From contig JANQWC010000009.1 in assembly GCA_030730025.1 (NCBI GenBank), positions 1 through 64,000 on the forward strand: a stretch of 64,000 bases of DNA, written 5' to 3'. The notes under the pieces are model-generated. The model was not told the origin of the DNA, ran no database searches, and worked only from the letters and a program-made list of their open reading frames with translations. The position numbers and the translations under genes were made by a program. Source of the DNA: Crocinitomicaceae bacterium. Its GTDB lineage: Bacteria; Bacteroidota; Bacteroidia; Flavobacteriales_D; Crocinitomicaceae. Shown here piece after piece: positions 1-64,000 of this stretch. Numbering within the stretch: the first letter of the stretch is position 1; every line of letters begins with the position of its first letter.

Positions 1-61
1 AAACATTTCTGCGCCAGGACGCAATTTTATCCTGACACTCCGCGGAAATTTCTAGCAAATT

Positions 62-832
62 TTATTGGGTGTCTTTGGTGGCGTATTTGGCTTCGCTTTC
101 CAAATAGAAGAACGTGTACTTGATCTTTTCAATGGGCTTGATTTTTGGTACAAAAGTATTCTTGTCTGCACCAGTAGGAAGCGCTTCGAGTTGGCCTTCC
201 ATCACAAAAATATTTTTCTGCGTGCCGTAAGACCCCGCCCCGAATTCAAAATGGTATGCTTCTGTCATGGGCGTTCCGAGACCATCGAAATTTTTAAACT
301 GGAACACGCGACGAGGTGTATGATTGCTTACGGTATAGAAATCTTTGTAACTCGCATTGCGGATTCTGAAGTCTATTAAAATGTCTTTGTATGTTGTAGC
401 GCTAATGTTTTCAAAAGAAACTTTGAGAGGCAAGAGCGGAGAAGAGGGGATGGTTATGGGTGGGGAGAGCATATCGAGTTTGCCATCAAAAAAGAAAAAG
501 TAATTGAAGTTACCCATAAAGCCTAGTTCTGCACGTTTTGCAGGATTTGGTGAAGCCATCGCTTCTTTCATGGCGAAATCTAAACGATTGACGGTGATTA
601 CTGCGTCTTCTACGCCATCGGCGTCTAGCTGGGCGCGGTAAATTTTTAGCTCAAATTTTTCGTTAGCCTGTATGCCAAGTTTGGCTCTGACCATGCGGTC
701 TGCATAACTGGCCAAACTTTGCTTGCCTTTGGTTGGTAACTCTTGTGCGCTTGCTTCGGTTGTGGCAGCGTCGTTCGCTTGATCTTGACAAGACCAAAGG
801 AGGAGGGGAAGAAGTAAGAATAAATATTTCAC
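62..832 (-). CDS. putative lipoprotein, unknown function
   Basis: I do not recognise this 256-residue protein. A GTG at 832 is preferred to the ATG at 874 because it opens exactly at a lipoprotein signal (VKYLFLLLPLLLWSC, lipid-accepting Cys15) and because a Bacteroidota -7 box (TATATTTG) ends four bases before it; the ATG at 874 would lie upstream of that box. After the Cys comes an Ala/Thr/Gln-rich linker, then about 220 residues without membrane segments. An acidic turn DADGVEDAVI near residue 70 resembles the calcium turn of FG-GAP repeats, but only one copy is present. It should sit on the periplasmic side of a membrane. It is a single gene, divergent from the small gene at 1054. Coding status is likely; function is open. 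Confidence 0.75.
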   Translation of the reverse strand: MKYLFLLLPLLLWSCQDQANDAATTEASAQELPTKGKQSLASYADRMVRAKLGIQANEKFELKIYRAQLDADGVEDAVITVNRLDFAMKEAMASPNPAKRAELGFMGNFNYFFFFDGKLDMLSPPITIPSSPLLPLKVSFENISATTYKDILIDFRIRNASYKDFYTVSNHTPRRVFQFKNFDGLGTPMTEAYHFEFGAGSYGTQKNIFVMEGQLEALPTGADKNTFVPKIKPIEKIKYTFFYLESEAKYATKDTQ

Positions 833-836
833 AATA

Positions 837-844
837 CAAATATA
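837..844 (-). promoter_or_regulatory. -7 promoter box of the lipoprotein gene
   Basis: The minus strand reads TATATTTG, a full match to the Bacteroidota -7 consensus TAnnTTTG, with exactly four bases (TATT) before the GTG at 832. No clear -33 TTTG is seen. The spacing predicts that transcription starts on or next to the start codon. Confidence 0.6.
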
Positions 845-1006
845 AGGATGTCCTTTGAGAACGTTTATAAACATTGTAAAGAGGGTAGAAAGAAAAAAAT
901 GTGGATAAATTCAAAAAACCTTTACTTAAGTTAACACACTCATCATGTGAGGATTAAATAGGATTACTTACTTTGATCAATGAAATTTATATGACTTTTT
1001 GAAACC

Positions 1007-1023
1007 TTGGCACAATTCTTAGC
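1007..1023 (+). promoter_or_regulatory. sigma-54-like promoter (-24/-12)
   Basis: TTGGCAC at 1007-1013 is a full -24 element. The -12 part reads TTAGC at 1019-1023 where TTGC is expected, so either the G of TTGC is replaced or the spacing is one base long. The predicted start of transcription is near 1034, about 20 bases before the ATG at 1054. A weaker sigma-A-like arrangement (TTTG at 972-975, ACTTTTTG at 994-1001) overlaps the same stretch. Confidence 0.45.
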
Positions 1024-1053
1024 GTATCAAAGCCCAAACCAACAACAAACGAC

Positions 1054-1245
1054 ATGACCACAAGTATTCAATCTCTCCGCAGCAAATCAATTCGCCAAGC
1101 GAAATTGAAATTAGATCAGCACCGTCAACTGGGTTCACAAAGCCCTTTAAACATTTTTGAAGTTGCTGATTTATTAGACCGCATTCGTTTTACCGAAGAA
1201 AAATTAAGTGAAGAACCACAAGGTTTTGCACTGATCCTCAATTAA
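1054..1245 (+). CDS. small basic protein, unknown function (63 aa)
   Basis: This is a 63-residue protein that I cannot assign. It is soluble, rich in Lys/Arg in the first 25 residues (RSKSIRQAKLKLDQHRQ), then has a likely amphipathic helix (NIFEVADLLDRIRFTEEKL) and a short hydrophobic tail. There is no signal peptide and no cysteine. It is supported as a real gene by its own promoter-like element, an ATG about 20 bases after the predicted transcription start, and a strong intrinsic terminator 21 bases after the stop, so it looks like a complete one-gene transcript. A small regulatory, RNA-binding or ribosome-associated protein would fit the size and charge, but that is only a guess from composition. 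Confidence 0.7.
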   Translation: MTTSIQSLRSKSIRQAKLKLDQHRQLGSQSPLNIFEVADLLDRIRFTEEKLSEEPQGFALILN

Positions 1246-1265
1246 TAGTTGATTTATAGTTAGAC

Positions 1266-1298
1266 AAAAAAAGGGCTCGTTTACGGGTCCTTTTTTTT
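1266..1298. terminator. bidirectional intrinsic terminator
   Basis: An A-run, an eight-pair stem with two G-T wobbles (AGGGCTCG / CGGGTCCT, loop TTTA) and a run of eight T. The A-run makes it work from the minus strand too, so it can end both the small gene at 1054 and mnmA. Confidence 0.85.
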
Positions 1299-1311
1299 AT
1301 GCCATCAAATT

Positions 1312-2487
1312 TTAGGCAATTACGGCAGAACCCAGCAGTTCTTCTTGTGCATACCATGCGGCAAATTGACCAGGTGCAATTCCTTTTTGTTTGTGTTCAA
1401 ATAGGATATAATAACCCGTAGCCGTTCTGAGTAACTTGGCTTTTTGCAAAGGCTGACGGTAACGGATCCGAACCAAGCAATTCAGTTCATTGGTGGTTTC
1501 AAATTCAGGATGCGTATTGATCCATGAAATACTGCTTTCGTCTAGCTTTAGTGCCCAGCGGTTTAGCCCCGGATGCTGCTCATTTTGACCACTATACACA
1601 ATGTTATTTAGCGTATCTATACCGATCACAAAGCTAGGCTCCGGACGGCCGCCAATATGTAAACCTTTTCTTTGGCCAATTGTGTAATAGTGCGCTCCTT
1701 GTTGGGTAGTTACTTGTTGTCCGTCGGAAGGTTGAAAACGAAATGGCTGGGCCAATTGCTCGATGTTGGCTATAGTTGGCGCAAGTGCTTCGTAATTTTT
1801 GAAGACAGCTAAGTTGGCAGAAAGTTCAATAACTGGCCCTTCTTTGGGCGCTAGTTGTTGTTGTAGAAAAGTGGGAAGCGCAATTTTACCCACAAAACAA
1901 AGCCCTTGCGAATCTTTTTTAGCAGCGGTAATGAGGCCGTTGTCTAGTGCAATTTGACGCACCTCAGCTTTTTGCAAATGCCCAATTGGGAACAGCGCTT
2001 TGGAGAGCTGCTCTTGGCTCAACTGGCACAGAAAATAAGATTGGTCTTTTCCGGGGTCGGCACCTGCAAGTAAGCTCAAACTGCCATCTTGGTTTTCGCG
2101 TCTTTGGCAATAGTGGCCTGTGGCAACGTAGTCGGCACCTAAATCGAGGGCCGCTTTTAAAAAGACATCAAATTTGATTTCACGGTTGCAAAGCACATCG
2201 GGGTTGGGCGTGCGACCGGCTTGGTATTCTGCAAACATATAATTGACAATCCGGTCTTTGTATTGCTCAGATAAATCGATGACTTGAAATGGAATGCCGA
2301 GCTGTTGGGCAATGAGTAAGGCATCGTTGGAGTCGTCTATCCAGGGGCATTCGTCGGAAAGGGTCACGCTTTGGTCGTGCCAATTGCGCATAAACATTCC
2401 GATCACTTCATATCCCTGCTGCTGGAGTAATAGTGCCGCAACACTGGAATCAACTCCACCGGAAAGTCCAACAACGACGCGTTTCAT
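1312..2487 (-). CDS. mnmA: tRNA-specific 2-thiouridylase MnmA
   Basis: MnmA activates U34 of the Lys, Glu and Gln tRNAs with ATP and transfers sulfur to make 2-thiouridine. The 391 residues match the family length. The PP-loop ATPase motif SGGVDSS is at residues 9-15; the catalytic pair is Cys100 (in LCNREIKF) and Cys197 (in QGLCFVGK), both present. The C-terminal beta domains hold [10 protein letters not shown] and end in the AP-GQFAAWY motif. The ATG is fixed by a TAAATTTG box four bases upstream. It is the last gene of a minus-strand run but has its own promoter. Sulfur probably comes from a cysteine desulfurase such as the one at 35163, an inference from known pathways. Confidence 0.97.
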
Positions 2488-2491
2488 GCTT

Positions 2492-2499
2492 CAAATTTA
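2492..2499 (-). promoter_or_regulatory. -7 promoter box of mnmA
   Basis: TAAATTTG on the minus strand, followed by four bases (AAGC) and the ATG. It lies in the 19-base gap after the adhesin gene, so mnmA can be transcribed apart from the upstream genes. Confidence 0.55.
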
Positions 2500-2506
2500 C
2501 GTGTTC

Positions 2507-5317
2507 TTAGTGGATCACATGAATAAAGCCTTGTCTTTTCTCTTTCCCGCTAGTGAATAGATAAAAATAGATGCCTTCAGCAAGTGTCTCGCCTTGTTCA
2601 TTTTTTCCCTCAAATGCTTTTTGAGCAGTGGAGGTCTCAAAAACAACTTGGCCCCAACGGTTCAAGATTTTGAGTTCAAAGGTTGCACAATTTTCGTAAA
2701 GCGGGTCGATTTGCCATTGATGGTTCGCTGCGGTGCTGCTCGTAGAAATGATGTTGGGGAACGTCAGTGTCGGTAAAGTAACTGATGGAATGATATCGAT
2801 GGACCCATTGCTTGTATACGAGCAACCATTCTGTAAGTTTAAAGTAAATGAATAGGGGTAAGTTCCTGCCTGACCGAAGGTTTGGGTAAGCGGATTTTGT
2901 GTGAAGATCTGGTTGTTGATGTCCCATTGAAAACTTTGAATGTTGGATGGAAGGACGTCAAATAGTGCTTGAAAAGTTGCCGTTTGCCCACAGGTGTCCT
3001 GACTATTTAGCGTAATTTGTGGCACGGCTAATAGTTGAAAAGTTTGTGTGCTTGTATCACTGCAACCTGCAGAACTCTCTAAAATGAGGCTTGCGGTATA
3101 AGTTCCGCTCTGATTATAAGTATAACTAGCTGGAATGTTGTTGAGCGTTTGACCATCGCCGGGCTGAAAAGTTGCCTGAATGGAGGTTCCATTGATTGGC
3201 GTACCTGTCCACGTACTTTGGTTTGTAAAATTGACGGTTTGCCCATCGCATAACGCGCTTGCTGTAAAGTTGGCTACTGGATAAGGGTTGAAACTCACCT
3301 GAAAGGTGTCGCTACCCGTGCAGCCAAGATTACTGGTGACTTGAACCGTAAATGTTTCGGTGCTGCCATTATTGGATTGCAAAGCAAATGAAAAAGGATT
3401 TCCGGAGCCAATAGTTTGACCGTTTTGCATCCAGTCAAGCGCATCCAATGGGTCTTGTGGATCAGTTGCTATGTTTGCATTCAGATTGACTATTTGACCG
3501 CATACGCTAGTTGGGCCGTTGTAGTTGACGGTAGGATTGGAAACTACAGCGCCAGAAATAGCGTTTGGAGGCGAAACACAACCATTTGTGTCGACTATGG
3601 ATAGTTGAGCAGTGTAGGTTCCGGGATTAAGTAGTAAACTAAAAGTATCTAAAGCGCTCGTATTGTTGCCTTGTGACCAAAAATATTGAGCTGCACTGGC
3701 ATTGGTCCAAAATTGTAACGAATCTCCTGCACAGACCGGCCCATTTGTCAAGATTTGGGGCGCTGCCGGATTCGCAAAGACCGAAATGTCTATGGTATCG
3801 GGTACGATGGCACAGGTGCCAGGAAGATAGCCTGAAATGGTGTAGGTACCTGCGTCTGAGAGTTGGGCTTGCGCAATTTGAATCTGAGAACCACTTGCCG
3901 TAAGGTTGTTGGGCCCAGTCCAGTTGTAGGTGGCGCCGGTAAGGGTGTTGGTCGTGAGTAAAATAGGTTCGCCAACACAAAAACTTTGGTCATTGACACT
4001 GATTTGATATTGCGCTGCTGCAAAATCGCTGAAGTAGCCATAGCGGCAGCCACTTGAAGAGCCGCCATGTACAACGCCTAGGTGAAATTTGAAATTAGGA
4101 TTGTCTATGCGCGAGGCCAATTGGACGCCCACGAAACTGCTGGCATCGATTTGCGCAAATTTCCAAGCGTTATTGGTGCCAGGCACAAAATTAAATAGCG
4201 CAGGATTGATCACGCCTGCGTTGCCATTGAAGGTAAAATCGTTTTCACCGCCCGCGGGCACCAAAATATTCAAGGCAAAGAATTCGTTTGTTGACCTTAC
4301 AAAAGCCACTGTATTGGAACCAGTACAGACAATAGACGGCAAAATTGCACCACCTACCTCGCAACCAAATCCGGTGGTGTGTAATACGTGTGTGGGTGCG
4401 CTGGTTTGGATCAAAACCGACGGATTACTTAGTGTATGCACATAAGTTTCGGTTGCATTGATGGTGGCCACAACCGCACCATCTGCAGTAATTTGGGTGT
4501 TGTTCTGAATGGCCACAACATATATTTTGTCAGGCCCGTTGAGGTAGCCCTTTAAGATAATGTACTCACTTCCCAGTACTTGATTGGGAATCAGTTGATC
4601 ACCCATGAGGTCTGCGCAACCTCCGTAGGGTGCGCCGCTCATTGAGTCGTCATGTAAGGTAACGGCAATTGGAAAATTACTTGTAATGGTTGATCCGCTC
4701 AGGTGTTGGTTAGCTAAAATAGAAATGGCCTCCGCTGAAAAAGTTTGACCTTTTTGAAGGGTGATATTAAATGGAATATTTGCGGCATGGCCAACAATGG
4801 CTTGCTTTGGATTGATCGTGACAACGGTATTGTTTTGCGTAGCCACAATATTAAAGCCCGAGCGGGCATAAGAGGCGTTGTTGAGGAAGTTTTGAGCGGG
4901 AACAATAAAGGAGGTGCCGAGTGAATTTTTTCCTTTCAATGCAAAGATGTCGGGGTTGCAATTACATGTTGGTGTAACTTCATAATAAGCCATGATAGGT
5001 GCAGTTGCAGAAATTTTAAAACCATAAGGCAAAACGGTATTTGCTGGCTTGTTTTCAATTTGATCGATCCAGGTCGTTAAATTAAGTGTTTGGGCATCGT
5101 TGGCAACTAAATTCAAAACTTGCGTCGGGAAGAGGGGGTTGGCGGGTTCGCTAACGGTGATGGTTGCAGCCTGATTGAGTGTAGCGAATCGAAACACAAT
5201 AGGACGGTCTCCATGGCTTTGGGCCACCTCAGGTGCGACAAACCAAAATAAGGTATCTAACTGTGCACTTGCATTAAATTGTGTAAGGCAGAGCAAAATA
5301 AAAAATAAATATCTCAT
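2507..5317 (-). CDS. T9SS-secreted adhesin-like protein, IgGFc-binding and PKD domains
   Basis: A 936-residue secreted protein. Residues 1-18 are a signal peptide ending in NASA|Q. Residues about 25-415 fit the IgGFc-binding N-terminal family (a long beta domain with FIVPAQN and the Cys-rich CNCNPDIFALKG). Then come Ig-like and PKD-like modules (about 430-600 and 680-770, each opening with a Cys-containing strand and ending in patterns such as CSDTSTQTFQL). Residues about 868-936 are a CHU_C-type T9SS sorting domain (ATFELKILNRWGQVVFE ... LAEGIYFYLF). The protein should cross the outer membrane by T9SS and be anchored or released there. The linked porT supports this. A role in adhesion or gliding is inference; ligand unknown. 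The usual WDG of the sorting domain reads FEG. Confidence 0.88.
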   Translation of the reverse strand: MRYLFFILLCLTQFNASAQLDTLFWFVAPEVAQSHGDRPIVFRFATLNQAATITVSEPANPLFPTQVLNLVANDAQTLNLTTWIDQIENKPANTVLPYGFKISATAPIMAYYEVTPTCNCNPDIFALKGKNSLGTSFIVPAQNFLNNASYARSGFNIVATQNNTVVTINPKQAIVGHAANIPFNITLQKGQTFSAEAISILANQHLSGSTITSNFPIAVTLHDDSMSGAPYGGCADLMGDQLIPNQVLGSEYIILKGYLNGPDKIYVVAIQNNTQITADGAVVATINATETYVHTLSNPSVLIQTSAPTHVLHTTGFGCEVGGAILPSIVCTGSNTVAFVRSTNEFFALNILVPAGGENDFTFNGNAGVINPALFNFVPGTNNAWKFAQIDASSFVGVQLASRIDNPNFKFHLGVVHGGSSSGCRYGYFSDFAAAQYQISVNDQSFCVGEPILLTTNTLTGATYNWTGPNNLTASGSQIQIAQAQLSDAGTYTISGYLPGTCAIVPDTIDISVFANPAAPQILTNGPVCAGDSLQFWTNASAAQYFWSQGNNTSALDTFSLLLNPGTYTAQLSIVDTNGCVSPPNAISGAVVSNPTVNYNGPTSVCGQIVNLNANIATDPQDPLDALDWMQNGQTIGSGNPFSFALQSNNGSTETFTVQVTSNLGCTGSDTFQVSFNPYPVANFTASALCDGQTVNFTNQSTWTGTPINGTSIQATFQPGDGQTLNNIPASYTYNQSGTYTASLILESSAGCSDTSTQTFQLLAVPQITLNSQDTCGQTATFQALFDVLPSNIQSFQWDINNQIFTQNPLTQTFGQAGTYPYSFTLNLQNGCSYTSNGSIDIIPSVTLPTLTFPNIISTSSTAANHQWQIDPLYENCATFELKILNRWGQVVFETSTAQKAFEGKNEQGETLAEGIYFYLFTSGKEKRQGFIHVIH

Positions 5318-5342
5318 AGGTTAGCGCTTTAGTTCCTTAAAA

Positions 5343-6899
5343 TTAAGGACTTACTTGTTGGGTTGCAATCTTTTCAATACAATTTAGGCCATCGATGGCT
5401 GCTGAGACAATCCCGCCTGCGTAACCTGCGCCCTCGGCAATTGGATAAAGATTGGTGATTTGAGTGTGTTGAAAACTGAGCGGGTCGCGGGGAATGAGCA
5501 CAGGTGACGACGTTCTAGATTCAGGCGCGTGAACAACGGCGTCGTTGGTGATGAATCCGGGCATTTTTTTGTCGAAATCTAAGAATGCTTGACGCAAACG
5601 GTCATAGACAAAAGCGGGGAAGACCTCTTTGAGGTTGACACTCACAATACCGGGTTGGTAAGAAGATCTGGGGAAAGCTTCACTTTTGATCCCGTTTACA
5701 AAATCTGCGAGGCCCTGTGCAGGTACTTTTTGGGTTTGGCCCGCTGCCATCCAACACTTGTGTTCAATGTCTTTTTGGAAATCTAAACAAACGAAGGGGT
5801 CATTAGCATTCGGAAAATCTGAGGGTTCGATACCGACAACAATGCCAGAATTGGCGTAAATATTATTGCGCTTAGAGGGAGACCAACCATTGGTAACGAC
5901 TTCACCGTCTGCGGTGGCACAAGGCGCAATGATGCCGCCGGGGCACATACAAAACGAATACACGCCACGGTTATCTACTTGTGTAACCAAACTATAAGAA
6001 GCAGGAGGGAGGTAGTCGTCGTTGAGGCGGCCGTGGTATTGCAGGCCATCGATATAAGCTTGGGTGTGCTCTACACGAACGCCTAAAGCAAAAGGCTTGG
6101 CTTTGATTGCGATGTTTTTGTCTTTGAGCAGTTCAAAAATATCGCGTGCGGAGTGCCCCGTTGCCAAAATAACGCGATGAACAGGTATTTCAGTTGTTCC
6201 GTTGATTTGGATATTTGTGATGCGCTTATTTGAAACGCGGAGATCGGTGAGTTTGTGCTCAAAATGGATTTCGCCACCTGCAGCTAAAATTTGTTGGCGG
6301 ATGGCTTCTATGAGTTGCGGCAGCTTGTTGGTGCCAATATGCGGATGTGCGTCTATTAGGATGTCTTCTTTGGCGCCAAATTGCACGAGCCACTCCAATA
6401 CTTTTTGGACATCGCCGCGTTTCTTTGAGCGCGTGTATAGTTTGCCATCCGAGTAAGTGCCGGCCCCGCCCTCGCCAAAACAATAATTGGATTCGGGGTT
6501 GAGCTCATGAGATTTGGTGAGTTTGGCGAGGTCTCGCCTGCGCGCGCGGACCTCTTTGCCGCGTTCAAAAACAATGGGTTTAATGCCTTGGGTCAGCGCT
6601 TGCAACGCGGCAAACAGCCCCGCGGGGCCTGCACCGATAATGTGCACAACTGGGGCATCTGGGCCAAGCGCTGCAAAATTCTGGAATGCAAAACGAGGCG
6701 CAAGCACAGCGTTTACAGCGACCTCAAAGCTCGCATTGACTTTAATTTGTCTTTGGCGCGCATCTATGCTGCGCTTGCGCCAACGAAAGTCGAGTTCATC
6801 TTGGGGTTTGAGTTGGAGCGCTTCTCGGATGCGTTGCTCCAAAAACAAAAGGTCTTGAGCCTCTTCGGGGCTGCACACCAAATTAACCACTTCGCTCAT
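5343..6899 (-). CDS. FAD-dependent oxidoreductase (COG2509-like)
   Basis: A 518-residue flavoprotein. The first 75 residues form a small alpha/beta lead domain, followed by a dinucleotide-binding motif GAGPAGLFAAL at residues 89-99, the FAD ribose motif after it (IVFERGKEVRARRRDL), the loop NYCFGEGGAGTYSDGKLYTR typical of this group, a mid-protein ATGHSARDIFELL, and the C-terminal FAD segment AEGAGYAGGIVSAAIDG. This is the signature of the uncharacterised FAD-dependent dehydrogenase family COG2509; substrate and electron acceptor are not known. The ATG overlaps the porT stop by four bases, so translation is probably coupled to porT. No membrane segment. Family certain, reaction unknown. Confidence 0.88.
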   Translation of the reverse strand: MSEVVNLVCSPEEAQDLLFLEQRIREALQLKPQDELDFRWRKRSIDARQRQIKVNASFEVAVNAVLAPRFAFQNFAALGPDAPVVHIIGAGPAGLFAALQALTQGIKPIVFERGKEVRARRRDLAKLTKSHELNPESNYCFGEGGAGTYSDGKLYTRSKKRGDVQKVLEWLVQFGAKEDILIDAHPHIGTNKLPQLIEAIRQQILAAGGEIHFEHKLTDLRVSNKRITNIQINGTTEIPVHRVILATGHSARDIFELLKDKNIAIKAKPFALGVRVEHTQAYIDGLQYHGRLNDDYLPPASYSLVTQVDNRGVYSFCMCPGGIIAPCATADGEVVTNGWSPSKRNNIYANSGIVVGIEPSDFPNANDPFVCLDFQKDIEHKCWMAAGQTQKVPAQGLADFVNGIKSEAFPRSSYQPGIVSVNLKEVFPAFVYDRLRQAFLDFDKKMPGFITNDAVVHAPESRTSSPVLIPRDPLSFQHTQITNLYPIAEGAGYAGGIVSAAIDGLNCIEKIATQQVSP

Positions 6900-7603
6900 C
6901 CTTCAAAAATCAAGGAAAAATACCAAGCGCGGTTGTAGAGCTGGTCAATCGGGTTAGACACCGGAGTGAAGTCTTGGATAAAGCTACTCTTGAAGCCGTG
7001 GCTATATTTGAGTTCTAGGCCAAATTTAAAATAGGGCGCAAAAAATTCTACGCCTGCACCAATTTGACCCTGCCAATCGTTCTTTTTGATTTTAACGAAG
7101 GGGTCATAAAAATTTTGGGAGGCGTCTTGCTGTGATTGGAGGTCGATGGCGTATTGCATGCCAAAAAGCGAGTAGGCGGTGAAATTGTTGTAGCGCTTGG
7201 TGCGAAACTGCAGCATCATGGGGAATTCGAGGTTGGTTGAATTGATGCGCTGTTGGCCGCTGCCATTCATAAACCATATGGTATCGAGGCTTTTGTAGTT
7301 GAGCACGCGCTCTTGAAAGGAGAGTGTCGGGATAAAGCGAAAACGAATGGTGGGCGTGCCAAGTTTGATGGTGGTCAGGATACCGATTTGCCCGCCGGGT
7401 TGGGCGTCGTTGGTGAGCGACAGCAATTGGTATTGGTTATAGGCATTGGGTTTGGGCATGACCGTGAAGTCTGAGCTATTGACGCCAAGCATAAAGCCAA
7501 AATGAATGAAGCGCTTGTCAAAGTTTTTATAACGCTGCTGCTTTTGGGTTTGAGCCATGGTGCTCAAGCTGCACAAAAAACAAAAATAGAGGAGCAAACG
7601 CAT
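6896..7603 (-). CDS. porT: type IX secretion system protein PorT
   Basis: PorT is an outer-membrane barrel required for T9SS function and gliding in Bacteroidota. This 235-residue protein has a signal peptide (residues 1-17, cleavage before Q), the start of the mature part RYKNFDKRFIHFGFMLGVNSSDF, eight or so alternating beta strands, and an aromatic last strand WYFSLIFEG typical of barrels assembled by Bam. Identification rests on overall pattern, length and position: porT lies next to ubiE in many Flavobacteriia (family knowledge). Here it follows ubiE by 26 bases and overlaps the FAD oxidoreductase by four. A generic PorT-like barrel is the alternative. Confidence 0.82.
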   Translation of the reverse strand: MRLLLYFCFLCSLSTMAQTQKQQRYKNFDKRFIHFGFMLGVNSSDFTVMPKPNAYNQYQLLSLTNDAQPGGQIGILTTIKLGTPTIRFRFIPTLSFQERVLNYKSLDTIWFMNGSGQQRINSTNLEFPMMLQFRTKRYNNFTAYSLFGMQYAIDLQSQQDASQNFYDPFVKIKKNDWQGQIGAGVEFFAPYFKFGLELKYSHGFKSSFIQDFTPVSNPIDQLYNRAWYFSLIFEG

Positions 7604-7629
7604 GTCTGACTAACGATTCTTAAGTTGGT

Positions 7630-8370
7630 TTATTGTTGTGTGGGTTTCTGGCCGATATAAATACTGGCAATACCTCCGCTCAAACGAATTTGTTTGTGTG
7701 CTTGGTATCCTACTTTTTCGAGTACATTCATAAAGTCAGCACCTTCTGGAAAAGCGGCAACACTCTCGGGTAAATAGGTATAAGCTCGCTCGTCTTTGGA
7801 GATGTATTTACCAAATAATGGAATCAGCACTTTTGAATAAAATCCAAAAAGTTGCTTGATCGGAAAGGCTTTGGGTTTAGAGAACTCGAGCACAACAGCT
7901 TGCCCGCCTGGTTTGAGTACGCGCAGCATTTCGCCGAGTCCTTTTTCTAAGTTTTCGTAATTGCGCACGCCAAAACCAACGGTAATCGCATCGAAAGTAG
8001 CGTCTTCAAAAGGCATGTTTTCGGAGTCTCCGAGTTGCATATCGATGATGTGGTTAAAAGCTCTTTTTTTCATTTTCTTTTTACCGACCTCGAGCATGCC
8101 GGCAGAGATATCCATCCCGATGATTTGATCGGGCTTGAGACGCAAGCAAGCAATGGCGAAATCGCCGGTACCCGTAGCTAAGTCTAAAATGACTTTTGGT
8201 TGCTGTGCTTGAAGTTGCTTGACGGCTTTTCTGCGCCAGAGGTGGTCTATGCCTAAAGACAAAAAGTGATTGAGAAAATCGTAGTTGGCTGAAATGTTGT
8301 TGAACATTTGCGCCACCTCTTCTTTTTTGGATTTTCCGGAATCGTAGGGTTTTACAACTTTTTGGGACAT
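7630..8370 (-). CDS. ubiE: demethylmenaquinone methyltransferase UbiE/MenG
   Basis: This SAM-dependent enzyme makes menaquinone from demethylmenaquinone at the cytoplasmic membrane; Bacteroidota use menaquinone for respiration. The 246-residue protein has the family start VAQMFNNISANYDFLNHFLSLGIDHLWRR (positions 18-46), motif I LDLATGTGDFAI (about 62-73), GMDISAGML, ITVGFGVRNYENLEKGL with the family GFGVRN motif, and ends in IRLSGGIASIYIGQKP. All expected motifs are intact. Its ATG is three bases after the rfaE1 stop, so the two are probably translated from one mRNA. Confidence 0.96.
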   Translation of the reverse strand: MSQKVVKPYDSGKSKKEEVAQMFNNISANYDFLNHFLSLGIDHLWRRKAVKQLQAQQPKVILDLATGTGDFAIACLRLKPDQIIGMDISAGMLEVGKKKMKKRAFNHIIDMQLGDSENMPFEDATFDAITVGFGVRNYENLEKGLGEMLRVLKPGGQAVVLEFSKPKAFPIKQLFGFYSKVLIPLFGKYISKDERAYTYLPESVAAFPEGADFMNVLEKVGYQAHKQIRLSGGIASIYIGQKPTQQ

Positions 8371-8373
8371 AGC

Positions 8374-9360
8374 TTAAGCGTTAAGTTGGAGTGCTTCTTC
8401 AAGCAGTTTTTGTTTGTTGATGCGCACCACACCGGGTTGTTCGCAAACCAGACCGCCCGCCAAATTGGCAATTGCGGCAATGGTAGAAGGTTCGGCACCA
8501 CAGATCAGACAGAGGCAGGTGGTGGCAATAACGGTGTCACCGGCGCCTGAGACATCGGCGATGTTGCGCAAATGTGCAGGGTGGTGGAAGTGGTTTTGGC
8601 CGTCGAAAAGTTGAACGCCGTGTTCAGAAAGCGTCACAAACGTAAAACGACTTTCTAAATGCTGTTGCAATTTTTCAATAGCTAAGTTTAAGGAATTCGG
8701 CTCTTTATGGTAATCGAATGTTATTTGCAATCCTTCTTTGAGTTCTTTTAAATTCGGCTTGAAAAGTGTGCAGCCTTTGTAAGCAAAGAAATTTTTCTTT
8801 TTGGGGTCGACGACCACCGGAATTTGCAGGGCCTTGGCCTCGGCAATAATCCATTCGATGAGCTCAGTGGTGAGCACGCCTTTGTTGTAGTCTTCGAGTA
8901 AAATACCGTCAACTCCTTGACTCAGTAAGCCAGTGATGCCATTTTGGAGTGCAGCTGTTTCTGCTGCGCTGAGGTCGTGTTGGTCTTCGTTGTCTATGCG
9001 CAACATTTGCTTGCCGGCAGAAAGGACTCTCGTTTTAATGGTGGTTTTCCGCTCTGCAGACGTGACGAGCGCGGCGGTATTGATGCCCGCTGTATCGAAC
9101 ATTGTTTGGAGTTCTTGGCCCGCGCTGTCTTGGCCAATGACGCTGGCAAGCAGGGCCTCAGCACCTAAGGCAATGAGGTTGAGCGCAACATTTCCGGCAC
9201 CGCCGATTCGTTGGTCTTGTGTTTGTAAATCAACTACCGGAACAGGTGCTTCTGGGCTCATGCGCAGCACTTGGCCGTGTAAGTAAGCGTCGGTCATGAC
9301 GTCGCCGATGACCAATACACGCTTGCCGTTAAAAGCTTCGAAGAGCGCCTGTGTTTGCAT
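8374..9360 (-). CDS. rfaE1: heptose-7-phosphate kinase, PfkB family (RfaE1/HldE kinase domain)
   Basis: A 328-residue ribokinase-fold sugar kinase of the RfaE1 type, which phosphorylates D-glycero-D-manno-heptose 7-phosphate at C1 on the way to ADP-heptose for lipopolysaccharide. Seen: GDVMTDAYLHG at the start, substrate lid, PfkB signature 1 (IGGAGNVALNLIALGA, about 52-67) and signature 2 DVSGAGDTVIA (about 268-278) with the catalytic Asp of GAGD. The E. coli HldE enzyme is fused to an adenylyltransferase domain; that domain is absent here, so a separate RfaE2 must lie elsewhere if the pathway is complete. Three bases separate it from the aminotransferase upstream and from ubiE downstream. 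Confidence 0.87.
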   Translation of the reverse strand: MQTQALFEAFNGKRVLVIGDVMTDAYLHGQVLRMSPEAPVPVVDLQTQDQRIGGAGNVALNLIALGAEALLASVIGQDSAGQELQTMFDTAGINTAALVTSAERKTTIKTRVLSAGKQMLRIDNEDQHDLSAAETAALQNGITGLLSQGVDGILLEDYNKGVLTTELIEWIIAEAKALQIPVVVDPKKKNFFAYKGCTLFKPNLKELKEGLQITFDYHKEPNSLNLAIEKLQQHLESRFTFVTLSEHGVQLFDGQNHFHHPAHLRNIADVSGAGDTVIATTCLCLICGAEPSTIAAIANLAGGLVCEQPGVVRINKQKLLEEALQLNA

Positions 9361-9363
9361 GCT

Positions 9364-10557
9364 TTATTGGAGTTGAGCGAGTGCGTTTGAGATGCGGTCA
9401 ACTGCTTTTTGCAGGGTTTCTTCTGAGGCAGCATAGCTGATGCGAAAGCAGTTGGGGTCGCCGAAGGCAGCGCCGCCCACACAAGCAACTAGCGCTACAT
9501 CTAACAAGTACATGCAGAGGTCGTCGGAGTTATGGATGGTCTGTCCGTTGTAGCTTTTGCCAAAATAGGAAGAGCAGTCTGGGAACACATAAAATGCCCC
9601 GCCCGGATCATTTACCTTTAGACCGGAGATTTTGCGCAGGCCGCTCAACACTAAGTTGCGACGGCTTTCAAATGCGGTAATCATGTCTTTGAGTACAATT
9701 GGGTCTGCGTTCATCGCGGCAATTGTGGCGCGCTGAGTAATGGAGCAAGTGGCCGAAGTGAATTGACCTTGGACTTTGTCGCAGGCTGATGCAATTTCTT
9801 TGGGTGCGCCAATATAGCCCAAGCGCCAGCCGGTCATGGCCCAGGCTTTGGAAACGCCGTTGACGGTCACAACTTGGTTGTAAATTTCTGGGAACTGCGC
9901 AAGGCTTTCGTGTTTGCCTATAAAATTAATGTGCTCGTAGATTTCATCGGACATTGCTACAATTTGCGGGTATTTCGCCAACACGCGGGCAAGGTCTTGG
10001 AGTTCTGCTTTGCTGTACACCGAACCCGTTGGGTTACAAGGTGTAGAAAACATGAGTAGTTTGGTTTTTGGCGTGATGGCCGCTTCGAGGTCTGCGCCAG
10101 TAATTTTGAAGTCTTTGTCAATACCTGCGGCAATCACCACCGGAACACCTTCAGCGACCTTGACAATCTCTAAATAAGAAACCCAGTATGGAGCCGGAAT
10201 AATGACTTCGTCTCCGGGGTTGATGAGGCTCAGCACCAAATTGGCAATGCTTTGCTTGGCGCCTGTGGAGACCACGATTTGGTCTTTGGTGTAGGTGAGG
10301 TTGTTGTCGCGGTTGAATTTGTGCGCAATGCTTTCGCGGAGGTCGTCGTAGCCAGGTACGGGAGTGTAAGTGGTGTAGTTTTGTTCCAATGCCTCAACAG
10401 CTGCTGCTTTGATGAAGTCCGGTGTATGAAAATCGGGCTCGCCCAAAGAGAGCGAAATGACGTCTTTTCCTTGCGACTTGAGTTCGCGGCTTTTTTTAGC
10501 CATTGCAATGGTTGCAGACTCTTCCATTGCCAGTAAACGTTCAGATAATTGGATCAT
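9364..10557 (-). CDS. class I PLP aminotransferase (aspartate aminotransferase type)
   Basis: A 397-residue fold-type I aminotransferase, probably aspartate/2-oxoglutarate. Motifs: the N-terminal SLSLGEPDFHTPDFI, TGAKQSIANLV cofactor region, NPTGSVYSKAEL, DEIYEHINF, the Schiff-base lysine in VSKAWAMTGWRLGY near residue 236, and the substrate-binding Arg in NCFRISYAAS. The start is MIQLSERLLAMEES; the upstream in-frame ATG at 10575 would place the promoter box inside the gene. It heads a run with rfaE1, ubiE, porT and the FAD oxidoreductase. The amino-acid substrate cannot be fixed by sequence; the AspC-like subgroup is likely. Confidence 0.92.
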   Translation of the reverse strand: MIQLSERLLAMEESATIAMAKKSRELKSQGKDVISLSLGEPDFHTPDFIKAAAVEALEQNYTTYTPVPGYDDLRESIAHKFNRDNNLTYTKDQIVVSTGAKQSIANLVLSLINPGDEVIIPAPYWVSYLEIVKVAEGVPVVIAAGIDKDFKITGADLEAAITPKTKLLMFSTPCNPTGSVYSKAELQDLARVLAKYPQIVAMSDEIYEHINFIGKHESLAQFPEIYNQVVTVNGVSKAWAMTGWRLGYIGAPKEIASACDKVQGQFTSATCSITQRATIAAMNADPIVLKDMITAFESRRNLVLSGLRKISGLKVNDPGGAFYVFPDCSSYFGKSYNGQTIHNSDDLCMYLLDVALVACVGGAAFGDPNCFRISYAASEETLQKAVDRISNALAQLQ

Positions 10558-10572
10558 GAAATAGGGTTTGTG

Positions 10573-10580
10573 CAAAGGTA
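10573..10580 (-). promoter_or_regulatory. -7 box of the aminotransferase operon
   Basis: TACCTTTG on the minus strand, 15 bases before the ATG at 10557. It faces away from an identical box for trmD only 21 bases to the right. Confidence 0.6.
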
Positions 10581-10601
10581 GTAATTTGTGCCGAATTGAC
10601 T

Positions 10602-10609
10602 TACCTTTG
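10602..10609 (+). promoter_or_regulatory. -7 box of trmD
   Basis: TACCTTTG ends four bases (CGGT) before the ATG at 10614. The upstream in-frame ATG at 10596 lies before this box, which argues against it as the start. Confidence 0.6.
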
Positions 10610-10613
10610 CGGT

Positions 10614-11291
10614 ATGCGTATTGATATTCTTACTGTGCTTCCAGAGTTGCTCACGAGCCCTTTTGCCGCTTCTATTATGCAGCGTGCCCAAACTAAAGGT
10701 CATGTCGAAATTCACGTCCACAATTTGCGCGATTACGCAGACAACAAACACCGCAATGTAGACGACTACCAATACGGCGGTGGTGCTGGAATGGTCATGA
10801 GTATTGTCCCTATCGCCAAAGCTATTGAATCCTTGCAAGCTGAGCGCCAATACGACGACATCATTTACATGACTCCAGATGGAGAAGTGCTTGAACAAAG
10901 CACTTGCAATCAGCTTTCGCTGGCGCAAAATTTATTGATCTTGTGTGGGCATTATAAAGGTGTAGACCAACGCGTGCGCGATTTGTATGTCACCAAAGAA
11001 ATTTCGGTTGGTTCGTATGTCTTGAGTGGGGGCGAGCTTGCAGCTGCAATTGTTGTGGATGCGGTGGTTCGGCTCATACCCGGCGTACTCAATGACGAAA
11101 CCTCAGCGCTCACCGATTCTTTTCAAGATGGTCTTTTGGCGCCGCCAGTTTATACGCGCCCACCAGTTTTCAATGGTTTAGAAGTGCCGGAGGTCTTGCT
11201 CGGGGGCAACCCTAAAGACGTAGATGCCTGGCGCGAAGCACAAGCCTATGCCAGGACCAAAGAAAGAAGACCAGATCTTTTAGAGGAGTAA
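10614..11291 (+). CDS. trmD: tRNA (guanine-37-N1)-methyltransferase TrmD
   Basis: TrmD methylates G37 next to the anticodon of Leu, Pro and Arg tRNAs and so prevents +1 frameshifts. The 225 residues fit the family. [12 protein letters not shown] is the standard start; the trefoil-knot SAM site is seen as [14 protein letters not shown] and [21 protein letters not shown]; the C-terminal part ends [11 protein letters not shown], also typical (catalytic Asp of the RRPDLL-type tail). In many bacteria trmD sits in the rpsP-rimM-rplS operon; here it is a single gene. Its stop abuts the uvrD stop with no base between. Confidence 0.96.
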
Positions 11292-13577
11292 TTAATCTTC
11301 TAGTATCTGAATATTCGCAAATCTCAACAATACTGTTTTTGATCCGTGCTGCGGAAAGAAGATGGTCGCTTTTTTGTCTGCACCTTGGCCTTCTAGTTTG
11401 AGTACTTTTCCTTTTCCAAAACGATCGTGCATGATGTTGTGGCCTACCATCAAGCCAGGTGTGCTATCCGTTTGATTCGTCGTTTTTTGCTGACTCACTT
11501 CTTTGAGTGAACGCAATTGAGGTGCTGAACCCAATGGCTTGTTTAGGCCTCCTGAATAACCGCGATCAAAACCACCTGAGCCCATTAAAGAACGGCTGTT
11601 GGCAGCTCTGCTCACGGATTCAAATTGCAAATATTGCGGGTCGATTTCATCGATGAAGCGCGAGGGTTCACACATAATAGATTGCCCCCAAGTAAAGCGG
11701 CTCGTGGCATACGAAAGCATACAGCTGCGCATGCCGCGGGTAAGCGCTACATAAAACAAGCGGCGTTCTTCTTCGAGTTCTGAGCGCGAATTGAGCGCCA
11801 TTTGAGAAGGGAAGAGGTTTTCTTCGAGACCAACTATATAAATATTCGGAAATTCGAGGCCTTTGCTCGAGTGGATGGTCATGAGGCTGATGTGGTTGCG
11901 GTCTTCGGGTTTGTCTTGGTCGGCGTCTGTGAGTAGCGCGACGTCCATCATGAAGTCAGCGAGGGTGCGCGGTACATCGGCTTCGGCTCCGCGCACAAAT
12001 TCTTGGATACCCGCCAAAAGTTCTTCGATGTTCTGAAAGCGCTCGACTTCTTCAGGGCCTTTGTCTTTTTCGGCTAAGAGTTCGCGAATGATCCCTGAGG
12101 ATTTAGCGATGCGTTCGGCAAGCGTAAAAGCGTCGGTTTTTTCGAGCTCGGCACCAAAGCTTTCGATCATGGTCACAAACTCATAGATTTTGCTGCGCGC
12201 GGCACTCCCGACATCGGCCGGAAAGCGCTGAAAGTCTTTGATGACCTCCCACATGCTGGTGTTGTAGCGGTTGGCGGCAATGATGATGTTTTCAATGGTG
12301 GTTTTGCCAATGCCTCTTTTGGGGTAATTGATGACGCGTTTAATGGCTTCTTCGTCGTGCGGGTTGGCGCTGAGTCTGAAATAAGCGAGGAGGTCTTTGA
12401 TTTCTTTGCGCTGGTAAAAAGACAAGCCACCGTAAATTTTATAGGGCATATTGAGTTTGCGCAGGGCTTCCTCAAAGGCACGCGATTGCTTGTTGGTGCG
12501 ATAAAGAATGGCAAAATCTTGAAAGCGTGCGCCTTCTGTTGTTTTGCGCTCAAAGATGGCTTGTGCAATGGTGCGGCCTTCTTCGTTGTCGGTTAAGGAG
12601 CGCTGTACTTTGATTTTTGCCCCTTCGCTGTTGTCGGTCCAGACCTTTTTGGTGATTTGGTCTTTGTTCTTTTTGATGATGCTATTGGCAGCCTCTACAA
12701 TGTTTTTGGTGCTGCGGTAGTTCTGCTCGAGTTTGTAGAGCACAAAATCGGGATAGTCTTTTCTGAAGTTGAGGATGTTTTCGATGTTGGCTCCGCGAAA
12801 AGAATAGATGCTTTGGGCGTCGTCGCCGACTACACAGATGTTTTGATAAGCTGCTGCGAGTTTTTTAACGATGAGGTACTGTGCGTAGTTGGTATCTTGG
12901 TACTCATCTACTAAAATGTACTGGAACTTTTGCTGGTAGTAGTGAAGTACATCTGGGAAATCGCGCAGTAAGACATTTGTAAAATAGAGGAGGTCATCGA
13001 AGTCCATGGCGCCCGCCTTCAAGCAGCGATTGGCGTAGGTCTGAAAGATGAGGCCGAGCTCTGGTCGGCGCGATTGTTTGTCTTCGAGTTGGATTTCGGC
13101 ATTGGCAGCATAGGCCTCAGGTGAAATGAGGTTGTTTTTGGCTGCTGAAATGCGTCCAAAGACCATGCTGGGCTTGTAGGTTTTGTCGTCGAGATTGAGC
13201 TCCTTGATGATGCCTTTGATCAGGCTTTTGGAATCTTGGGTGTCGTAAATGGTGAAGTTGTTCGGAAACCCGATGCGCTCTGCATTGAAGCGTAAAATCT
13301 TTGAAAATACCGAGTGAAAGGTACCCATGGAGATATTCTTGGCTTCGCCTGCCCCCACGATGTGCCCAATTCTTTCGGTCATTTCTTTGGCCGCCTTATT
13401 GGTAAAGGTGAGGGCGAGGATATTGAAAGGATCGATGCCTTGCTCCATCATGTGGGCAATGCGGTAGGTGAGTACGCGGGTTTTACCCGAACCGGCACCG
13501 GCAATCACCATAATTGGGCCAAAAATATGTTCAACGGCAACCCGCTGACTTTCGTTTAATTCGTCTAGATAGGACAT
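11292..13577 (-). CDS. uvrD: UvrD/PcrA-type superfamily 1 DNA helicase
   Basis: A 761-residue 3'-5' DNA helicase for nucleotide-excision and mismatch repair and for clearing proteins from DNA. Motifs in order: Q-motif LNESQRVAVEH, Walker A GAGSGKT (27-33), Ia LTFTNKAAKEM, Walker B VDEYQDTN (about 225), III GDDAQSIYSFRGA, IV EQNYRST, V MTIHSSKGLEFPNIYIVGL, VI VALTRGMRS. The C-terminal 120 residues are a Gly/Ser linker and a Tudor-like PcrA tail (GKGKVLKLEGQG). No exonuclease domain. Own promoter; divergent from speA. Confidence 0.95.
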   Translation of the reverse strand: MSYLDELNESQRVAVEHIFGPIMVIAGAGSGKTRVLTYRIAHMMEQGIDPFNILALTFTNKAAKEMTERIGHIVGAGEAKNISMGTFHSVFSKILRFNAERIGFPNNFTIYDTQDSKSLIKGIIKELNLDDKTYKPSMVFGRISAAKNNLISPEAYAANAEIQLEDKQSRRPELGLIFQTYANRCLKAGAMDFDDLLYFTNVLLRDFPDVLHYYQQKFQYILVDEYQDTNYAQYLIVKKLAAAYQNICVVGDDAQSIYSFRGANIENILNFRKDYPDFVLYKLEQNYRSTKNIVEAANSIIKKNKDQITKKVWTDNSEGAKIKVQRSLTDNEEGRTIAQAIFERKTTEGARFQDFAILYRTNKQSRAFEEALRKLNMPYKIYGGLSFYQRKEIKDLLAYFRLSANPHDEEAIKRVINYPKRGIGKTTIENIIIAANRYNTSMWEVIKDFQRFPADVGSAARSKIYEFVTMIESFGAELEKTDAFTLAERIAKSSGIIRELLAEKDKGPEEVERFQNIEELLAGIQEFVRGAEADVPRTLADFMMDVALLTDADQDKPEDRNHISLMTIHSSKGLEFPNIYIVGLEENLFPSQMALNSRSELEEERRLFYVALTRGMRSCMLSYATSRFTWGQSIMCEPSRFIDEIDPQYLQFESVSRAANSRSLMGSGGFDRGYSGGLNKPLGSAPQLRSLKEVSQQKTTNQTDSTPGLMVGHNIMHDRFGKGKVLKLEGQGADKKATIFFPQHGSKTVLLRFANIQILED

Positions 13578-13594
13578 GGAAAAAATGCTGTTTT

Positions 13595-13602
13595 CAAAAG
13601 TA
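13595..13602 (-). promoter_or_regulatory. -7 box of uvrD
   Basis: TACTTTTG on the minus strand, 17 bases before the uvrD ATG. No clear -33 element at 19-21 bases. Confidence 0.5.
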
Positions 13603-13638
13603 CTATTTTAAGTTGCTGTACATCCATTCAAATTGCAG

Positions 13639-13646
13639 TATTTTTG
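13639..13646 (+). promoter_or_regulatory. -7 box of speA
   Basis: TATTTTTG followed by CA, giving a leader of about 65 bases. A perfect 10-base palindrome CAAAATTTTG (13649-13658) sits at the expected transcription start, but this is AT-rich DNA and may mean nothing. Confidence 0.45.
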
Positions 13647-13716
13647 CACAAAATTTTGGCCTCAAACCGAAACTTATGCAAGCCCTTTACGTATAAACCC
13701 TTTTTGAATTTGACGC

Positions 13717-15114
13717 ATGAGAACAAAATACATAGACCTGATCGAACAAACTTTTGATTTTCCTCAAAATGAATTCTTCTTGCGCGAAGACCGCTTGTTC
13801 TTTCACGGCATCGACCTCATGCGCTTGGTTCACGAACACGGCACCCCCCTTAAGTTTCACTACTTACCCCAAATCTCCAACAACATCCAGCGCGCTAAAG
13901 GCTGGTTTAGGGAGGCCATCATGAACCTCGGTTACCAAGGCAACTACTACTATTCTTACTGCACCAAAAGCTCTCACTTTGCTTTTGTACTCGACGAAGT
14001 CCTCAAAAACAACGTCCACATCGAAACCTCATCGGCTTTTGATATCGATATCGTCAAGAGCTTGCAAGCAGCTGGTAAATTACAGCCCAGAAGCTACGTT
14101 ATTTGCAATGGCTACAAACCGTCTCAATACATTCATAAAATTGCAGACCTCATCGAGGAAGACGACCTGCGCGTGGTGCCCGTTGTAGACAACATAGATG
14201 AACTCAAGCAGCTCATTAGCCTCACCACCAAAGAACTCAATATCGGTATCCGCATTGCTTCTGAGGAAGAGCCTAAGTTCGAATTCTACACCTCGCGTTT
14301 AGGGATCCGCTACCGCGAAATCGTTCCTTTTTACAAAGCCATTCTCAAAGAAAACCCGCGTGTGCGCGTCAAGATGCTGCACTTTTTCATCAACACGGGC
14401 ATCAACGACACCGCTTACTACTGGAACGAACTCACGAAATGTTTGCGCGTTTATTCCGACCTCAAAAAATTGTGTCCAGAACTAGATTCCCTCAATATCG
14501 GGGGTGGTTTCCCAATCAAGAAATCCTTGGCCTTTGATTTCGACTACGCCTATATGGTGCGTGAGATCTTAACCCAAATCAAAAGACTCTGCCAAGACAA
14601 CGACATACCGGAGCCCAACATCTTTACAGAATTCGGTTCTTTTACAGTAGGCGAGAGCGGGGGTGCTATTTTTAGCGTCTTGCACCAGAAGCAGCAAAAC
14701 GACCGCGAAAAATGGAACATGATCGATTCTTCTTTCATGACCAACCTCCCAGACACCTGGGCCATCAATCAGCGTTTCATCATGTTGCCGATCAACCGCT
14801 GGAACGACGACTACGAGCGCGTCTTGCTCGGCGGCCTCACCTGTGACTCCGACGACTATTACAACTCAGAGCAGCATTCCAACGCCATTTATCTGCCTAA
14901 ATTCGATAAAAACAACACTTTGTACATCGGATTTTTCAATACGGGGGCGTATCAAGAAACCATCGGAGGCTACGGCGGCCTCAAACATTGCCTCATTCCG
15001 GAGCCCAAACATATCCTGATCACCAGAGATGAAAACGGAAAAATTCAGACCGAAGTATTTAGCAATGAGCAAACTGCACAAGACTACCTAAAAATATTGG
15101 GCTACGACAAGTAA
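13717..15114 (+). CDS. speA: arginine decarboxylase, flavobacterial type
   Basis: A fold-type III PLP decarboxylase of 465 residues, close in pattern to the enzymes called arginine decarboxylase in Flavobacteriia, which make agmatine for polyamine synthesis. Seen: PLP lysine K84 in YSYCTKSSHF, the barrel strand IETSSAFDIDIV, the phosphate-binding LNIGGGFPI near residue 262, and the active-site Cys in GGLTCDSDDYY near residue 375, contributed across a dimer. It is shorter than E. coli SpeA (about 660 residues) because the inserted and C-terminal helical domains are missing, which is usual for this clade. Agmatinase and deoxyhypusine synthase-like genes are often next door in relatives but not here. 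Diaminopimelate decarboxylase is a less likely alternative. Confidence 0.85.
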   Translation: MRTKYIDLIEQTFDFPQNEFFLREDRLFFHGIDLMRLVHEHGTPLKFHYLPQISNNIQRAKGWFREAIMNLGYQGNYYYSYCTKSSHFAFVLDEVLKNNVHIETSSAFDIDIVKSLQAAGKLQPRSYVICNGYKPSQYIHKIADLIEEDDLRVVPVVDNIDELKQLISLTTKELNIGIRIASEEEPKFEFYTSRLGIRYREIVPFYKAILKENPRVRVKMLHFFINTGINDTAYYWNELTKCLRVYSDLKKLCPELDSLNIGGGFPIKKSLAFDFDYAYMVREILTQIKRLCQDNDIPEPNIFTEFGSFTVGESGGAIFSVLHQKQQNDREKWNMIDSSFMTNLPDTWAINQRFIMLPINRWNDDYERVLLGGLTCDSDDYYNSEQHSNAIYLPKFDKNNTLYIGFFNTGAYQETIGGYGGLKHCLIPEPKHILITRDENGKIQTEVFSNEQTAQDYLKILGYDK

Positions 15115-15132
15115 CCGAGGGTTTATTCGTGC

Positions 15133-15140
15133 TATATTTG
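15133..15140 (+). promoter_or_regulatory. -7 box of the 122-residue gene
   Basis: TATATTTG followed by CGG, 19 bases before the ATG at 15160. It allows expression apart from speA. Confidence 0.5.
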
Positions 15141-15159
15141 CGGACAATTTTAAAACAGA

Positions 15160-15528
15160 ATGAAAGTAACATCGATCTCTTTATTGGCTCCCAACAAATT
15201 TTCGTCAAAAGTTCAGTCTTGGGCGGCGGGCATGGCTACAGAGGTCCATTCTGTCAACGACAAATCCCTGGATTTCTTTGAAAGTACGGATAGTCTTTTG
15301 ATTTTCAATCAGAACCAAGAGTTGAGTCCGGAAATCATAGAGCTGAAAGCCCGTTACGACAAACAGCAAAAACCCGTTCACAAAATTGATATCAACGGTA
15401 CTTTGCAAGTAGGGGTTACGAACTTTGCACTTTGGTTGGATAGCACCAAAGCTAAAAACGTGTTGGTCATTGGCGCCGAAGAACTCGCCGACAATCCAAA
15501 TCTAGAGCGTTACCTCGACGCCGTCTAA
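15160..15528 (+). CDS. conserved-looking hypothetical protein (122 aa)
   Basis: I do not recognise this protein. It is soluble, without Cys, signal peptide or membrane segments. The second half looks like an alpha/beta (Rossmann-like) unit: a strand and turn DINGTLQVGVTNFALWLD, then TKAKNVLVIGAEELADNP with a strand-glycine-acidic loop. That pattern recalls the nucleotide-binding SLOG/molybdenum-carrier-like folds, but there is no clear GG motif, so no function is proposed. It starts 45 bases after speA on the same strand with its own -7 box, and ends 29 bases from the convergent pheT. A link to polyamine metabolism would rest on position alone. Confidence 0.7.
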   Translation: MKVTSISLLAPNKFSSKVQSWAAGMATEVHSVNDKSLDFFESTDSLLIFNQNQELSPEIIELKARYDKQQKPVHKIDINGTLQVGVTNFALWLDSTKAKNVLVIGAEELADNPNLERYLDAV

Positions 15529-15557
15529 AATCTTATCTTTTCTAATTTGTTGCGCGC

Positions 15558-17987
15558 TTAATTTCTCAATTGCGCTGCACACTCATTTTCCAAGGCTTTC
15601 AAGATGCGTTGCATGGCCTTTTCAATTTGCGTTTCTGAGAGCGTTTGCTGCCCATCTTGTAAATAGAAAGCCAAAGCATACGATTTTTTACCTGAAGGTA
15701 AATTCTTGCCTTCGTATACATCGAAAAGCTGGATGTCTTGTAAGAGTTTGGTCTCAGCTTTTTGCGCACATTGCTGCAATGCTTGGTAGCTCGTGCTTTG
15801 GTCTACGAGCAAAGAGAGGTCTCGTCTGACGGCAAAAGACTTAGGAACTTCTTGGTAGCGAATTTTTCTTTTCGAGGCTAATTCAAGGAGTTTGTTCCAG
15901 TCAAATTGGGCGTAATACACAGGTTGTTTGAGATCGAGGTCTTGTTGTAATTGTGCACTGATTTGGCCGAGTTCAACAAGCGCTTGACGGTCGCAGGTAA
16001 TGCGCAGGCCTTGTTGAAATAAAATATTTTCAGTGTCGCTTTCTTTGCACGCATGCGCAAGTCCGAAGCGCTCCAAGATGGCGTAAACCTCTTTTTTGAG
16101 GCTAAAGAAGGAATGGCTGGAAGCGGTAGTTTGTTGCCAGTTTTCAGTTGTTTGCTTTCCCATTAAGGCAAGGGCCAAACGCGGTGTTTCTTGGTGCTGA
16201 TCTTGGTGCGTCTGGTAATCTTGACCAAATTCAAAAATTTGGAGATCTGCTTGCTGACGGTTCTGGTTAAAGGCTAAGTTTTCCAATAAGCCAAAAACGA
16301 GTGTTTGTCTAAGCTGAGCGAGGTCTTGACTCAAGGGGTTGAGCATGCTGATCGCCGTGCCAAAAGAGGCATCGAGCGCAGTACTATATTGTTTTTTGGT
16401 CAGGGAGTTGTTCATGACCTCAAAAAAGCCGCGACCCACTAAAAATTCGGCTGCTGTTTCTTTTTGTGAATCTGAGGATTTGTCATTGGGTGCACTGAGG
16501 CTGTAATGCCATTTGGCAGGCAGTTCAATGCTATTGAGCCCGTAAATGCGTAAAATTTCTTCAATGACATCAATCGGACGCGTCACGTCTACGCGGTAAG
16601 CCGGAACAGTTAAGTCCCAAGTTTGGTCGGTAAAGCCGTTTATTTGAAAATCTAGGTCCGTTAAGATCTGTTCAATTTGGGTGTTGGGTATATCGTTTCC
16701 AATGAGATTGGTGATTTCTTGTTTGCTGATTTTCAATTCAATAGGGCTTGTTATTTTTCCTATGAATTCAAATGTTTTACTCTTGATTTGAGCGCCGGTG
16801 AGTTCTTGCAAAAGTTGAACGCAACGCAATAGAGCTGTGTGGGTCAAGTTTGGATCCACGCCGCGTTCAAAGCGAAAAGAGGCATCCGTATTGAGGCCGT
16901 GTTGGCGTGCTGCTTTTCGGATGCGCACCGCATCAAAAAGTGCGGATTCAATCAGGATGCGCGTGGTTTTGGCGCTGACGCCACTTTCTAAACCACCCAA
17001 CACACCCGCCAAGCATAGCGCTCCGTTTGAATTGGCAATAACGAGTTCGTGACCTGCAAGTTTATAGTTGGTGTTGTCTAGGCCTAGGAAGGTTTCGTCG
17101 GTTTTTGCTGTGCGCACCTCTAGTGCTGTGCCGCTTTGGTCGGCATCAAAAATATGGAGTGGCGTACCGAGTTCACGCTGCACAAAATTGCTGATGTCAA
17201 CTACATTGTTGATAGGCTTGAGCCCCACCGCTTTGAGTCTGTTTTGCAGCCATTTTGGGGAAGGACCAACTTGTATGCCATCGAGTTCTAGCGCAAGGTA
17301 GCGTTTGCACGCTTCAGTATCGGTAACTTGAATGTGTAATGTCGGGAGCTCCTCGTTACTGAGGGTCGGTAGGGTAGGCCATTTGAGTTCAATTTTTTCG
17401 GTATGGTCTAGGTTGAACTTCGCTTTGATGTCTCTCGCTACACCGATATGGCCCATGGCGTCGGCGCGGTTGGGCGTGAGGCCGATCTCGAGTTGGATGT
17501 CGCGTTCTAAATTGAAAAAATCTGCAGCTGCTTGCCCTACAACGGCTGTAGCCGGCAATACCAAGATGCCGTCATGGCTTGCGCCCATGCCGAGTTCGTC
17601 TTCGGCACAAAGCATGCCTTCTGAGGCAACGCCCCTGATTTTGGCTTTCTTGATTTCAAAAGATTGATCTGGTTGCGGATAAAGCGTGCAACCTACAGTC
17701 GCAACGATTACTTTTTGCCCAGCAGCCACATTGGGCGCCCCACAAACAATTTGTAAAGGCTCCGCAGCACCGATATGGACGGATGTGACCTTAAGCTTGT
17801 CGGCGTCTGGGTGTTTTTCGCAGGTGAGAACCTCGCCAATAACCACGCCTTCGAGTCCTCCTTGGATTTCGTTAATGGCCTCTAAACCTTCTACTTCTAA
17901 GCCAGTTTGCGTCAGGATTTCGCTGAGTTCGTCCGCTGAGTATGGAAAGTCGAGGTAAGATTTGAGCCAGTTATAGGATACTTTCAT
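15558..17987 (-). CDS. pheT: phenylalanyl-tRNA synthetase beta subunit
   Basis: The 809-residue beta subunit of the (alpha-beta)2 enzyme that charges tRNA-Phe. Start MKVSYNWLKSYLDF is the family signature. Domains in order: B1/EMAP-type tRNA-binding domain (about 40-150, VCGAPNVAAGQKV), B3/B4 editing domain (about 210-390), B5 (about 400-470), the catalytic-like core B6/B7 (about 480-690) and a C-terminal anticodon-binding FDX-ACB domain (about 715-809, FAVRRDLSLLVDQ). It overlaps the end of murB by 17 bases, so it is probably translated from the same mRNA. pheS is not adjacent. Confidence 0.97.
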   Translation of the reverse strand: MKVSYNWLKSYLDFPYSADELSEILTQTGLEVEGLEAINEIQGGLEGVVIGEVLTCEKHPDADKLKVTSVHIGAAEPLQIVCGAPNVAAGQKVIVATVGCTLYPQPDQSFEIKKAKIRGVASEGMLCAEDELGMGASHDGILVLPATAVVGQAAADFFNLERDIQLEIGLTPNRADAMGHIGVARDIKAKFNLDHTEKIELKWPTLPTLSNEELPTLHIQVTDTEACKRYLALELDGIQVGPSPKWLQNRLKAVGLKPINNVVDISNFVQRELGTPLHIFDADQSGTALEVRTAKTDETFLGLDNTNYKLAGHELVIANSNGALCLAGVLGGLESGVSAKTTRILIESALFDAVRIRKAARQHGLNTDASFRFERGVDPNLTHTALLRCVQLLQELTGAQIKSKTFEFIGKITSPIELKISKQEITNLIGNDIPNTQIEQILTDLDFQINGFTDQTWDLTVPAYRVDVTRPIDVIEEILRIYGLNSIELPAKWHYSLSAPNDKSSDSQKETAAEFLVGRGFFEVMNNSLTKKQYSTALDASFGTAISMLNPLSQDLAQLRQTLVFGLLENLAFNQNRQQADLQIFEFGQDYQTHQDQHQETPRLALALMGKQTTENWQQTTASSHSFFSLKKEVYAILERFGLAHACKESDTENILFQQGLRITCDRQALVELGQISAQLQQDLDLKQPVYYAQFDWNKLLELASKRKIRYQEVPKSFAVRRDLSLLVDQSTSYQALQQCAQKAETKLLQDIQLFDVYEGKNLPSGKKSYALAFYLQDGQQTLSETQIEKAMQRILKALENECAAQLRN

Positions 17988-18996
17988 GGGAGGGGATGAT
18001 ATTGACTTCGCGTTCGAGCGTAACGCCGAACTGCGCTTGTATAGTTTGAATAATATGAGTCGATAAATCTAAGATTTGCTGCCCTTTGCTGCCACCGTAA
18101 TTGACCAGCACTAAAGCTTGCTTTTCATGAACGCCGCAAGTACCTTGACGGTAGCCTTTGAGCCCAGCGTTTTCAATGAGCCATCCCGCTGCCAATTTGA
18201 CTTCGTTGTCGTTGAGCACATAATGAGAAACATTGGGAAAGTTGGCTAAAATGACCTTGAATGAGCTGCTGTCGATAACCGGGTTTTTAAAAAAGCTTCC
18301 GGCGTTTCCGAGCACTGCTGGATCGGGCAATTTAGATTGACGAATGGCAATAACCGCCTCTGAGATGTCGCGGATGCTCGGATTTTGGATTCCTTTGGCA
18401 TCGAGTTCTTGCTGAATGGCACCGTAGCTGGTTTTCAGGTCTGGGTTTTTAGCCAATGCAAACGTGACGTCGGTGATGATGTATTGGTTCTTGAGCGCGC
18501 GCTTGAAAACGCTTTCGCGGTAACCGAACTGACACTGTGTTTTGTTGAAGGTGTGGATTGCGCCGCTTTCGATATGAAACGCACTGAGTTCGTGAAAAAC
18601 GTCTTTGATTTCTACGCCGTAAGCACCAATGTTCTGCATGGGGCTAGCGCCTACAGAACCGGGTATCAGTGATAGATTTTCTAGGCCACACCAATTTTGT
18701 GCAATGCAGTGCTGTACAAATGTATGCCAGACTTCACCTGCGCCGGCTTTCACAAAAACTTGAGAATCGGTTTCTTTCACGACCGAAGTACCCTTGATTT
18801 CGTTGCGCAGTACCAAACCATCAAAATCTTTTGTAAACAGCATATTGCTGCCGCCGCCAAGTATCAATAAGGCTTCTTTCGGACCTTCGTTGAGGGCGGT
18901 TTGCAATTCTGTTATATTTGAAAAAGACGCAAAGTGTTTGGCTTTGACATCTATTCCAAAGGTGTTGAATGGTTGTAGGCTGTAATTGTGCTCCAT
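17971..18996 (-). CDS. murB: UDP-N-acetylenolpyruvoylglucosamine reductase MurB
   Basis: MurB reduces UDP-GlcNAc-enolpyruvate to UDP-MurNAc with NADPH and FAD, the second committed step of peptidoglycan synthesis. I start it at the ATG at 18996 (MEHNYSLQPFNTFGID), giving 341 residues, the usual type I length; an open frame runs 56 codons further back but reads through a TAACTTTG promoter box eight bases before this ATG. FAD-binding: LLILGGGSNMLFT and LIPGSVGASPMQNIGAYG; catalytic Ser in GNAGSFFKNP near residue 238; final Glu in LEREVNII. Its end overlaps pheT by 17 bases. Confidence 0.96.
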   Translation of the reverse strand: MEHNYSLQPFNTFGIDVKAKHFASFSNITELQTALNEGPKEALLILGGGSNMLFTKDFDGLVLRNEIKGTSVVKETDSQVFVKAGAGEVWHTFVQHCIAQNWCGLENLSLIPGSVGASPMQNIGAYGVEIKDVFHELSAFHIESGAIHTFNKTQCQFGYRESVFKRALKNQYIITDVTFALAKNPDLKTSYGAIQQELDAKGIQNPSIRDISEAVIAIRQSKLPDPAVLGNAGSFFKNPVIDSSSFKVILANFPNVSHYVLNDNEVKLAAGWLIENAGLKGYRQGTCGVHEKQALVLVNYGGSKGQQILDLSTHIIQTIQAQFGVTLEREVNIIPSHESIL

Positions 18997-19004
18997 TTGT
19001 AGCC

Positions 19005-19012
19005 CAAAGTTA
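19005..19012 (-). promoter_or_regulatory. -7 box of murB
   Basis: TAACTTTG on the minus strand, eight bases (GGCTACAA) before the chosen ATG. Supports the short murB start and a very short leader. Confidence 0.55.
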
Positions 19013-19036
19013 GAAATATTGTCGTGAAGCTGCGCG

Positions 19037-19858
19037 CTACGGCTTAAAATATCCTTCATCAGTTGGCCCAATCCAGTGGAACCAATCGTAGTAGGCGAGG
19101 TGATGGCTCTTGATGAAGCCCAGTTTTTTCTTGGGGTAGTCAGTGGGGATATAAACGCGGCCACCTTTTGTGGTAGCGGGTAATTTGTCTAAACCTACAA
19201 CTTGCATTTGTGGTGCAATGCCATCTTGGAGAGCAATAGGATCCGCTAACTTGCCTTCGGCTCTGGCGCCATATTGCCAGACTTCTTCAAAAACAGACCA
19301 ATCTCGGCCAGCGGTGTTGGCACCTTCAGGCGACAATATCAGTGCTTTGCCAAAATCAACGTAGCCACTGAGTTCATCGATCATGCCGAGCATGTAGGCA
19401 TAGCCCATGCTATGACAAACAAAATGGACTTTGCATGGCCCTTTCCCTTGGAGTTCATTTTTGAGTGCCATGCCTGCCAATCTGCCATTTTCAACGCGTT
19501 CTTGAAAGCCACTTTCATTGGTTGTTTTGTTCAGTACCCACCTGCTTTCTTTTCTGACCCAGCAAAATCTGGAAAACAAATAAGACCCGACGGCCTTAGA
19601 CATTTTGCGGTGTGTGGAGGTATAAATCGGGTGATGTGCGTCAAAATAATAGGCTTGAGTATTTGGGAAGCGTTTTTGAATGCTGTCGTCGAGTTTGTAC
19701 CAATAGCCCGTTGGGTCTTTTAAGTTTATTTTGTTGTCTGGAAGTTCATGGTCGTATTTTGGTCCGCGATAGCCGTTGATAAATACAATGAAATCTTGAC
19801 TCATGGCCGCGACATAAATAAAATTGAAAAGGACAAGTAAAAAAGCCTTATTTGCCAT
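19037..19858 (-). CDS. secreted alpha/beta-hydrolase-like protein
   Basis: A 273-residue exported protein, probably an alpha/beta hydrolase of unknown substrate. The start MANKAFLLVLFNFIYVAAMSQ is a clean signal peptide; the frame is open eight codons further upstream but without gain. The mature part opens with a strand and turn IVFINGYRGP (an oxyanion-type loop as in lipases), and VHFVCHSMGYAYML near residue 147 is a nucleophile elbow with sequence C-H-S-M-G, Ser being the likely nucleophile. An acid and a His-containing C-terminal loop (IKSHHLAYYDWFHWIGP) complete a plausible triad. The gene start overlaps the end of the DUF2459 gene by 11 bases, so both are likely one operon acting in the periplasm. 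Confidence 0.75.
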   Translation of the reverse strand: MANKAFLLVLFNFIYVAAMSQDFIVFINGYRGPKYDHELPDNKINLKDPTGYWYKLDDSIQKRFPNTQAYYFDAHHPIYTSTHRKMSKAVGSYLFSRFCWVRKESRWVLNKTTNESGFQERVENGRLAGMALKNELQGKGPCKVHFVCHSMGYAYMLGMIDELSGYVDFGKALILSPEGANTAGRDWSVFEEVWQYGARAEGKLADPIALQDGIAPQMQVVGLDKLPATTKGGRVYIPTDYPKKKLGFIKSHHLAYYDWFHWIGPTDEGYFKP

Positions 19859-20588
19859 ATTGATAAAAGATGCCTCCGGCAAAGGCGGTCCAGTAGCAGG
19901 ATTTTTGCTGACAAGCTTTGAGCCCGGAGTTCACCCAAGAGTTGCAAGTAAAAAAGAGACTGTAACGACCTTTTGCTGCATAGTAAGCATCGTTGCCCGT
20001 GACCACGCCGGGCATGGTGGCTTTGATGTATTTAGTTTGGCCATTGCTTTTGCGCGCTAGTGTTTTTTCGATGTAATGCACCAGATTGCGGTATTGCTTT
20101 TCGGTGAGGTGCAAGCGGATGTTGGGGCGGTCGTCGAGGAGTTGTTGGTAGTAGGTAGCGTGAATTGCCGACGGGCCAATACCAAAAGGAACGGTAAGGG
20201 CTGTCTTTGGGGTGAGGTCGGCCCAAGTGGGTGTGTTCATGTAGAAGGTTTGGTCTCCCCAGCCGATAGAAACGAGCTGGCTACTGCTGTCTTTAAAACC
20301 CGTGTTGGCTAGCGGAAATTCGCTGCGCCAGTCTTTGATGTGGTTGTGAACAGGCAAAATGAAGTCGGTATGAACGCCAGACTTCATGAGGAAGATTTGG
20401 ATGTTGGCGCCTTTGTTGTTTTGGCCTTTGACCGTAATGCGGGACAAAATAAAGGTGGCGATGACATATAAAAGAATGGCAGAGCCTAGGAACGTAAAGA
20501 AATACCCGCTCCATTTTTTGGCGCGTTTGAATGCATTGTGCGCTTTGCGTGTTTGATACCAGTGGAGTTTGCGTTTTTTTTCTCTCAT
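19848..20588 (-). CDS. DUF2459 / TIGR02117 family membrane-anchored protein
   Basis: A 246-residue protein with a basic N-terminus (REKKRKLHWYQTRK), one membrane helix at about 27-50 (SGYFFTFLGSAILLYVIATFIL), and a periplasmic domain. The motifs GVHTDFILPV, SIGWGDQTFYMNTPTW and FFTCNSWVNSGLKA are those of DUF2459 (TIGR02117), a family of unknown function related in pattern to papain-like NlpC/P60 hydrolases: the GVHTDF His and the CNSW Cys would be the catalytic pair (inference). The gene is followed with an 11-base overlap by a secreted hydrolase. Confidence 0.85.
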   Translation of the reverse strand: MREKKRKLHWYQTRKAHNAFKRAKKWSGYFFTFLGSAILLYVIATFILSRITVKGQNNKGANIQIFLMKSGVHTDFILPVHNHIKDWRSEFPLANTGFKDSSSQLVSIGWGDQTFYMNTPTWADLTPKTALTVPFGIGPSAIHATYYQQLLDDRPNIRLHLTEKQYRNLVHYIEKTLARKSNGQTKYIKATMPGVVTGNDAYYAAKGRYSLFFTCNSWVNSGLKACQQKSCYWTAFAGGIFYQYGK

Positions 20589-20598
20589 ATGTGCATAA

Positions 20599-20606
20599 CA
20601 AAGTTA
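20599..20606 (-). promoter_or_regulatory. -7 box of the DUF2459 gene
   Basis: TAACTTTG on the minus strand, ten bases before the ATG at 20588. Confidence 0.5.
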
Positions 20607-20636
20607 AACTTTCTGAGCAATTTGAACAGCGATGCT

Positions 20637-20644
20637 TATTTTTG
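20637..20644 (+). promoter_or_regulatory. -7 box of the S41 peptidase gene
   Basis: TATTTTTG followed by TG, 21 bases before the ATG at 20666. The long open frame starting at 20531 lies mostly upstream of this box and is not the gene start. Confidence 0.5.
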
Positions 20645-20665
20645 TGTTTCGTAAAATTTACTGAC

Positions 20666-22252
20666 ATGCGCTATACTTTTTTCCTACTCACCACCATTCT
20701 TGGAGCAAGCCTTTGGGCCCAAGACGCCAATAAAGCCGCTGCTTCTGCTCAAAAATATGCAGAAGTACTCTACAATATCGAGCGCTTTTATGTAGACGCA
20801 CCCGACGCGCCCCAACTTACCGAAACTGCCATTGTAGCCATGTTAGAGGCACTAGACCCGCATTCTACGTATATTCCAAAAGAAGAGCTCGACGACGCCC
20901 AAATGACCATCAACGGGAGTTTTGTGGGTATTGGCGTACGTTTTCAGCTCATGAAAGATACCATTAGTGTGGTGGCTACTATTCCGGGTGGCCCTTCAGA
21001 AAAATTGGGTATTTTACCCGGTGACCAAATAGTACAAGTAGATGGTCAAGCGGTGGCTGGGGTAGGCATCAAAAACGACCAAGTGCGTCAAAAACTCATG
21101 GGCGACCTCGGCACCAAAGTAAAAGTAACGATCAACCGCAAAGGCAAGCTCTTGGATTTCAATATTACTCGAGATAAAATCCCGGTCTTTTCTGTAGACG
21201 CAGCCTACATGATCGACAAAGAAATTGGTTACATCAAGCTCAATAGCTTTTCAAAAACAACCGTCCAAGAGGTTCAAAATGCGTTATTGAGTCTCAAAGA
21301 ACAAGGTATGAAAAGCTTGATTTTTGATTTGCAAGGCAATGGTGGTGGTTTGCTCGATGCAGCACACAAACTCGCCGACGAATTTCTTTCCGGAGACAAA
21401 CTCGTGGTGTATTCTGAAGGCAGAGCACAGCCGCGCTATGACCTCAAAGCGGGCAAAAGAGGTCTTTTTGAAGATGGCCCGCTGATCATCTTAACAGACG
21501 AATACGCAGCCAGCGCGAGCGAAATTTTATCGGGTGCCATCCAAGATTGGGACCGCGGTTTGGTAGTAGGCCGCCGCACCTACGGAAAAGGCCTTGTCCA
21601 GCGCCCAATGCCCTTGAGCGATGGCTCCGAGATGCGCCTGACCATTGCGCGTTACTACACGCCAACTGGCCGCCACATTCAAAAGCCGTATCAAGACACC
21701 GAAACCTATCGCAAAGACCTCAATCAGCGCTACCTGAACGGCGAATTCTTCCTTAAAGATTCCATCAAAATGCCAGATTCACTCATGTACAAAACGCTCA
21801 AAACCAAGCGCACAGTGTACGGCGGCGGCGGCATCATGCCCGATGTATTTGTAGCCCTAGACACCACGCAAAGCAGTGTGTATTTTTCCAAACTCATTCA
21901 GGGTGGGCATGTCAATAACTTTGCCTTCAAATACATCAATGCCAACAGAGCTGCCCTCAAGGCGCAATACCCGGACATCACTGCCTTCAAAAATAACTTC
22001 AACTGTGACCAAGCCTTTATGGACCAATTTTTTGCGCATGTCGCTCAAGAAGACGCCACTTTGCTCTTTGATCAAAAGGATTACAGCACCAGTGAACAAC
22101 TCCTCAAGTTGCGCTTGAAAGCGGTGCTGGCCCAAGACCTCTGGAGCACAAACGAGATGTTCCAAATCTATAACGAAACCAACGAAATTCTGCAAGAAGC
22201 CATTGAAGTGCTGCAGCGCAAACAATACACACAATACGAACTCGATAAATAA
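20666..22252 (+). CDS. S41 family carboxyl-terminal processing protease
   Basis: A 528-residue exported Ser/Lys protease of the CtpA/Prc family, which trims or degrades periplasmic proteins. Start MRYTFFLLTTILGASLWAQ is a signal peptide. Then an N-terminal helical part, a PDZ domain (about 80-165; GSFVGIGVRFQLM, GGPSEKLGILPGDQIVQVDG), and the catalytic core with the nucleophile Ser in EYAASASEILSGA (about residue 284) and general-base Lys in TYGKGLVQ (about 308). The last 150 residues are a helical tail found in Bacteroidota members. Five bases separate it from ettA. Confidence 0.93.
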   Translation: MRYTFFLLTTILGASLWAQDANKAAASAQKYAEVLYNIERFYVDAPDAPQLTETAIVAMLEALDPHSTYIPKEELDDAQMTINGSFVGIGVRFQLMKDTISVVATIPGGPSEKLGILPGDQIVQVDGQAVAGVGIKNDQVRQKLMGDLGTKVKVTINRKGKLLDFNITRDKIPVFSVDAAYMIDKEIGYIKLNSFSKTTVQEVQNALLSLKEQGMKSLIFDLQGNGGGLLDAAHKLADEFLSGDKLVVYSEGRAQPRYDLKAGKRGLFEDGPLIILTDEYAASASEILSGAIQDWDRGLVVGRRTYGKGLVQRPMPLSDGSEMRLTIARYYTPTGRHIQKPYQDTETYRKDLNQRYLNGEFFLKDSIKMPDSLMYKTLKTKRTVYGGGGIMPDVFVALDTTQSSVYFSKLIQGGHVNNFAFKYINANRAALKAQYPDITAFKNNFNCDQAFMDQFFAHVAQEDATLLFDQKDYSTSEQLLKLRLKAVLAQDLWSTNEMFQIYNETNEILQEAIEVLQRKQYTQYELDK

Positions 22253-22257
22253 GCAAT

Positions 22258-23940
22258 ATGTCAGACGACAAAAAGATCATTTTCTCTATGGTTGGGGTCT
22301 CTAAAGTGACTCCGCAAGGCAAACAAATCATTAAAAACATTTACCTATCCTTCTTTTATGGTGCCAAAATCGGCATCATTGGTCTGAATGGTTCGGGTAA
22401 GTCTACGGTCATGAAAATCATTGCTGGGCTCGATAAATCTTTTCAAGGTGATGTCGTCTTCTCTCCTGGTTACACCGTGGGCTACTTGCCCCAAGAGCCG
22501 GAGCTCGACCCCAATAAAACGGTGCGCGATATCGTGCTCGAGGGCGCGCAAGAAATTGTAGACGTACTCGCTGAATACGAAGAAATCAACAATTCATTTA
22601 TGGACGAAGACATCATGTCTGACCCCGATAAAATGGACAAACTCATTGCGCGCCAAGGCGAAGTACAGGATAAAATAGACGCCCTCGACGCCTGGGAACT
22701 CGATACCAAAATCGAGCGCGCCATGGACGCCTTGCGCTGTCCGCCAGACGACCAGCTCATCGGAACGCTTTCAGGTGGTGAGCGCCGTCGCGTTGCACTT
22801 TGCCGTTTGCTCTTGCAAAATCCAGATATCTTATTGCTAGATGAGCCAACCAACCACTTAGATGCAGAATCCATCGACTGGCTCGAGCAGCACCTCCAAC
22901 AATACAAAGGCACCGTTATTGCCGTTACCCACGACCGCTACTTCCTAGACAACGTAGCCGGCTGGATCCTCGAGCTCGATCGCGGCGAAGGCATTCCTTG
23001 GAAAGGCAACTACACCTCTTGGCTCGAACAAAAAGGCAAGCGCCTTCAAGAAGAAGAAAAAACGGAGTCCAAGCGCCAAAAAATGTTGGCCCGCGAGCTA
23101 GAATGGGTGCGCATGAACCCCAAAGCGCGTCAGGCCAAAAGCAAAGCCCGTTTGCAGAACTACGACAAAATGCTATCTGCCGATGCCCGTGAAACAGAAG
23201 CCAGACTCGAGATGCCCATTCCAAATGGACCTCGTTTGGGCAACAACGTCATCGATGCCGTGCATGTAGGTAAAGCTTTTGGCGACAAACTCCTCTACGA
23301 CGACCTCAATTTCAAATTGCCGCCAGCGGGCATTGTAGGTATCATCGGGCCAAATGGCGCGGGTAAAACCACTATCTTCAAAATGATCATGGCCGAACTC
23401 GCCCCAGATCAAGGCGAATTTACCGTCGGAGAAACCGTAAAAATCGGCTACGTAGACCAAAGCCACAAAGACATCCATCCAGATAAAACCGTTTTTGACG
23501 TCGTCTCAAATGGCCTCGAATACGTAGAAGTAGGCAACGACAAAATCAATGCACGCGCTTACTTGTCAAAATTCAACTTCAACGGCTCCGATCAGAACAA
23601 AAAAGTAGGCATTCTCTCCGGTGGAGAGCGCAACCGCTTGCACCTCGCCATGACCCTCAAAACAGAAGCCAACGTCCTTTTACTTGATGAGCCAACCAAC
23701 GACATCGACGTCAATACCTTGCGCGCTTTGGAAGAAGGCATAGAAAACTTTGCGGGCTGTGCGGTGGTTATTTCCCACGACCGCTGGTTTTTAGACCGCA
23801 TCTGTACGCATATCCTCGCTTTTGAAGGAGATTCTCAGGTGTATTGGTTCGAAGGATCTTATTCTGAGTACGAAGAAAACCGCAAAAAACGCCTCGGCGA
23901 CTCCGGCCCTAAGCGCATTCGCTACAGAAGTTTGAGTTAA
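22258..23940 (+). CDS. ettA: energy-dependent translational throttle protein EttA (ABC-F)
   Basis: A soluble ABC-F ATPase of 560 residues that binds the ribosomal E site and gates the first peptide bond according to the ATP/ADP ratio. Two ABC domains: Walker A GLNGSGKST (about 43-51) and GPNGAGKTT (about 361), signatures LSGGERRRVAL and LSGGERNRLHL, Walker B with Glu DEPTNHLD and DEPTNDID. Between them a P-site linker rich in charged residues (KRLQEEEKTESKRQKML) and the family-typical arm in domain 1. The C-terminus PKRIRYRSLS matches the EttA tail. Last four bases (TTAA) are shared with the stop codon of the convergent gene. Confidence 0.95.
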   Translation: MSDDKKIIFSMVGVSKVTPQGKQIIKNIYLSFFYGAKIGIIGLNGSGKSTVMKIIAGLDKSFQGDVVFSPGYTVGYLPQEPELDPNKTVRDIVLEGAQEIVDVLAEYEEINNSFMDEDIMSDPDKMDKLIARQGEVQDKIDALDAWELDTKIERAMDALRCPPDDQLIGTLSGGERRRVALCRLLLQNPDILLLDEPTNHLDAESIDWLEQHLQQYKGTVIAVTHDRYFLDNVAGWILELDRGEGIPWKGNYTSWLEQKGKRLQEEEKTESKRQKMLARELEWVRMNPKARQAKSKARLQNYDKMLSADARETEARLEMPIPNGPRLGNNVIDAVHVGKAFGDKLLYDDLNFKLPPAGIVGIIGPNGAGKTTIFKMIMAELAPDQGEFTVGETVKIGYVDQSHKDIHPDKTVFDVVSNGLEYVEVGNDKINARAYLSKFNFNGSDQNKKVGILSGGERNRLHLAMTLKTEANVLLLDEPTNDIDVNTLRALEEGIENFAGCAVVISHDRWFLDRICTHILAFEGDSQVYWFEGSYSEYEENRKKRLGDSGPKRIRYRSLS

Positions 23941-24944
23941 TGACAACTCCGTTGTTTCCAACGGGAATGTGTTTTTAGAATCGAATCGTTTTCCGATAGA
24001 TCGTTTTTTTGATCGGTTTGTAATTTCAGTTGACTTAAGCCAGGCTGCCCGGCGTCTACCCATGCGGTGTACCAAACGCTGCTCACCATTAAGATGGCTG
24101 CCCTTAAACGCCGTTCTACCATTCCATTGAGGCTTTTGTGGTAGGCGTCGCAAAATTTTCGAGAGTATACTTTTGTGAGCGTGCTGCCGCGCTGTTCGTA
24201 GGCATATTTTTCACTCAAACCAAGCTCGGTACTTACTTTTTTTTCAAATTGCAAGACGGAATCTAGTGCCACATGAGAAGCCCGAACAGCAGCCCAAATC
24301 GCTTTTTGGACCGATGGAAGGTAAGTGGCTTTGCCAATCCAGTAGTTGTAGTTTTCGGCCTGTAGTTCGATCAAGCGGCTTTCCCAGAGGCCGTGGATAC
24401 CGTACTGGTTGGTGAGCTGCCCGTTGTAGTTTTCGGTTGTGTGCAGCGGTACGTGCGCATCGGCAATGTAGTGGCCAATTTCTGCCGCGTATTTCAAGAT
24501 GAGCGCCAGGTCTTGGGTTTCAAATGCTTTTTGCAATCTGTATTTCATGCGCAGCACATGCCAAGGTACAATACCGTAGGCTTGCAAGGTGTCTTCGGAG
24601 TGGCAATCGATGGCTTCTTGCCAATTTTGCGGAAGGTTCCAAAAGGGGTCTTGCCCTTTGTGGTAATAATGATCGAGGTCGATGTAGTGCCGCGCGGCTT
24701 CAGCTTCAACAGCATAGCGGCGTTGGTCTGGCGCAACAGATTGGCTGATCAGATAGGGGAGGTGTTGGATGAAAACCGCTTGCACCTCTGCGGGCAGCAA
24801 GTAAACGGCGAATTCATTGATGCGTTGGTGACCCGCGAAACCCCATTGCGTATTTTGCTTGGTTTGGCTGCGCGTAAAAAGAAGCCCCAAAAGGATGAGG
24901 CCAAAAAAGCGTTTAAGCTTGCTGAAGTTTAATGAGTTTGCCAT
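23937..24944 (-). CDS. zinc-dependent phospholipase C/S1-P1 nuclease-like protein
   Basis: A 335-residue exported protein. The N-terminus is a basic stretch and hydrophobic core (FFGLILLGLLFTRSQ), then WGFAGHQRINEFAVYLLP, which supplies the N-terminal Trp/His typical of zinc phospholipase C and S1/P1 nucleases. Further metal ligands are visible as ARHYIDLDHY and the motif IGHYIADAHVPLHTTENYNG, GIHGLWESRLIEL (His-x3-Asp, His, His-x3-Glu). Bacteroidota relatives are named zinc-dependent phospholipase C family; the substrate (phospholipid or nucleic acid) is not decided by sequence. Its ATG lies 32 bases inside comB, so it is co-transcribed with it. Confidence 0.82.
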   Translation of the reverse strand: MANSLNFSKLKRFFGLILLGLLFTRSQTKQNTQWGFAGHQRINEFAVYLLPAEVQAVFIQHLPYLISQSVAPDQRRYAVEAEAARHYIDLDHYYHKGQDPFWNLPQNWQEAIDCHSEDTLQAYGIVPWHVLRMKYRLQKAFETQDLALILKYAAEIGHYIADAHVPLHTTENYNGQLTNQYGIHGLWESRLIELQAENYNYWIGKATYLPSVQKAIWAAVRASHVALDSVLQFEKKVSTELGLSEKYAYEQRGSTLTKVYSRKFCDAYHKSLNGMVERRLRAAILMVSSVWYTAWVDAGQPGLSQLKLQTDQKNDLSENDSILKTHSRWKQRSCH

Positions 24945-25641
24945 CTTTAAGTATTGGAATGACCTCCGTTTGATTTGGAGTCAGACAATACTTGATGTCT
25001 TCGTTGAGGTTCAGGTTTTTGAGCCTGCGGCGGTGTGAACTCGACTTCAGATAACCAAGGTAATTGTCCTTGGCCGAAAGGTAGAGATACTTGGCTGCAA
25101 TAGAGGAGTCTTCTTCAGAAATAAAGTTGCCCGTTCCGATTAAATACTGACAAATTGCCCCAGCACAGATGGTGTCTTCTAGGTTGAATTTGTCTTGCCA
25201 GCCCGAACACAGACAAAGTACATTCTTATCTTGCTTTTCGAGCCATTTACAAAGTGCAGCTAAATTTAAGAAGGCTCCTACCACGACAATCTCGGCGTCT
25301 TTGGCAACATCCAAAGATTTGGTGCCGTTTGTGGTGGTAAGCACGACGTCTTGGCCTTTGAAGTCTTCGCGCATGTAGGAGAAAGGAGAGTTGCCAAAGT
25401 CAAAGCCCTCTACAATCTGACCTTTGCGCTCAGCGCCAGCTAAATAGCCTTTTTGTTTGTAGGCCCAGGCTTCTTCAACAGTAGGTACCGGAATGATGGA
25501 GTTGATGCCGTTGTCGAACGCTGCGCAAATAGCCGAAGTAGCGCGCAGTACATCAATGACCACTACAATTTCAAATTCATCTTTGTAATAGGTGTATTCT
25601 CCGGGCGTAAAACAAACCTCAACGTGCTTTCTTGTATCCAT
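24913..25641 (-). CDS. comB: 2-phosphosulfolactate phosphatase (ComB family)
   Basis: ComB removes phosphate from 2-phosphosulfolactate, known from coenzyme M synthesis in archaea; in bacteria without coenzyme M the role is uncertain (sulfolactate or another phosphate ester). The 242 residues have the family motifs VVVIDVLRATSAICAAFDNG (about 28-47), AGERKGQIVEGFDFGNSP, VVLTTTNGTKSLDVA and CSGWQDKFNLEDTICAG. The ATG is four bases after a TAACTTTG box. It is followed by, and overlaps, the phospholipase-like gene. Confidence 0.9.
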   Translation of the reverse strand: MDTRKHVEVCFTPGEYTYYKDEFEIVVVIDVLRATSAICAAFDNGINSIIPVPTVEEAWAYKQKGYLAGAERKGQIVEGFDFGNSPFSYMREDFKGQDVVLTTTNGTKSLDVAKDAEIVVVGAFLNLAALCKWLEKQDKNVLCLCSGWQDKFNLEDTICAGAICQYLIGTGNFISEEDSSIAAKYLYLSAKDNYLGYLKSSSHRRRLKNLNLNEDIKYCLTPNQTEVIPILKDGKLIKLQQA

Positions 25642-25645
25642 GCTG

Positions 25646-25653
25646 CAAAGTTA
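25646..25653 (-). promoter_or_regulatory. -7 box of comB
   Basis: TAACTTTG on the minus strand with four bases (CAGC) before the ATG. Confidence 0.6.
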
Positions 25654-25673
25654 CGATTTTTCAAAAGAACAAT

Positions 25674-25698
25674 AAAAAAGGGGACCGAAGCCCCCTTT
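25674..25698 (-). terminator. intrinsic terminator with UUCG loop after the barrel gene
   Basis: On the minus strand AAAGGGG, G-T wobble, C(TTCG)G, CCCC and a T-run. It lies 21 bases after the barrel gene's stop. Nearly the same sequence ends rpsA (51098-51123). Confidence 0.85.
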
Positions 25699-25718
25699 CC
25701 ATTTGGTAAGTTTTTCGT

Positions 25719-26423
25719 TTAGAATCTCCAACCGATACGTACTGAACCATGTGCTGCACCAATGTTGGTATAGCTCATTTTGTTTTCAGGTTCAAAACCT
25801 GCAGGGTTGCCCATGACAGTAACTGTTGTTGCTTCGTTGTTAACGGATGTGCTCGTTAAGTTCATTTCCAAACCTAAGTAAAGGTTGTCTGCTACGTAGT
25901 AGTCAAAACCAGCACCGATACCCCAGCCGAAAGTTCCGTAACCACCAACGATTTTCGCGTCGGTAATGACAGCGCTGTAAGCTGAACCGTCTGAATTCGC
26001 CCAATTTTCTTCGTAAGAACCTTTTCCGAAGCTAATGCCAGCAGAAAAATAAGGCGACATGCGATCTGTACCAGTTAAATGGTATTCTGCACCTAAACCT
26101 AAATTCCATTGGCTACGAGCGATGTCAACTGTACCAGTTGCACCTGTTCCGTCTGGATTTGCATAATACGTGTAAGATTCAGTGCTAGGTGTATTGACAA
26201 CAGAAGATCCGTCGCCACCAAAGCCGAATTGTACACGTGCTGCGATGTTGTCTGTAGCAAAATAACGCAAGCGGATAGAAGGTGCTGCAAAACTCATCCC
26301 GTCTGTGGTGTTGAGGTTAGCTAAGCCTTCTAATGAATAACGCGCGTCATCACTAGCAGGTTTTTGAGCAAACAATGACCCAGTCAATGTTAGTGCCCCT
26401 ACAAAAATCATTAATTTTTTCAT
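25719..26423 (-). CDS. outer-membrane beta-barrel protein
   Basis: A 234-residue porin-like protein. The signal peptide is MKKLMIFVGALTLTGSLFAQ, which decides the start. The mature part is built of alternating amphipathic strands separated by long polar Gly/Ser/Thr loops (for example AARVQFGFGGDGSSVVN, WNLGLGAEYHLTG) and ends in GSVRIGWRF, the C-terminal Phe expected of a Bam substrate. Eight strands (OmpA/OmpW-like or OprF-like barrel) are likely. No cargo or specificity can be inferred. It is a monocistronic gene: own promoter with an embedded palindrome, own strong terminator, which suggests high expression. Confidence 0.88.
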   Translation of the reverse strand: MKKLMIFVGALTLTGSLFAQKPASDDARYSLEGLANLNTTDGMSFAAPSIRLRYFATDNIAARVQFGFGGDGSSVVNTPSTESYTYYANPDGTGATGTVDIARSQWNLGLGAEYHLTGTDRMSPYFSAGISFGKGSYEENWANSDGSAYSAVITDAKIVGGYGTFGWGIGAGFDYYVADNLYLGLEMNLTSTSVNNEATTVTVMGNPAGFEPENKMSYTNIGAAHGSVRIGWRF

Positions 26424-26448
26424 AGTTGTTTGTTTTAATTGGTTTAGT

Positions 26449-26456
26449 CGAATATA
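26449..26456 (-). promoter_or_regulatory. -7 box (TTCG variant) of the barrel gene
   Basis: TATATTCG on the minus strand, 25 bases before the ATG at 26423. A TTTG lies upstream (23 bases away), further than the usual 19-21. The palindrome at 26458-26469 lies just upstream of the box. Confidence 0.4.
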
Positions 26457-26457
26457 C

Positions 26458-26469
26458 GCAATCGATTGC
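26458..26469. repeat. 12-base perfect palindrome (possible operator)
   Basis: GCAATCGATTGC reads the same on both strands and sits in the spacer between -33 and -7 of the barrel-gene promoter, where a bound dimeric regulator would block RNA polymerase. Confidence 0.4.
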
Positions 26470-26520
26470 ATTCGTTGTTCAAAAAAAGACAAACAATGGA
26501 TGGTTGATAACTGTTGATAA

Positions 26521-28287
26521 TCAGCTGTTTTTCGCCTGAAGCTCTTGCTCTAACTGAAACTGATACATGTCGTAATAAGCGCCTTTTTGGGCTAATAAAG
26601 TTTCGTGCGTGCCCGCTTCAATAACACTACCTTCCTCTAAAACGATGATTTTGGTCGCATTTCGAATAGATGATATGCGGTGCGAGACAATAATAGTGGC
26701 TCTATTTTGCGCATCTTTTTGAAGCTCTTCGAGGATGATTTCTTCGGTTTCGGTATCTACGGCGCTCAGGCAATCGTCTAAAATCAGGAGTTTGGGATCG
26801 CGCAAAAGGGCACGCGCAATGGAAACGCGTTGTTTTTGGCCGCCACTCAAATTGACGCCTCTTTCGCCGAGGATGGTCTCAAAGCCATCTTGAAACCCCT
26901 GGATGTTGTGCAGTACGTGTGCTTTCTTGCAGGCAGCTTCTAAGTCTGCACGGCTGAGGTCTTGTTGTTCGACGCCAAATTTGAGGTTGTTGGCAATGGT
27001 GTCTGAGAACAAAAAGACATCTTGCGGAACAAGTGCAATTTGGTGTCGGTAAGCATTGAGGCTATATAAAGGTAAAGCGCGGTCAGCAATGCTAATTTGC
27101 CCATTACTTGGGTCAAAATGACGGGCAAGCAAAGCGCAGATAGTGGATTTTCCAGAACCAGTTGGGCCAATAATAGCGAGTGTTTCGCCTTTGTGAACCG
27201 AGAAATTAACATCTTTGAGTACCACGCTATCGCTCTCGGGGTAGCTGAAATTGACCTGCTCAAATACCAAGCCTTCTTCGAGCGGACAAGCTAAGTCTGA
27301 ATCGTTTTTGATTTTGGGCTTGCGCAATAAAAATTCATTGAGGCGTTGTTGTGAAGCGGCTGCGCGTTGGATGATAGAGGAAATCCAACCGAGGCTCGCA
27401 AAAGGCCAAGTGAGGTTGGTGACGTACATGATGAACGCGACGATACCCCCAACAGTCATTTTCTTTTCAAAAGTCAGTAAGCCGCCGTAATAAATAGCGA
27501 TCATGGAGCTTAGTCCGATCAAAAAGATGATGGTCGGGCTAAAAAATGCATTGACCAACACCAAGCGCATGCTTTGTTTTTTGTAGCGCTCTGCCGATTC
27601 GCTCACCTTTTCGGTGGTTTGTTCTTCGCGTTGGTAGGCTTTGATGATGCGGATACCTGAAAAAGATTCTTGGGCGAGCGTACTCAAAAAAGATTGTTCT
27701 TTTTGGACTTCTAAACTCATTTTATTCATGGTAGAAGACACCTTATAGATCAAGATGCTCATCAGCGGTAAGGGCAACAAGACATAAACGGTAAGGCTCG
27801 GCGATATCGAAATCATTTTGCCGACAATCAAAATAAAACTGACCGCCAAGTTGATGGTGTACATCATGCCGGGGCCGGCATACATGCGTACCAGTCCGAC
27901 GTCTTCTGAAATGCGGTTCATGAGGTCACCTGTGGCGTTGCGCTTGTAAAAACTTTGGTCGAGGGCTTGGTATTGGTCGTAAATTTCTTTTTTGAGATCG
28001 AATTCGATGTAGCGCGACATCACGATGATCGTTTGACGCATCAAAAACAAGAAGAAGCCTTTGAGCAAGGAAAAGCCCATATAAATAGCGCCGAGCTCTA
28101 GTGCCAGCCAGAGGTAATTGGTTGGTTCTTTGCTGGCTAGCTGACTTTGAAATTGGTCGATGGAGTCGCTGAAAAAGGCGGGCATTTGAACGCCAAAGTA
28201 ATTGCTGACCACGGTAAATAGAATCCCGAGCAAAAAACGCCATTTGTACTTTATAAAGTATTTGTTAATGTATCGAAGGGACTTCAT
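26521..28287 (-). CDS. ABC exporter, fused membrane and ATPase domains (MdlA/MsbA type)
   Basis: A 588-residue half-transporter: six membrane helices in about residues 15-315, then one ATPase domain. Walker A GPTGSGKST (about 372), Q-loop, signature LSGGQKQRVSIARAL and H-loop VSHRIS are intact. Walker B reads LLILDDCLSAVD: the catalytic Glu expected after the first Asp is Asp. That change marks the degenerate half of heterodimeric exporters (MdlA, TM287), yet no partner half is next to it. It may pair with a distant subunit or act as a homodimer. Substrate (lipid or drug) unknown. The two GTTGATAA repeats after the stop are noted elsewhere. Confidence 0.92.
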   Translation of the reverse strand: MKSLRYINKYFIKYKWRFLLGILFTVVSNYFGVQMPAFFSDSIDQFQSQLASKEPTNYLWLALELGAIYMGFSLLKGFFLFLMRQTIIVMSRYIEFDLKKEIYDQYQALDQSFYKRNATGDLMNRISEDVGLVRMYAGPGMMYTINLAVSFILIVGKMISISPSLTVYVLLPLPLMSILIYKVSSTMNKMSLEVQKEQSFLSTLAQESFSGIRIIKAYQREEQTTEKVSESAERYKKQSMRLVLVNAFFSPTIIFLIGLSSMIAIYYGGLLTFEKKMTVGGIVAFIMYVTNLTWPFASLGWISSIIQRAAASQQRLNEFLLRKPKIKNDSDLACPLEEGLVFEQVNFSYPESDSVVLKDVNFSVHKGETLAIIGPTGSGKSTICALLARHFDPSNGQISIADRALPLYSLNAYRHQIALVPQDVFLFSDTIANNLKFGVEQQDLSRADLEAACKKAHVLHNIQGFQDGFETILGERGVNLSGGQKQRVSIARALLRDPKLLILDDCLSAVDTETEEIILEELQKDAQNRATIIVSHRISSIRNATKIIVLEEGSVIEAGTHETLLAQKGAYYDMYQFQLEQELQAKNS

Positions 28288-28297
28288 GGTTTTTTTC

Positions 28298-28305
28298 TAC
28301 TTTTG
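28298..28305 (+). promoter_or_regulatory. -7 box of leucine dehydrogenase operon
   Basis: TACTTTTG followed by CC, 65 bases before the ATG at 28371. It would drive leucine dehydrogenase, nusB and the DUF1573 gene together. Confidence 0.45.
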
Positions 28306-28370
28306 CCAAGTTATTTGAGCTTGTAAAGTTAAGCCAAATAAGAATTAGTGAACGAACTCATTTCAAAAAC

Positions 28371-29462
28371 ATGTCTGATTTGACAGTCTCTCCTTTGGTC
28401 GGTTCATCTTTGAATCCCATTCTTCAGCCCATGCACGCCATGGGGCATGAACACATCCTTTTTTGTAACGACAAAGCCACCGGTCTCAAAGCCATTATTG
28501 CGGTTCACAATACCGTTCTAGGTCCAGCGCTCGGCGGCACCCGCATGTGGATGTATCAAAACGAACAAGAAGCCCTCACCGACGTCTTGCGCTTGTCGCG
28601 CGGCATGACCTATAAAAACGCCATCTCGCAACTCAATTTGGGTGGGGGTAAGGCTGTTATTATTGGCGATGCCAAATCCATGAAGTCAGAAGCCTTGTTC
28701 AGACGCTTTGGTCAGTTTGTCAATACCTTAGCGGGTTCGTACATTACAGCCGAAGACGTAGGCATTTCTCCAGAAGACATGGTGCATGTCAGCAAAGAAA
28801 CCAAGCACGTTGTTGGTTTACCAGGTAAAAGTGGCGATCCATCTCCAGTTACCGCTTTTGGTGTGTACATGGGAATGAAAGCCGCCGCAAAACACCAATT
28901 TGGCTCAGATTCGCTCGTCGGTAAAAAAGTTGCCGTTCAAGGAATTGGTCATGTCGGTGCTTACTTGGTGGATCATCTAGTTGCAGAAGGTGCAATTGTC
29001 ACCATTACAGATATCAATGAAGTGGCGCTACAAAATTTGAGTGCCAAGCATGGTGTTGCTGTTGTGGCCCCCGATAAGATTTACGATGTCGACATGGATA
29101 TCTACGCGCCGTGTGCGCTTGGTGCCACCGTCAACGACGACACCCTTTCTCGTTTGAATTGCAGCGTCATTGCCGGAGCGGCCAACAACCAGCTCCAAGA
29201 AGAAAGCAAGCACGGGCATATCTTAATGCAAAAAGGCATCATTTACGCCCCTGATTACGCCCTCAATGCGGGTGGCGTCATCAACTGTTTTTCGGAAGTT
29301 GAAGGTTTGTCTTTAGAATGGGCCAAGCAAAAAGCCGAAGAAATCTACACTACCATTGACCGCATTTTATTGCGTTCTCAACAAGAGGGTATTCCAAGTT
29401 ATCAAGTCGCTAACCAAATGGCTGAAGAGCGTATTCAAACCAAAGGCAGCCTCAATATTTAA
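28371..29462 (+). CDS. ldh: leucine dehydrogenase (Glu/Leu/Phe/Val dehydrogenase family)
   Basis: A 363-residue NAD-dependent amino-acid dehydrogenase that deaminates leucine and other branched-chain amino acids to 2-oxo acids, or runs in reverse. Seen: ALGGTRMWMY near residue 55, the catalytic-lysine region LNLGGGKAVIIGDA (about 86-99), TAEDVGISPEDM, the GLPGKSGDPSPVTAFGV motif typical of leucine rather than glutamate dehydrogenases, and the NAD fold VAVQGIGHVGAYL (GxGxxG) with acid ITDIN after strand 2. One base separates its stop from the nusB start. Confidence 0.93.
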   Translation: MSDLTVSPLVGSSLNPILQPMHAMGHEHILFCNDKATGLKAIIAVHNTVLGPALGGTRMWMYQNEQEALTDVLRLSRGMTYKNAISQLNLGGGKAVIIGDAKSMKSEALFRRFGQFVNTLAGSYITAEDVGISPEDMVHVSKETKHVVGLPGKSGDPSPVTAFGVYMGMKAAAKHQFGSDSLVGKKVAVQGIGHVGAYLVDHLVAEGAIVTITDINEVALQNLSAKHGVAVVAPDKIYDVDMDIYAPCALGATVNDDTLSRLNCSVIAGAANNQLQEESKHGHILMQKGIIYAPDYALNAGGVINCFSEVEGLSLEWAKQKAEEIYTTIDRILLRSQQEGIPSYQVANQMAEERIQTKGSLNI

Positions 29463-29463
29463 T

Positions 29464-30411
29464 ATGCTCAACAGAAGACATCTCCGAATCAAAGTATTAC
29501 AAGTCCTTTATGCGTTTTTTCAAGGTCATGAAAACGATGCGCACAAAGTAGAAAAAGAATTATTGCTTTCAATCGAGCGCATGTACGACATGTACTTGTA
29601 TTTATTGATCGCACTCCCCGAACTACAGCGTGCGGCGCAAACCCGACAAGCTGAGCTCAAGAAAAAAATGAGGCCAACTGCAGAAGACCTCAACCCCAAC
29701 ATGAAGTTTGTCGACAACCAACTCATCGAACATTTAGCTTCGCACGCGGGATTGTACAAATTGGCAGAACAACGCAAAGTCAATTGGTTAGGTGCTGAGA
29801 GTCAAGAAATGTTCAAAAAAATGTACCTGCACCTCCTCGAGACTGAACTGTACTTCGAGCACATGAACAACGGTGCAGAAGGCATCGAAGAAGACATGGC
29901 TTTTGCGCTGCAAATTTTCAAGCAAGAGGTGGCCAACGCTTCTTTGTTACAGCATTTTTTCGACGAAAAATCAATTTACTGGACAGACGACCTCGATCTT
30001 TGTGCCTCTATGGCGCTCAAGACCCTTAAATCTTGGAAGCCAGGTCAGCAAATGGAAATTCTCCCACTCTACAAAGCAGACGACGACGAAAAAGATTTTG
30101 TCCTCACACTCCTGCACAAAACCATCCAATCCGACGAGCAGCATCAGGCCGATATCTTGGCACTTGCCGATAACTGGGAGCTCGACCGCATTGCCAAAAT
30201 GGACATGTTGCTTTTGAAAATGGGCCTAACTGAATTGCAATTTTGCAGCAGTATCCCCACTAAAGTCACGCTCAACGAATACATCGAGATTTCTAAATTT
30301 TACAGCACGCCCAAAAGCAATGTGTTTATCAACGGCATCCTAGACAAAGCCATCTCTAAGCTCACCGAAGAAAAACGCATCCAAAAAGTGGGTCGCGGCC
30401 TTTTAAATTAA
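29464..30411 (+). CDS. nusB: transcription antitermination factor NusB (long form)
   Basis: NusB binds boxA RNA with NusE (ribosomal S10) to keep RNA polymerase on rRNA operons. Start MLNRRHLRIKVLQVLYAFFQG is the family signature; the frame is open 36 codons further back inside leucine dehydrogenase but that part is out of family. The protein has 315 residues, about twice the 140 of E. coli NusB. The extra part is a charged helical insert (residues about 30-190); the C-terminal half returns to the family (DRIAKMDMLLLKMGLTEL, KVTLNEYIEISKFYST, NGILDKAI). Long NusB is usual in Bacteroidota. Tightly linked to leucine dehydrogenase and DUF1573 genes. Confidence 0.93.
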   Translation: MLNRRHLRIKVLQVLYAFFQGHENDAHKVEKELLLSIERMYDMYLYLLIALPELQRAAQTRQAELKKKMRPTAEDLNPNMKFVDNQLIEHLASHAGLYKLAEQRKVNWLGAESQEMFKKMYLHLLETELYFEHMNNGAEGIEEDMAFALQIFKQEVANASLLQHFFDEKSIYWTDDLDLCASMALKTLKSWKPGQQMEILPLYKADDDEKDFVLTLLHKTIQSDEQHQADILALADNWELDRIAKMDMLLLKMGLTELQFCSSIPTKVTLNEYIEISKFYSTPKSNVFINGILDKAISKLTEEKRIQKVGRGLLN

Positions 30412-30416
30412 GCCCT

Positions 30417-30809
30417 ATGAAATTACTATCTCTTGCTTGTGTAGGTTTGTTATTGCTCTTTGCTTGCAAAGACGACAAAACAGTGGAAGTCGGTGCCCAA
30501 ACCAGTATGGTTTTCAAAAGCACGGTTTTCAATGCCGGCACGGTTTATAAAGGTGAAGTCATCAAAGCGGTTTTTGAAGTAGAAAACACCGGAGACCACC
30601 CGTTGGTTTTTGGAGAAGTTAGGCCTTCGTGCTCATGTACCGTTGCAAAGAAGCCAACAAAACCGCTCCTGCCTGGGAAACGCACAAAAATCATTGCAGA
30701 AGTCAATACCGACGACCTCCACACCAAACGAATTCACAAAGTGGTGACGGTCATGACCAATACTTCGCCAAATATTACCCTCTTGGAAATCAAGGGAAGG
30801 ATAAAATAA
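30417..30809 (+). CDS. DUF1573 lipoprotein
   Basis: A 130-residue lipoprotein: signal [17 protein letters not shown] with lipid-accepting Cys17, a short charged linker, then a single immunoglobulin-like DUF1573 domain (about 32-128). The family core is visible as [22 protein letters not shown], the Cys pair RPSCSCTVA and [15 protein letters not shown]. The domain family is common in Bacteroidota and Planctomycetes and of unknown role, perhaps envelope binding. It follows nusB by five bases. Confidence 0.9.
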
Positions 30810-30810
30810 G

Positions 30811-30818
30811 TACATTTG
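30811..30818 (+). promoter_or_regulatory. -7 box of yajC
   Basis: TACATTTG followed by TA, 22 bases before the ATG at 30841; it starts two bases after the DUF1573 stop codon. Confidence 0.5.
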
Positions 30819-30840
30819 TAACCTAAATAAATCAAAGCAT

Positions 30841-31116
30841 ATGGCAGGAGGAGCAAATCAGTTGGTAATGATCGTTTTAATGATCGGTGTCTTTTACTTT
30901 TTTATGATCCGTCCGCAAATGAAAAAGCAAAAGGAGCTCAAAAAATTCAGAGAAGGCCTTAAAGCTGGAGACAAAGTCGTTACAATCGGCGGTATCCACG
31001 GCAAAATTCTCGAAATCTCCGATGCTACCGTGCTTATTCAGTCAGAAGGCACTAAATTGCGCCTAGAAAAGTCAGCCGTTTCTTCCGCTATGGAAGACAC
31101 GCTGCAAGCGAAATAA
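30841..31116 (+). CDS. yajC: preprotein translocase subunit YajC
   Basis: YajC is the small accessory subunit of the SecDF-YajC complex of the inner membrane. The 91 residues have the single N-terminal helix ([19 protein letters not shown], about 7-25) followed at once by the family motif [20 protein letters not shown] and the small cytoplasmic beta domain ([13 protein letters not shown]). No frameshift or extension. A tRNA gene begins five bases after the stop, so the two RNAs are probably made as one transcript and cut. Confidence 0.95.
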
Positions 31117-31121
31117 CAAAC

Positions 31122-31195
31122 GGGGATGTAGCTCAGTTGGCTAGAGCGCTTGACTGGCAGTCAAGAGGTCGTGGGTTCGAATCCCATCTTCTCCA
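31122..31195 (+). tRNA. tRNA-Ala (GGC)
   Basis: A 74-base cloverleaf: acceptor GGGGATG / CTTCTCC, D arm GCTC-GAGC, anticodon stem CTTGA/TCAAG with loop CTGGCAG (anticodon GGC, reading GCC and GCU), T arm GTGGG-TTCGAAT-CCCAT, discriminator A. The G3-U70 wobble, the main identity element of alanyl-tRNA synthetase, is present. Pair 6-67 is a U-U mismatch. The 3' CCA is not encoded (ACAA follows), so CCA is added afterwards. An intrinsic terminator follows directly. No other tRNA is near. Confidence 0.95.
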
Positions 31196-31196
31196 C

Positions 31197-31230
31197 AAAA
31201 AAAAAGCCTTGCAATCGCGAGGCTTTTTTT
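31197..31230 (+). terminator. intrinsic terminator after yajC-tRNA
   Basis: A-run, seven-pair stem GCCTTGC / GCGAGGC with one wobble, loop AATC, then seven T. Confidence 0.88.
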
Positions 31231-31237
31231 ATTTTAG
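31230..31237 (+). promoter_or_regulatory. -7-like box of the MBL-fold gene
   Basis: TATTTTAG differs from TAnnTTTG by one base and ends four bases (CCCC) before the ATG at 31242; it starts in the T-run of the tRNA terminator. Confidence 0.35.
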
Positions 31238-31241
31238 CCCC

Positions 31242-31946
31242 ATGCAACTCACCAAACTCAACGCAGACAGCTCCTGGATGTTCCATTTCGATGGCCTTCA
31301 TCTACTTGTCGATCCCTGGTTTACAGCCTCACAAGTAGATTTTCATCCGCTTTTCAGTCGGCAATATCACCTCGATGAACAGCCCAGTGTGGCTACGCTC
31401 CGTAAACCTGACTACATTTTCATCTCTCATCGTTACACAGATCATTGCAACAAAGAAACACTCTTGCAGTTTTCAAAAGAGATTCCGCTGATTGCATTGC
31501 CGAGTATTTTGAAAAAGATTGCTAAATGGGGGCATTTTAAAAAATTAATACCGCTTTCTGAAGTCTCATTCGATATCCAACTGATTGCAACGCGTCAAAA
31601 TTTAGTCCACAAGGCCTATTTGATCACGTCTTCAACTGGAAAGCTCCTTTATGCGCCTCATGGGGCAAAATTAAAGAAAGGTTGTGCTGCGGATGTCGTT
31701 ATTGCTTCTACGTTGCGCTATGACTTGCCTTTCTTTTTGGGTGGGACAATTAATTTAGGCTTGAAGGTCGCAGTAGATTTAAAAGAAAGTGTGGGTGCTC
31801 AGTACTTATTGTGTACACATGCCGAGCAAAAAAGGGCAGAGGGTTTGGTTGCAGTACTCGCTAAAAAGAAGTTTCAAAAGGATGATGGCGTTGTATATCT
31901 CATTTCGGGAGATACTTTCCAGTATGAAATGAGTAAAGAGGTTTAG
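31242..31946 (+). CDS. MBL-fold-like hydrolase with altered metal motif
   Basis: A 234-residue cytosolic protein of metallo-beta-lactamase fold. The open frame extends to 31137, inside the tRNA, so the start must be the ATG at 31242 (MQLTKLNADSSWMF). Visible: the first strands DGLHLLVDPWF, then FISHRYTDHCNKETL in the place of the metal motif HxHxDH, which here reads H-R-Y-T-D-H, so the second His is Tyr. TGKLLYAPHGAKL and LLCTHAEQKR may give later ligands. Relatives in Flavobacteriia seem to share a non-His there (recollection, not checked). Activity may be lost or use one metal. Its TAG overlaps the TAA of the convergent gene. Confidence 0.75.
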   Translation: MQLTKLNADSSWMFHFDGLHLLVDPWFTASQVDFHPLFSRQYHLDEQPSVATLRKPDYIFISHRYTDHCNKETLLQFSKEIPLIALPSILKKIAKWGHFKKLIPLSEVSFDIQLIATRQNLVHKAYLITSSTGKLLYAPHGAKLKKGCAADVVIASTLRYDLPFFLGGTINLGLKVAVDLKESVGAQYLLCTHAEQKRAEGLVAVLAKKKFQKDDGVVYLISGDTFQYEMSKEV

Positions 31947-32923
31947 GGTTTGAAACGGAGCAGTGACCCGTCGGCCAGGCTGGCATAAATATAAATGCCG
32001 TTGAATGTCATGCTAAGTGTATTGACTGCATATAATTTTTTCCAGGTTTTTCCATTATTGCTGCTGCGCTCAATGCCATTTGTTCCACAGCAGTAGATCA
32101 GGTCTCCAATATGGAAGACACAAGATCGGTATCCCGAAGGTGAGCGTTTGGGCGTTTGCCAGGTTTTGCCGCCATCTTGCGTGTAGAAACAAGTGTTTTG
32201 GCTGTTTTCAGGTTGCGTGTAGTCTCCTCCCACCACCACAATGCGCAGCGAATCCATGACGGTTAAGGCATAGGGCCCGCACGTAGGGCAACTCGGAAAA
32301 GGCAAAGGAAATTCTTGCCAAGATGCACCAAAGTTTGGGCTGTAGTGTAGCGCAGACTTGGTACCACCAGAAACAAAATAGATTTGAGAACCCACCAGCT
32401 GACACGTTTGGCCACTTGCAGCGTAGGCGGCTTGACCAGCTACTGCCTTTACTTTTGCGGGAGTTGCTTGCCAATGAAGGCCGTAATCTGTCGATCTAAA
32501 CGTACTAAAATAGCCGTCGATAGGGTCGCCTAGCAGAAAAACCAAATTTTCTTGCGCGCAAATGCCATCTAAAAACAGATCGGTTCTTTTGCCTAAGGGG
32601 TAAATGATGGTGTCGATCTGTAAACTTTTGTTCAGCACAACAATGCCGCTTGAGTCGTGGCTTTGCATGGCGATATAGCCATCTTGGGTTGGGGCGATAT
32701 CCCTTATTTCTTTGAAATTTGCAGCGAGTTCTTGTCTGAGCAATACTTTGCCATTTTTGTCGTGAAGGCGCACAACTGCATGGCTCGAACCGCTTAAAAA
32801 TTGACCATTTTCTAGGGGTAATAGTGCGCGTTCGTGTTCTTTTGCGCTCACGCAAGGGAAATAAATTTGCGTTTGCGCAAAGGACAAGTTCACGTAAAAA
32901 AGCAGCAGTAAAAACTTAGGCAT
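31943..32923 (-). CDS. secreted Asp-box (BNR/YCF48-like) beta-propeller protein
   Basis: A 326-residue exported protein; start MPKFLLLLFYVNLSFAQ (signal peptide) is preferred to the ATG 21 bases upstream. The mature part is built from blades with Asp-box/BNR turns, seen as RSTDYGLHWQATP, SPNFGASWQEFP, TQDGGKTWQTPKR and SSNNGKTWKKLYA (S-x-D/N-x-G-x-x-W), as in sialidases and the YCF48/HCF136 photosystem II assembly fold. No catalytic sialidase residues were identified, so a binding or scaffold role is likelier. No T9SS sorting domain. It overlaps the acyltransferase gene by eight bases and is the last gene of the rarA operon. Confidence 0.8.
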   Translation of the reverse strand: MPKFLLLLFYVNLSFAQTQIYFPCVSAKEHERALLPLENGQFLSGSSHAVVRLHDKNGKVLLRQELAANFKEIRDIAPTQDGYIAMQSHDSSGIVVLNKSLQIDTIIYPLGKRTDLFLDGICAQENLVFLLGDPIDGYFSTFRSTDYGLHWQATPAKVKAVAGQAAYAASGQTCQLVGSQIYFVSGGTKSALHYSPNFGASWQEFPLPFPSCPTCGPYALTVMDSLRIVVVGGDYTQPENSQNTCFYTQDGGKTWQTPKRSPSGYRSCVFHIGDLIYCCGTNGIERSSNNGKTWKKLYAVNTLSMTFNGIYIYASLADGSLLRFKP

Positions 32924-33860
32924 GTTTGCTGAATGTTGTTTCAAATTTTTGTTGAAGCGCAGCGCTCAATTGCGGCCAATTTTCGGGTTGTTTGTGCTTC
33001 CAGCGCTTGTGAGACCACAGCCAATTACCAGGTTTCTGTAGAATGGTTTGCTCGAGTTTTTGAACGTGAAGTTGACTCAATTCTTGGTATTGGAGTTGTT
33101 TTGAGTCCTTTACTAAAACTTCAAGTTGAACCTTATAATAACCTCTTTTAGAATTTGATACAGTTGCGTAAATCACAGCGCAGTCATATTTGTTGGCCAT
33201 GTATTCAGGGCCGAAGATGACGGCACTTTGTTGTCCGAGAAAAGGCAGCCACAAGCAATTTGTTGCCGAGCTCGGCGCTTGATCTGCCAACACCAGAACC
33301 ACAGGATTTGTGGCTTCAAATGCACTTTGGTAAGTATTTGCGTGGACTACCTTGAGTCCAAATCTCGATCTTCTTTGGGTTAGTTTGTGGTCCCAAAACG
33401 GCTGGCTGAGCGGCATGCCAATTCCAAAACAGGGTTGCTTAAACCACAGCGCTTGGGCGGTTATGAGCCATTCCCAGTTATTGTAATGACCTGCAACTAA
33501 TAGAATAGGTTTGTTGAGCGCTTTGATTTCTTCCAAGATTTCGGGGTTCTCCAGCTGCATGCGCTGCAATAATTGTTTTTTGGAAATTGTCAGGTTCTTG
33601 ACGGACTCGACAAGTAGGTCTGAGAAGTAGCGGTAAAAATCTTTTCGGATTTGATTTCTTTGGTCAATTGTTGCATTTGGAAAGGCGCTCTGCAAGTTTT
33701 GATCAATTACTTTTTTGCGATAAGGAAGGAGCGTGCAAAATAAAAAGTAGAGTAAGCCCGAAAGGCGGTAGAGTAGCCACAGTGGCAGATAGGATAGGGG
33801 GAGAACCAATCCGTAATACAGCAAGGCGCCGCTTAAAAATTGTATTTGTCTTGCCACCAT
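32916..33860 (-). CDS. lysophospholipid acyltransferase, LpxL/HtrB type
   Basis: A 314-residue inner-membrane acyltransferase of the lipid A late-acyltransferase family, which adds secondary acyl chains to lipid A; Bacteroidota members may acylate other lipids. One N-terminal membrane anchor (LLYYGLVLPLSYLPLWLLYRL, about 11-31), the catalytic HX4E motif in AGHYNNWEW (near residue 128), the family KxxR-like block and the segment VLVLADQAPS. Ends in a charged helical tail. Its ATG lies 28 bases inside rarA, so expression follows rarA. Confidence 0.9.
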   Translation of the reverse strand: MVARQIQFLSGALLYYGLVLPLSYLPLWLLYRLSGLLYFLFCTLLPYRKKVIDQNLQSAFPNATIDQRNQIRKDFYRYFSDLLVESVKNLTISKKQLLQRMQLENPEILEEIKALNKPILLVAGHYNNWEWLITAQALWFKQPCFGIGMPLSQPFWDHKLTQRRSRFGLKVVHANTYQSAFEATNPVVLVLADQAPSSATNCLWLPFLGQQSAVIFGPEYMANKYDCAVIYATVSNSKRGYYKVQLEVLVKDSKQLQYQELSQLHVQKLEQTILQKPGNWLWSHKRWKHKQPENWPQLSAALQQKFETTFSKHA

Positions 33861-35110
33861 TTTTTGATTTGTTGTGCGATCTCTTGCTCTTTGGCGCTAC
33901 TGCCCGGTTGAAAAAAGTTGGTACCGGCGATTTGCTCGGGTAAGAACTCTTGTTGAAAAAAGTTGCCCGGATGGTCGTGGCTGTATTGGTAGCCGTCGCC
34001 ATAGCCGAGTTCTTTCATGAGTGCACTTGGTGCATTGCGCAACGGTAGGGGCACGCCGAGATTGCCGGTTTTTTGTACCATTTGCTGCGCTTGATTGATG
34101 GCCATGTAGGCGGCATTGCCTTTTGGCGAACTCGCTAAATACAAGGTGCACTCGCTGAGGATGATCCGCGACTCTGGCCAACCGACGTTTTCTATTGCTT
34201 GGAAACACGCGTTGGCGAGTAAAAGTGCATTTGGATTGGCTAAGCCGATGTCTTCGGCCGCTAAAATGACCAAGCGCCGCGCGATAAATTTGGGGTCTTC
34301 GCCGCCTTCTACCATGCGGGCGAGCCAATAAACAGCTGCATTGGGGTCTGAGCCCCTGACCGACTTGATAAATGCCGAAATGATATCGTAATGTTGTTCG
34401 CCGTCTTTGTCGTAACTGGCCAAGCTTTGTTGGGCATTTTGCAAGACCATTTCGTCGGTGAGTTCGATCTGAACTTGTGTCTGAAAAGTACCGATGATGA
34501 TTTCAAATACATTGAGCAGTTTGCGGGCGTCTCCGCCAGAAATGCGCAGCAACGCGTTGGTCTCTGTTAGCGCGATTTGTTTGCGCTGCAATATTGGATC
34601 GTTGTGAATGGCACGGTCTAGCAAGGCCAAGAGGTCTTCTTTGGTGTGGTTGACTAAAGTGTAGACTTGGCAGCGCGAGAGTAGGGCAGAAATGACCTCA
34701 AAAGAAGGATTTTCTGTGGTGGCGCCAATGAGGGTAATGATGCCCTTTTCTACTGCGCCGAGCAAAGAGTCTTGCTGCGCTTTTGAAAAGCGGTGGATTT
34801 CATCGATAAACAAGATGCTGCCTTTGGGACTGAACATGCCGCCGCCCTGTACTTTGGCAATCACTTCTCTCACATCTTTGACGCCGCTAGAAATCGCAGA
34901 AAGTGTATGAATTGGCCGCCCGAGGTGCTGGGCAATGAGTTGCGCTAATGTCGTTTTGCCCACGCCTGGAGGCCCCCAAAATATCATGGATGGGATGACG
35001 CCGGCGTCTAGAGCTCTGCGCAGGGAAGCGTTTGGCGCCAATAGGTGTTGCTGACCAATGTATTGATCGAGCGTCTGTGGGCGCATGCGTTCTGCGAGCG
35101 GAGCATTCAT
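33833..35110 (-). CDS. rarA: replication-associated recombination protein RarA (MgsA)
   Basis: A 425-residue AAA+ ATPase that acts at stalled replication forks with SSB. Start APLAERMRPQTLDQYIGQQHLL is typical. Walker A GPPGVGKTT (about 47-55), Walker B DEIHRF, sensor 1 TTENPSFEV, arginine finger region SRCQVY, then the tetramerisation and MgsA C-terminal domains (AARLV-type motif ARRLVILAAEDIGLANPNAL, MAYMAI-like). It has all the expected parts. The ATG is four bases after a TATCTTTG box. Heads an operon with the acyltransferase and Asp-box protein. Confidence 0.95.
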   Translation of the reverse strand: MNAPLAERMRPQTLDQYIGQQHLLAPNASLRRALDAGVIPSMIFWGPPGVGKTTLAQLIAQHLGRPIHTLSAISSGVKDVREVIAKVQGGGMFSPKGSILFIDEIHRFSKAQQDSLLGAVEKGIITLIGATTENPSFEVISALLSRCQVYTLVNHTKEDLLALLDRAIHNDPILQRKQIALTETNALLRISGGDARKLLNVFEIIIGTFQTQVQIELTDEMVLQNAQQSLASYDKDGEQHYDIISAFIKSVRGSDPNAAVYWLARMVEGGEDPKFIARRLVILAAEDIGLANPNALLLANACFQAIENVGWPESRIILSECTLYLASSPKGNAAYMAINQAQQMVQKTGNLGVPLPLRNAPSALMKELGYGDGYQYSHDHPGNFFQQEFLPEQIAGTNFFQPGSSAKEQEIAQQIKKWWQDKYNF

Positions 35111-35114
35111 TACT

Positions 35115-35122
35115 CAAAGATA
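35115..35122 (-). promoter_or_regulatory. -7 box of rarA
   Basis: TATCTTTG on the minus strand, four bases (AGTA) before the ATG at 35110. Confidence 0.6.
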
Positions 35123-35138
35123 AGCAAACTAATTTTAG

Positions 35139-35146
35139 TATCTTCG
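35139..35146 (+). promoter_or_regulatory. -7 box (TTCG variant) of the cysteine desulfurase operon
   Basis: TATCTTCG followed by TGGC, 16 bases before the ATG at 35163. The thiolase promoter has the same TTCGTGGC ending. Confidence 0.45.
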
Positions 35147-35162
35147 TGGCAAAACAGATTGA

Positions 35163-36299
35163 ATGAACGTCTATCTTGACAACGCCGCCACCACACCTGT
35201 TGCGCCAGAGGTGGTAGAAGCCATGATCCCGGTATTGTATCATAACTTTGGGAATCCATCCTCCACGCACGCTTTTGGTCGTCAGGCCAAGGCGCTTTTA
35301 GAAAATTCAAGACGCAGTATTGCCCAAGTGCTCCATTGTGCGCCTTCTGAGCTCATCTTTACATCGGGTGGCACAGAAGCCGACAACATGGCTTTGCATT
35401 CGGCGGTTACGCAGCTTGGCGTCAAGCGCATCATTACTTCGGCAATTGAGCACCATGCCGTTGGGCACACCGCTGAGGCCTTGAAGGTTTCCGATGGCAT
35501 TGAGGTTGTTTACCTCACCCTAGACCCAAAGGGCAATATTTCTTTGCAAGAGCTCGAGCAGTTTTTGCAAGAGCCAACGCCTACTATTGTTTCGCTGATG
35601 CACGCCAATAACGAAATTGCAACGTTATTGCCATTGGCTTCTGTTGCCAAATTGTGTCGTCAGTACGGCGCTTATTTTCACTCAGACACCGTTCAAACGA
35701 TGGGGCACTACCATTTTGATTTGGCTGCGCTCGATATCGATTTCATTACCTGTGCCGCCCATAAATTTCATGGTCCTAAAGGCATTGGGTTTTTATATGT
35801 CAATAAAAAAACACGGGTCAATCCGCTCATACACGGCGGTTCGCAAGAGCGCGGTTTGCGCGGCGGCACCGAAAACATTGCAGGTGTAGTTGGTCTGGCC
35901 AAAGCGATTGAACTGGCCTACACCGACCTCGAAGCACATCAAAACCATGTGTGGAATTTAAAAAACTACATGATCACCCGTTTACAAGCGCTTTTTCCAG
36001 AGGTGCTTTTCCACGGTGAAACTTCCTACGAGAAGGCACTCTATACCGTACTGAATGTCTGTTTGCCAGCTACACCTAAAGCCGGCCTTTTATTATTCAC
36101 GCTTGATTTAAAAGGCGTTGCAGTGAGTGGCGGTTCGGCTTGTACTTCTGGCGCCGCAAAAGGATCACATGTATTAGAAGGAATTGGCGCCAACATGAAC
36201 AGGCCAAATGCACGCTTCTCTTTTTCTCGTTTTACAACAAAAGCAGAAATCGACTACGCGCTCCAACAAATCGAAGAAGTGTATCAAAAGAATCTGTAA
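35163..36299 (+). CDS. iscS: cysteine desulfurase (IscS/NifS type)
   Basis: A 378-residue PLP enzyme that takes sulfur from cysteine for Fe-S clusters and tRNA thiolation. Start MNVYLDNAATTPVAPEVV; ALFTSGG-type motif LIFTSGGTEADNMAL; PLP lysine in CAAHKFHGPKGIGF near residue 202; catalytic Cys loop SGGSACTSGAAKGSHVLEG near residue 326, with the group I 12-residue form. It lacks the long C-terminal tail of E. coli IscS. Ten bases separate it from the glycosyltransferase, whose functional link is unclear. Group I assignment is good; NifS- versus IscS-role cannot be told. Confidence 0.94.
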   Translation: MNVYLDNAATTPVAPEVVEAMIPVLYHNFGNPSSTHAFGRQAKALLENSRRSIAQVLHCAPSELIFTSGGTEADNMALHSAVTQLGVKRIITSAIEHHAVGHTAEALKVSDGIEVVYLTLDPKGNISLQELEQFLQEPTPTIVSLMHANNEIATLLPLASVAKLCRQYGAYFHSDTVQTMGHYHFDLAALDIDFITCAAHKFHGPKGIGFLYVNKKTRVNPLIHGGSQERGLRGGTENIAGVVGLAKAIELAYTDLEAHQNHVWNLKNYMITRLQALFPEVLFHGETSYEKALYTVLNVCLPATPKAGLLLFTLDLKGVAVSGGSACTSGAAKGSHVLEGIGANMNRPNARFSFSRFTTKAEIDYALQQIEEVYQKNL

Positions 36300-36308
36300 A
36301 TTCAACCT

Positions 36309-37460
36309 ATGCAAGTGCGGCCTAAAGTATTGTTTATTTCCAGTTGGTACCCAACTGTACTCAAGCCAACCGAGGGCAACTTCGTACAACAGCACATCCT
36401 GGCCGCTCAACAAATCGCCGATGTGGCGCTGGTGCATGTTGTTTTGAGCCCGACACATCAAACGATTACCCACGAGGCTATAGCTGCACCTTACGAAGCG
36501 CATTTGGTCTACATTCCAAAAAGTGAAGTTTTCTTCTTTGGTTTAGTACTCAACTACTTTAAAATTTTCTCCACCTACTGGAAGTTTGTAGGTCAAACCA
36601 AACTCGCCAAACCAGACCTTATTCATGCCAACGTGTTGTTTCCAATTGGCTTGGTTGGCCTTTTACTGAAGCTCAGGTGGCGCATTCCGCTGCTCTTTAC
36701 CGAACACTGGACCTGCTACCACGAAGCTGCCGATCCACAACCCACGCGTTTTCAGAAGTTCTTTTTGCGCTGGATTGGCAAAAAAGCGAATCTCATTATG
36801 CCGGTCTCACTAGATTTGGCAGCCGCCATGCAACGCTTTGGCATCAATGCACCGATGAAAGTAGTGCCAAATGTGGTTGACCCGTTGGTTTTTACGCCCG
36901 TAGAAAAGCGCCCACACGGCGTCTATCGTTTTGTGCATATTTCTTCGCTAGACCCCGAGCAAAAGAATTTTCATTTATTGTTGCGTGCATTTCATCAACT
37001 CAAAAAACAGCAAGCCAAAGTAGAGCTGCACGTCATTTCCGACGGCGATTACAATGCCTACGCCAAACTGATCAAAGGTTTTGATTTTGCAAACTCCATT
37101 CACTTTCATGGCCGCCAAGACAGCGCGGGTGTGGCAGCGATGCTCCAGTTTGCCGATGCGTTGGTTTTGAGTAGCCGCTTTGAAAATTTACCCTGCGTCT
37201 TGTTAGAAGCGCTCTCTACGGGTACGCCCATGATTTCAACACAAGTGGGTGGTGTCGCGGAGCTCATCAACGATAGCAATGGCATTTTGGTCGCTTCCGA
37301 AGATGAACAAGCGCTATTAGCCGCCATGATTGAAATCCAGCAACGCCAATATGTAGCGCAAGAACTCCATCAAGTAGCGCTGCAAAAATATAGCCCAACA
37401 GCCATTGCAGGTTTGTTTTTAGAGGCCTATCAATCGGTGCTCAACAAAGATGTGGCGTAG
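36309..37460 (+). CDS. glycosyltransferase family 4
   Basis: A 383-residue GT-B glycosyltransferase, retaining type, using a nucleotide-sugar donor at the cytoplasmic face. N-terminal domain with a glycine-poor start LFISSWYPTVLKPTEGNFVQQ, and a C-terminal donor domain with SLDPEQKNFHLLLRAF, FHGRQDSAGVAAMLQFADALVLSSRFENLPCVLLEA and the E-x7-E pair (E in SRFENLPCVLLEA). No membrane segment except a hydrophobic patch near residue 85 (FPIGLVGLLLKL). Its end overlaps the flippase gene by 11 bases. Likely builds a surface polysaccharide; sugar unknown. Confidence 0.9.
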   Translation: MQVRPKVLFISSWYPTVLKPTEGNFVQQHILAAQQIADVALVHVVLSPTHQTITHEAIAAPYEAHLVYIPKSEVFFFGLVLNYFKIFSTYWKFVGQTKLAKPDLIHANVLFPIGLVGLLLKLRWRIPLLFTEHWTCYHEAADPQPTRFQKFFLRWIGKKANLIMPVSLDLAAAMQRFGINAPMKVVPNVVDPLVFTPVEKRPHGVYRFVHISSLDPEQKNFHLLLRAFHQLKKQQAKVELHVISDGDYNAYAKLIKGFDFANSIHFHGRQDSAGVAAMLQFADALVLSSRFENLPCVLLEALSTGTPMISTQVGGVAELINDSNGILVASEDEQALLAAMIEIQQRQYVAQELHQVALQKYSPTAIAGLFLEAYQSVLNKDVA

Positions 37461-38706
37461 TATTTTTGGCAATTTTGGCGTTAGGGTGCTCTCTGCACTG
37501 CTCAACCTAGGCTTGGTCATTCTTTTTTCGCAGCTCACAGGTGCGGTAGGTAAGGGCGAGCAAAGTTTGCTACTGACCTCCATTGCCATACTTACCATTT
37601 TTGATTCATTAGTGGGTGGAGCGGCACTTGTGTATTTATCTTCTAGATTTGCCTGGCTCGGGCTCCTTGGCGCATCCTATATTTGGATTGTTTTTGTCAG
37701 TTGCACTGCGTTTGTTTGCTTGTGGCTTATGGATGTTTTTCCATTGACTTATTTAATGCATGTGGTGGTCTTGAGCGCAATTAGTGCGGTAGGTTCGGTG
37801 CATTCTGCTTTGTTGTTGGGCCAGCAAAGGCTCAAGATATACAACCTCATAGCACTGGCTATTCCCTTACTGACCTTCGTTACCTGTGCAGTTCAGTGGT
37901 ATTTTCAAGGCGTACTGAAATATGAAGTAGCGCTTTATGTAGCTTACGTCAGTTCTTTGATCATAAGTGTATTAGGCTTGTTAAAATACTTTCCAAAGCA
38001 GCAAACAACGAGCAGCACTTGGTTTGCTATTTGGAAAAACATGTTTGCGCTCGGTTTTTATAATCAGTTGGCGCATGTCTTGCAACTGCTGAGTTTCAGG
38101 GCGAGTTATTACATTTTGGAGCAATACAAAGGCGAGGCAGCCGTTGGGGTCTTTTCGAATGCAAGTTCCATCACAGAATCTATCTGGCTCATTGCCACGA
38201 GTATTTCCTTATGGCAGTACGCCGTCATTTCCAATGCCCAAGACCAAAACTACACCATTCAATTGACCGAAAAACTAACCCGTTTTGGCATGTTAGCGGC
38301 TTTGGTGGGTGTCTTGTTTTTCTTGGCGCTGCCGTCCGCTTTTTACCAACTCGTTTTTGGACCAGACTTCGGAGGTTTACAAGCCTTGATGTGGGCGCTT
38401 GCGCCGGGTGTCTGGGCCTTTACTTATGCGTTGGTGGTTGGCCATTATTTTTCTGGTCACGGGCGCTATAGTGTCAATGCGCTGGCTTCAGGCGTGGGCT
38501 TGCTATTGAGTTTAGGTGCTTCTGTCCTGTTGATACCCGCTTATGGGGCTGTTGGCGCCGCGCTAGCCGCAAGTATTTCTTATGCAGCCACAAGTCTTGT
38601 GGTATTGCGTTATTTTTTGAAAGACGGCGCCAAATTTTCTCTTTTTCCGCGCAAAGCGGAGTTCATCCAATTATTTAACCAAATGCGCGTGAGTTGGCGC
38701 AAGTAG
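37450..38706 (+). CDS. polysaccharide flippase-like membrane protein (Wzx/MATE fold)
   Basis: A 418-residue protein with about 11-12 membrane helices and little else; start MWRSIFGNFGVRVLSALLNLGLVI begins inside the last codons of the glycosyltransferase. Early motif QLTGAVGKGEQSLLL, and the later YKGEAAVGVFSNASSITESIW are those of the oligosaccharide flippase (polysaccharide synthesis/MOP) superfamily, which moves lipid-linked oligosaccharide across the inner membrane. The neighbouring glycosyltransferase fits this. Alternative: another MOP-family exporter. Next gene starts four bases after the stop. Confidence 0.85.
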   Translation: MWRSIFGNFGVRVLSALLNLGLVILFSQLTGAVGKGEQSLLLTSIAILTIFDSLVGGAALVYLSSRFAWLGLLGASYIWIVFVSCTAFVCLWLMDVFPLTYLMHVVVLSAISAVGSVHSALLLGQQRLKIYNLIALAIPLLTFVTCAVQWYFQGVLKYEVALYVAYVSSLIISVLGLLKYFPKQQTTSSTWFAIWKNMFALGFYNQLAHVLQLLSFRASYYILEQYKGEAAVGVFSNASSITESIWLIATSISLWQYAVISNAQDQNYTIQLTEKLTRFGMLAALVGVLFFLALPSAFYQLVFGPDFGGLQALMWALAPGVWAFTYALVVGHYFSGHGRYSVNALASGVGLLLSLGASVLLIPAYGAVGAALAASISYAATSLVVLRYFLKDGAKFSLFPRKAEFIQLFNQMRVSWRK

Positions 38707-38710
38707 AGCT

Positions 38711-39514
38711 ATGAATAAAGTCAGTAAATTACTCAAGGCCCTTGGGCTCATCCTGCAAAGGCCTGCACTTTTGAATTTGATCCTAAAGGATGAAGAAGTG
38801 CTGCAGCGTACTTTTGAAAAGGAGTTTCCACATATCAAACTTCAACAAATGGATCCTTTTGGGTGGCCCGAGGCACAGCAGCTCACCATTGCTCCTTATG
38901 CCTTTTTATCGGGCTCGTCTATGGTCACTGACTTTGCGTTTTTGCAATTAGCGTGTCGCAAATACCAAGTTGAAACCTATTTAGAAATTGGCACCTGGAG
39001 AGGGGAGAGCGCTGCCAATGTGGCGCCTTTCGTCAAGGAAGTATTTACGCTCAATTTGCCCGATCATACGCTTTTGCAAATGGGCATGAGTCAGGCGTAT
39101 ATCGATTCGCATCGTTTTTTTTCAAAAGACTTAGCCAACGTGCAGCACCTTTTTGGGGATTCCGCAACCTTTGACTGGACGCCTTATCAGCAGAATTGCG
39201 ACCTCATTTTTATCGACGGCGACCACTCCACTGAAGCGGTGCAGAGAGATACTGAAACGGCCCTGCGCTTGCGCAAAACAGAAAAGTCTATTTTAGTTTG
39301 GCACGATGCGAAGTCCGATGGAGAGTATCCGCGCTACGAAGTGCTCTTAGGTATTTACCGGGCCTTGCCCAAAGAGCTGCATCAAAACCTGTATTTGGTC
39401 AAGCATGCGCTCTGTGCGGTTTATTTACCAGAAGGTGCAGAGGCCAGTGCAATTCAGATCAATGCATTGCCCAACAGGCAGTTTGAGCTCGGGCTAAAGA
39501 ATGTAAATATTTAA
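38711..39514 (+). CDS. SAM-dependent methyltransferase (Methyltransf_24 type)
   Basis: A 267-residue class I methyltransferase with an N-terminal helical lead. SAM site motif I YLEIGTWRGESAANV near residue 96; acidic motif DLIFIDGDHSTEAVQRD near 165, typical of Methyltransf_24; then SILVWHDAK. Position after flippase and glycosyltransferase suggests O-methylation of a surface glycan or a precursor, but there is no direct evidence. Its stop TAA shares TTAA with the stop of asnB on the other strand. Confidence 0.85.
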   Translation: MNKVSKLLKALGLILQRPALLNLILKDEEVLQRTFEKEFPHIKLQQMDPFGWPEAQQLTIAPYAFLSGSSMVTDFAFLQLACRKYQVETYLEIGTWRGESAANVAPFVKEVFTLNLPDHTLLQMGMSQAYIDSHRFFSKDLANVQHLFGDSATFDWTPYQQNCDLIFIDGDHSTEAVQRDTETALRLRKTEKSILVWHDAKSDGEYPRYEVLLGIYRALPKELHQNLYLVKHALCAVYLPEGAEASAIQINALPNRQFELGLKNVNI

Positions 39515-41379
39515 TTGAAGTGCTTGATGTTAAACTGCTCAAGCCAAATTAAATAGCTTACGTATCTAAAAACAAAATTCTGTTCGCTAGCAAATGCTGA
39601 AGAAGAGAAGATCCGAGGCAATGCTTTGCTGAGCACTTCCTTTTGAAGCAACTGACTTTCGTCTAAATGGGCTTTCAAGCTGATTTGCTCTTGCCAAAAT
39701 GCAGCGGTTTCCATGAGCCATTGGCTTTCGGGTACTGAAAAGCCTTTTTTGTCTCGGCGCCAAGAGATGCTTGAAGGTAGTTCTCCGTCTAGCGCTTTTC
39801 TCAATTTAAATTTTGACCAGCCATTGTGGATCAGGTCGGAGGCTTTCAAGGAGCGCGCTTGGGCCATGAGCACGGTATCGTCTGCAAAAGGTGTGCGCGA
39901 CTCAATGCTGTATTGCATCGAGCAGCGGTCTTCCCAGCGCAATAAGCTTTTGAGCTCGTTATCTTGGCAAAAATAGGCCAAGTGCGCTTGGAGTTTAGAA
40001 AAGCGTTTGCGCGCTACAAAACCATCTGTGGTCAGGTAGGCGTTTGTGGCTGGCCCCGCGCGCCATATTTTCTTTTGCAGTGCTTGCGGCAGCAAACTCA
40101 AGAGGTCTTTTCCCCATTCCTTGACGATGTATTTTTTGGAACTCGGCGAATTGCCGAGCTGCTGCCATTCTTTGACAAAACGACCCCAGCGACCGCTCCA
40201 AAACAATTCCTTGAAAAAAGTAGGATAAAAAACCTGATAACCCGCAAAGAGTTCGTCGCCACCTTGACCGTCAATTAAAATTTGAATGCCTTGCTGGGCT
40301 GCACTTTGCATGACGCTGCTTTGGGCAAAAGTACTGGTGCTCAGCAGCGGAATATCTTGGTGGTAAATCAGTTGAGGCAAGGCTTCTAGCAGTTGGGTGC
40401 TGTTGAGTTCAGCGGTATGCCAGGTGGCGCTAGTGTGTTCGATCATTTGGGCTGCCCAGGCGCGCTCGTCTAGCGGAGAGTCATGGACAGCCGTAAAAGC
40501 ATGCAGGCCTCCGCTGAGTGCGCTTACGCTTGTTTGCTGCTGAATTTGAGCCGCTAAATAGAGTAGCGTGCTGGAATCTAAGCCGCCAGAGAGGCAAAAG
40601 CCCAGCGGCACATCGGCGCGCAAACGCAAAGACACCGCTTGCTCCAAAGTTTGCCTTAAGGTTTGCGCGCTTGTGGGTTCCTTGCTAGCGCTCGGGTGAT
40701 GGTATCTCTTGATATCGAGTGTTTGACTTGCGAGTTGGTAACGCAAAATATGGCCTGGCTGCAATTCTTTGATGCCCTTGAAAAAACCTTCTTCTTGGCG
40801 CTCTATTTTGCTATTGGCAAAGTAGTCGAGCAGTGCCTTGCGATTGGCAATAGGTTGGTAGCTAGGTATTTTCAAGAGCGCTTTGATTTCAGAAGCAAAG
40901 CCAAAGTGCGCTTCGTTGTCTAGGTAATAAAAGGGCTTGACGCCGTAGGGGTCGCGGGCACAAAATAATGTTTGCTGCTCTGTATCAAAAATGGCGAAAG
41001 CCCACATGCCATTGAAGCGCTGCAGGCAGTCTGCACCCCAATAAATATAAGCTTGCAGCAATACTTCGGCGTCAGAGGCACTCTGAAAACGAGCGCCCAA
41101 GGCGAGGAGTTCGGTGCGCAGCTCTAGGTAATTGTAAATTTCGCCATTGAAACTCAGCCAATAGCGCTCATCAATACACATCGGTTGCGCTCCTGCAGGC
41201 GTTAGGTCGATGATGGCCAATCTGCGATGTGCTAAGCCGAAATTTTCATTGGTCATCCATTTGAGGCCTGAGCCGTCCGGCCCACGGTGTAGCAAGGTCT
41301 CATTCATAAGATTTAGAATGGCCTCGCCCGCTGGTGTTGGGGTAGAAAGTTTATGATGAAGTCCGGAAATGCCGCACAT
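39511..41379 (-). CDS. asnB: asparagine synthase (glutamine-hydrolysing)
   Basis: A 622-residue two-domain enzyme. The class II glutaminase domain begins with the nucleophile Cys2 (MCGISGLHHKL; the initiator Met must be removed), followed by NESLLHRGPDG-like MNETLLHRGPDGSG, RLAIIDL and FNGEIYNYLELR. The synthetase domain has the PPi-loop SGGLDSSTLL near residue 264 and DGQGGDELFAGY. The length and motifs fit AsnB family members in glycan clusters as well as true asparagine synthases, so the product could be an amide on a sugar (inference from context). Divergent gene direction; 11 bases after the M28 peptidase, on the same strand. Confidence 0.93.
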   Translation of the reverse strand: MCGISGLHHKLSTPTPAGEAILNLMNETLLHRGPDGSGLKWMTNENFGLAHRRLAIIDLTPAGAQPMCIDERYWLSFNGEIYNYLELRTELLALGARFQSASDAEVLLQAYIYWGADCLQRFNGMWAFAIFDTEQQTLFCARDPYGVKPFYYLDNEAHFGFASEIKALLKIPSYQPIANRKALLDYFANSKIERQEEGFFKGIKELQPGHILRYQLASQTLDIKRYHHPSASKEPTSAQTLRQTLEQAVSLRLRADVPLGFCLSGGLDSSTLLYLAAQIQQQTSVSALSGGLHAFTAVHDSPLDERAWAAQMIEHTSATWHTAELNSTQLLEALPQLIYHQDIPLLSTSTFAQSSVMQSAAQQGIQILIDGQGGDELFAGYQVFYPTFFKELFWSGRWGRFVKEWQQLGNSPSSKKYIVKEWGKDLLSLLPQALQKKIWRAGPATNAYLTTDGFVARKRFSKLQAHLAYFCQDNELKSLLRWEDRCSMQYSIESRTPFADDTVLMAQARSLKASDLIHNGWSKFKLRKALDGELPSSISWRRDKKGFSVPESQWLMETAAFWQEQISLKAHLDESQLLQKEVLSKALPRIFSSSAFASEQNFVFRYVSYLIWLEQFNIKHFN

Positions 41380-41390
41380 AAGAACCTAAA

Positions 41391-42758
41391 CTAGAGTTTC
41401 TGATCGAGTAAATAGACAAAACTAGCAATGGCTGCGGCGCCGAGTTCGAGCTCGCGCTTATTGACCGATTCAAACACATCAGAAGGTGCGTGGTGGTAGT
41501 CGAAATAGCGCTGAGAGTCTGGAACGAAGCCAAAAAGTGGAATGCCCGGATAGACATCTTTGAGTGGGCCAATGTCCACGCCGCCATATCCTTTTTCAAA
41601 TACATGTAGGTCGTACGAACGCAAAACGGGTTCAAAGCTTTGTAGTAAGCTCAGGTATTGGTCGGGGCCATCTAGCCCAAATCCGCGCGGGGCAAAGCCA
41701 CCTCTGTCGCTTTCGAGGGCGGCAATTTGTTTTTCACCGTTGGCCAAGCACCAAGTAGCATATTGCTTACCGCCTTGGTTGCCATTTTCTTCGTTCATAA
41801 AAAACACGACTCTTATGGTGTGGGTAGGTTGCCAGCCCAATTCGTTGAGGATGCGCAAGGCTTCTAAACAATGGATCACGCCCGCGCCGTCGTCGTGCGC
41901 ACCTTCGCCGGTGTCCCAGGAGTCGAGGTGCCCGCCGATGGTAATGATTTGGTCTGGAAACTTACTGCCTTTCAATTCGGCCATGACGTTATGCGATGTT
42001 GCGTCGGGGAATTCTCGACAATCCATTTCCAAATAAAAGTGCACTTTTCCAGCTTGCAGGGCGGCAGACAGCGCATCGGCATCTGTTGTGGCCAAAGCAG
42101 CCGCAGGAATTTTTGGAATGTCTTTTTCGTAGTGCATAGAGCCCGTGTGCGGATGCGCATCTATGGGCAAACCCAACGAGCGAATCACAACCGCCTTGGC
42201 GCCGAGTTTGGAAGCCTCCACAGCGCCGTTTCCACGGATCGCGTAGCAGGCACCATATGCTTTGAATGTCTGGATCTGGGCGGCGTCCATGGGTTGGTTC
42301 AAGAAGACAATTTTGCCTTCGACATCTTTTCGCTTGGCATTTTTTAAATCTGTTAAGGTTTTAAATTCGATGACTTCAGCTTCTAATAATCCGTTGGTAC
42401 CGATAGAACCCCCGAGGGCGAGCAAATGGAGTTTGTGAACGGGTTCATATTTGTTTATTGACTTGTACCAAGCGCTTTCTGTTGTTCCGCGTTCCCAATG
42501 CGGCACCGTGATTTCTTGTTTTTTGACGGCATCAAAATGATAGGAGTTCATCTTTTCATAGCTCCAATCGACGGCCATTTGTGCTTGTGCGGAGCCGGAG
42601 AGGCGTGGGCCGATGTCCTTGCAGAGCTGGCGCAAGTTCTCGTGTGCATGTCCGCGCAAGAGTGCTTCGTCGTAGATCCGTCTGATCCAAAGGCTATCTT
42701 GTGCACTGATTTGCGTCAAAAGGAAAGAAAAAACAAATAGAATCCCGGTGTATTTCAT
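41391..42758 (-). CDS. M28 family zinc aminopeptidase, exported
   Basis: A 455-residue exported peptidase. Start MKYTGILFVFSFLLTQISAQ (signal peptide) is chosen over an ATG 78 bases upstream. A PA domain (about 105-235, VVIRSLGLPIDAHPHTG) is inserted before the catalytic domain. Two-zinc site: GGHLDSWDTGEGAHDDGAG (His and Asp near residue 277), NEENGNQGG with the catalytic Glu pair near 321, and the last His of YFDYHHAPSD near 421. All ligands are present, so it should be active on peptides from the periplasm or outside. A weak -7-like TATTTTTA lies 14 bases before the ATG. asnB follows by 11 bases. Confidence 0.92.
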   Translation of the reverse strand: MKYTGILFVFSFLLTQISAQDSLWIRRIYDEALLRGHAHENLRQLCKDIGPRLSGSAQAQMAVDWSYEKMNSYHFDAVKKQEITVPHWERGTTESAWYKSINKYEPVHKLHLLALGGSIGTNGLLEAEVIEFKTLTDLKNAKRKDVEGKIVFLNQPMDAAQIQTFKAYGACYAIRGNGAVEASKLGAKAVVIRSLGLPIDAHPHTGSMHYEKDIPKIPAAALATTDADALSAALQAGKVHFYLEMDCREFPDATSHNVMAELKGSKFPDQIITIGGHLDSWDTGEGAHDDGAGVIHCLEALRILNELGWQPTHTIRVVFFMNEENGNQGGKQYATWCLANGEKQIAALESDRGGFAPRGFGLDGPDQYLSLLQSFEPVLRSYDLHVFEKGYGGVDIGPLKDVYPGIPLFGFVPDSQRYFDYHHAPSDVFESVNKRELELGAAAIASFVYLLDQKL

Positions 42759-42812
42759 GATGTGAATTTGCGTAAAAATACCAAAAATCAGCCGAAGCAC
42801 GCCGCTTTTGGC

Positions 42813-42820
42813 TATCTTTG
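42813..42820 (+). promoter_or_regulatory. -7 box of ychF operon
   Basis: TATCTTTG followed by CC, 25 bases before the ATG at 42846. Confidence 0.55.
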
Positions 42821-42845
42821 CCACTTGATCTAACAAACACAGAAA

Positions 42846-43943
42846 ATGGCTTTAAAATGCGGAATCGTCGGCTTGCCCAACGTCGGAAAATCAACCTTAT
42901 TTAACTGTTTGTCGAACGCCAAAGCGCAGTCCGCAAACTTTCCTTTTTGTACCATCGAACCCAACCTCGGCACCACCTCGGTTCCAGATCCACGCTTGGA
43001 GAAATTAGAAGAACTCGTCAATCCAGAGCGCGTAGTCCCGACTACCATGGAAATCGTCGATATCGCAGGTTTGGTTAAAGGTGCGTCAAAAGGTGAAGGC
43101 CTTGGCAATCAGTTTTTGGCAAATATCCGCGAGACCGACGCTATTTTACACGTGTTGCGTTGCTTCGACGACGGCAATATCATTCACGTAGACGGCAGTG
43201 TAGACCCTATCCGCGACAAAGAAATCATTGACATCGAGCTCCAACTCAAAGATTTCGAAACCATCGATAAAAAAATCCAAAGCTTGTCTCGCGTCATCAA
43301 ATCCGGAGACAAAGACGCCGTCAAAGAAAACGAATTGGCCTTGCGCATCAAAACAGGTCTCGAACAAGGTCTTTCGGTTCGTGGTTTGGGCTTCTCAGCA
43401 GAAGAAATGGACATCATCCATAGTTTCAATCTCATCACCTCTAAGCCAGTTATGTACGTGTGCAACGTAGACGAAGCATCTGTCAAAAGTGGCAATGAAT
43501 ATGTAGAGCGCGTCAAGGCGGCTGTTGCTGCAGAAAATGCAGAAGTTTTGGTCATTGGCGCCAAAATTGAAGCAGATATCACCGAACTAGAAACCTACGA
43601 AGAGCGCCAAATGTTCTTAGAAGAACTTGGTTTAGAAGAACCGGGTGTCAATCGCCTCATTCGCCAAGCCTATCACTTACTCAACTTGCAAACTTACTTT
43701 ACTGCAGGTGTCAAGGAAGTCCGCGCCTGGACCATCCACAAAGGCATGACCGCACCACAGGCAGCAAGTGTCATTCACACCGATTTCGAAAAAGGATTCA
43801 TTCGCGCAGAGGTCATGAAATACAACGACTACATTCAATACGGTTCGGAAAGTGCCGTCAAAGAAGCGGGCAAATTCAAAGTCGAAGGCAAAGAATATAT
43901 CGTGGAAGATGGCGACATCATGCACTTCCGTTTCAACGTTTAA
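42846..43943 (+). CDS. ychF: redox-regulated ATPase YchF
   Basis: YchF is an Obg-type ATPase that binds 70S ribosomes and takes part in stress control of translation. The 365-residue protein opens with GIVGLPNVGKSTLFNCLS (G1, about 6-23), CTIEPN, G3 DIAGLVKGASKGEGLG, and NVDE in the place of the NKxD guanine motif, the change that gives ATP specificity. A coiled-coil helix pair follows and a TGS domain forms the end (AWTIHKGMTAPQAASVIH, about 275-365; FRFNV end). Ten bases separate it from fahA. Confidence 0.97.
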   Translation: MALKCGIVGLPNVGKSTLFNCLSNAKAQSANFPFCTIEPNLGTTSVPDPRLEKLEELVNPERVVPTTMEIVDIAGLVKGASKGEGLGNQFLANIRETDAILHVLRCFDDGNIIHVDGSVDPIRDKEIIDIELQLKDFETIDKKIQSLSRVIKSGDKDAVKENELALRIKTGLEQGLSVRGLGFSAEEMDIIHSFNLITSKPVMYVCNVDEASVKSGNEYVERVKAAVAAENAEVLVIGAKIEADITELETYEERQMFLEELGLEEPGVNRLIRQAYHLLNLQTYFTAGVKEVRAWTIHKGMTAPQAASVIHTDFEKGFIRAEVMKYNDYIQYGSESAVKEAGKFKVEGKEYIVEDGDIMHFRFNV

Positions 43944-43953
43944 ACCAATTCCT

Positions 43954-45225
43954 ATGCAAATTACTGCCAACAATCCTGCTTTGCGTTCTTGGGTAGCAGT
44001 GGCTGCCGATTCAGAGTTTCCGATTCAAAATCTACCTTTCGGTATTTTTCAAACCGCAACGTCGCCAAAAAGAGTAGGGGTGCGCATCGGCGATTTCGTC
44101 CTGGACCTCTCTCAAATGGCACAATTTGGTTACTTCGCTGACCTCAGTTTTGCGGCTACCGATTTCAATCAGGATTTCCTCAACCCCATGATGCGTCATG
44201 GCAAATTAGCCACGCGTGCCTTGCGCAATCACATTGCAGAATTGCTTTCGATTGAAAACACAACTTTTCAGCACAATTCAAGCCAGCACCAAGCGCTGAT
44301 TCCAGTAGCGGAGGTCACGATGGCCTTGCCGGTTCAAATTGGCGACTACACCGATTTTTATTCATCCAAAGAACACGCCACCAACGTGGGCATCATGTTC
44401 AGAGACCCAGCCAATGCGTTGTTGCCCAACTGGCTTTGGATTCCTGTTGGCTACCACGGGCGCGCGTCTTCTGTCATTGCTTCTGACCACCCTGTGGTGC
44501 GTCCGAAAGGCCAAATCAAACCAGACGACAACGCGGCGCCAATTTTTGCGCCTTCCCGCCAAATAGACTTCGAACTCGAAATGGGCTTCATCACTTTTGA
44601 CGGCAAACCACTCGGGCAAAGCATTTCAACTTCAGAAGCTGAAGACTTCATCTTTGGTTTGTGTCTTTTCAATGATTGGTCTGCGCGCGATATCCAAAAA
44701 TGGGAATACGTGCCGCTTGGGCCGTTTTTGGCCAAAAACTTTGCCTCTTCTATGTCTTGCTGGATTGTGACTTTAGACGCACTAGAACCTTTTGCTTGCC
44801 CAACGCCAGCCCAAGATCCTGAGGTCTTGTCTTATTTGCAATATGAAGGTCACAAATCTTATGACATCAATTTAGAAGTTGCTATTGAAGCGCCGGCCTG
44901 CCCCGCACACGTGGTGAGCCGTTCCAATTTCAAATACATGTACTGGAATATGTCTCAGCAACTCGCGCACCACACCGTCAATGGTTGCAATGTGCGCTGC
45001 GGAGATTTAATGGGCTCCGGAACCATCTCCGGCCCCACGCCAGATTCTTACGGTTCTATGCTAGAGCTCGCCTGGAAAGGCACCAAACCGATTCAAATGC
45101 CAGATGGCTCAGAACGCCGCTTCATCCAAGACCACGACACCGTCATTATGCGCGGTTTTTGTGAGCAAAACGGTGTCAAAATCGGATTTGGCGAAGTCAG
45201 AAGTTTATTGCTACCAGCCAATTAA
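43954..45225 (+). CDS. fahA: fumarylacetoacetase
   Basis: The last enzyme of tyrosine and phenylalanine breakdown, splitting fumarylacetoacetate to fumarate and acetoacetate. The ATG at 43954 (MQITANNPALRSWV) is chosen over an open frame that reaches back into ychF. The 423 residues hold an N-terminal SH3-like domain and the catalytic beta-roll: DYTDFYSSKEHATNVG with the metal Asp, FELEMGF (metal Glu/Glu), LFNDWSARDIQKWEY and PLGPFLAKNF, GEVRSLLLP end. Codon use is like its neighbours. Its TAA stop overlaps the rel start (TAATG). Other genes of the pathway are not in the window. Confidence 0.96.
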   Translation: MQITANNPALRSWVAVAADSEFPIQNLPFGIFQTATSPKRVGVRIGDFVLDLSQMAQFGYFADLSFAATDFNQDFLNPMMRHGKLATRALRNHIAELLSIENTTFQHNSSQHQALIPVAEVTMALPVQIGDYTDFYSSKEHATNVGIMFRDPANALLPNWLWIPVGYHGRASSVIASDHPVVRPKGQIKPDDNAAPIFAPSRQIDFELEMGFITFDGKPLGQSISTSEAEDFIFGLCLFNDWSARDIQKWEYVPLGPFLAKNFASSMSCWIVTLDALEPFACPTPAQDPEVLSYLQYEGHKSYDINLEVAIEAPACPAHVVSRSNFKYMYWNMSQQLAHHTVNGCNVRCGDLMGSGTISGPTPDSYGSMLELAWKGTKPIQMPDGSERRFIQDHDTVIMRGFCEQNGVKIGFGEVRSLLLPAN

Positions 45226-47468
45226 TGCAGTACGACGGTCAGACACCCATCGATCTAGAACAAGAGCGCATCGAGATCCTCAATGCGTTCAAGGGTTTGT
45301 TGCGTGCCACCAAAGACCGCAGCCGCGACGAAACCAAACTCATTCGCAAGGCCTTTGACATCGCTTTAGAGGCGCACAAAGACATGCGCCGAAAATCTGG
45401 CGAGCCTTATATTTATCATCCCATCGCTGTGGCGCGCATTTGTGCCGAAGAAATGGGCTTGGAGCCTACTGCTGTGGTTTGTGCGCTTTTGCACGATACC
45501 GTAGAAGACACCCACATTACCCTCCAAGACATCGAAGATTTATTTGGCGCCACAGTGCGCAAGATCATCGATGGCCTGACCAAAATTCCGGAGGTCTTTG
45601 ACGAAAACACCTCTATTCAAGCGGAAAACTTCCGCAAAATGATCCTCACGATCTCCGATGATTTTCGGGTGGTGCTCGTCAAGTTGGCCGATCGCTTGCA
45701 CAACATGCGCACGCTTTCGAGCATGAAGACCGAGAAACAACTCAAAATTGCTTCCGAGACCAAATTTTTATACGCGCCGCTTGCGCACCGCTTGGGTTTG
45801 TATCCCGTCAAGTCTGAACTCGAAGACCTCTCCATGAAATACTGTGAGCCTGAGGTTTATGAGCAAATTGAAGGCAAGCTGAAGTCTACACAAGATGTCA
45901 GAAATCGTTTCATTAGACGTTTTGTAGCGCCTATCCGAACCGAACTGCAGGCGCAAGGCTACAATTTTGACATCAAGGCGCGCCCCAAATCTATTTCCTC
46001 GATTTGGCGCAAAATGCAAACCAAAGACGTTCCTTTTGAAGAAGTTTTTGATGTATTTGCCTTGCGCGTCATTCTCGATACGCCCCACGAGCGCGAAAAA
46101 TCAGATTGCTGGCGCGTCTACTCCGTTGTAACAGACTATTACCAGCCGAGCCCCGAGCGTTTGCGAGATTGGGTGTCTACACCAAGAGCCAATGGTTACG
46201 AATCTTTGCACACCACCGTGATGTCGCCGCAAGGCCGTTGGGTGGAGGTACAAATCCGCAGCAAGCGTATGGACGACATCGCCGAACATGGCCTGGCCGC
46301 TCACTACAAATACAAAGAATCCAACTCCGAGACCAACAAATTTGACCGCTGGATTGCCGAAATACGCGAATTGCTAGACAACCCAGATAGCAGTGCCCTA
46401 GATTTCGTCAATGACTTCAAGCTCAATTTATTCAATGACGAAATTTACGTCTTTACACCAAAAGGTGAATTGCGCGTGTTGCCAACGGGTTCTACCATCC
46501 TAGACTTTGCCTACGATATCCATACCCAAATTGGCAACAAATGCATTGGTGCAAAAGTCAACAACCGTTTGGTGCCGCTCAGCTACGAACTGCAGAACGG
46601 CGATCAATTAGAAATCCTGACCTCCAACAAGCAAAAGCCTAACGATGAATGGCTGCGCTTTGTGGTTTCTGCAAAAGCCAAGCAGCGCATCAAGCAAGCG
46701 CTCAACGAAGCGCACAAAATTGTTGCGGCTGATGGCAAAGAAATCCTGGAGCGCAAGTTCAAACAACACAACATCCGCAACACTCCAGAAAATATCCGTG
46801 CTTTAGAAAAGCATTTTCATATCGATACCACCACCAATTTCTATTACAAAATTGCCAAAGGCAAAATTGACCTCACCCAACTGCGCGAGTTCAATGTGGT
46901 AGGCGGTAATATCGTGGTGGAACGCAAAATTCGCTCGAAGAAAATCAAAGGCTCCGACGAAGACCTCCTCAACGAAGGCATCAATACCGATACCGATACC
47001 ATCATCATTGGCGAGGATTTCAAAGGCTTTGACTACACACTGGCCAAGTGCTGCAGTCCCATTCCGGGCGATTCCATTTTTGGCTTCATCACCATATCAT
47101 CGGGCATAAAAATCCACCGTTTCAATTGCCCCAATGCGGTCCATTTGCTTTCTAAATTGGCTTATCGCTGCCTCAAGGCCCGTTGGCAAAGTAGCGCACT
47201 CGTGGAGCGCGTGGCGGCCATTCGCATCATCGGAATCGATCAAATTGGTTTGGTCAATCGGCTCACCGAAATCATTTCCAAGCAGAACAACATCAATATG
47301 AAAAGCATTTCGTTTGAAACCAACGATGGTGTTTTTGAAGGTCGTATTAAAGTATTGGTCTACGACACCGCTCAGCTAGAACAATTGACGCGCAAGTTTG
47401 AGCAAGTGGAAGGTGTGAAGAGCGTGACGCGCTGGGATGCCGCCGTGGATTCCGAAGAACTCAGTTGA
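45225..47468 (+). CDS. rel: bifunctional (p)ppGpp synthetase/hydrolase (Rel/SpoT)
   Basis: A 747-residue Rel enzyme controlling the stringent response. HD hydrolase domain at about 35-195 (YIYHPIAVARI, ALLHDTVEDT, LADRLHNMRTL, active form), synthetase domain about 245-360 (RPKSISSIWRKMQ, YESLHTTVMSP with catalytic Glu/Asp region), TGS domain about 405-465 (VFTPKGELRVLPTGSTILDF), a zinc-finger-like/helical segment with CCSPIPGD, and an ACT domain at about 660-747 (IRIIGIDQIGLVNRLTEI). All motifs of both activities are present, so a bifunctional enzyme is expected. Its ATG overlaps the fahA stop; its end overlaps the convergent OstA-like gene by eight bases. Confidence 0.96.
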   Translation: MQYDGQTPIDLEQERIEILNAFKGLLRATKDRSRDETKLIRKAFDIALEAHKDMRRKSGEPYIYHPIAVARICAEEMGLEPTAVVCALLHDTVEDTHITLQDIEDLFGATVRKIIDGLTKIPEVFDENTSIQAENFRKMILTISDDFRVVLVKLADRLHNMRTLSSMKTEKQLKIASETKFLYAPLAHRLGLYPVKSELEDLSMKYCEPEVYEQIEGKLKSTQDVRNRFIRRFVAPIRTELQAQGYNFDIKARPKSISSIWRKMQTKDVPFEEVFDVFALRVILDTPHEREKSDCWRVYSVVTDYYQPSPERLRDWVSTPRANGYESLHTTVMSPQGRWVEVQIRSKRMDDIAEHGLAAHYKYKESNSETNKFDRWIAEIRELLDNPDSSALDFVNDFKLNLFNDEIYVFTPKGELRVLPTGSTILDFAYDIHTQIGNKCIGAKVNNRLVPLSYELQNGDQLEILTSNKQKPNDEWLRFVVSAKAKQRIKQALNEAHKIVAADGKEILERKFKQHNIRNTPENIRALEKHFHIDTTTNFYYKIAKGKIDLTQLREFNVVGGNIVVERKIRSKKIKGSDEDLLNEGINTDTDTIIIGEDFKGFDYTLAKCCSPIPGDSIFGFITISSGIKIHRFNCPNAVHLLSKLAYRCLKARWQSSALVERVAAIRIIGIDQIGLVNRLTEIISKQNNINMKSISFETNDGVFEGRIKVLVYDTAQLEQLTRKFEQVEGVKSVTRWDAAVDSEELS

Positions 47469-49002
47469 TATCTTTACGCAATTCAGTTGCGTTTTGAGGC
47501 CTTAGCCCAGGGTTCCATTGAAATCCCTTGATGTATTTTTCTTTGGTATCGATCTGGTCCATCGGAAAAAAGATGCCGTCCGGCTGATCAAAATAGGTGA
47601 TTTCCTTCACTTCACCTTTATTCAGCTCAACACTTAGTTTTTCTGCAAATAAACGGTTGAGGCCTTCGCGCTGCATTTGTACAAGTGTATCGTTTATTTT
47701 TTGCTCAGAAATCGGGTAAAAAATGGTCCAGGCTTGGCCAGTGGCATCTACGCGGTTGAGTGCTCCGCTGCTGTCAAAATGCGCTACAATCTTTGCCGCT
47801 GCCATCTGGTTGAACAAGCTATCGCTCTGAAGTGCTAGTAAAATGGTGGCTTTTTTATTCAGTTCGATATGTTCTAAAATTGAATCTTTGAAAAAGACCT
47901 GTGCATTTTCGCTTTTCAATTCACCCGTTTGCGCCCATAAAATAGGATGTGAAGACATACTAAGCACTTGTTGCGCAAATGAAAAGTTTGTGCTGTCTGA
48001 AATTCCTTGAAGGTCGGGGTGTAGGAAACGGAAATTTTTGTTCGCTTTTAAAAACTGCGACCGATTGAGTGAATCTCTTTCGAGAAAAAGCGTATCGGCA
48101 TGAAAGTAGAGCGTATCGGCTTGGTATTTGAGAAAGCCTAAACTCTCCCCGGTCACATAAGCCATGTGTTTGGTATCGCTGAAAATTGCCCTTTGCCCAA
48201 GTAGTGCTAATTGTTGGTCGAGGTCTTTGAAATAAACTGCCCCCCGACCTTCGTAATCATTCATTTTGGTATTGATCAGCAGGGTATCGCCTTTGATGAT
48301 GTAGTTTTTTTGGTAAATCTCGGCATGCTTGTAGAGCGCGCCTGCTTCTGTTTGAACGTCGTACCAACCTTTTTGACAATAAATTTGCGTGCTGTCGTTG
48401 CGCAGTTGTGTTTGGCCTAAAAAATAGAGTTTTTGTTGTTCATAGGCAAATTGCAGGGTGTCGGTCTTGACATCGAGGTCGGCTTTGGTGTAATGTACCT
48501 TGCCACTGAAAAAGAAAGAGCCGTTGGCCGGATAAAAATAGCCGCGTTGGCAAGTGATGCGTTCGTCTGAGAGCGTAGATTCGATTTTGCCAGCACTCCT
48601 GAAAATGGCGCGCCCTTTTTTGGCGTCGTAGTCCATGGAGTCTGCCGACATTTTGTAGGCGTTGTCTCGGGCCTTGACGTGCCCCCAAAGTTTGGCGTAT
48701 TTCTGCTGCTCGGCGTAAAAAATAGAGTCGGCGTATAAATTGATGCCATTTTTTTGGATGTGGACGTTGCCATAAGCGCGCACATGCTTGGCTTTTTCGT
48801 TGTAATGTGCGGAATCGCAGTACATGGTGTTGCCTTGATACGCAAAACTGACAGTGCCCACCAAGCGGTGTACACCGTTTTGAATGGCGTAAATCTTTTG
48901 GGTACCCGGTAGCAGTTGGAGTTGCCCCTGACTGAAAACTTGCGTCAATAACAGAAAGGCACCACAAAGGATTGCAATTCGGTTACTGATGGTTTGTTTC
49001 AT
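47461..49002 (-). CDS. OstA-like/LptA-type envelope protein
   Basis: A 513-residue exported protein. The start MKQTISNRIAILCGAFLLLTQVFSQ is a signal peptide. Several repeats of the OstA_N/LptA jelly-roll type follow: GNTMYCDSAHYNEKAKHVRAYGNVHI, YADSIFYAEQQKYAKLWGHV, MSADSMDYDAKKGRAIF, each a strand-turn-strand with Y-C/A-D-S-x-x-Y. In E. coli this fold carries lipopolysaccharide across the periplasm. Bacteroidota often have such a long OstA-like protein next to purA; exact cargo is not proven. It lies one base after purA in the same operon. Confidence 0.85.
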   Translation of the reverse strand: MKQTISNRIAILCGAFLLLTQVFSQGQLQLLPGTQKIYAIQNGVHRLVGTVSFAYQGNTMYCDSAHYNEKAKHVRAYGNVHIQKNGINLYADSIFYAEQQKYAKLWGHVKARDNAYKMSADSMDYDAKKGRAIFRSAGKIESTLSDERITCQRGYFYPANGSFFFSGKVHYTKADLDVKTDTLQFAYEQQKLYFLGQTQLRNDSTQIYCQKGWYDVQTEAGALYKHAEIYQKNYIIKGDTLLINTKMNDYEGRGAVYFKDLDQQLALLGQRAIFSDTKHMAYVTGESLGFLKYQADTLYFHADTLFLERDSLNRSQFLKANKNFRFLHPDLQGISDSTNFSFAQQVLSMSSHPILWAQTGELKSENAQVFFKDSILEHIELNKKATILLALQSDSLFNQMAAAKIVAHFDSSGALNRVDATGQAWTIFYPISEQKINDTLVQMQREGLNRLFAEKLSVELNKGEVKEITYFDQPDGIFFPMDQIDTKEKYIKGFQWNPGLRPQNATELRKDIN

Positions 49003-49003
49003 G

Positions 49004-50272
49004 TTAGTTTTGAAGCGTCTGTTTGCGGTCTGGCCCAACAGAAATAACGCGAATAGGAACGTTTAATTGTGCTTGCAAATACGTGACGTAGTCTTTGAGT
49101 GGTGCCGGAGCAGTTACAAAATCTTCGAGTTCGGTGAGGTCGCAATGCCATCCTTCGAGTTGTTCGTATACGGGTTCGATGTCGAGGTCGGTGACGTCGT
49201 AAGGGAAATCAGTTACTTTTTCACCGTTAATGAGGTAGTGCGTACAGACGTTGATGTGCTCAAAAATACCGAGTACATCACTTTTCATCATGGCAAGTTC
49301 GGTGACGCCATTGACCATGATCGCATAGCGCAACTGCACGAGGTCTAGCCAACCGCAACGACGTGGTCTGCCGGTAGTGGCGCCAAATTCATTGCCTTCT
49401 TTGCGGATGAGTTCGCCAACGGCATCGTTGAGTTCGGTAGGGAAGGGGCCACTGCCCACGCGGGTACAGTATGCTTTGAAAATACCGATTACTGAACCGA
49501 TTTTTGTCGGGGCAATCCCCAAGCCGGTGCAAGTTCCTGCCGTAACGGTATTAGAAGAAGTGACGAAAGGGTAAGTACCAAAATCGATGTCGAGCATGGT
49601 GCCTTGTGCGCCTTCAGCCAATACTTTTTTGCCGTTTTGCAGTGCGTGATTGAGGTAGTGCTCGGAGTCTACGGCTTGCAATGTTTTGAGTACTTCAATA
49701 GCCGCAAACCAAGGTTGTTCGAGCGCAGCTAAGTCGTAGGTGAAATCTTTGTGGTGAACAAGAATGCCTTCGTGTTTTTCGACTAAGGCTTTGTATTTGT
49801 CCATGAAGTTTGGTGAGAAGATGTCTCCGACGCGCAAACCGTTTCGGCCTGTTTTGTCCATGTAGGTTGGCCCGATTCCTTTGAGGGTAGAACCGATTTT
49901 GTCTTTGCCTTTGGCTTGCTCCGAAGCAGCATCTAGCAATTTGTGTGTCGGCAAAATCAAGTGTGCTTTTTTGGAAAGCAAGAGACGCGAGCTGAAGTCA
50001 ATACCGAAAGGCTTGAGTTTGTCGAGTTCTGCGCTAAATACCACAGGGTCAATCACGACACCGTTGCCCACTAAATTGATTACGTTTGGATGAAAAATAC
50101 CAGATGGAATGGTGTGCAAAACGTGTTTGATGCCTTCAAACTCTAGTGTGTGGCCTGCATTTGGTCCTCCTTGAAATCTGGCGATGATGTCGTATGAAGG
50201 AGTGAGTACATCGACAATTTTTCCTTTGCCTTCATCTCCCCATTGTAAGCCTAATAGTACGTCTACCTTCAT
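49004..50272 (-). CDS. purA: adenylosuccinate synthetase
   Basis: PurA joins IMP and aspartate using GTP to make adenylosuccinate for AMP synthesis. 422 residues, the usual length. GTP loop GLQWGDEGKGKIVD (about 8-21, catalytic Asp), catalytic His in GPNAGHTL (about 41), the IMP loop SSRLLLSKKAHLILP, GSTLKGIGPTYMDK, and the aspartate-binding TTTGRPRRCGWLDL-type loop GATTGRPRRCGWLD. ATG overlaps the stop of the STAS gene by four bases (ATGA), so translation is coupled. Its stop is followed after one base by the OstA-like gene. Confidence 0.97.
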   Translation of the reverse strand: MKVDVLLGLQWGDEGKGKIVDVLTPSYDIIARFQGGPNAGHTLEFEGIKHVLHTIPSGIFHPNVINLVGNGVVIDPVVFSAELDKLKPFGIDFSSRLLLSKKAHLILPTHKLLDAASEQAKGKDKIGSTLKGIGPTYMDKTGRNGLRVGDIFSPNFMDKYKALVEKHEGILVHHKDFTYDLAALEQPWFAAIEVLKTLQAVDSEHYLNHALQNGKKVLAEGAQGTMLDIDFGTYPFVTSSNTVTAGTCTGLGIAPTKIGSVIGIFKAYCTRVGSGPFPTELNDAVGELIRKEGNEFGATTGRPRRCGWLDLVQLRYAIMVNGVTELAMMKSDVLGIFEHINVCTHYLINGEKVTDFPYDVTDLDIEPVYEQLEGWHCDLTELEDFVTAPAPLKDYVTYLQAQLNVPIRVISVGPDRKQTLQN

Positions 50273-50607
50273 GATACTTGTTCAAAAAACTTTTTAATTT
50301 GTTCGAAATCTTGAAAAATCCCAAATATGTGTTCCATACGGGTAAGTTCAAATATTTTATTAAGTTGTGTGTTTGGTTGGTATAGCACGGTGTCGCCAAG
50401 ATTGAGCCTAGAACGCGTGAGCGTTTTGACCAAAAAGGCGATGCCCGTGGAATTGATGTATTCGAGTTCCGACAGATCGATGACTAAATTCCAGTTGTCG
50501 ATGTTGTCGAGGTGTTCGATGGCGTTTTCGCGGTCACTTTCCGTAAAAAAGCGGCCTTGCAACTTGAGGATACTCAAGGGTCCGTTTTGTAAAACCTGTA
50601 CTTCCAT
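50269..50607 (-). CDS. STAS-domain protein (anti-sigma factor antagonist-like)
   Basis: A 112-residue single STAS domain like SpoIIAA/RsbV. The central motif is ELEYINSTGIAFLVKTLTRS near residue 45, with Ser at the usual phosphorylation position (NSTG, as DSSG in SpoIIAA), so regulation by an anti-sigma kinase is possible; none is visible in the window. No membrane part. The gene overlaps both its neighbours (one base with the regulator before, four with purA after), which ties it to purA translation. The partner and sigma factor are unknown. Confidence 0.88.
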   Translation of the reverse strand: MEVQVLQNGPLSILKLQGRFFTESDRENAIEHLDNIDNWNLVIDLSELEYINSTGIAFLVKTLTRSRLNLGDTVLYQPNTQLNKIFELTRMEHIFGIFQDFEQIKKFFEQVS

Positions 50608-51053
50608 TAGTCGAGCTTGTTTTTTTTAATACCGTAAAAATAGAGCGAATGGTGTTGGACATCTACACCGAAAAGTTCTTCAATGGTGGCTTTGATCTGT
50701 TGTATTCTTGGGTCGCAAAATTCAATGACTTCTCCGGTGTCAGTGATAATGAGGTGGTCGTGTTGTTTGGATGCGTGAGATCTTTCAAATTGTGCCAAGT
50801 TTTTGCCGAACTGGTGCTTTCTGACCAAATTGCAAGCCAAGAGGAGTTCGATGGTGTTGTAAAGTGTGGCACGCGAGACGCGGTAATTGTGGTTCTTCAT
50901 TTTGATGTAGAGCGACTCGACATCAAAGTGACCGTCGTAAGCGTAGATTTCTGCGAGTATGGCAAAGCGTTCCGGGGTTTTGCGGTGGCCATTTTGCTCG
51001 AGGTAGGCGGCAAAAATATCTTTTACGGTTGTTGAAATTTGATTTGTTCCCAT
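50607..51053 (-). CDS. Fur-family transcriptional regulator
   Basis: A 148-residue Fur-family protein: winged helix (residues about 15-85, [27 protein letters not shown] and [19 protein letters not shown]) and a dimerisation domain with HxH-type ligands ([17 protein letters not shown]). The CxxC pairs that bind structural zinc in Fur and Zur are absent (IITDTG in place of CxxCG), leaving only one Cys in EFCDPRI. So it is a reduced Fur-like regulator, the metal and signal unknown; similar sequences are common in Bacteroidota. It heads the operon with STAS, purA and OstA-like genes and may control it. Confidence 0.9.
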
Positions 51054-51064
51054 CTTTCAGGCGC

Positions 51065-51072
51065 TAAAGTTA
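51065..51072 (-). promoter_or_regulatory. -7-like box of the fur-purA operon
   Basis: TAACTTTA on the minus strand (one base off TAnnTTTG), 11 bases before the ATG at 51053. Confidence 0.35.
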
Positions 51073-51097
51073 AGTATAAATTTGAGAAAGACGGCAA

Positions 51098-51123
51098 TAA
51101 AAAAGGGGGCCGAAGCCCCCTTT
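51098..51123 (-). terminator. intrinsic terminator with UUCG loop after rpsA
   Basis: Minus strand: AAAGGGGG, C(TTCG)G, CCCCC and a T-run; a perfect stem. Lies 19 bases after the rpsA stop. Confidence 0.9.
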
Positions 51124-51141
51124 CATTGGATTTAGATGGGC

Positions 51142-52929
51142 TTATTCGCCACGCTCCATTTTTTCTTTCAATTCAGCTAGTGCATCGAGGTCGCCAAGTG
51201 TAGATTTCTCTGCACTTTGGTTGATCGCTTTTACTGCTTGGTCGGTAGAATTACCACTTGGTTTCTTGCCACCTTTGCTTGGAGTAGATGGTTTGTCTTC
51301 ACCTTCTTCGAAAAGACGTGTGTGTGACAAAACGATTTTCTTAGCGTCTTTGTTGAATTCAATGACTTTGAAGTCAAGGGTGTCTTCAACTTTCGCGTTC
51401 GAACCATCTTCTTTGCGAAGGTGCTTAGAAGGACAGATACCTTCTACACCGTAAGGTAAAGCAACGATACCTGATTTGTCTTTCATATCGATGATCGTAC
51501 CGCTGTGTACGCTTCCTTCAGAGAATGTGTTTTCAAATACATCCCAAGGATTTTCTTCGAGTTGTTTGTGACCCAAAGAAATGCGACGGTTGTCGCGGTC
51601 GATTTCAAGAACAAGTACTTCCATTGCATCGCCAACTTTGCAGAACTCAGATGGGTGCTTGATTTTTTTCTGCCAAGAAAGGTCAGAAATGTGGATGAGT
51701 CCGTCAACGCCTTCTTCGAGTTCTACAAATACACCGAAGTTGGTGAAGTTGCGAACTTTAGCGGTGTGGCGTGTACCAACTGCGTATTTGATTTCGATGT
51801 CGTTCCATGGATCTGGCATGAGTTGTTTGATACCCAAAGACATTTTGCGCTCTTCGCGGTCTAAGGTAAGAACAACTGCTTCTACGCTGTCGCCAATTTT
51901 GAGGAAGTCTTGCGCAGAGCGAAGGTGTTGTGACCAGCTCATTTCTGAAACGTGGATCAAGCCTTCTACACCAGCAGCGATTTCGATGAATGCGCCGTAG
52001 TCTGCCATGACAACAACTTTACCAGTGACTTTGTCGCCAACGTTAAGGTTGGTGTCGAGTGAATCCCATGGATGTGGTTGCAATTGTTTCAAGCCAAGTG
52101 CAATGCGTTTTTTGTCGTCGTCGAAATCGAGGATAACCACATTGATTTTTTGATCCAATTCAAGCATTTCTTCTGGATGCGTAACGCGTCCCCAAGAAAG
52201 GTCAGTGATGTGGATGAGGCCGTCAACGCCACCGAGGTCGATGAAGACACCGTATGAAGTGATGTTTTTAACCACACCTTCCAAGACTTGTCCTTTTTCG
52301 AGACCAGAGATGATTTGTTTCTTTTGTTCTTCGAGTTCAGCCTCGATAAGTGCTTTGTGAGAAACCACAACGTTGCGGAATTCTTCGTTGATTTTAACGA
52401 CTTTGAATTCCATGTTTTTACCTACGTAGATATCGTAGTCGCGAATTGGTTTCACGTCAATTTGAGATCCTGGTAAGAAGGCTTCGATTCCGAATACGTC
52501 TACAATAAGACCACCTTTAGTTCTGCATTTTACAAAACCAGTGATGATTTCACCTGTGCGTAGAACGTCGTTGACGCGGATCCAAGCGCTGTGCATACGT
52601 GCAGTGCGGTGAGAAACGATCAATTGACCTGTTTTGTCTTCTAAGCAGTCAACAAATACGTCTACAACATCGCCAGCTTTGAGCTCAGCGTTGTAGCGAA
52701 ATTCGTTGGCAGCGACAACACCTTCAGATTTGTAACCAATATTGATGATTACTTCTTTTTTGTTGATAGAGACAACGGTACCTTGAATGACTTCTTTTTC
52801 CATGATGGAAGTCAAGGTTTTTTCGTAGCGGTCTCCGAGTTCGGAGCGTTCTACTTGATTGTAGCCATCCAATTGGAGCGCTTCCCAATCAAAATCTGCA
52901 GTTCCCTGCGGTTCAATGTTTTTAGCCAT
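51142..52929 (-). CDS. rpsA: 30S ribosomal protein S1
   Basis: S1 binds mRNA on the 30S subunit and unfolds it for initiation. I start it at MAKNIEPQGTADFDWEALQL (595 residues), 18 codons after the first in-frame ATG. Six S1 (OB-fold) domains at about 40-105, 125-195, 210-278, 297-365, 383-450, 467-535; the last reads GSVHSGTIIDMKDKSG. A Lys/Ser/Gly tail (GGKKPSGNSTDQAVK) ends the chain. Bacteroidota rely little on Shine-Dalgarno pairing, so S1 may matter more (inference). Strong promoter, about 90-base leader with a possible hairpin, and strong terminator. Confidence 0.96.
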   Translation of the reverse strand: MAKNIEPQGTADFDWEALQLDGYNQVERSELGDRYEKTLTSIMEKEVIQGTVVSINKKEVIINIGYKSEGVVAANEFRYNAELKAGDVVDVFVDCLEDKTGQLIVSHRTARMHSAWIRVNDVLRTGEIITGFVKCRTKGGLIVDVFGIEAFLPGSQIDVKPIRDYDIYVGKNMEFKVVKINEEFRNVVVSHKALIEAELEEQKKQIISGLEKGQVLEGVVKNITSYGVFIDLGGVDGLIHITDLSWGRVTHPEEMLELDQKINVVILDFDDDKKRIALGLKQLQPHPWDSLDTNLNVGDKVTGKVVVMADYGAFIEIAAGVEGLIHVSEMSWSQHLRSAQDFLKIGDSVEAVVLTLDREERKMSLGIKQLMPDPWNDIEIKYAVGTRHTAKVRNFTNFGVFVELEEGVDGLIHISDLSWQKKIKHPSEFCKVGDAMEVLVLEIDRDNRRISLGHKQLEENPWDVFENTFSEGSVHSGTIIDMKDKSGIVALPYGVEGICPSKHLRKEDGSNAKVEDTLDFKVIEFNKDAKKIVLSHTRLFEEGEDKPSTPSKGGKKPSGNSTDQAVKAINQSAEKSTLGDLDALAELKEKMERGE

Positions 52930-52955
52930 GAGGCGGTAAATTTGTATTTCCAATA

Positions 52956-53004
52956 CCCTGAATATCAGAAAGTTGTTAAACAAAAATAGTTGGTGCTTTC
53001 AGGG
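52956..53004 (-). promoter_or_regulatory. possible hairpin in the rpsA leader RNA
   Basis: In the minus-strand transcript CCCTGAAAG (53004-52996) can pair with CTT...TCAGGG (52972-52956), leaving a bulge and a 23-base loop. It lies in the leader about 27-75 bases before the ATG. Confidence 0.3.
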
Positions 53005-53025
53005 AACACACTTCAAAATGAGGTG

Positions 53026-53055
53026 CAAAGGTAGTGAAAATAACCTGAAAAACAA
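53026..53055 (-). promoter_or_regulatory. rpsA promoter (-33 TTG, 19 bases, -7 TACCTTTG)
   Basis: Minus strand: TTG (53055-53053), 19-base spacer, TACCTTTG (53033-53026). This is the best promoter in the window. A second box TATTTTTG (52988-52981) could give a shorter leader. Confidence 0.65.
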
Positions 53056-53068
53056 GCGAGTAGCTAGA

Positions 53069-53650
53069 TTAATTATCGGACGCATTGAGCGGGAAATGCG
53101 CAAACATGGCCAGTTTTGGCCCTTGCTCGAGCATGCTTTTTTTCCAAAGGACCGCCGGATCCACTTTGAGGATGCTTTGGTCTTCGAAATCTGTTGTGCA
53201 AATCCAGGCGAAGTCTTGGAGTTCTTCGCTCAATTGCTCGGCACCCCAACCTGCGTATCCTGCAAACAGACGCAGGTGATTTTCTGGCTTTTTTAACACG
53301 ACTGCATTGGTCAAGACTTCTTGCCATTCGCCGCCAAAGTAAAGGTGTTCGGTGACGCGCGTTGCACCTTTGATGTTCGCAAAGCAGTGCAAGTAAAAAA
53401 GCTGTTCGGGCGCAACCGGCCCGCCGTTATAGATAGGTAAATCGAGTTCGATGTGGTCAAAAAGATCGCTCAGCGCAAGTTCGGTCGGATGATTGAGTAC
53501 CAAGCCAAAGCTCTCATGAGCGTCGTGGGCAACAAGTAATATCGCTGCGCGCTGAAAGAAGTCTTCGGTGAGGTGAGGGTCTGCGAGCAAGAGGCTGCCC
53601 GGTTGGGGCGCTGTTTTGGATTTGAAAATATGTCGCTCGCGGATCTTCAT
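53069..53650 (-). CDS. YqgE/AlgH family protein
   Basis: A 193-residue cytosolic protein of the UPF0301 (YqgE/AlgH) family. Start MKIRERHIFKSKTAPQPGSLLLADPHL; the family signature GSLLLA and FERSVIL-type strand FFQRAAILLVAHDAHESFGLVLNHP is clear; later YNGGPVAPEQLFYLHC and GYAGWGAEQLSEEL match the GGPV and GYAGW motifs. Molecular role is not known (linked to alginate regulation in Pseudomonas). Upstream in-frame ATG 48 bases back has no support. Divergent from ppx with a shared promoter region. Confidence 0.93.
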   Translation of the reverse strand: MKIRERHIFKSKTAPQPGSLLLADPHLTEDFFQRAAILLVAHDAHESFGLVLNHPTELALSDLFDHIELDLPIYNGGPVAPEQLFYLHCFANIKGATRVTEHLYFGGEWQEVLTNAVVLKKPENHLRLFAGYAGWGAEQLSEELQDFAWICTTDFEDQSILKVDPAVLWKKSMLEQGPKLAMFAHFPLNASDN

Positions 53651-53661
53651 AGACTTGCTAA

Positions 53662-53692
53662 CAAATAAACAAAATATTTTGCGGTTTGCAAA
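53662..53692 (-). promoter_or_regulatory. yqgE promoter
   Basis: Minus strand: TTTG (53692-53689), 19-base spacer, TTTATTTG (53669-53662; one base off). Eleven bases to the ATG. Overlaps the ppx promoter on the other strand. Confidence 0.45.
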
Positions 53693-53710
53693 GGGCATTG
53701 TTTAATTTTG
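53678..53710 (+). promoter_or_regulatory. ppx-hisS promoter
   Basis: TTTG (53678-53681), 21-base spacer, TAATTTTG (53703-53710), then four bases (CAAA) to the ATG. Among the four-base-gap promoters it is the one with a clear -33. Confidence 0.6.
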
Positions 53711-53714
53711 CAAA

Positions 53715-54596
53715 ATGAAGTTTGCTGCCATAGATATCGGAACAAATGCCGCAAGGCTATTGATTGCCAACGTCCATCAGCGCGCAGGTCATGTCCATTT
53801 TCAAAAACTCGCTTATTACCGCGTACCGCTGCGTTTGGGCGAAGAAGTTTTTGATAAAGGAAAAATCAGTCCACAAAAGGCGCTGCAATTTCAACAAACG
53901 ATCCAAGCGTTTAGTTTGCTAGCCGCAGCCCATGAAGTGAGCGCCATCCGTGCAGTGGCAACCTCCGCCATGAGAGAAGCGAGTAACGGCAAGAAAATTG
54001 CCAAGCAAATTCTACAAGAAACGGGTGTCCAAATCGATATCATTTCAGGAGACGAAGAAGCGCAACTCATTTTCAATTCTTTTGAATTATTGCAGTTGCA
54101 AAAGCAGCAGCAATTTGTAGTGGTAGACGTCGGTGGAGGCAGTACAGAAATCAGTATTTTTGAGCACGGCCAAAAAGTAGCTGCCCGCTCTTTTGAACTC
54201 GGTACCATTCGCATCTTAAAAGGAAAAACTGATTCACAAAGTTGGTCTGAGTTTTCAGCCTGGATCAAACAAAATGTGCGCCTAGACGAAGCGCACATGA
54301 TTTTTGGCACAGGTGGTAACATCAATCGCGTGCTCAAAATGCTCTCGCCCAAACAAAAAGACACCTTGACGCTGTCTTCCTTGGTCGAATTGCACGATAC
54401 CTTATCTGGTCTTTCGCTCGAAGCGCGTTGTGCGCAATATCAGCTCAAGCCAGACCGCGCAGATGTCATTGTACCAGCATTAAATATCTACATCACCGCC
54501 CTCGAGGCGCTGGGGCAGCAAACGCTTGTCGTTCCCAAAATAGGCTTGTCAGACGGCGTTATTTACCATTTATTTCTACAAAACACCAATCCCTAA
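53715..54596 (+). CDS. ppx: Ppx/GppA-type exopolyphosphatase
   Basis: A 293-residue ASKHA-fold phosphatase acting on polyphosphate or pppGpp. Motifs: FAAIDIGTNAARLLIANV (phosphate 1), VDVGGGSTEISIFEHG (phosphate 2), the catalytic Glu before it in GDEEAQLIFNSF, and FGTGGNINRVLKML (adenosine-like motif). The helical C-terminal domains of long E. coli Ppx are absent; short forms are usual in Bacteroidota. hisS starts two bases after the stop. A pppGpp role would match rel at 45225 but is not shown. Confidence 0.92.
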   Translation: MKFAAIDIGTNAARLLIANVHQRAGHVHFQKLAYYRVPLRLGEEVFDKGKISPQKALQFQQTIQAFSLLAAAHEVSAIRAVATSAMREASNGKKIAKQILQETGVQIDIISGDEEAQLIFNSFELLQLQKQQQFVVVDVGGGSTEISIFEHGQKVAARSFELGTIRILKGKTDSQSWSEFSAWIKQNVRLDEAHMIFGTGGNINRVLKMLSPKQKDTLTLSSLVELHDTLSGLSLEARCAQYQLKPDRADVIVPALNIYITALEALGQQTLVVPKIGLSDGVIYHLFLQNTNP

Positions 54597-54598
54597 CC

Positions 54599-55975
54599 AT
54601 GGCTCAAAAACCAGCAATTCCCAAAGGCACCCGCGATTTTCTTCCGGCAGAAGTAGCCAAGCGCAATTATATGTTTGCGACCATTAAAGAAGTGTTTAGA
54701 CGCTATGGTTATGCGCCCATTGAAACCCCGAGTTTTGAGTTGTCTACTACGCTGATGGGCAAGTATGGCGAAGAGGGTGATCGCCTCATTTTCAGGATCC
54801 TGAACTCTGGCGAGAAAATGAAAAAAGCAGACCTCGACGCACTGGCTCAAGACAACTTACCGCGTTTTGCCAATTCGCTAGCCGAAAAAGCGCTGCGCTA
54901 CGACCTCACCGTTCCTTTTGCGCGTTTTGTCGTACAGCACCAAAACGAGCTCACTTTTCCGTTTAAGCGCTATCAAATCCAGCCAGTGTGGCGCGCAGAC
55001 CGTCCGCAGCACGGTCGTTACCAAGAATTCACGCAATGCGACGTCGATGTAGTTGGTTCGGATTCTCTCTTGTATGAGGTCGAACTCATTCAGATTTTCG
55101 ACGAAGTGCTGAGCAATCTAAGTTTGCCTGGTTTTAGCATTCAAATCAATAACCGCAAAGTGCTGAGTGGCATTGCAGAAGTGTGTGGCGTCTCGGAGCG
55201 CATCATCGATTTAACAGTAGCCCTCGACAAATTAGATAAAATTGGGGAAGACGGCGTCATAGACGAGCTCAAGGCCAAAGGCTTTGCGCCAACTTCCATC
55301 GAAAAAATCAAGCCCTTATTTGCTTTTGAAGGCAGCAACGACTCCAAAATGAACCTCATGCGTTCGTATTTGGCAAGCAGTGAAATTGGCCTCAAAGGCC
55401 TCGACGAACTCGCAGAAGTATTTGAACAAATTAGCGAACTTGGCTTGCAACGCGGCGAGCTCATCTTTGATTTGACTTTAGCGCGCGGCCTCAATTACTA
55501 TACGGGCGCTATTTTTGAAGTGAAGGCAAAAGATGTGAAAATGGGCAGTATTTGTGGGGGTGGCCGCTACGACGACCTCACGGCGCTGTTCGGTTTAAAA
55601 GGATTGTCGGGAGTAGGGGTTTCTTTTGGTGCAGACCGCATTTATGATGTCATGACCGAACTCGAGCTCTTTCCCAAAGAACTCAATCGCACCCTCGATA
55701 TTTTATTTGTGAATTTTGGTGCGAGCGAAGCCAAACATGGCCTTAAACTCTTACAGCAGGTGCGTAATCTTGGACTGGCTGCCGAAATGTATCCGAGTGC
55801 TGCCAAGTTGCAAAAGCAACTCAAATATGCCAACGACCGCAATGTAGCCTACGTCGTTATCATTGGTGAAGAAGAAGCTGCTGCAGGAATGCTCAGCCTT
55901 AAAAATATGGAAACAGGCGCTCAAGAACAACTCTCAAGCGCCGATTTTCTTACCAAATGCGGGCAACTTTTTTAA
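54599..55975 (+). CDS. hisS: histidyl-tRNA synthetase
   Basis: Charges tRNA-His. The 458-residue class II synthetase starts at MAQKPAIPKGTRDFLP (the frame is open 57 codons further back inside ppx, not used). Motif 1 near the start, motif 2 in QPVWRADRPQHGRYQEF, His-specific motifs LARGLNYYTGAIFE and GGRYDDLTALFG, motif 3 GVGVSFGADRIYD; an anticodon-binding alpha/beta domain forms the last 95 residues. Complete. Its last 26 bases overlap the end of the convergent M13 peptidase gene. Confidence 0.97.
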   Translation: MAQKPAIPKGTRDFLPAEVAKRNYMFATIKEVFRRYGYAPIETPSFELSTTLMGKYGEEGDRLIFRILNSGEKMKKADLDALAQDNLPRFANSLAEKALRYDLTVPFARFVVQHQNELTFPFKRYQIQPVWRADRPQHGRYQEFTQCDVDVVGSDSLLYEVELIQIFDEVLSNLSLPGFSIQINNRKVLSGIAEVCGVSERIIDLTVALDKLDKIGEDGVIDELKAKGFAPTSIEKIKPLFAFEGSNDSKMNLMRSYLASSEIGLKGLDELAEVFEQISELGLQRGELIFDLTLARGLNYYTGAIFEVKAKDVKMGSICGGGRYDDLTALFGLKGLSGVGVSFGADRIYDVMTELELFPKELNRTLDILFVNFGASEAKHGLKLLQQVRNLGLAAEMYPSAAKLQKQLKYANDRNVAYVVIIGEEEAAAGMLSLKNMETGAQEQLSSADFLTKCGQLF

Positions 55976-57986
55976 CGTCGTTGCGCATCTCTCTGCCTTC
56001 CGGAACCTGAAACGCTTCAAAGAATTCTGGGCAATTTTTCAAAGGGCCGTTCACACGGTACATGCCAGGTGAATGCGGGTCTGTAGCCAAGCGCTTTTTC
56101 ATTTCAGCATCTGTATATTTGATTTTCCAAAGCTGTGCATAGGCAATAAAGAAGCGCTGCGCAGGCGTGAAGCCAGCCTGCATTTCATTGGCCTTGAATT
56201 CATCAGTTCTTTTGTAAGCATAGAAAGCCATTGTGAGGCCACCTAAATCTGCAATGTTCTCACCCATGGTGAGTTCAGGATTCACACAGTGGTCTTCCAT
56301 TGGGCAGAAGCCAGAAAATGTAGCACCTAAAAGTTTGGTCTTTTCTTCAAAGAGCAAGCGGTCTTCTTCGGTCCACCAGTTGGTGAAAGAGCCGTCTGCT
56401 GCAAACTTACTGCCCATATCGTCGAACCCGTGCGTAAACTCGTGGCCAATGACCATGCCGATGCGTCCGTAGTTGACGGCATCTTCATATGTTTCATCGA
56501 AGAAAGGCGCTTGCATGATACCAGCCGGAAAAGCGATTTCATTGAGTAGTGGGTGGTAATACGCATTGACCATGTGTGCCGGCATGCCCCATTTTTCTTT
56601 GTCAACTGGTTGTGTAAGTTCGATCAGGTTTTTGTGTACGCTGAAACGACTCATTTCGCGGTAGTTGAGCGCATAACGGTCTGCAAAAAAGCGCAAGCTT
56701 GAATAATCTTCCCATTTGCTCGGGAAGCCTAATTTGCGTCCGATGGCATTGAGTTTAATGATGGCCTCTTTTTTAGTGGCATCGGTCATCCAGTCGAGCT
56801 GTTCGATGCGTTCTTTGTACACAAAAAGGAGGTTGTCTACCATTTCGTTGACGCGTTCTTGTGCGGCCTTTGAAAAATGTTTGTCGACAAACGCTTTGCC
56901 CAAAAGTTCGCCAACTTCAAGGTTGGTCATTTCTTCGATGGCTTGTTCGTAGATTGGTTGCTGTTCGCGCTTACCAGACAATACACCTTCGTAGAAGTTA
57001 AAGTTGAGTTGAACAAACGCTTCGTTGAGATGGCCAGCATAATGATTGATCACACACCATTGCAGGTAGCTTTTGAGTTCCTCGATAGAGACTTCTTCCC
57101 AAATTTGGGAAAGTCTGATATTGAAAGTCGGATTGCTCACGACAACGGTGTCGGGGGCCTGACAGCCTAATTCAGTGAGGTACATCTTAAAATTGAAATG
57201 TGGGCCAAAACTGCGCATTACTTCGCTAAAAGCTTGCTTATTATAAGTTTTTTCTGGTTCGCGCATTTCAGACGGGCGTAGCATGGTCTGAGCAAGTTTC
57301 ATTTCAAAATCAAACACTTTTTGTGCTGATTTGGCTGCATTCGGAATTTCTGCGAGCGCAAGAGAGGCCTCAATGTGCTTGATATAAGCATCGCGAATCG
57401 TGGCGTATTTTTCATCGTAATAATAATCTCTGTTGGGAAGACCAATTCCGCCCTGACCCAAATACGCCACATTTGTAGTAACATTTTTGAGGTCCTGACC
57501 CACGCCAAAGCCAAAGAAGGCGCCAATGCCGTCTTTGTGCAAACCAGAAACCAGCGCTTGTAGGCCATCGATATTTTGGAGGGCTTCAATTTTTTGAAGG
57601 TCTTCCAAAATAGGGAGGAGGCCCAATTCATTCCTTCGAGCCATGTCTGTGTAAGACTTGAAGTAAGCCCCAAGCAATTGATTTTGAGAGCCCAATTCTC
57701 CTGGGTTTTCGGCGGCTTCTTTCAAGAGTGCTACCAATTTTTGATTGTTCGCTTGCTCCAATTCATTGAAACTGCCCCAACGCGATTCGCTCGCAGGAAT
57801 TTGGGTGTTGGCAATCCAAGTGCCGTTGGAGAATAAGAAGAAGTCGTCGGCTGGGCTAATGGTGGTGTCTAGCGCTTTGGTGTCAATTGTTTGCAATTGT
57901 GCACCGTCGGATTTTTTCACTTTTGAAGTAGAACATCCGATCAAAAATGAACCCGAAAGAAGGGTAAAGAGTAAGGTTTTTTTCAT
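55950..57986 (-). CDS. pepO: M13 family zinc metallopeptidase, lipoprotein (PepO/neprilysin type)
   Basis: A 678-residue lipoprotein peptidase; start MKKTLLFTLLSGSFLIGC gives lipid-accepting Cys18, on the outside of a membrane. N-terminal M13 domain (Peptidase_M13_N), then the catalytic part: HEFTH in IGHEFTHGFDDMGSKF with zinc ligands, ENIADLGGLTMAFYAY with the third ligand Glu, and DPHSPGMYRVNGPLKN with the His that stabilises the reaction. All are present, so it should be active on peptides. Ends in the family Trp. Alternative ATG four codons upstream is possible. Last gene of the VWA operon; the stop region overlaps hisS by 26 bases. Confidence 0.94.
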   Translation of the reverse strand: MKKTLLFTLLSGSFLIGCSTSKVKKSDGAQLQTIDTKALDTTISPADDFFLFSNGTWIANTQIPASESRWGSFNELEQANNQKLVALLKEAAENPGELGSQNQLLGAYFKSYTDMARRNELGLLPILEDLQKIEALQNIDGLQALVSGLHKDGIGAFFGFGVGQDLKNVTTNVAYLGQGGIGLPNRDYYYDEKYATIRDAYIKHIEASLALAEIPNAAKSAQKVFDFEMKLAQTMLRPSEMREPEKTYNKQAFSEVMRSFGPHFNFKMYLTELGCQAPDTVVVSNPTFNIRLSQIWEEVSIEELKSYLQWCVINHYAGHLNEAFVQLNFNFYEGVLSGKREQQPIYEQAIEEMTNLEVGELLGKAFVDKHFSKAAQERVNEMVDNLLFVYKERIEQLDWMTDATKKEAIIKLNAIGRKLGFPSKWEDYSSLRFFADRYALNYREMSRFSVHKNLIELTQPVDKEKWGMPAHMVNAYYHPLLNEIAFPAGIMQAPFFDETYEDAVNYGRIGMVIGHEFTHGFDDMGSKFAADGSFTNWWTEEDRLLFEEKTKLLGATFSGFCPMEDHCVNPELTMGENIADLGGLTMAFYAYKRTDEFKANEMQAGFTPAQRFFIAYAQLWKIKYTDAEMKKRLATDPHSPGMYRVNGPLKNCPEFFEAFQVPEGREMRNDVKKVARIW

Positions 57987-58010
57987 GTTTTTATGCATTG
58001 GGTATTGTTG

Positions 58011-58460
58011 CTACTGCATTCTTTCCATGTGAATATGAGGAATGCCGTCTTCAAGGTAAATTTCACCTTGCGGTGCAAAGTTGTGCTTTTTATAAAAGTT
58101 TTGCAAATGTGCTTGAGCTGATAACACGATTTTTTGCACACCGAAGCGCATATTGATTTGATCAATGCTATAGCGCATGAGTTCATGGCCAAGTTGTTGC
58201 TTTCGGTTGGCTTCGGCCACAATCACTCTTCCTATTGAAATCTCAGGGTAAGCAATCGCAGCCGGAACAATGCGTGCACAGGCCACTAATTGATCTGCTT
58301 GGTGTAGCATAACGTGAAATGATTGTTGGTCTTTGTCGTCGAGGTCTTGGTAAACACAATTTTGCTCTACCACAAATACTTCGCTGCGCAATTGCAAGTA
58401 GGCGTAAAGTTCGTGGGGGGTGAATTCCGCAAACGTCTTGAAGGAGAAATGTAAATCCAT
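58011..58460 (-). CDS. elaA: GNAT-family N-acetyltransferase (ElaA-like)
   Basis: A 149-residue GNAT fold protein. Start region FAEFTPHELYAYLQLRSEVFVVEQNCVYQDLDDKD is the ElaA signature; AcCoA site in RVIVAEANRKQQLGHELMRYS (Q-x-x-G-x-A-like) near residue 78; then LSAQAHLQNFYKKHNFAP. Substrate unknown. It lies six bases after the C92 peptidase gene and 24 before pepO, in an operon of envelope proteins, although this enzyme is cytosolic. Confidence 0.9.
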   Translation of the reverse strand: MDLHFSFKTFAEFTPHELYAYLQLRSEVFVVEQNCVYQDLDDKDQQSFHVMLHQADQLVACARIVPAAIAYPEISIGRVIVAEANRKQQLGHELMRYSIDQINMRFGVQKIVLSAQAHLQNFYKKHNFAPQGEIYLEDGIPHIHMERMQ

Positions 58461-58466
58461 AGTTAC

Positions 58467-59051
58467 TTATTTAACTTGATACAATAACGCTGATTCACTG
58501 AGTTGCCCGGGCGACACCATGGGTTCGTCATAGGGAATTTGCGCTCCATAGCGCTGCTGCATTATTTTTCGAACTTGAGGGCTTTCTAAATTGAAATCTC
58601 TTAAGGCTTTTGGGCTACACAATTCAATTCCGATGGCTTTGTAGGCCTTGTAAACTAATTCTGAACAATACATTTCTTTGTCGGACCAATTGAAACCGAG
58701 GTCGTAGTGCTTGTCTAGTTGGGTTTTGAGATAGGATTTCATAGTGCTCAATTCAGTTGCATCCAGCGACCTGTTTTGAAGGCGATACACCGCATATTTT
58801 TGATCTTCACCACTGTTGATCCAGTCTTCGAGTGTGCGCACGCCAACAGGTTCGAGCGCTTCAAAAACAAAGGGCTTTCCTTCTAAATAGAATATGATGC
58901 CGCAATGCGAATAATATGAATCTGTGGCCAATTGCACTGCTATGCTTTGCACAGAGGCACTGTGCTGAAAAATCAAATCGCCGTCTTTATATGTTTGTGA
59001 TAGACAAAGAGAGGAGCTGATAAAGGCAAAAGCGAGTAAAAAAGTACGCAT
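58467..59051 (-). CDS. YiiX-like permuted papain-fold (C92) peptidase, exported
   Basis: A 194-residue exported protein. I use the ATG at 59051 (MRTFLLAFAFISSSLCLSQ, signal peptide); a TTG two codons upstream is less likely. The papain-like fold is circularly permuted as in YiiX/YebB (C92): His in SYYSHCGIIFY near residue 50, then acidic EALEPVGVRTLEDWI, and Cys in MYCSELVYKAYKAIGIEL near 130, with conserved FNLESPQVRKI. Family members cut peptidoglycan peptides or isopeptide bonds (knowledge of the superfamily); the target here is unknown. Nine bases after the VWA gene. Confidence 0.88.
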   Translation of the reverse strand: MRTFLLAFAFISSSLCLSQTYKDGDLIFQHSASVQSIAVQLATDSYYSHCGIIFYLEGKPFVFEALEPVGVRTLEDWINSGEDQKYAVYRLQNRSLDATELSTMKSYLKTQLDKHYDLGFNWSDKEMYCSELVYKAYKAIGIELCSPKALRDFNLESPQVRKIMQQRYGAQIPYDEPMVSPGQLSESALLYQVK

Positions 59052-59060
59052 GATCAAGAT

Positions 59061-61142
59061 TTAATAAGAACCGTGGTATCTTCTCAAAAACCATTCCGAG
59101 ATAAGTAGCGCACTGAGCAACAAAAAGAGCAGGATATAGTCTAATAAGGGGTCAAACTGATGGGTTTCTGTTCGGAGTGCAACGAGCTCATCGCTTTTTT
59201 CGAGTTGGGCAATGAGTTTTTTGTAATCTTTTAGGCTGAAAACTTTGGCGTCTGTTTGGTCTGCCAACTGATAAAGCGTGGTGTGTCTTGCCGCAGACTC
59301 GAGTTGTTCGAGGTCGATGTCTTCGACGATAAAAGCCCCTGTTTTGGTATATTTCTTTTGATTGTGAAGGGTGGCGGCTTTCCAGTAGTAGCGCCCGGGC
59401 TTGAGTTTACCGAGTTGCTGTTGGTAAAAAGCACCTTTGGTACTGAAACTGCCTTTGCGCATTTTTTTGTGCTCGTAGTCGAGTTCCCAATTGATTTTTG
59501 GGCTGGTGATGGCCTGCATGGCTTCGTTGTAGAAGCTGGCATTGAGGATGCAGTTGTCTGAGGTGCTGAGTTTTTTGGGCGCCTGAACGCGCAAGCCGTT
59601 GCCTTCTTTTTTGACTAATAAATAAGCACAGACCTCACCCACAAACGCATCGAAAGCTTCGTGGTTTTGTTTTTTAAGGAAATTGATCATGCGCCAACGC
59701 CAAAGGCCTTCGCCGAGCAGCGTGGCGTGGCGTTGTTGGTCTTTTTCATTAAAGCAGAGTAAGGGGCTATCTTTTTGAAGATTGCCGATGCGCTGCGTAA
59801 AAAGTACTTGCGTACCCGCAGTGGCTTTTGTTTCGCCAAAGCGCTTGGTGAGTGGTGGTAGAAAGGGCGTGAGGCTGAGCCATTCTGTGTTGGGTGCATA
59901 GAGGGCAAAGCTGTTGTTGGCTTGCGCTTGTACTTCTTCGAGTTGTTGGCGGAGTTCGAGTTGCAACCCGAGTTGTAATTTGGCTGCAATTTGCTGATCT
60001 GTTTGGGAACCTAGTATGTACCAAACAGGGATTTTTTTGGTTTGTGCAGTTTCAAATAGGTTTTTAGCAAAGTTTTTACCGGGGTCGTGCCAAACAATCA
60101 GGTCCAAGCCTTTGGTTGGGATGTCTTTGAGTTGAGCTGCATGGGCCACCAATACTTCGTAGTTTTCATTTCCCGAGAGCGCTTGTTGCAAAGCAGCGAT
60201 ATCTGGGTGCGGGGCGTGGCTGTACAACAGAATTTTGCTGCGGCTATCAATCACTTCGATATAAACTGTTCGGCTATTGTTTTGAAAAGAAAATTCGCCC
60301 TGACGTTTCTCGATGAGCACTTTGTATTCGTGTATACCTGGTTTTTTCGCCTTGAGTTCAAAAGAGATCGTGGCTTGTGCACTGCGTTGTTTGTTGAATT
60401 GCGTGTTTTGTGCAGCGACTTTTTTACCGTCTTCGTAGAGGCTCACGCGGATATTTGCGCCTGGGAAACGCTGCGCCTCGAGGTCGACCTCTAAAGTAAA
60501 GTTGTTGTTTAAAAAAGCGAGGTCGTTGTAGGCTATGTTGGTGAGGACAAGGTCTTTTTTGAGTGCGGTGTCGCCGACGGCCAAACTGTAAACAGCTGTG
60601 AGCGGTAGGTTTTCAGCGCTGTACATGGGGTGCCCACCGGTGTTGTAATTGCCATCTGAAATGAGCACAATAGCACCTAAGTTGCGATTCAAAAACTGGT
60701 TGCTGGCCTGCTCAAAAGGTAGCTCCATGTTGGTTTGGTCTGCCGTAAAGCCCTTGTTTGGAACTTGTAGGTTTTTTCCAAAATTCCATGTTTGAAGTTC
60801 AAAACGAGCGCCTAATTTTTCATTTATTGCGTTTTGATACGCTGCAATTTGTTTTTCTAAAGCTGCACTCTCTTTGTAGTTGTTCATGGAGGAGGAGCGG
60901 TCGATAAGCGTCAGGATCACCGGCTTTTCGGTTTCGAATTGCGTTTGCTCGAGCAATAGCCCCAAAAGTAGAATTCCAATTAAAGAAAAACTTGATGCTC
61001 TAAGCGCTAGAAGGCTGTATTTTATATATTTAGATTTTGATTTGATCCAGGTTTCATTGCGGTAAAAAAGGTGGCTCAAGACGGCCGAAACCAAAATAAT
61101 CGGCAGGATCCACCACAAAGAATAAGAAGATAGCAAATGCAT
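59061..61142 (-). CDS. VWA-domain membrane protein
   Basis: A 693-residue membrane protein. The ATG at 61142 (MHLLSSYSLWWILPI) is chosen over one five codons upstream because a TATTTTTG box lies four bases before it. Two N-terminal helices (about 7-25 and 42-63) carry a von Willebrand A domain with the MIDAS motif DRSSSMNNY (D-x-S-x-S) near residue 83 and SDGNYNTGG; then Ig-like or beta-sandwich segments and a glutamine-amidotransferase-like part (YSHAPHPDIAALQQAL); last a C-terminal helix (YILLFLLLSALLISEWFLRR). It resembles BatA-like membrane proteins and the long VWA proteins of Bacteroidota; function is unknown. First gene of an operon with C92, GNAT and M13 genes. Confidence 0.85.
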   Translation of the reverse strand: MHLLSSYSLWWILPIILVSAVLSHLFYRNETWIKSKSKYIKYSLLALRASSFSLIGILLLGLLLEQTQFETEKPVILTLIDRSSSMNNYKESAALEKQIAAYQNAINEKLGARFELQTWNFGKNLQVPNKGFTADQTNMELPFEQASNQFLNRNLGAIVLISDGNYNTGGHPMYSAENLPLTAVYSLAVGDTALKKDLVLTNIAYNDLAFLNNNFTLEVDLEAQRFPGANIRVSLYEDGKKVAAQNTQFNKQRSAQATISFELKAKKPGIHEYKVLIEKRQGEFSFQNNSRTVYIEVIDSRSKILLYSHAPHPDIAALQQALSGNENYEVLVAHAAQLKDIPTKGLDLIVWHDPGKNFAKNLFETAQTKKIPVWYILGSQTDQQIAAKLQLGLQLELRQQLEEVQAQANNSFALYAPNTEWLSLTPFLPPLTKRFGETKATAGTQVLFTQRIGNLQKDSPLLCFNEKDQQRHATLLGEGLWRWRMINFLKKQNHEAFDAFVGEVCAYLLVKKEGNGLRVQAPKKLSTSDNCILNASFYNEAMQAITSPKINWELDYEHKKMRKGSFSTKGAFYQQQLGKLKPGRYYWKAATLHNQKKYTKTGAFIVEDIDLEQLESAARHTTLYQLADQTDAKVFSLKDYKKLIAQLEKSDELVALRTETHQFDPLLDYILLFLLLSALLISEWFLRRYHGSY

Positions 61143-61146
61143 AAGC

Positions 61147-61154
61147 CAAAAATA
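61147..61154 (-). promoter_or_regulatory. -7 box of the VWA operon
   Basis: TATTTTTG on the minus strand, four bases (GCTT) before the ATG at 61142. Confidence 0.55.
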
Positions 61155-61168
61155 CATACATTTTTACT

Positions 61169-61176
61169 TAAATTCG
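61169..61176 (+). promoter_or_regulatory. -7 box (TTCG variant) of the thiolase
   Basis: TAAATTCG followed by TGGC, 19 bases before the ATG at 61196; same ending as in the cysteine desulfurase promoter. Confidence 0.4.
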
Positions 61177-61195
61177 TGGCTCAAAAACAATCAAC

Positions 61196-62374
61196 ATGTC
61201 AAAAACCGTTTATATCCTCTCCGCTGTCCGCACGCCAATGGGCTCTTTCATGGGTGCATTTTCAGGTGTATCAGCAACACAACTCGGCGCAACCGCCATT
61301 CAAGGAGCACTTGAAAAAGCACAACTCGATCCTGCTTTAATTGATGAAGTATTTATGGGCAACGTGCTACAGGCAGGTGTTGGCCAGGCGCCAGCGCGTC
61401 AGGCTGCTCTCGGAGCTGGTTTGGGTAAAAATGTACCTTGTACAACCGTCAACAAAGTATGTGCTTCGGGCATGAAATCAATCATGTTGGGTGCGCAAAG
61501 CATTTTAGCTGGTGACAACCATATCGTCATGGTAGGCGGCATGGAAAACATGTCCCAAACGCCACATTATTTAGATGGACGCAACGGCACCAAATTTGGC
61601 AATATTGGCATGCTAGACGGCATCACCAAAGATGGCTTGCTAGATGTCTACAACAAAGTGCCAATGGGCAATTGTGCAGAGTTGTGTGCTACTAAATATG
61701 AAATCACACGCGAAGACCAAGACGCATTCGCCATCAATTCTTACAAGCGTGCAGCCGCAGCTTGGGAGGCTGGTCGTTTTGCAGATGAAGTAGTGGGTGT
61801 TTCGGTACCGCAGCGCAAAGGCGACCCAGTCATGGTGGTCGAAGACGAAGAATTCAAAAACGTATTTTTAGATAAAATCCCGGCTTTGCGTCCTGCTTTT
61901 GACAAAGAAGGTACCATTACAGCTGCCAATGCTTCAACCCTCAACGATGGCGCCTCAGCGCTTATTCTGGTTTCAGAAGAGGCGGTTGCCAAATACAACC
62001 TCAAACCAATTGCCAAAATTGTGTCGTATGCAGATGCAGCGCAAGAGCCAGAATGGTTTACTACAGCACCTTCCTTAGCGATTCCTAAAGCGCTAGATAA
62101 AGCAGGGCTTGCCATTTCAGACATCGATTACTGGGAGCTCAATCAAGCATTTGCTGTTGTAGGCTTGGCCAACATGAAAATCCTTGGTCTAGACCCTGCA
62201 AAAGTAGATGTAAATGGTGGTGCAGTGGCACTAGGCCATCCGCTTGGCAACTCGGGTTCGCGCATTATTGTAACGCTCTTGAATGTCCTCAAACAAAATG
62301 GCGGCAAGCGCGGTGCAGCAGGTATTTGCAATGGTGGCGGCGGCGCTTCGGCAATGGTTGTCGAGCTTTTGTAA
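61196..62374 (+). CDS. acetyl-CoA C-acetyltransferase (thiolase)
   Basis: A 392-residue thiolase II, joining or splitting acetyl-CoA and acyl-CoA. Nucleophile Cys in VNKVCASGMKSIMLGAQ near residue 89, MVGGMENMSQTPHYL, His in GGAVALGHPLGNSGSRI near 348, and the last Cys motif GICNGGGGASAMV near 378. All three catalytic residues are present. Whether it acts in fatty acid oxidation, acetoacetyl-CoA metabolism or ketone use is not shown by neighbours; acetoacetate from fahA could enter here (inference). Ends at a strong terminator. Confidence 0.96.
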   Translation: MSKTVYILSAVRTPMGSFMGAFSGVSATQLGATAIQGALEKAQLDPALIDEVFMGNVLQAGVGQAPARQAALGAGLGKNVPCTTVNKVCASGMKSIMLGAQSILAGDNHIVMVGGMENMSQTPHYLDGRNGTKFGNIGMLDGITKDGLLDVYNKVPMGNCAELCATKYEITREDQDAFAINSYKRAAAAWEAGRFADEVVGVSVPQRKGDPVMVVEDEEFKNVFLDKIPALRPAFDKEGTITAANASTLNDGASALILVSEEAVAKYNLKPIAKIVSYADAAQEPEWFTTAPSLAIPKALDKAGLAISDIDYWELNQAFAVVGLANMKILGLDPAKVDVNGGAVALGHPLGNSGSRIIVTLLNVLKQNGGKRGAAGICNGGGGASAMVVELL

Positions 62375-62395
62375 TTCCTTTTTGACGATTTTTTC

Positions 62396-62427
62396 AAAGC
62401 ACGGTTTTTTCAAGCCGTGCTTTTTTT
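62396..62427 (+). terminator. intrinsic terminator after the thiolase
   Basis: AAAGCACGG, ten-base loop, CCGTGCTTT and further T: nine pairs and a T-run of seven. Confidence 0.88.
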
Positions 62428-62437
62428 ATTTTTAACT

Positions 62438-64000
62438 ATGCGTTTGTTTTTCACTTTTAGCCTTGCTTTCAACGTTTTTATCAGTAGGGCGCAGCAAGAT
62501 CTCAATCTTCTCGTCAGGCCATTAATTGGAACTGCTGAGGCAGGTCATACCTTTCCGGGCGCCACGCTACCATTTGGTGCCGTGCAACTGAGCCCCGATA
62601 CCGATACCATTCCTTTTGCTGTCGAGGGAAAGTACCAGCCAGATGTTTATCGGTATTGTGCTGGTTATCAGTATGCCGATAGCAGTATAGTTGGTTTTTC
62701 GCACACGCATTTCAGCGGCACAGGCCATTCCGATCTCGGCGATATTTTATTGATGCCCAACAGAGGTGCTGTGCAATGGAACCCAGGAACAGCTGCCGAG
62801 CCTCAAAAAGGTTATCGATCTGGTTTTGCGCACGATGAAGTGGCGCAGCCGGGTTATTATGCAGTGCACTTAGACGAAGTCAATATCGATGTAGAATTGA
62901 CCACCACCAAAAGGGTAGGCATCCATAAATATCAGTTGCACGATGGCGCACCCACACATTTTATCCTCGACCTGACGCACGGCATATACAACTACGACGG
63001 CAAAAACGTCTGGTGCTTTTTGCGCGTCGAAAACGACACCCTATTGACCGGCTACAAGCAAACCAATGGTTGGGGGAGAACACGCACCATTTATTTTGCA
63101 ATCGCCTTGTCTGTGCCTTTGTCAAGTTACCAAATGAAAGATTTGAAACCCAGTATGTACAAAGGTTTCTGGCGCAAATTTGACACCGAACACCATTTTG
63201 CAGAAGGCGCAGGGCAGGGTCTCAAAGCTGCGTTGTTTTTTGGCGCCGCAAAGGAAGTGGAATTCAGGGTGGCCTTGTCTGGTGTGTCCATCGAAGGTGC
63301 GTTGGCAAATCTGGCCGCCGAAGCGCCAACACCGGGGTTTGAAAAGTATGCAAAAGCCGCTCAAAAAGAATGGGACGACGCCTTTGCTTTGGTGAAAGAT
63401 GTTTCTTTTCTGCATCAAGATGACGCGCTCACTTTTTATACCGCTTGGTACCATAGCCTGATTGGTTCTAGTATATTTATGGACGTAGATTCAAGCTACC
63501 GCGGCCTCGATCAGCGCATTCACAAAGCGGAGGGTTTCACCAATTACACCACGTTTTCTTTGTGGGATACCTACCGCGCAGAACAGCCTTTTTTGAATCT
63601 TTTTTACCCCAAAGTAAATGCCGACATGCTGGAGTCTATGCAGCAGCATTATCAGCAAAGTGTGCATCATATGTTGCCAGTTTGGTCGCATTATGCCAAT
63701 GAAAATTGGTGCATGATTGGCTACCATGCGGTTTCGGTACTGGCCGATGCGGTGGTCAAGCAAAATCCTTATTTGCACAACCCTGAGCGCTATTTGTGGT
63801 CGGCGGTAGAAACTTCCAATCAACGCTTTTATGAAGGTTTAGGAGACTACTTAGATTTGGGTTATGTTCCCGAAGACAAAAGCGGTAGTTCGGTATCCAA
63901 AACCTTAGAATACGCCTACGACGACTGGTGTATCGCACAAATGGCCACTGTATTCAAAAACGATAGCCTTGCGCAGGTTTACAACAAGCGTTCACAAAAT
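62438..64000 (+). CDS. GH92 alpha-1,2-mannosidase, exported (cut by window edge)
   Basis: The frame from the ATG at 62438 stays open to the last base (521 codons). Start MRLFFTFSLAFNVFISRAQQ is a signal peptide. The GH92 pattern is clear: LIGTAEAGHTFPGATLPFGA, then SHTHFSGTGHSDLGDILLMP near residue 88, a conserved ELTTTKRVGIHKY, NYTTFSLWDTYRAEQPF near 368, and TLEYAYDDWCIAQMA near 490. GH92 enzymes are calcium-dependent exo-alpha-mannosidases that trim mannans or N-glycans outside the cell; the complete family protein is about 750 residues, so the last third is missing here. TATTTTTA ends three bases before the ATG, directly after the thiolase terminator, and may be its -7 box. Confidence 0.93.
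   Translation, partial: MRLFFTFSLAFNVFISRAQQDLNLLVRPLIGTAEAGHTFPGATLPFGAVQLSPDTDTIPFAVEGKYQPDVYRYCAGYQYADSSIVGFSHTHFSGTGHSDLGDILLMPNRGAVQWNPGTAAEPQKGYRSGFAHDEVAQPGYYAVHLDEVNIDVELTTTKRVGIHKYQLHDGAPTHFILDLTHGIYNYDGKNVWCFLRVENDTLLTGYKQTNGWGRTRTIYFAIALSVPLSSYQMKDLKPSMYKGFWRKFDTEHHFAEGAGQGLKAALFFGAAKEVEFRVALSGVSIEGALANLAAEAPTPGFEKYAKAAQKEWDDAFALVKDVSFLHQDDALTFYTAWYHSLIGSSIFMDVDSSYRGLDQRIHKAEGFTNYTTFSLWDTYRAEQPFLNLFYPKVNADMLESMQQHYQQSVHHMLPVWSHYANENWCMIGYHAVSVLADAVVKQNPYLHNPERYLWSAVETSNQRFYEGLGDYLDLGYVPEDKSGSSVSKTLEYAYDDWCIAQMATVFKNDSLAQVYNKRSQN

Follow-up and report, generated by a model that had tools for sequence, protein, structure and literature searches.

A gene of only 63 codons near the start of the window (the whole stretch of 64,000 nucleotides analysed here) raises two questions: whether it is a genuine gene, and which sigma factor is responsible for its transcription. 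The original prediction saw in positions 1007-1298 a self-contained transcript, running from a sigma-54-type promoter through a tiny, unassigned basic protein to a terminator of its own. The features that sequence comparison establishes are the gene itself, a promoter-like pair of elements together with its conservation among relatives, a hairpin and a convergent mnmA gene. The explanation that we consider probable is that of a monocistronic small-protein gene of the Crocinitomicaceae for which the pair at 1000-1026 serves as the promoter, recognized by an ECF (group 4) sigma factor.

The small gene and its distribution

The predicted 63-residue gene is present as an ATG-initiated ORF at 1054-1245 (stop codon included) on the plus strand and, judged from its homologues and the selection acting on it, it is a real gene. 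The suggested search for homologues bore this out: a protein search found the gene in 103 of 199 genomes (its own genome counted), all of them belonging to one family of aquatic bacteria. A profile search across the phylum, covering 296 genomes, returned two, namely its own genome and one of the same genus. Neither search met the 63-residue protein in any other family of the order. One of the 103 matches (L070) was dropped due to an in-frame stop within its match, which leaves the set of 102 homologues used below, in which the start of one member (L052) was assigned by hand; a scan of named genomes provided 57 loci with homologues. Comparisons of the window with close relatives yield dN values much lower than dS (e.g., 0.038 vs 0.67 against L189), and by this measure the ORF is under purifying selection.

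Some of the public records containing homologues carry doubtful organism labels (L192, L199, L210, L215, L223, L225, L226, L227, L236 and L242), including Chryseobacterium gleum, Chitinophaga pinensis, Sphingomonadales and Candidatus Kuenenia; these are probably misnamed metagenome bins.

A promoter-like pair and the sigma-54-like string within it

Upstream of the gene, on the plus strand and unmentioned in the original prediction, lie a -35-like element of the ECF type, TGAAAC (1000-1005), and a -10-like element, CGTA (1023-1026), both conserved upstream of homologues and, by counts of the spacing, separated by a spacer of 17 nt (1006-1022) which holds TTGG at 1007-1010 and TTAG at 1019-1022. 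The pattern TGWAAC-N16/17-CGT precedes 95 of the 102 homologues, with 20-48 nt between its end and the ATG, and the remaining seven retain AAC-N16/17-CGT when inspected by eye. In the named-genome set it precedes 56 of 57 homologues vs none of 523 other ORFs from the same loci (none of 518 in a second control count), and the looser AAC-N16/17-CGTW precedes 57 of 57 vs 34 of 518 control ORFs. Among 45 non-redundant homologues the three -35 letters AAC occur 45, 44 and 45 times, in a spacing fit that required CGT and whose CGT column is therefore not independent.

The pair thus has the AAC at -35, the CGT at -10 and the spacer of 16-17 nt by which ECF promoters are recognized, AAC/CGT being their hallmark according to PMC8103513. 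It also matches every letter of TGAAACN16,17CGTA, the motif of Bacillus subtilis SigW as given in PMC2375139, although B. subtilis is an unrelated host and the pair in the window is a candidate promoter. The box of the primary sigma factor, TANNTTTG according to PMC9723704, is scarcer upstream of the 63-residue gene (8 of 57) than upstream of control ORFs (167 of 518). On these sequence comparisons, the promoter of the gene in its own genome looks like one of the ECF type and not of the sigma-54 type; RNA polymerase carrying an ECF (group 4) sigma factor would read TGAAAC-N17-CGTA, the pair would be used as a promoter and transcription would start a few nucleotides 3' of CGTA.

The strings on which the sigma-54 prediction was based do exist: TTGGCAC occupies 1007-1013, TTAGC occupies 1019-1023, and the ATG follows 30 nt further on. 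Sigma-54 sites have a GG-N10-GC spacing. TTGGCAC is a good -24 half and as such resembles known -24/-12 promoters, whereas the distance between GG and GC in the window is 11 nt, one base too long, and TGGNAC-N5-TTGC and TGGYAY-N5-TTGC have no occurrence on either strand of the window, the site of the 63-residue gene included. That this element is a -24/-12 promoter driven by RpoN and an activator is very improbable in our estimation, even though an rpoN gene is present in the same genome (G000:C5:36381-36857, E 4.7e-53; Sigma54_DBD was found in 118 of 120 genomes searched, this one included). The correctly spaced element, whose absence among homologues was named in advance as a refutation of the original prediction, is not conserved, TTGG-N10-GC preceding 17 of the 102 homologues and TGGNAY-N5-TTGC 12 of them, the latter vs none of 518 control ORFs, a difference in favour of an RpoN site at this place. 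The block AAC[CT]TTGG occurs in 43 of 77 homologues from the same genus and in none of the 25 from other genera, and where AACCTTGG is present (43 loci) the distance between GG and GC varies together with the length of the ECF spacer, being long in 29 and canonical in 14. The ECF pair is also kept in two homologues without TTGG (L065 and L076). In ten genomes of the genus TTGGYAY-N5-TTGCW is more common than its reversed control (60 vs 24 sites), and this too would suit a sigma-54 reading, while of ten canonical sites inspected elsewhere seven lie inside a long open frame and one is located 38 nt before a 261-codon ORF (G011, L383). On this reading the TTGG and GC bases in this genome are spacer sequence of the ECF-type pair and not a sigma-54 promoter, which illustrates how a string resembling a sigma-54 site can separate the two elements of a promoter of a different class.

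A separate observation concerns the sigma-54-like site TTGGCATGTGCTTTGCT, which is shared by three genomes from the genus (L376, L383 and G020:C12:25677-25693); in L376 and L383 it is followed, after 38-39 nt, by the ATG of genes for related proteins of 261 codons.

The 12 homologues with TGGNAY-N5-TTGC all belong to the same genus and lie outside the clade of the window, and each has a near-perfect sigma-54 site (e.g., TTGGAAC-N5-TTGC) nested in the ECF spacer, of which the window carries a version shifted by one base. These 12 nested sites may reflect a single event. It is unlikely, though worth stating, that in this group two unrelated holoenzymes vie for one stretch of DNA, with almost identical start sites; if they do, a gene with such a nested site would integrate ECF and sigma-54 signals, and RpoN would possibly block the ECF promoter.

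Genes behind the motif and candidate sigma factors

When 120 genomes of the family were scanned for the strict motif TGWAACCT-N14/15-CGTAA, 84 places were found vs 165 for the reversed pattern, therefore the motif is not enriched and its number alone provides no support for a regulon. In the genome of the window a looser motif likewise has 10 places vs 18 for the reversed control, the nine other than the 63-residue gene lying within or across ORFs. Six of the 84 places lie upstream of homologues already known and the other 78 were read: 18 precede 63-residue homologues, 39 precede other genes, 14 are inside long ORFs and seven have nothing of 40 codons behind them. The label applied to the 18 required a terminal N and these are thus not evidence for the terminal Asn discussed below; four of them belong to a genus (g7) whose two genomes had no match in the protein search, and one (L271) lies 1 nt from its ATG because an earlier ATG was taken. 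None of the 39 places before other genes is nearer to the ATG than 21 nt.

Thirty of these 39 other genes were scanned against Pfam, of which nine have no family. Hydrolases combining glucosaminidase and LysM domains stand behind the motif at six loci in five genera, one of which is the host genus, and PorP/SprF proteins at three loci, with a fourth near-identical by eye (three genera). Further genes encode HU-CCDC81 (two loci), MraZ (one locus, a second being alike by eye), outer-membrane beta-barrel proteins above the cut-off (two loci), H+-pyrophosphatase (one locus and four alike by eye, all in one genus), bactofilin and subtilase (once each). A Cas1 gene (L403) is also found, and some of the genes preceded by the motif are surely there by chance; single targets may be fortuitous, since even control ORFs can have the loose motif upstream (the 34 of 518 given above). 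As a group, the genes suggest that the Crocinitomicaceae possess an envelope regulon under ECF control. The sigma factor that reads the pair would then serve the envelope by driving genes for peptidoglycan hydrolases, PorP/SprF, MraZ and outer-membrane proteins, and the most recurrent hit of the scan in this candidate regulon would be a small protein with an invariant last residue. Among the literature matches listed for the family together with sigma factors, none describes a regulon of this kind.

In Flavobacterium psychrophilum, the ECF-type SM6 promoters have a CGT box at -10, as the window does, and their targets include type IX secretion and envelope genes, similarly to the regulon proposed here (PMC9723704). 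The likeness concerns the -10 box and the target genes; a difference is that the searches found the 63-residue protein in its own family only. SigP of Porphyromonas gingivalis is an ECF factor linked to type IX secretion genes, whose motif, as reported in PMC4800418, is unlike TGWAAC...CGTA.

A search for the cognate sigma factor covered 65 upstream regions of sigma-factor genes in four genomes, and in none of them was TGWAAC accompanied by CGTAA. This, together with the lack of numerical enrichment in the scan, would be compatible with the conserved pair being not a promoter at all, rather the operator of a repressor or an activator. Such an operator is improbable in view of the architecture of the pair (two unlike half-sites, a spacer of 16/17 nt and a distance from the ATG typical of promoters), its match to the ECF motifs in PMC2375139 and PMC8103513, and the fact that no commoner type of promoter stands in its stead. 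A promoter of the ECF type is accordingly the reading that we retain.

Related pairs are found upstream of several ECF genes of the family, namely TGCAACTTTT...GTC, TGTAACTTTT...CGTC and GGCAACC-N16-CGTT. One ECF factor (L119) was considered as the cognate one and rejected, the readable upstream regions of its orthologues carrying a different motif, TGCAACTTTT...GTC. GGCAACC-N16-CGTT lies upstream of a group of ECF genes (L319, L333, L338 and L348) in all four genomes read and is likely the autoregulatory promoter of that group. A solitary ECF sigma gene (L121/L126; G000:C26:114363-114872, minus strand) is followed by a frame which, by eye, begins like phytoene desaturase, and is preceded by repeated TTGTTTAA/TTAAACAA blocks conserved in relatives, which may be operators of a light-responsive MerR-type regulator.

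The protein, the terminator and the neighbouring genes

The protein was described as basic and unassigned; its pI of 8.2 makes it only mildly basic, and the second part of the description holds, as it fits no described small-protein family among curated protein models and solved structures. It has no match in Pfam at E 1 or in NCBIfam at E 0.1, the matches of the 45 homologues are few, weak and scattered (in Pfam three members, best E 0.02; in NCBIfam one, E 0.025), nothing close is found among PDB sequences (best E 0.62), and a Foldseek search with the model gave no hit at E 0.001 (best 0.96), returning generic helical hairpins only. In the structure model (mean pLDDT 79, pTM 0.61) helices are predicted for residues 3-29 and 34-53 and the tail is poorly predicted. 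The model thus depicts a hairpin of two helices followed by a presumably flexible tail, the last residue of which is an obligatory Asn.

L20, H23, G27, V37, A38, D42 and N63 are invariant among the 45 non-redundant homologues. The terminal Asn occurs in 102 of 102 homologues vs 57 of 552 background ORFs from the same loci, encoded by either AAT or AAC and followed by any of the three stop codons. An overlap with mnmA as the cause was ruled out, as Asn is likewise the last residue in the 67 of 102 homologues whose stop codons do not overlap, both codons being in use (the overlapping frame being taken as mnmA by its position and not by homology). Asn is thus selected at the level of the protein, since codon and stop vary and the residue is kept without the overlap. 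Two other proteins with similar ends were examined for a shared C-terminal tag and rejected: a LuxR-type regulator (L125, ...FAPSLN), the last residue of which varies among relatives, and the ECF factor L121 (...FAFSAN), whose tail is present in 30 loci of the same genus only.

A last residue kept in all homologues, although its codons and all three stops are interchanged, could also indicate a peptide that acts during its own synthesis, an arrest peptide in which the last codon and the stop matter and not the free protein. We regard this as exceedingly improbable: the conserved neighbour is convergent, so that control of a gene further downstream is not an option, and the invariant residues are mostly inside the predicted helical hairpin. 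For the free protein, we tentatively propose, with considerable doubt, a role as an adaptor or a feedback regulator, induced by stress, which would dock onto a partner through the helical hairpin and the terminal Asn, the docking surface being made up of L20, H23, G27, V37, A38 and D42 and the last residue.

Downstream of the gene, the predicted terminator corresponds to a terminator-like hairpin with a U-run at 1266-1297 on the plus strand. The plus-strand fold of 1243-1310 reaches -17.2 kcal/mol (z -3.62) and none of 200 shuffles was as good; the hairpin was absent from the list of a simple terminator scan. A weaker fold is obtained on the minus strand (-10.3 kcal/mol, z -1.65, equalled by 12 of 200 shuffles), and the hairpin may for this reason serve the convergent gene from the other side as well. 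Of the self-contained transcript originally proposed, the small gene, a promoter-like element of its own and the terminator were thus retained, and the promoter class was not.

The convergent gene is mnmA (tRNA 2-thiouridylase; 1312-2487, minus strand; Pfam PF03054, E 1.4e-79), which lies downstream of the 63-residue gene in this orientation in 115 of 129 loci, across genera. These loci come from two overlapping sets with many short stretches, so that their counts represent neither distinct genomes nor upper bounds. The stop codons of the two genes overlap in 35 of 102 homologues, leaving no room for such a terminator, and the 1266-1297 hairpin is consequently a feature that not every copy of the unit shares. 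The convergent arrangement (1243-1320 in the window, and homologous loci), with its overlapping stops in those 35, raises the question of antisense effects on mnmA. On the other side lies a divergent gene of 270 residues with a lipoprotein-like start (62-874, minus strand), which has no Pfam family at E 1 and a relative of which is found upstream of the 63-residue gene in 47 of the 129 loci.
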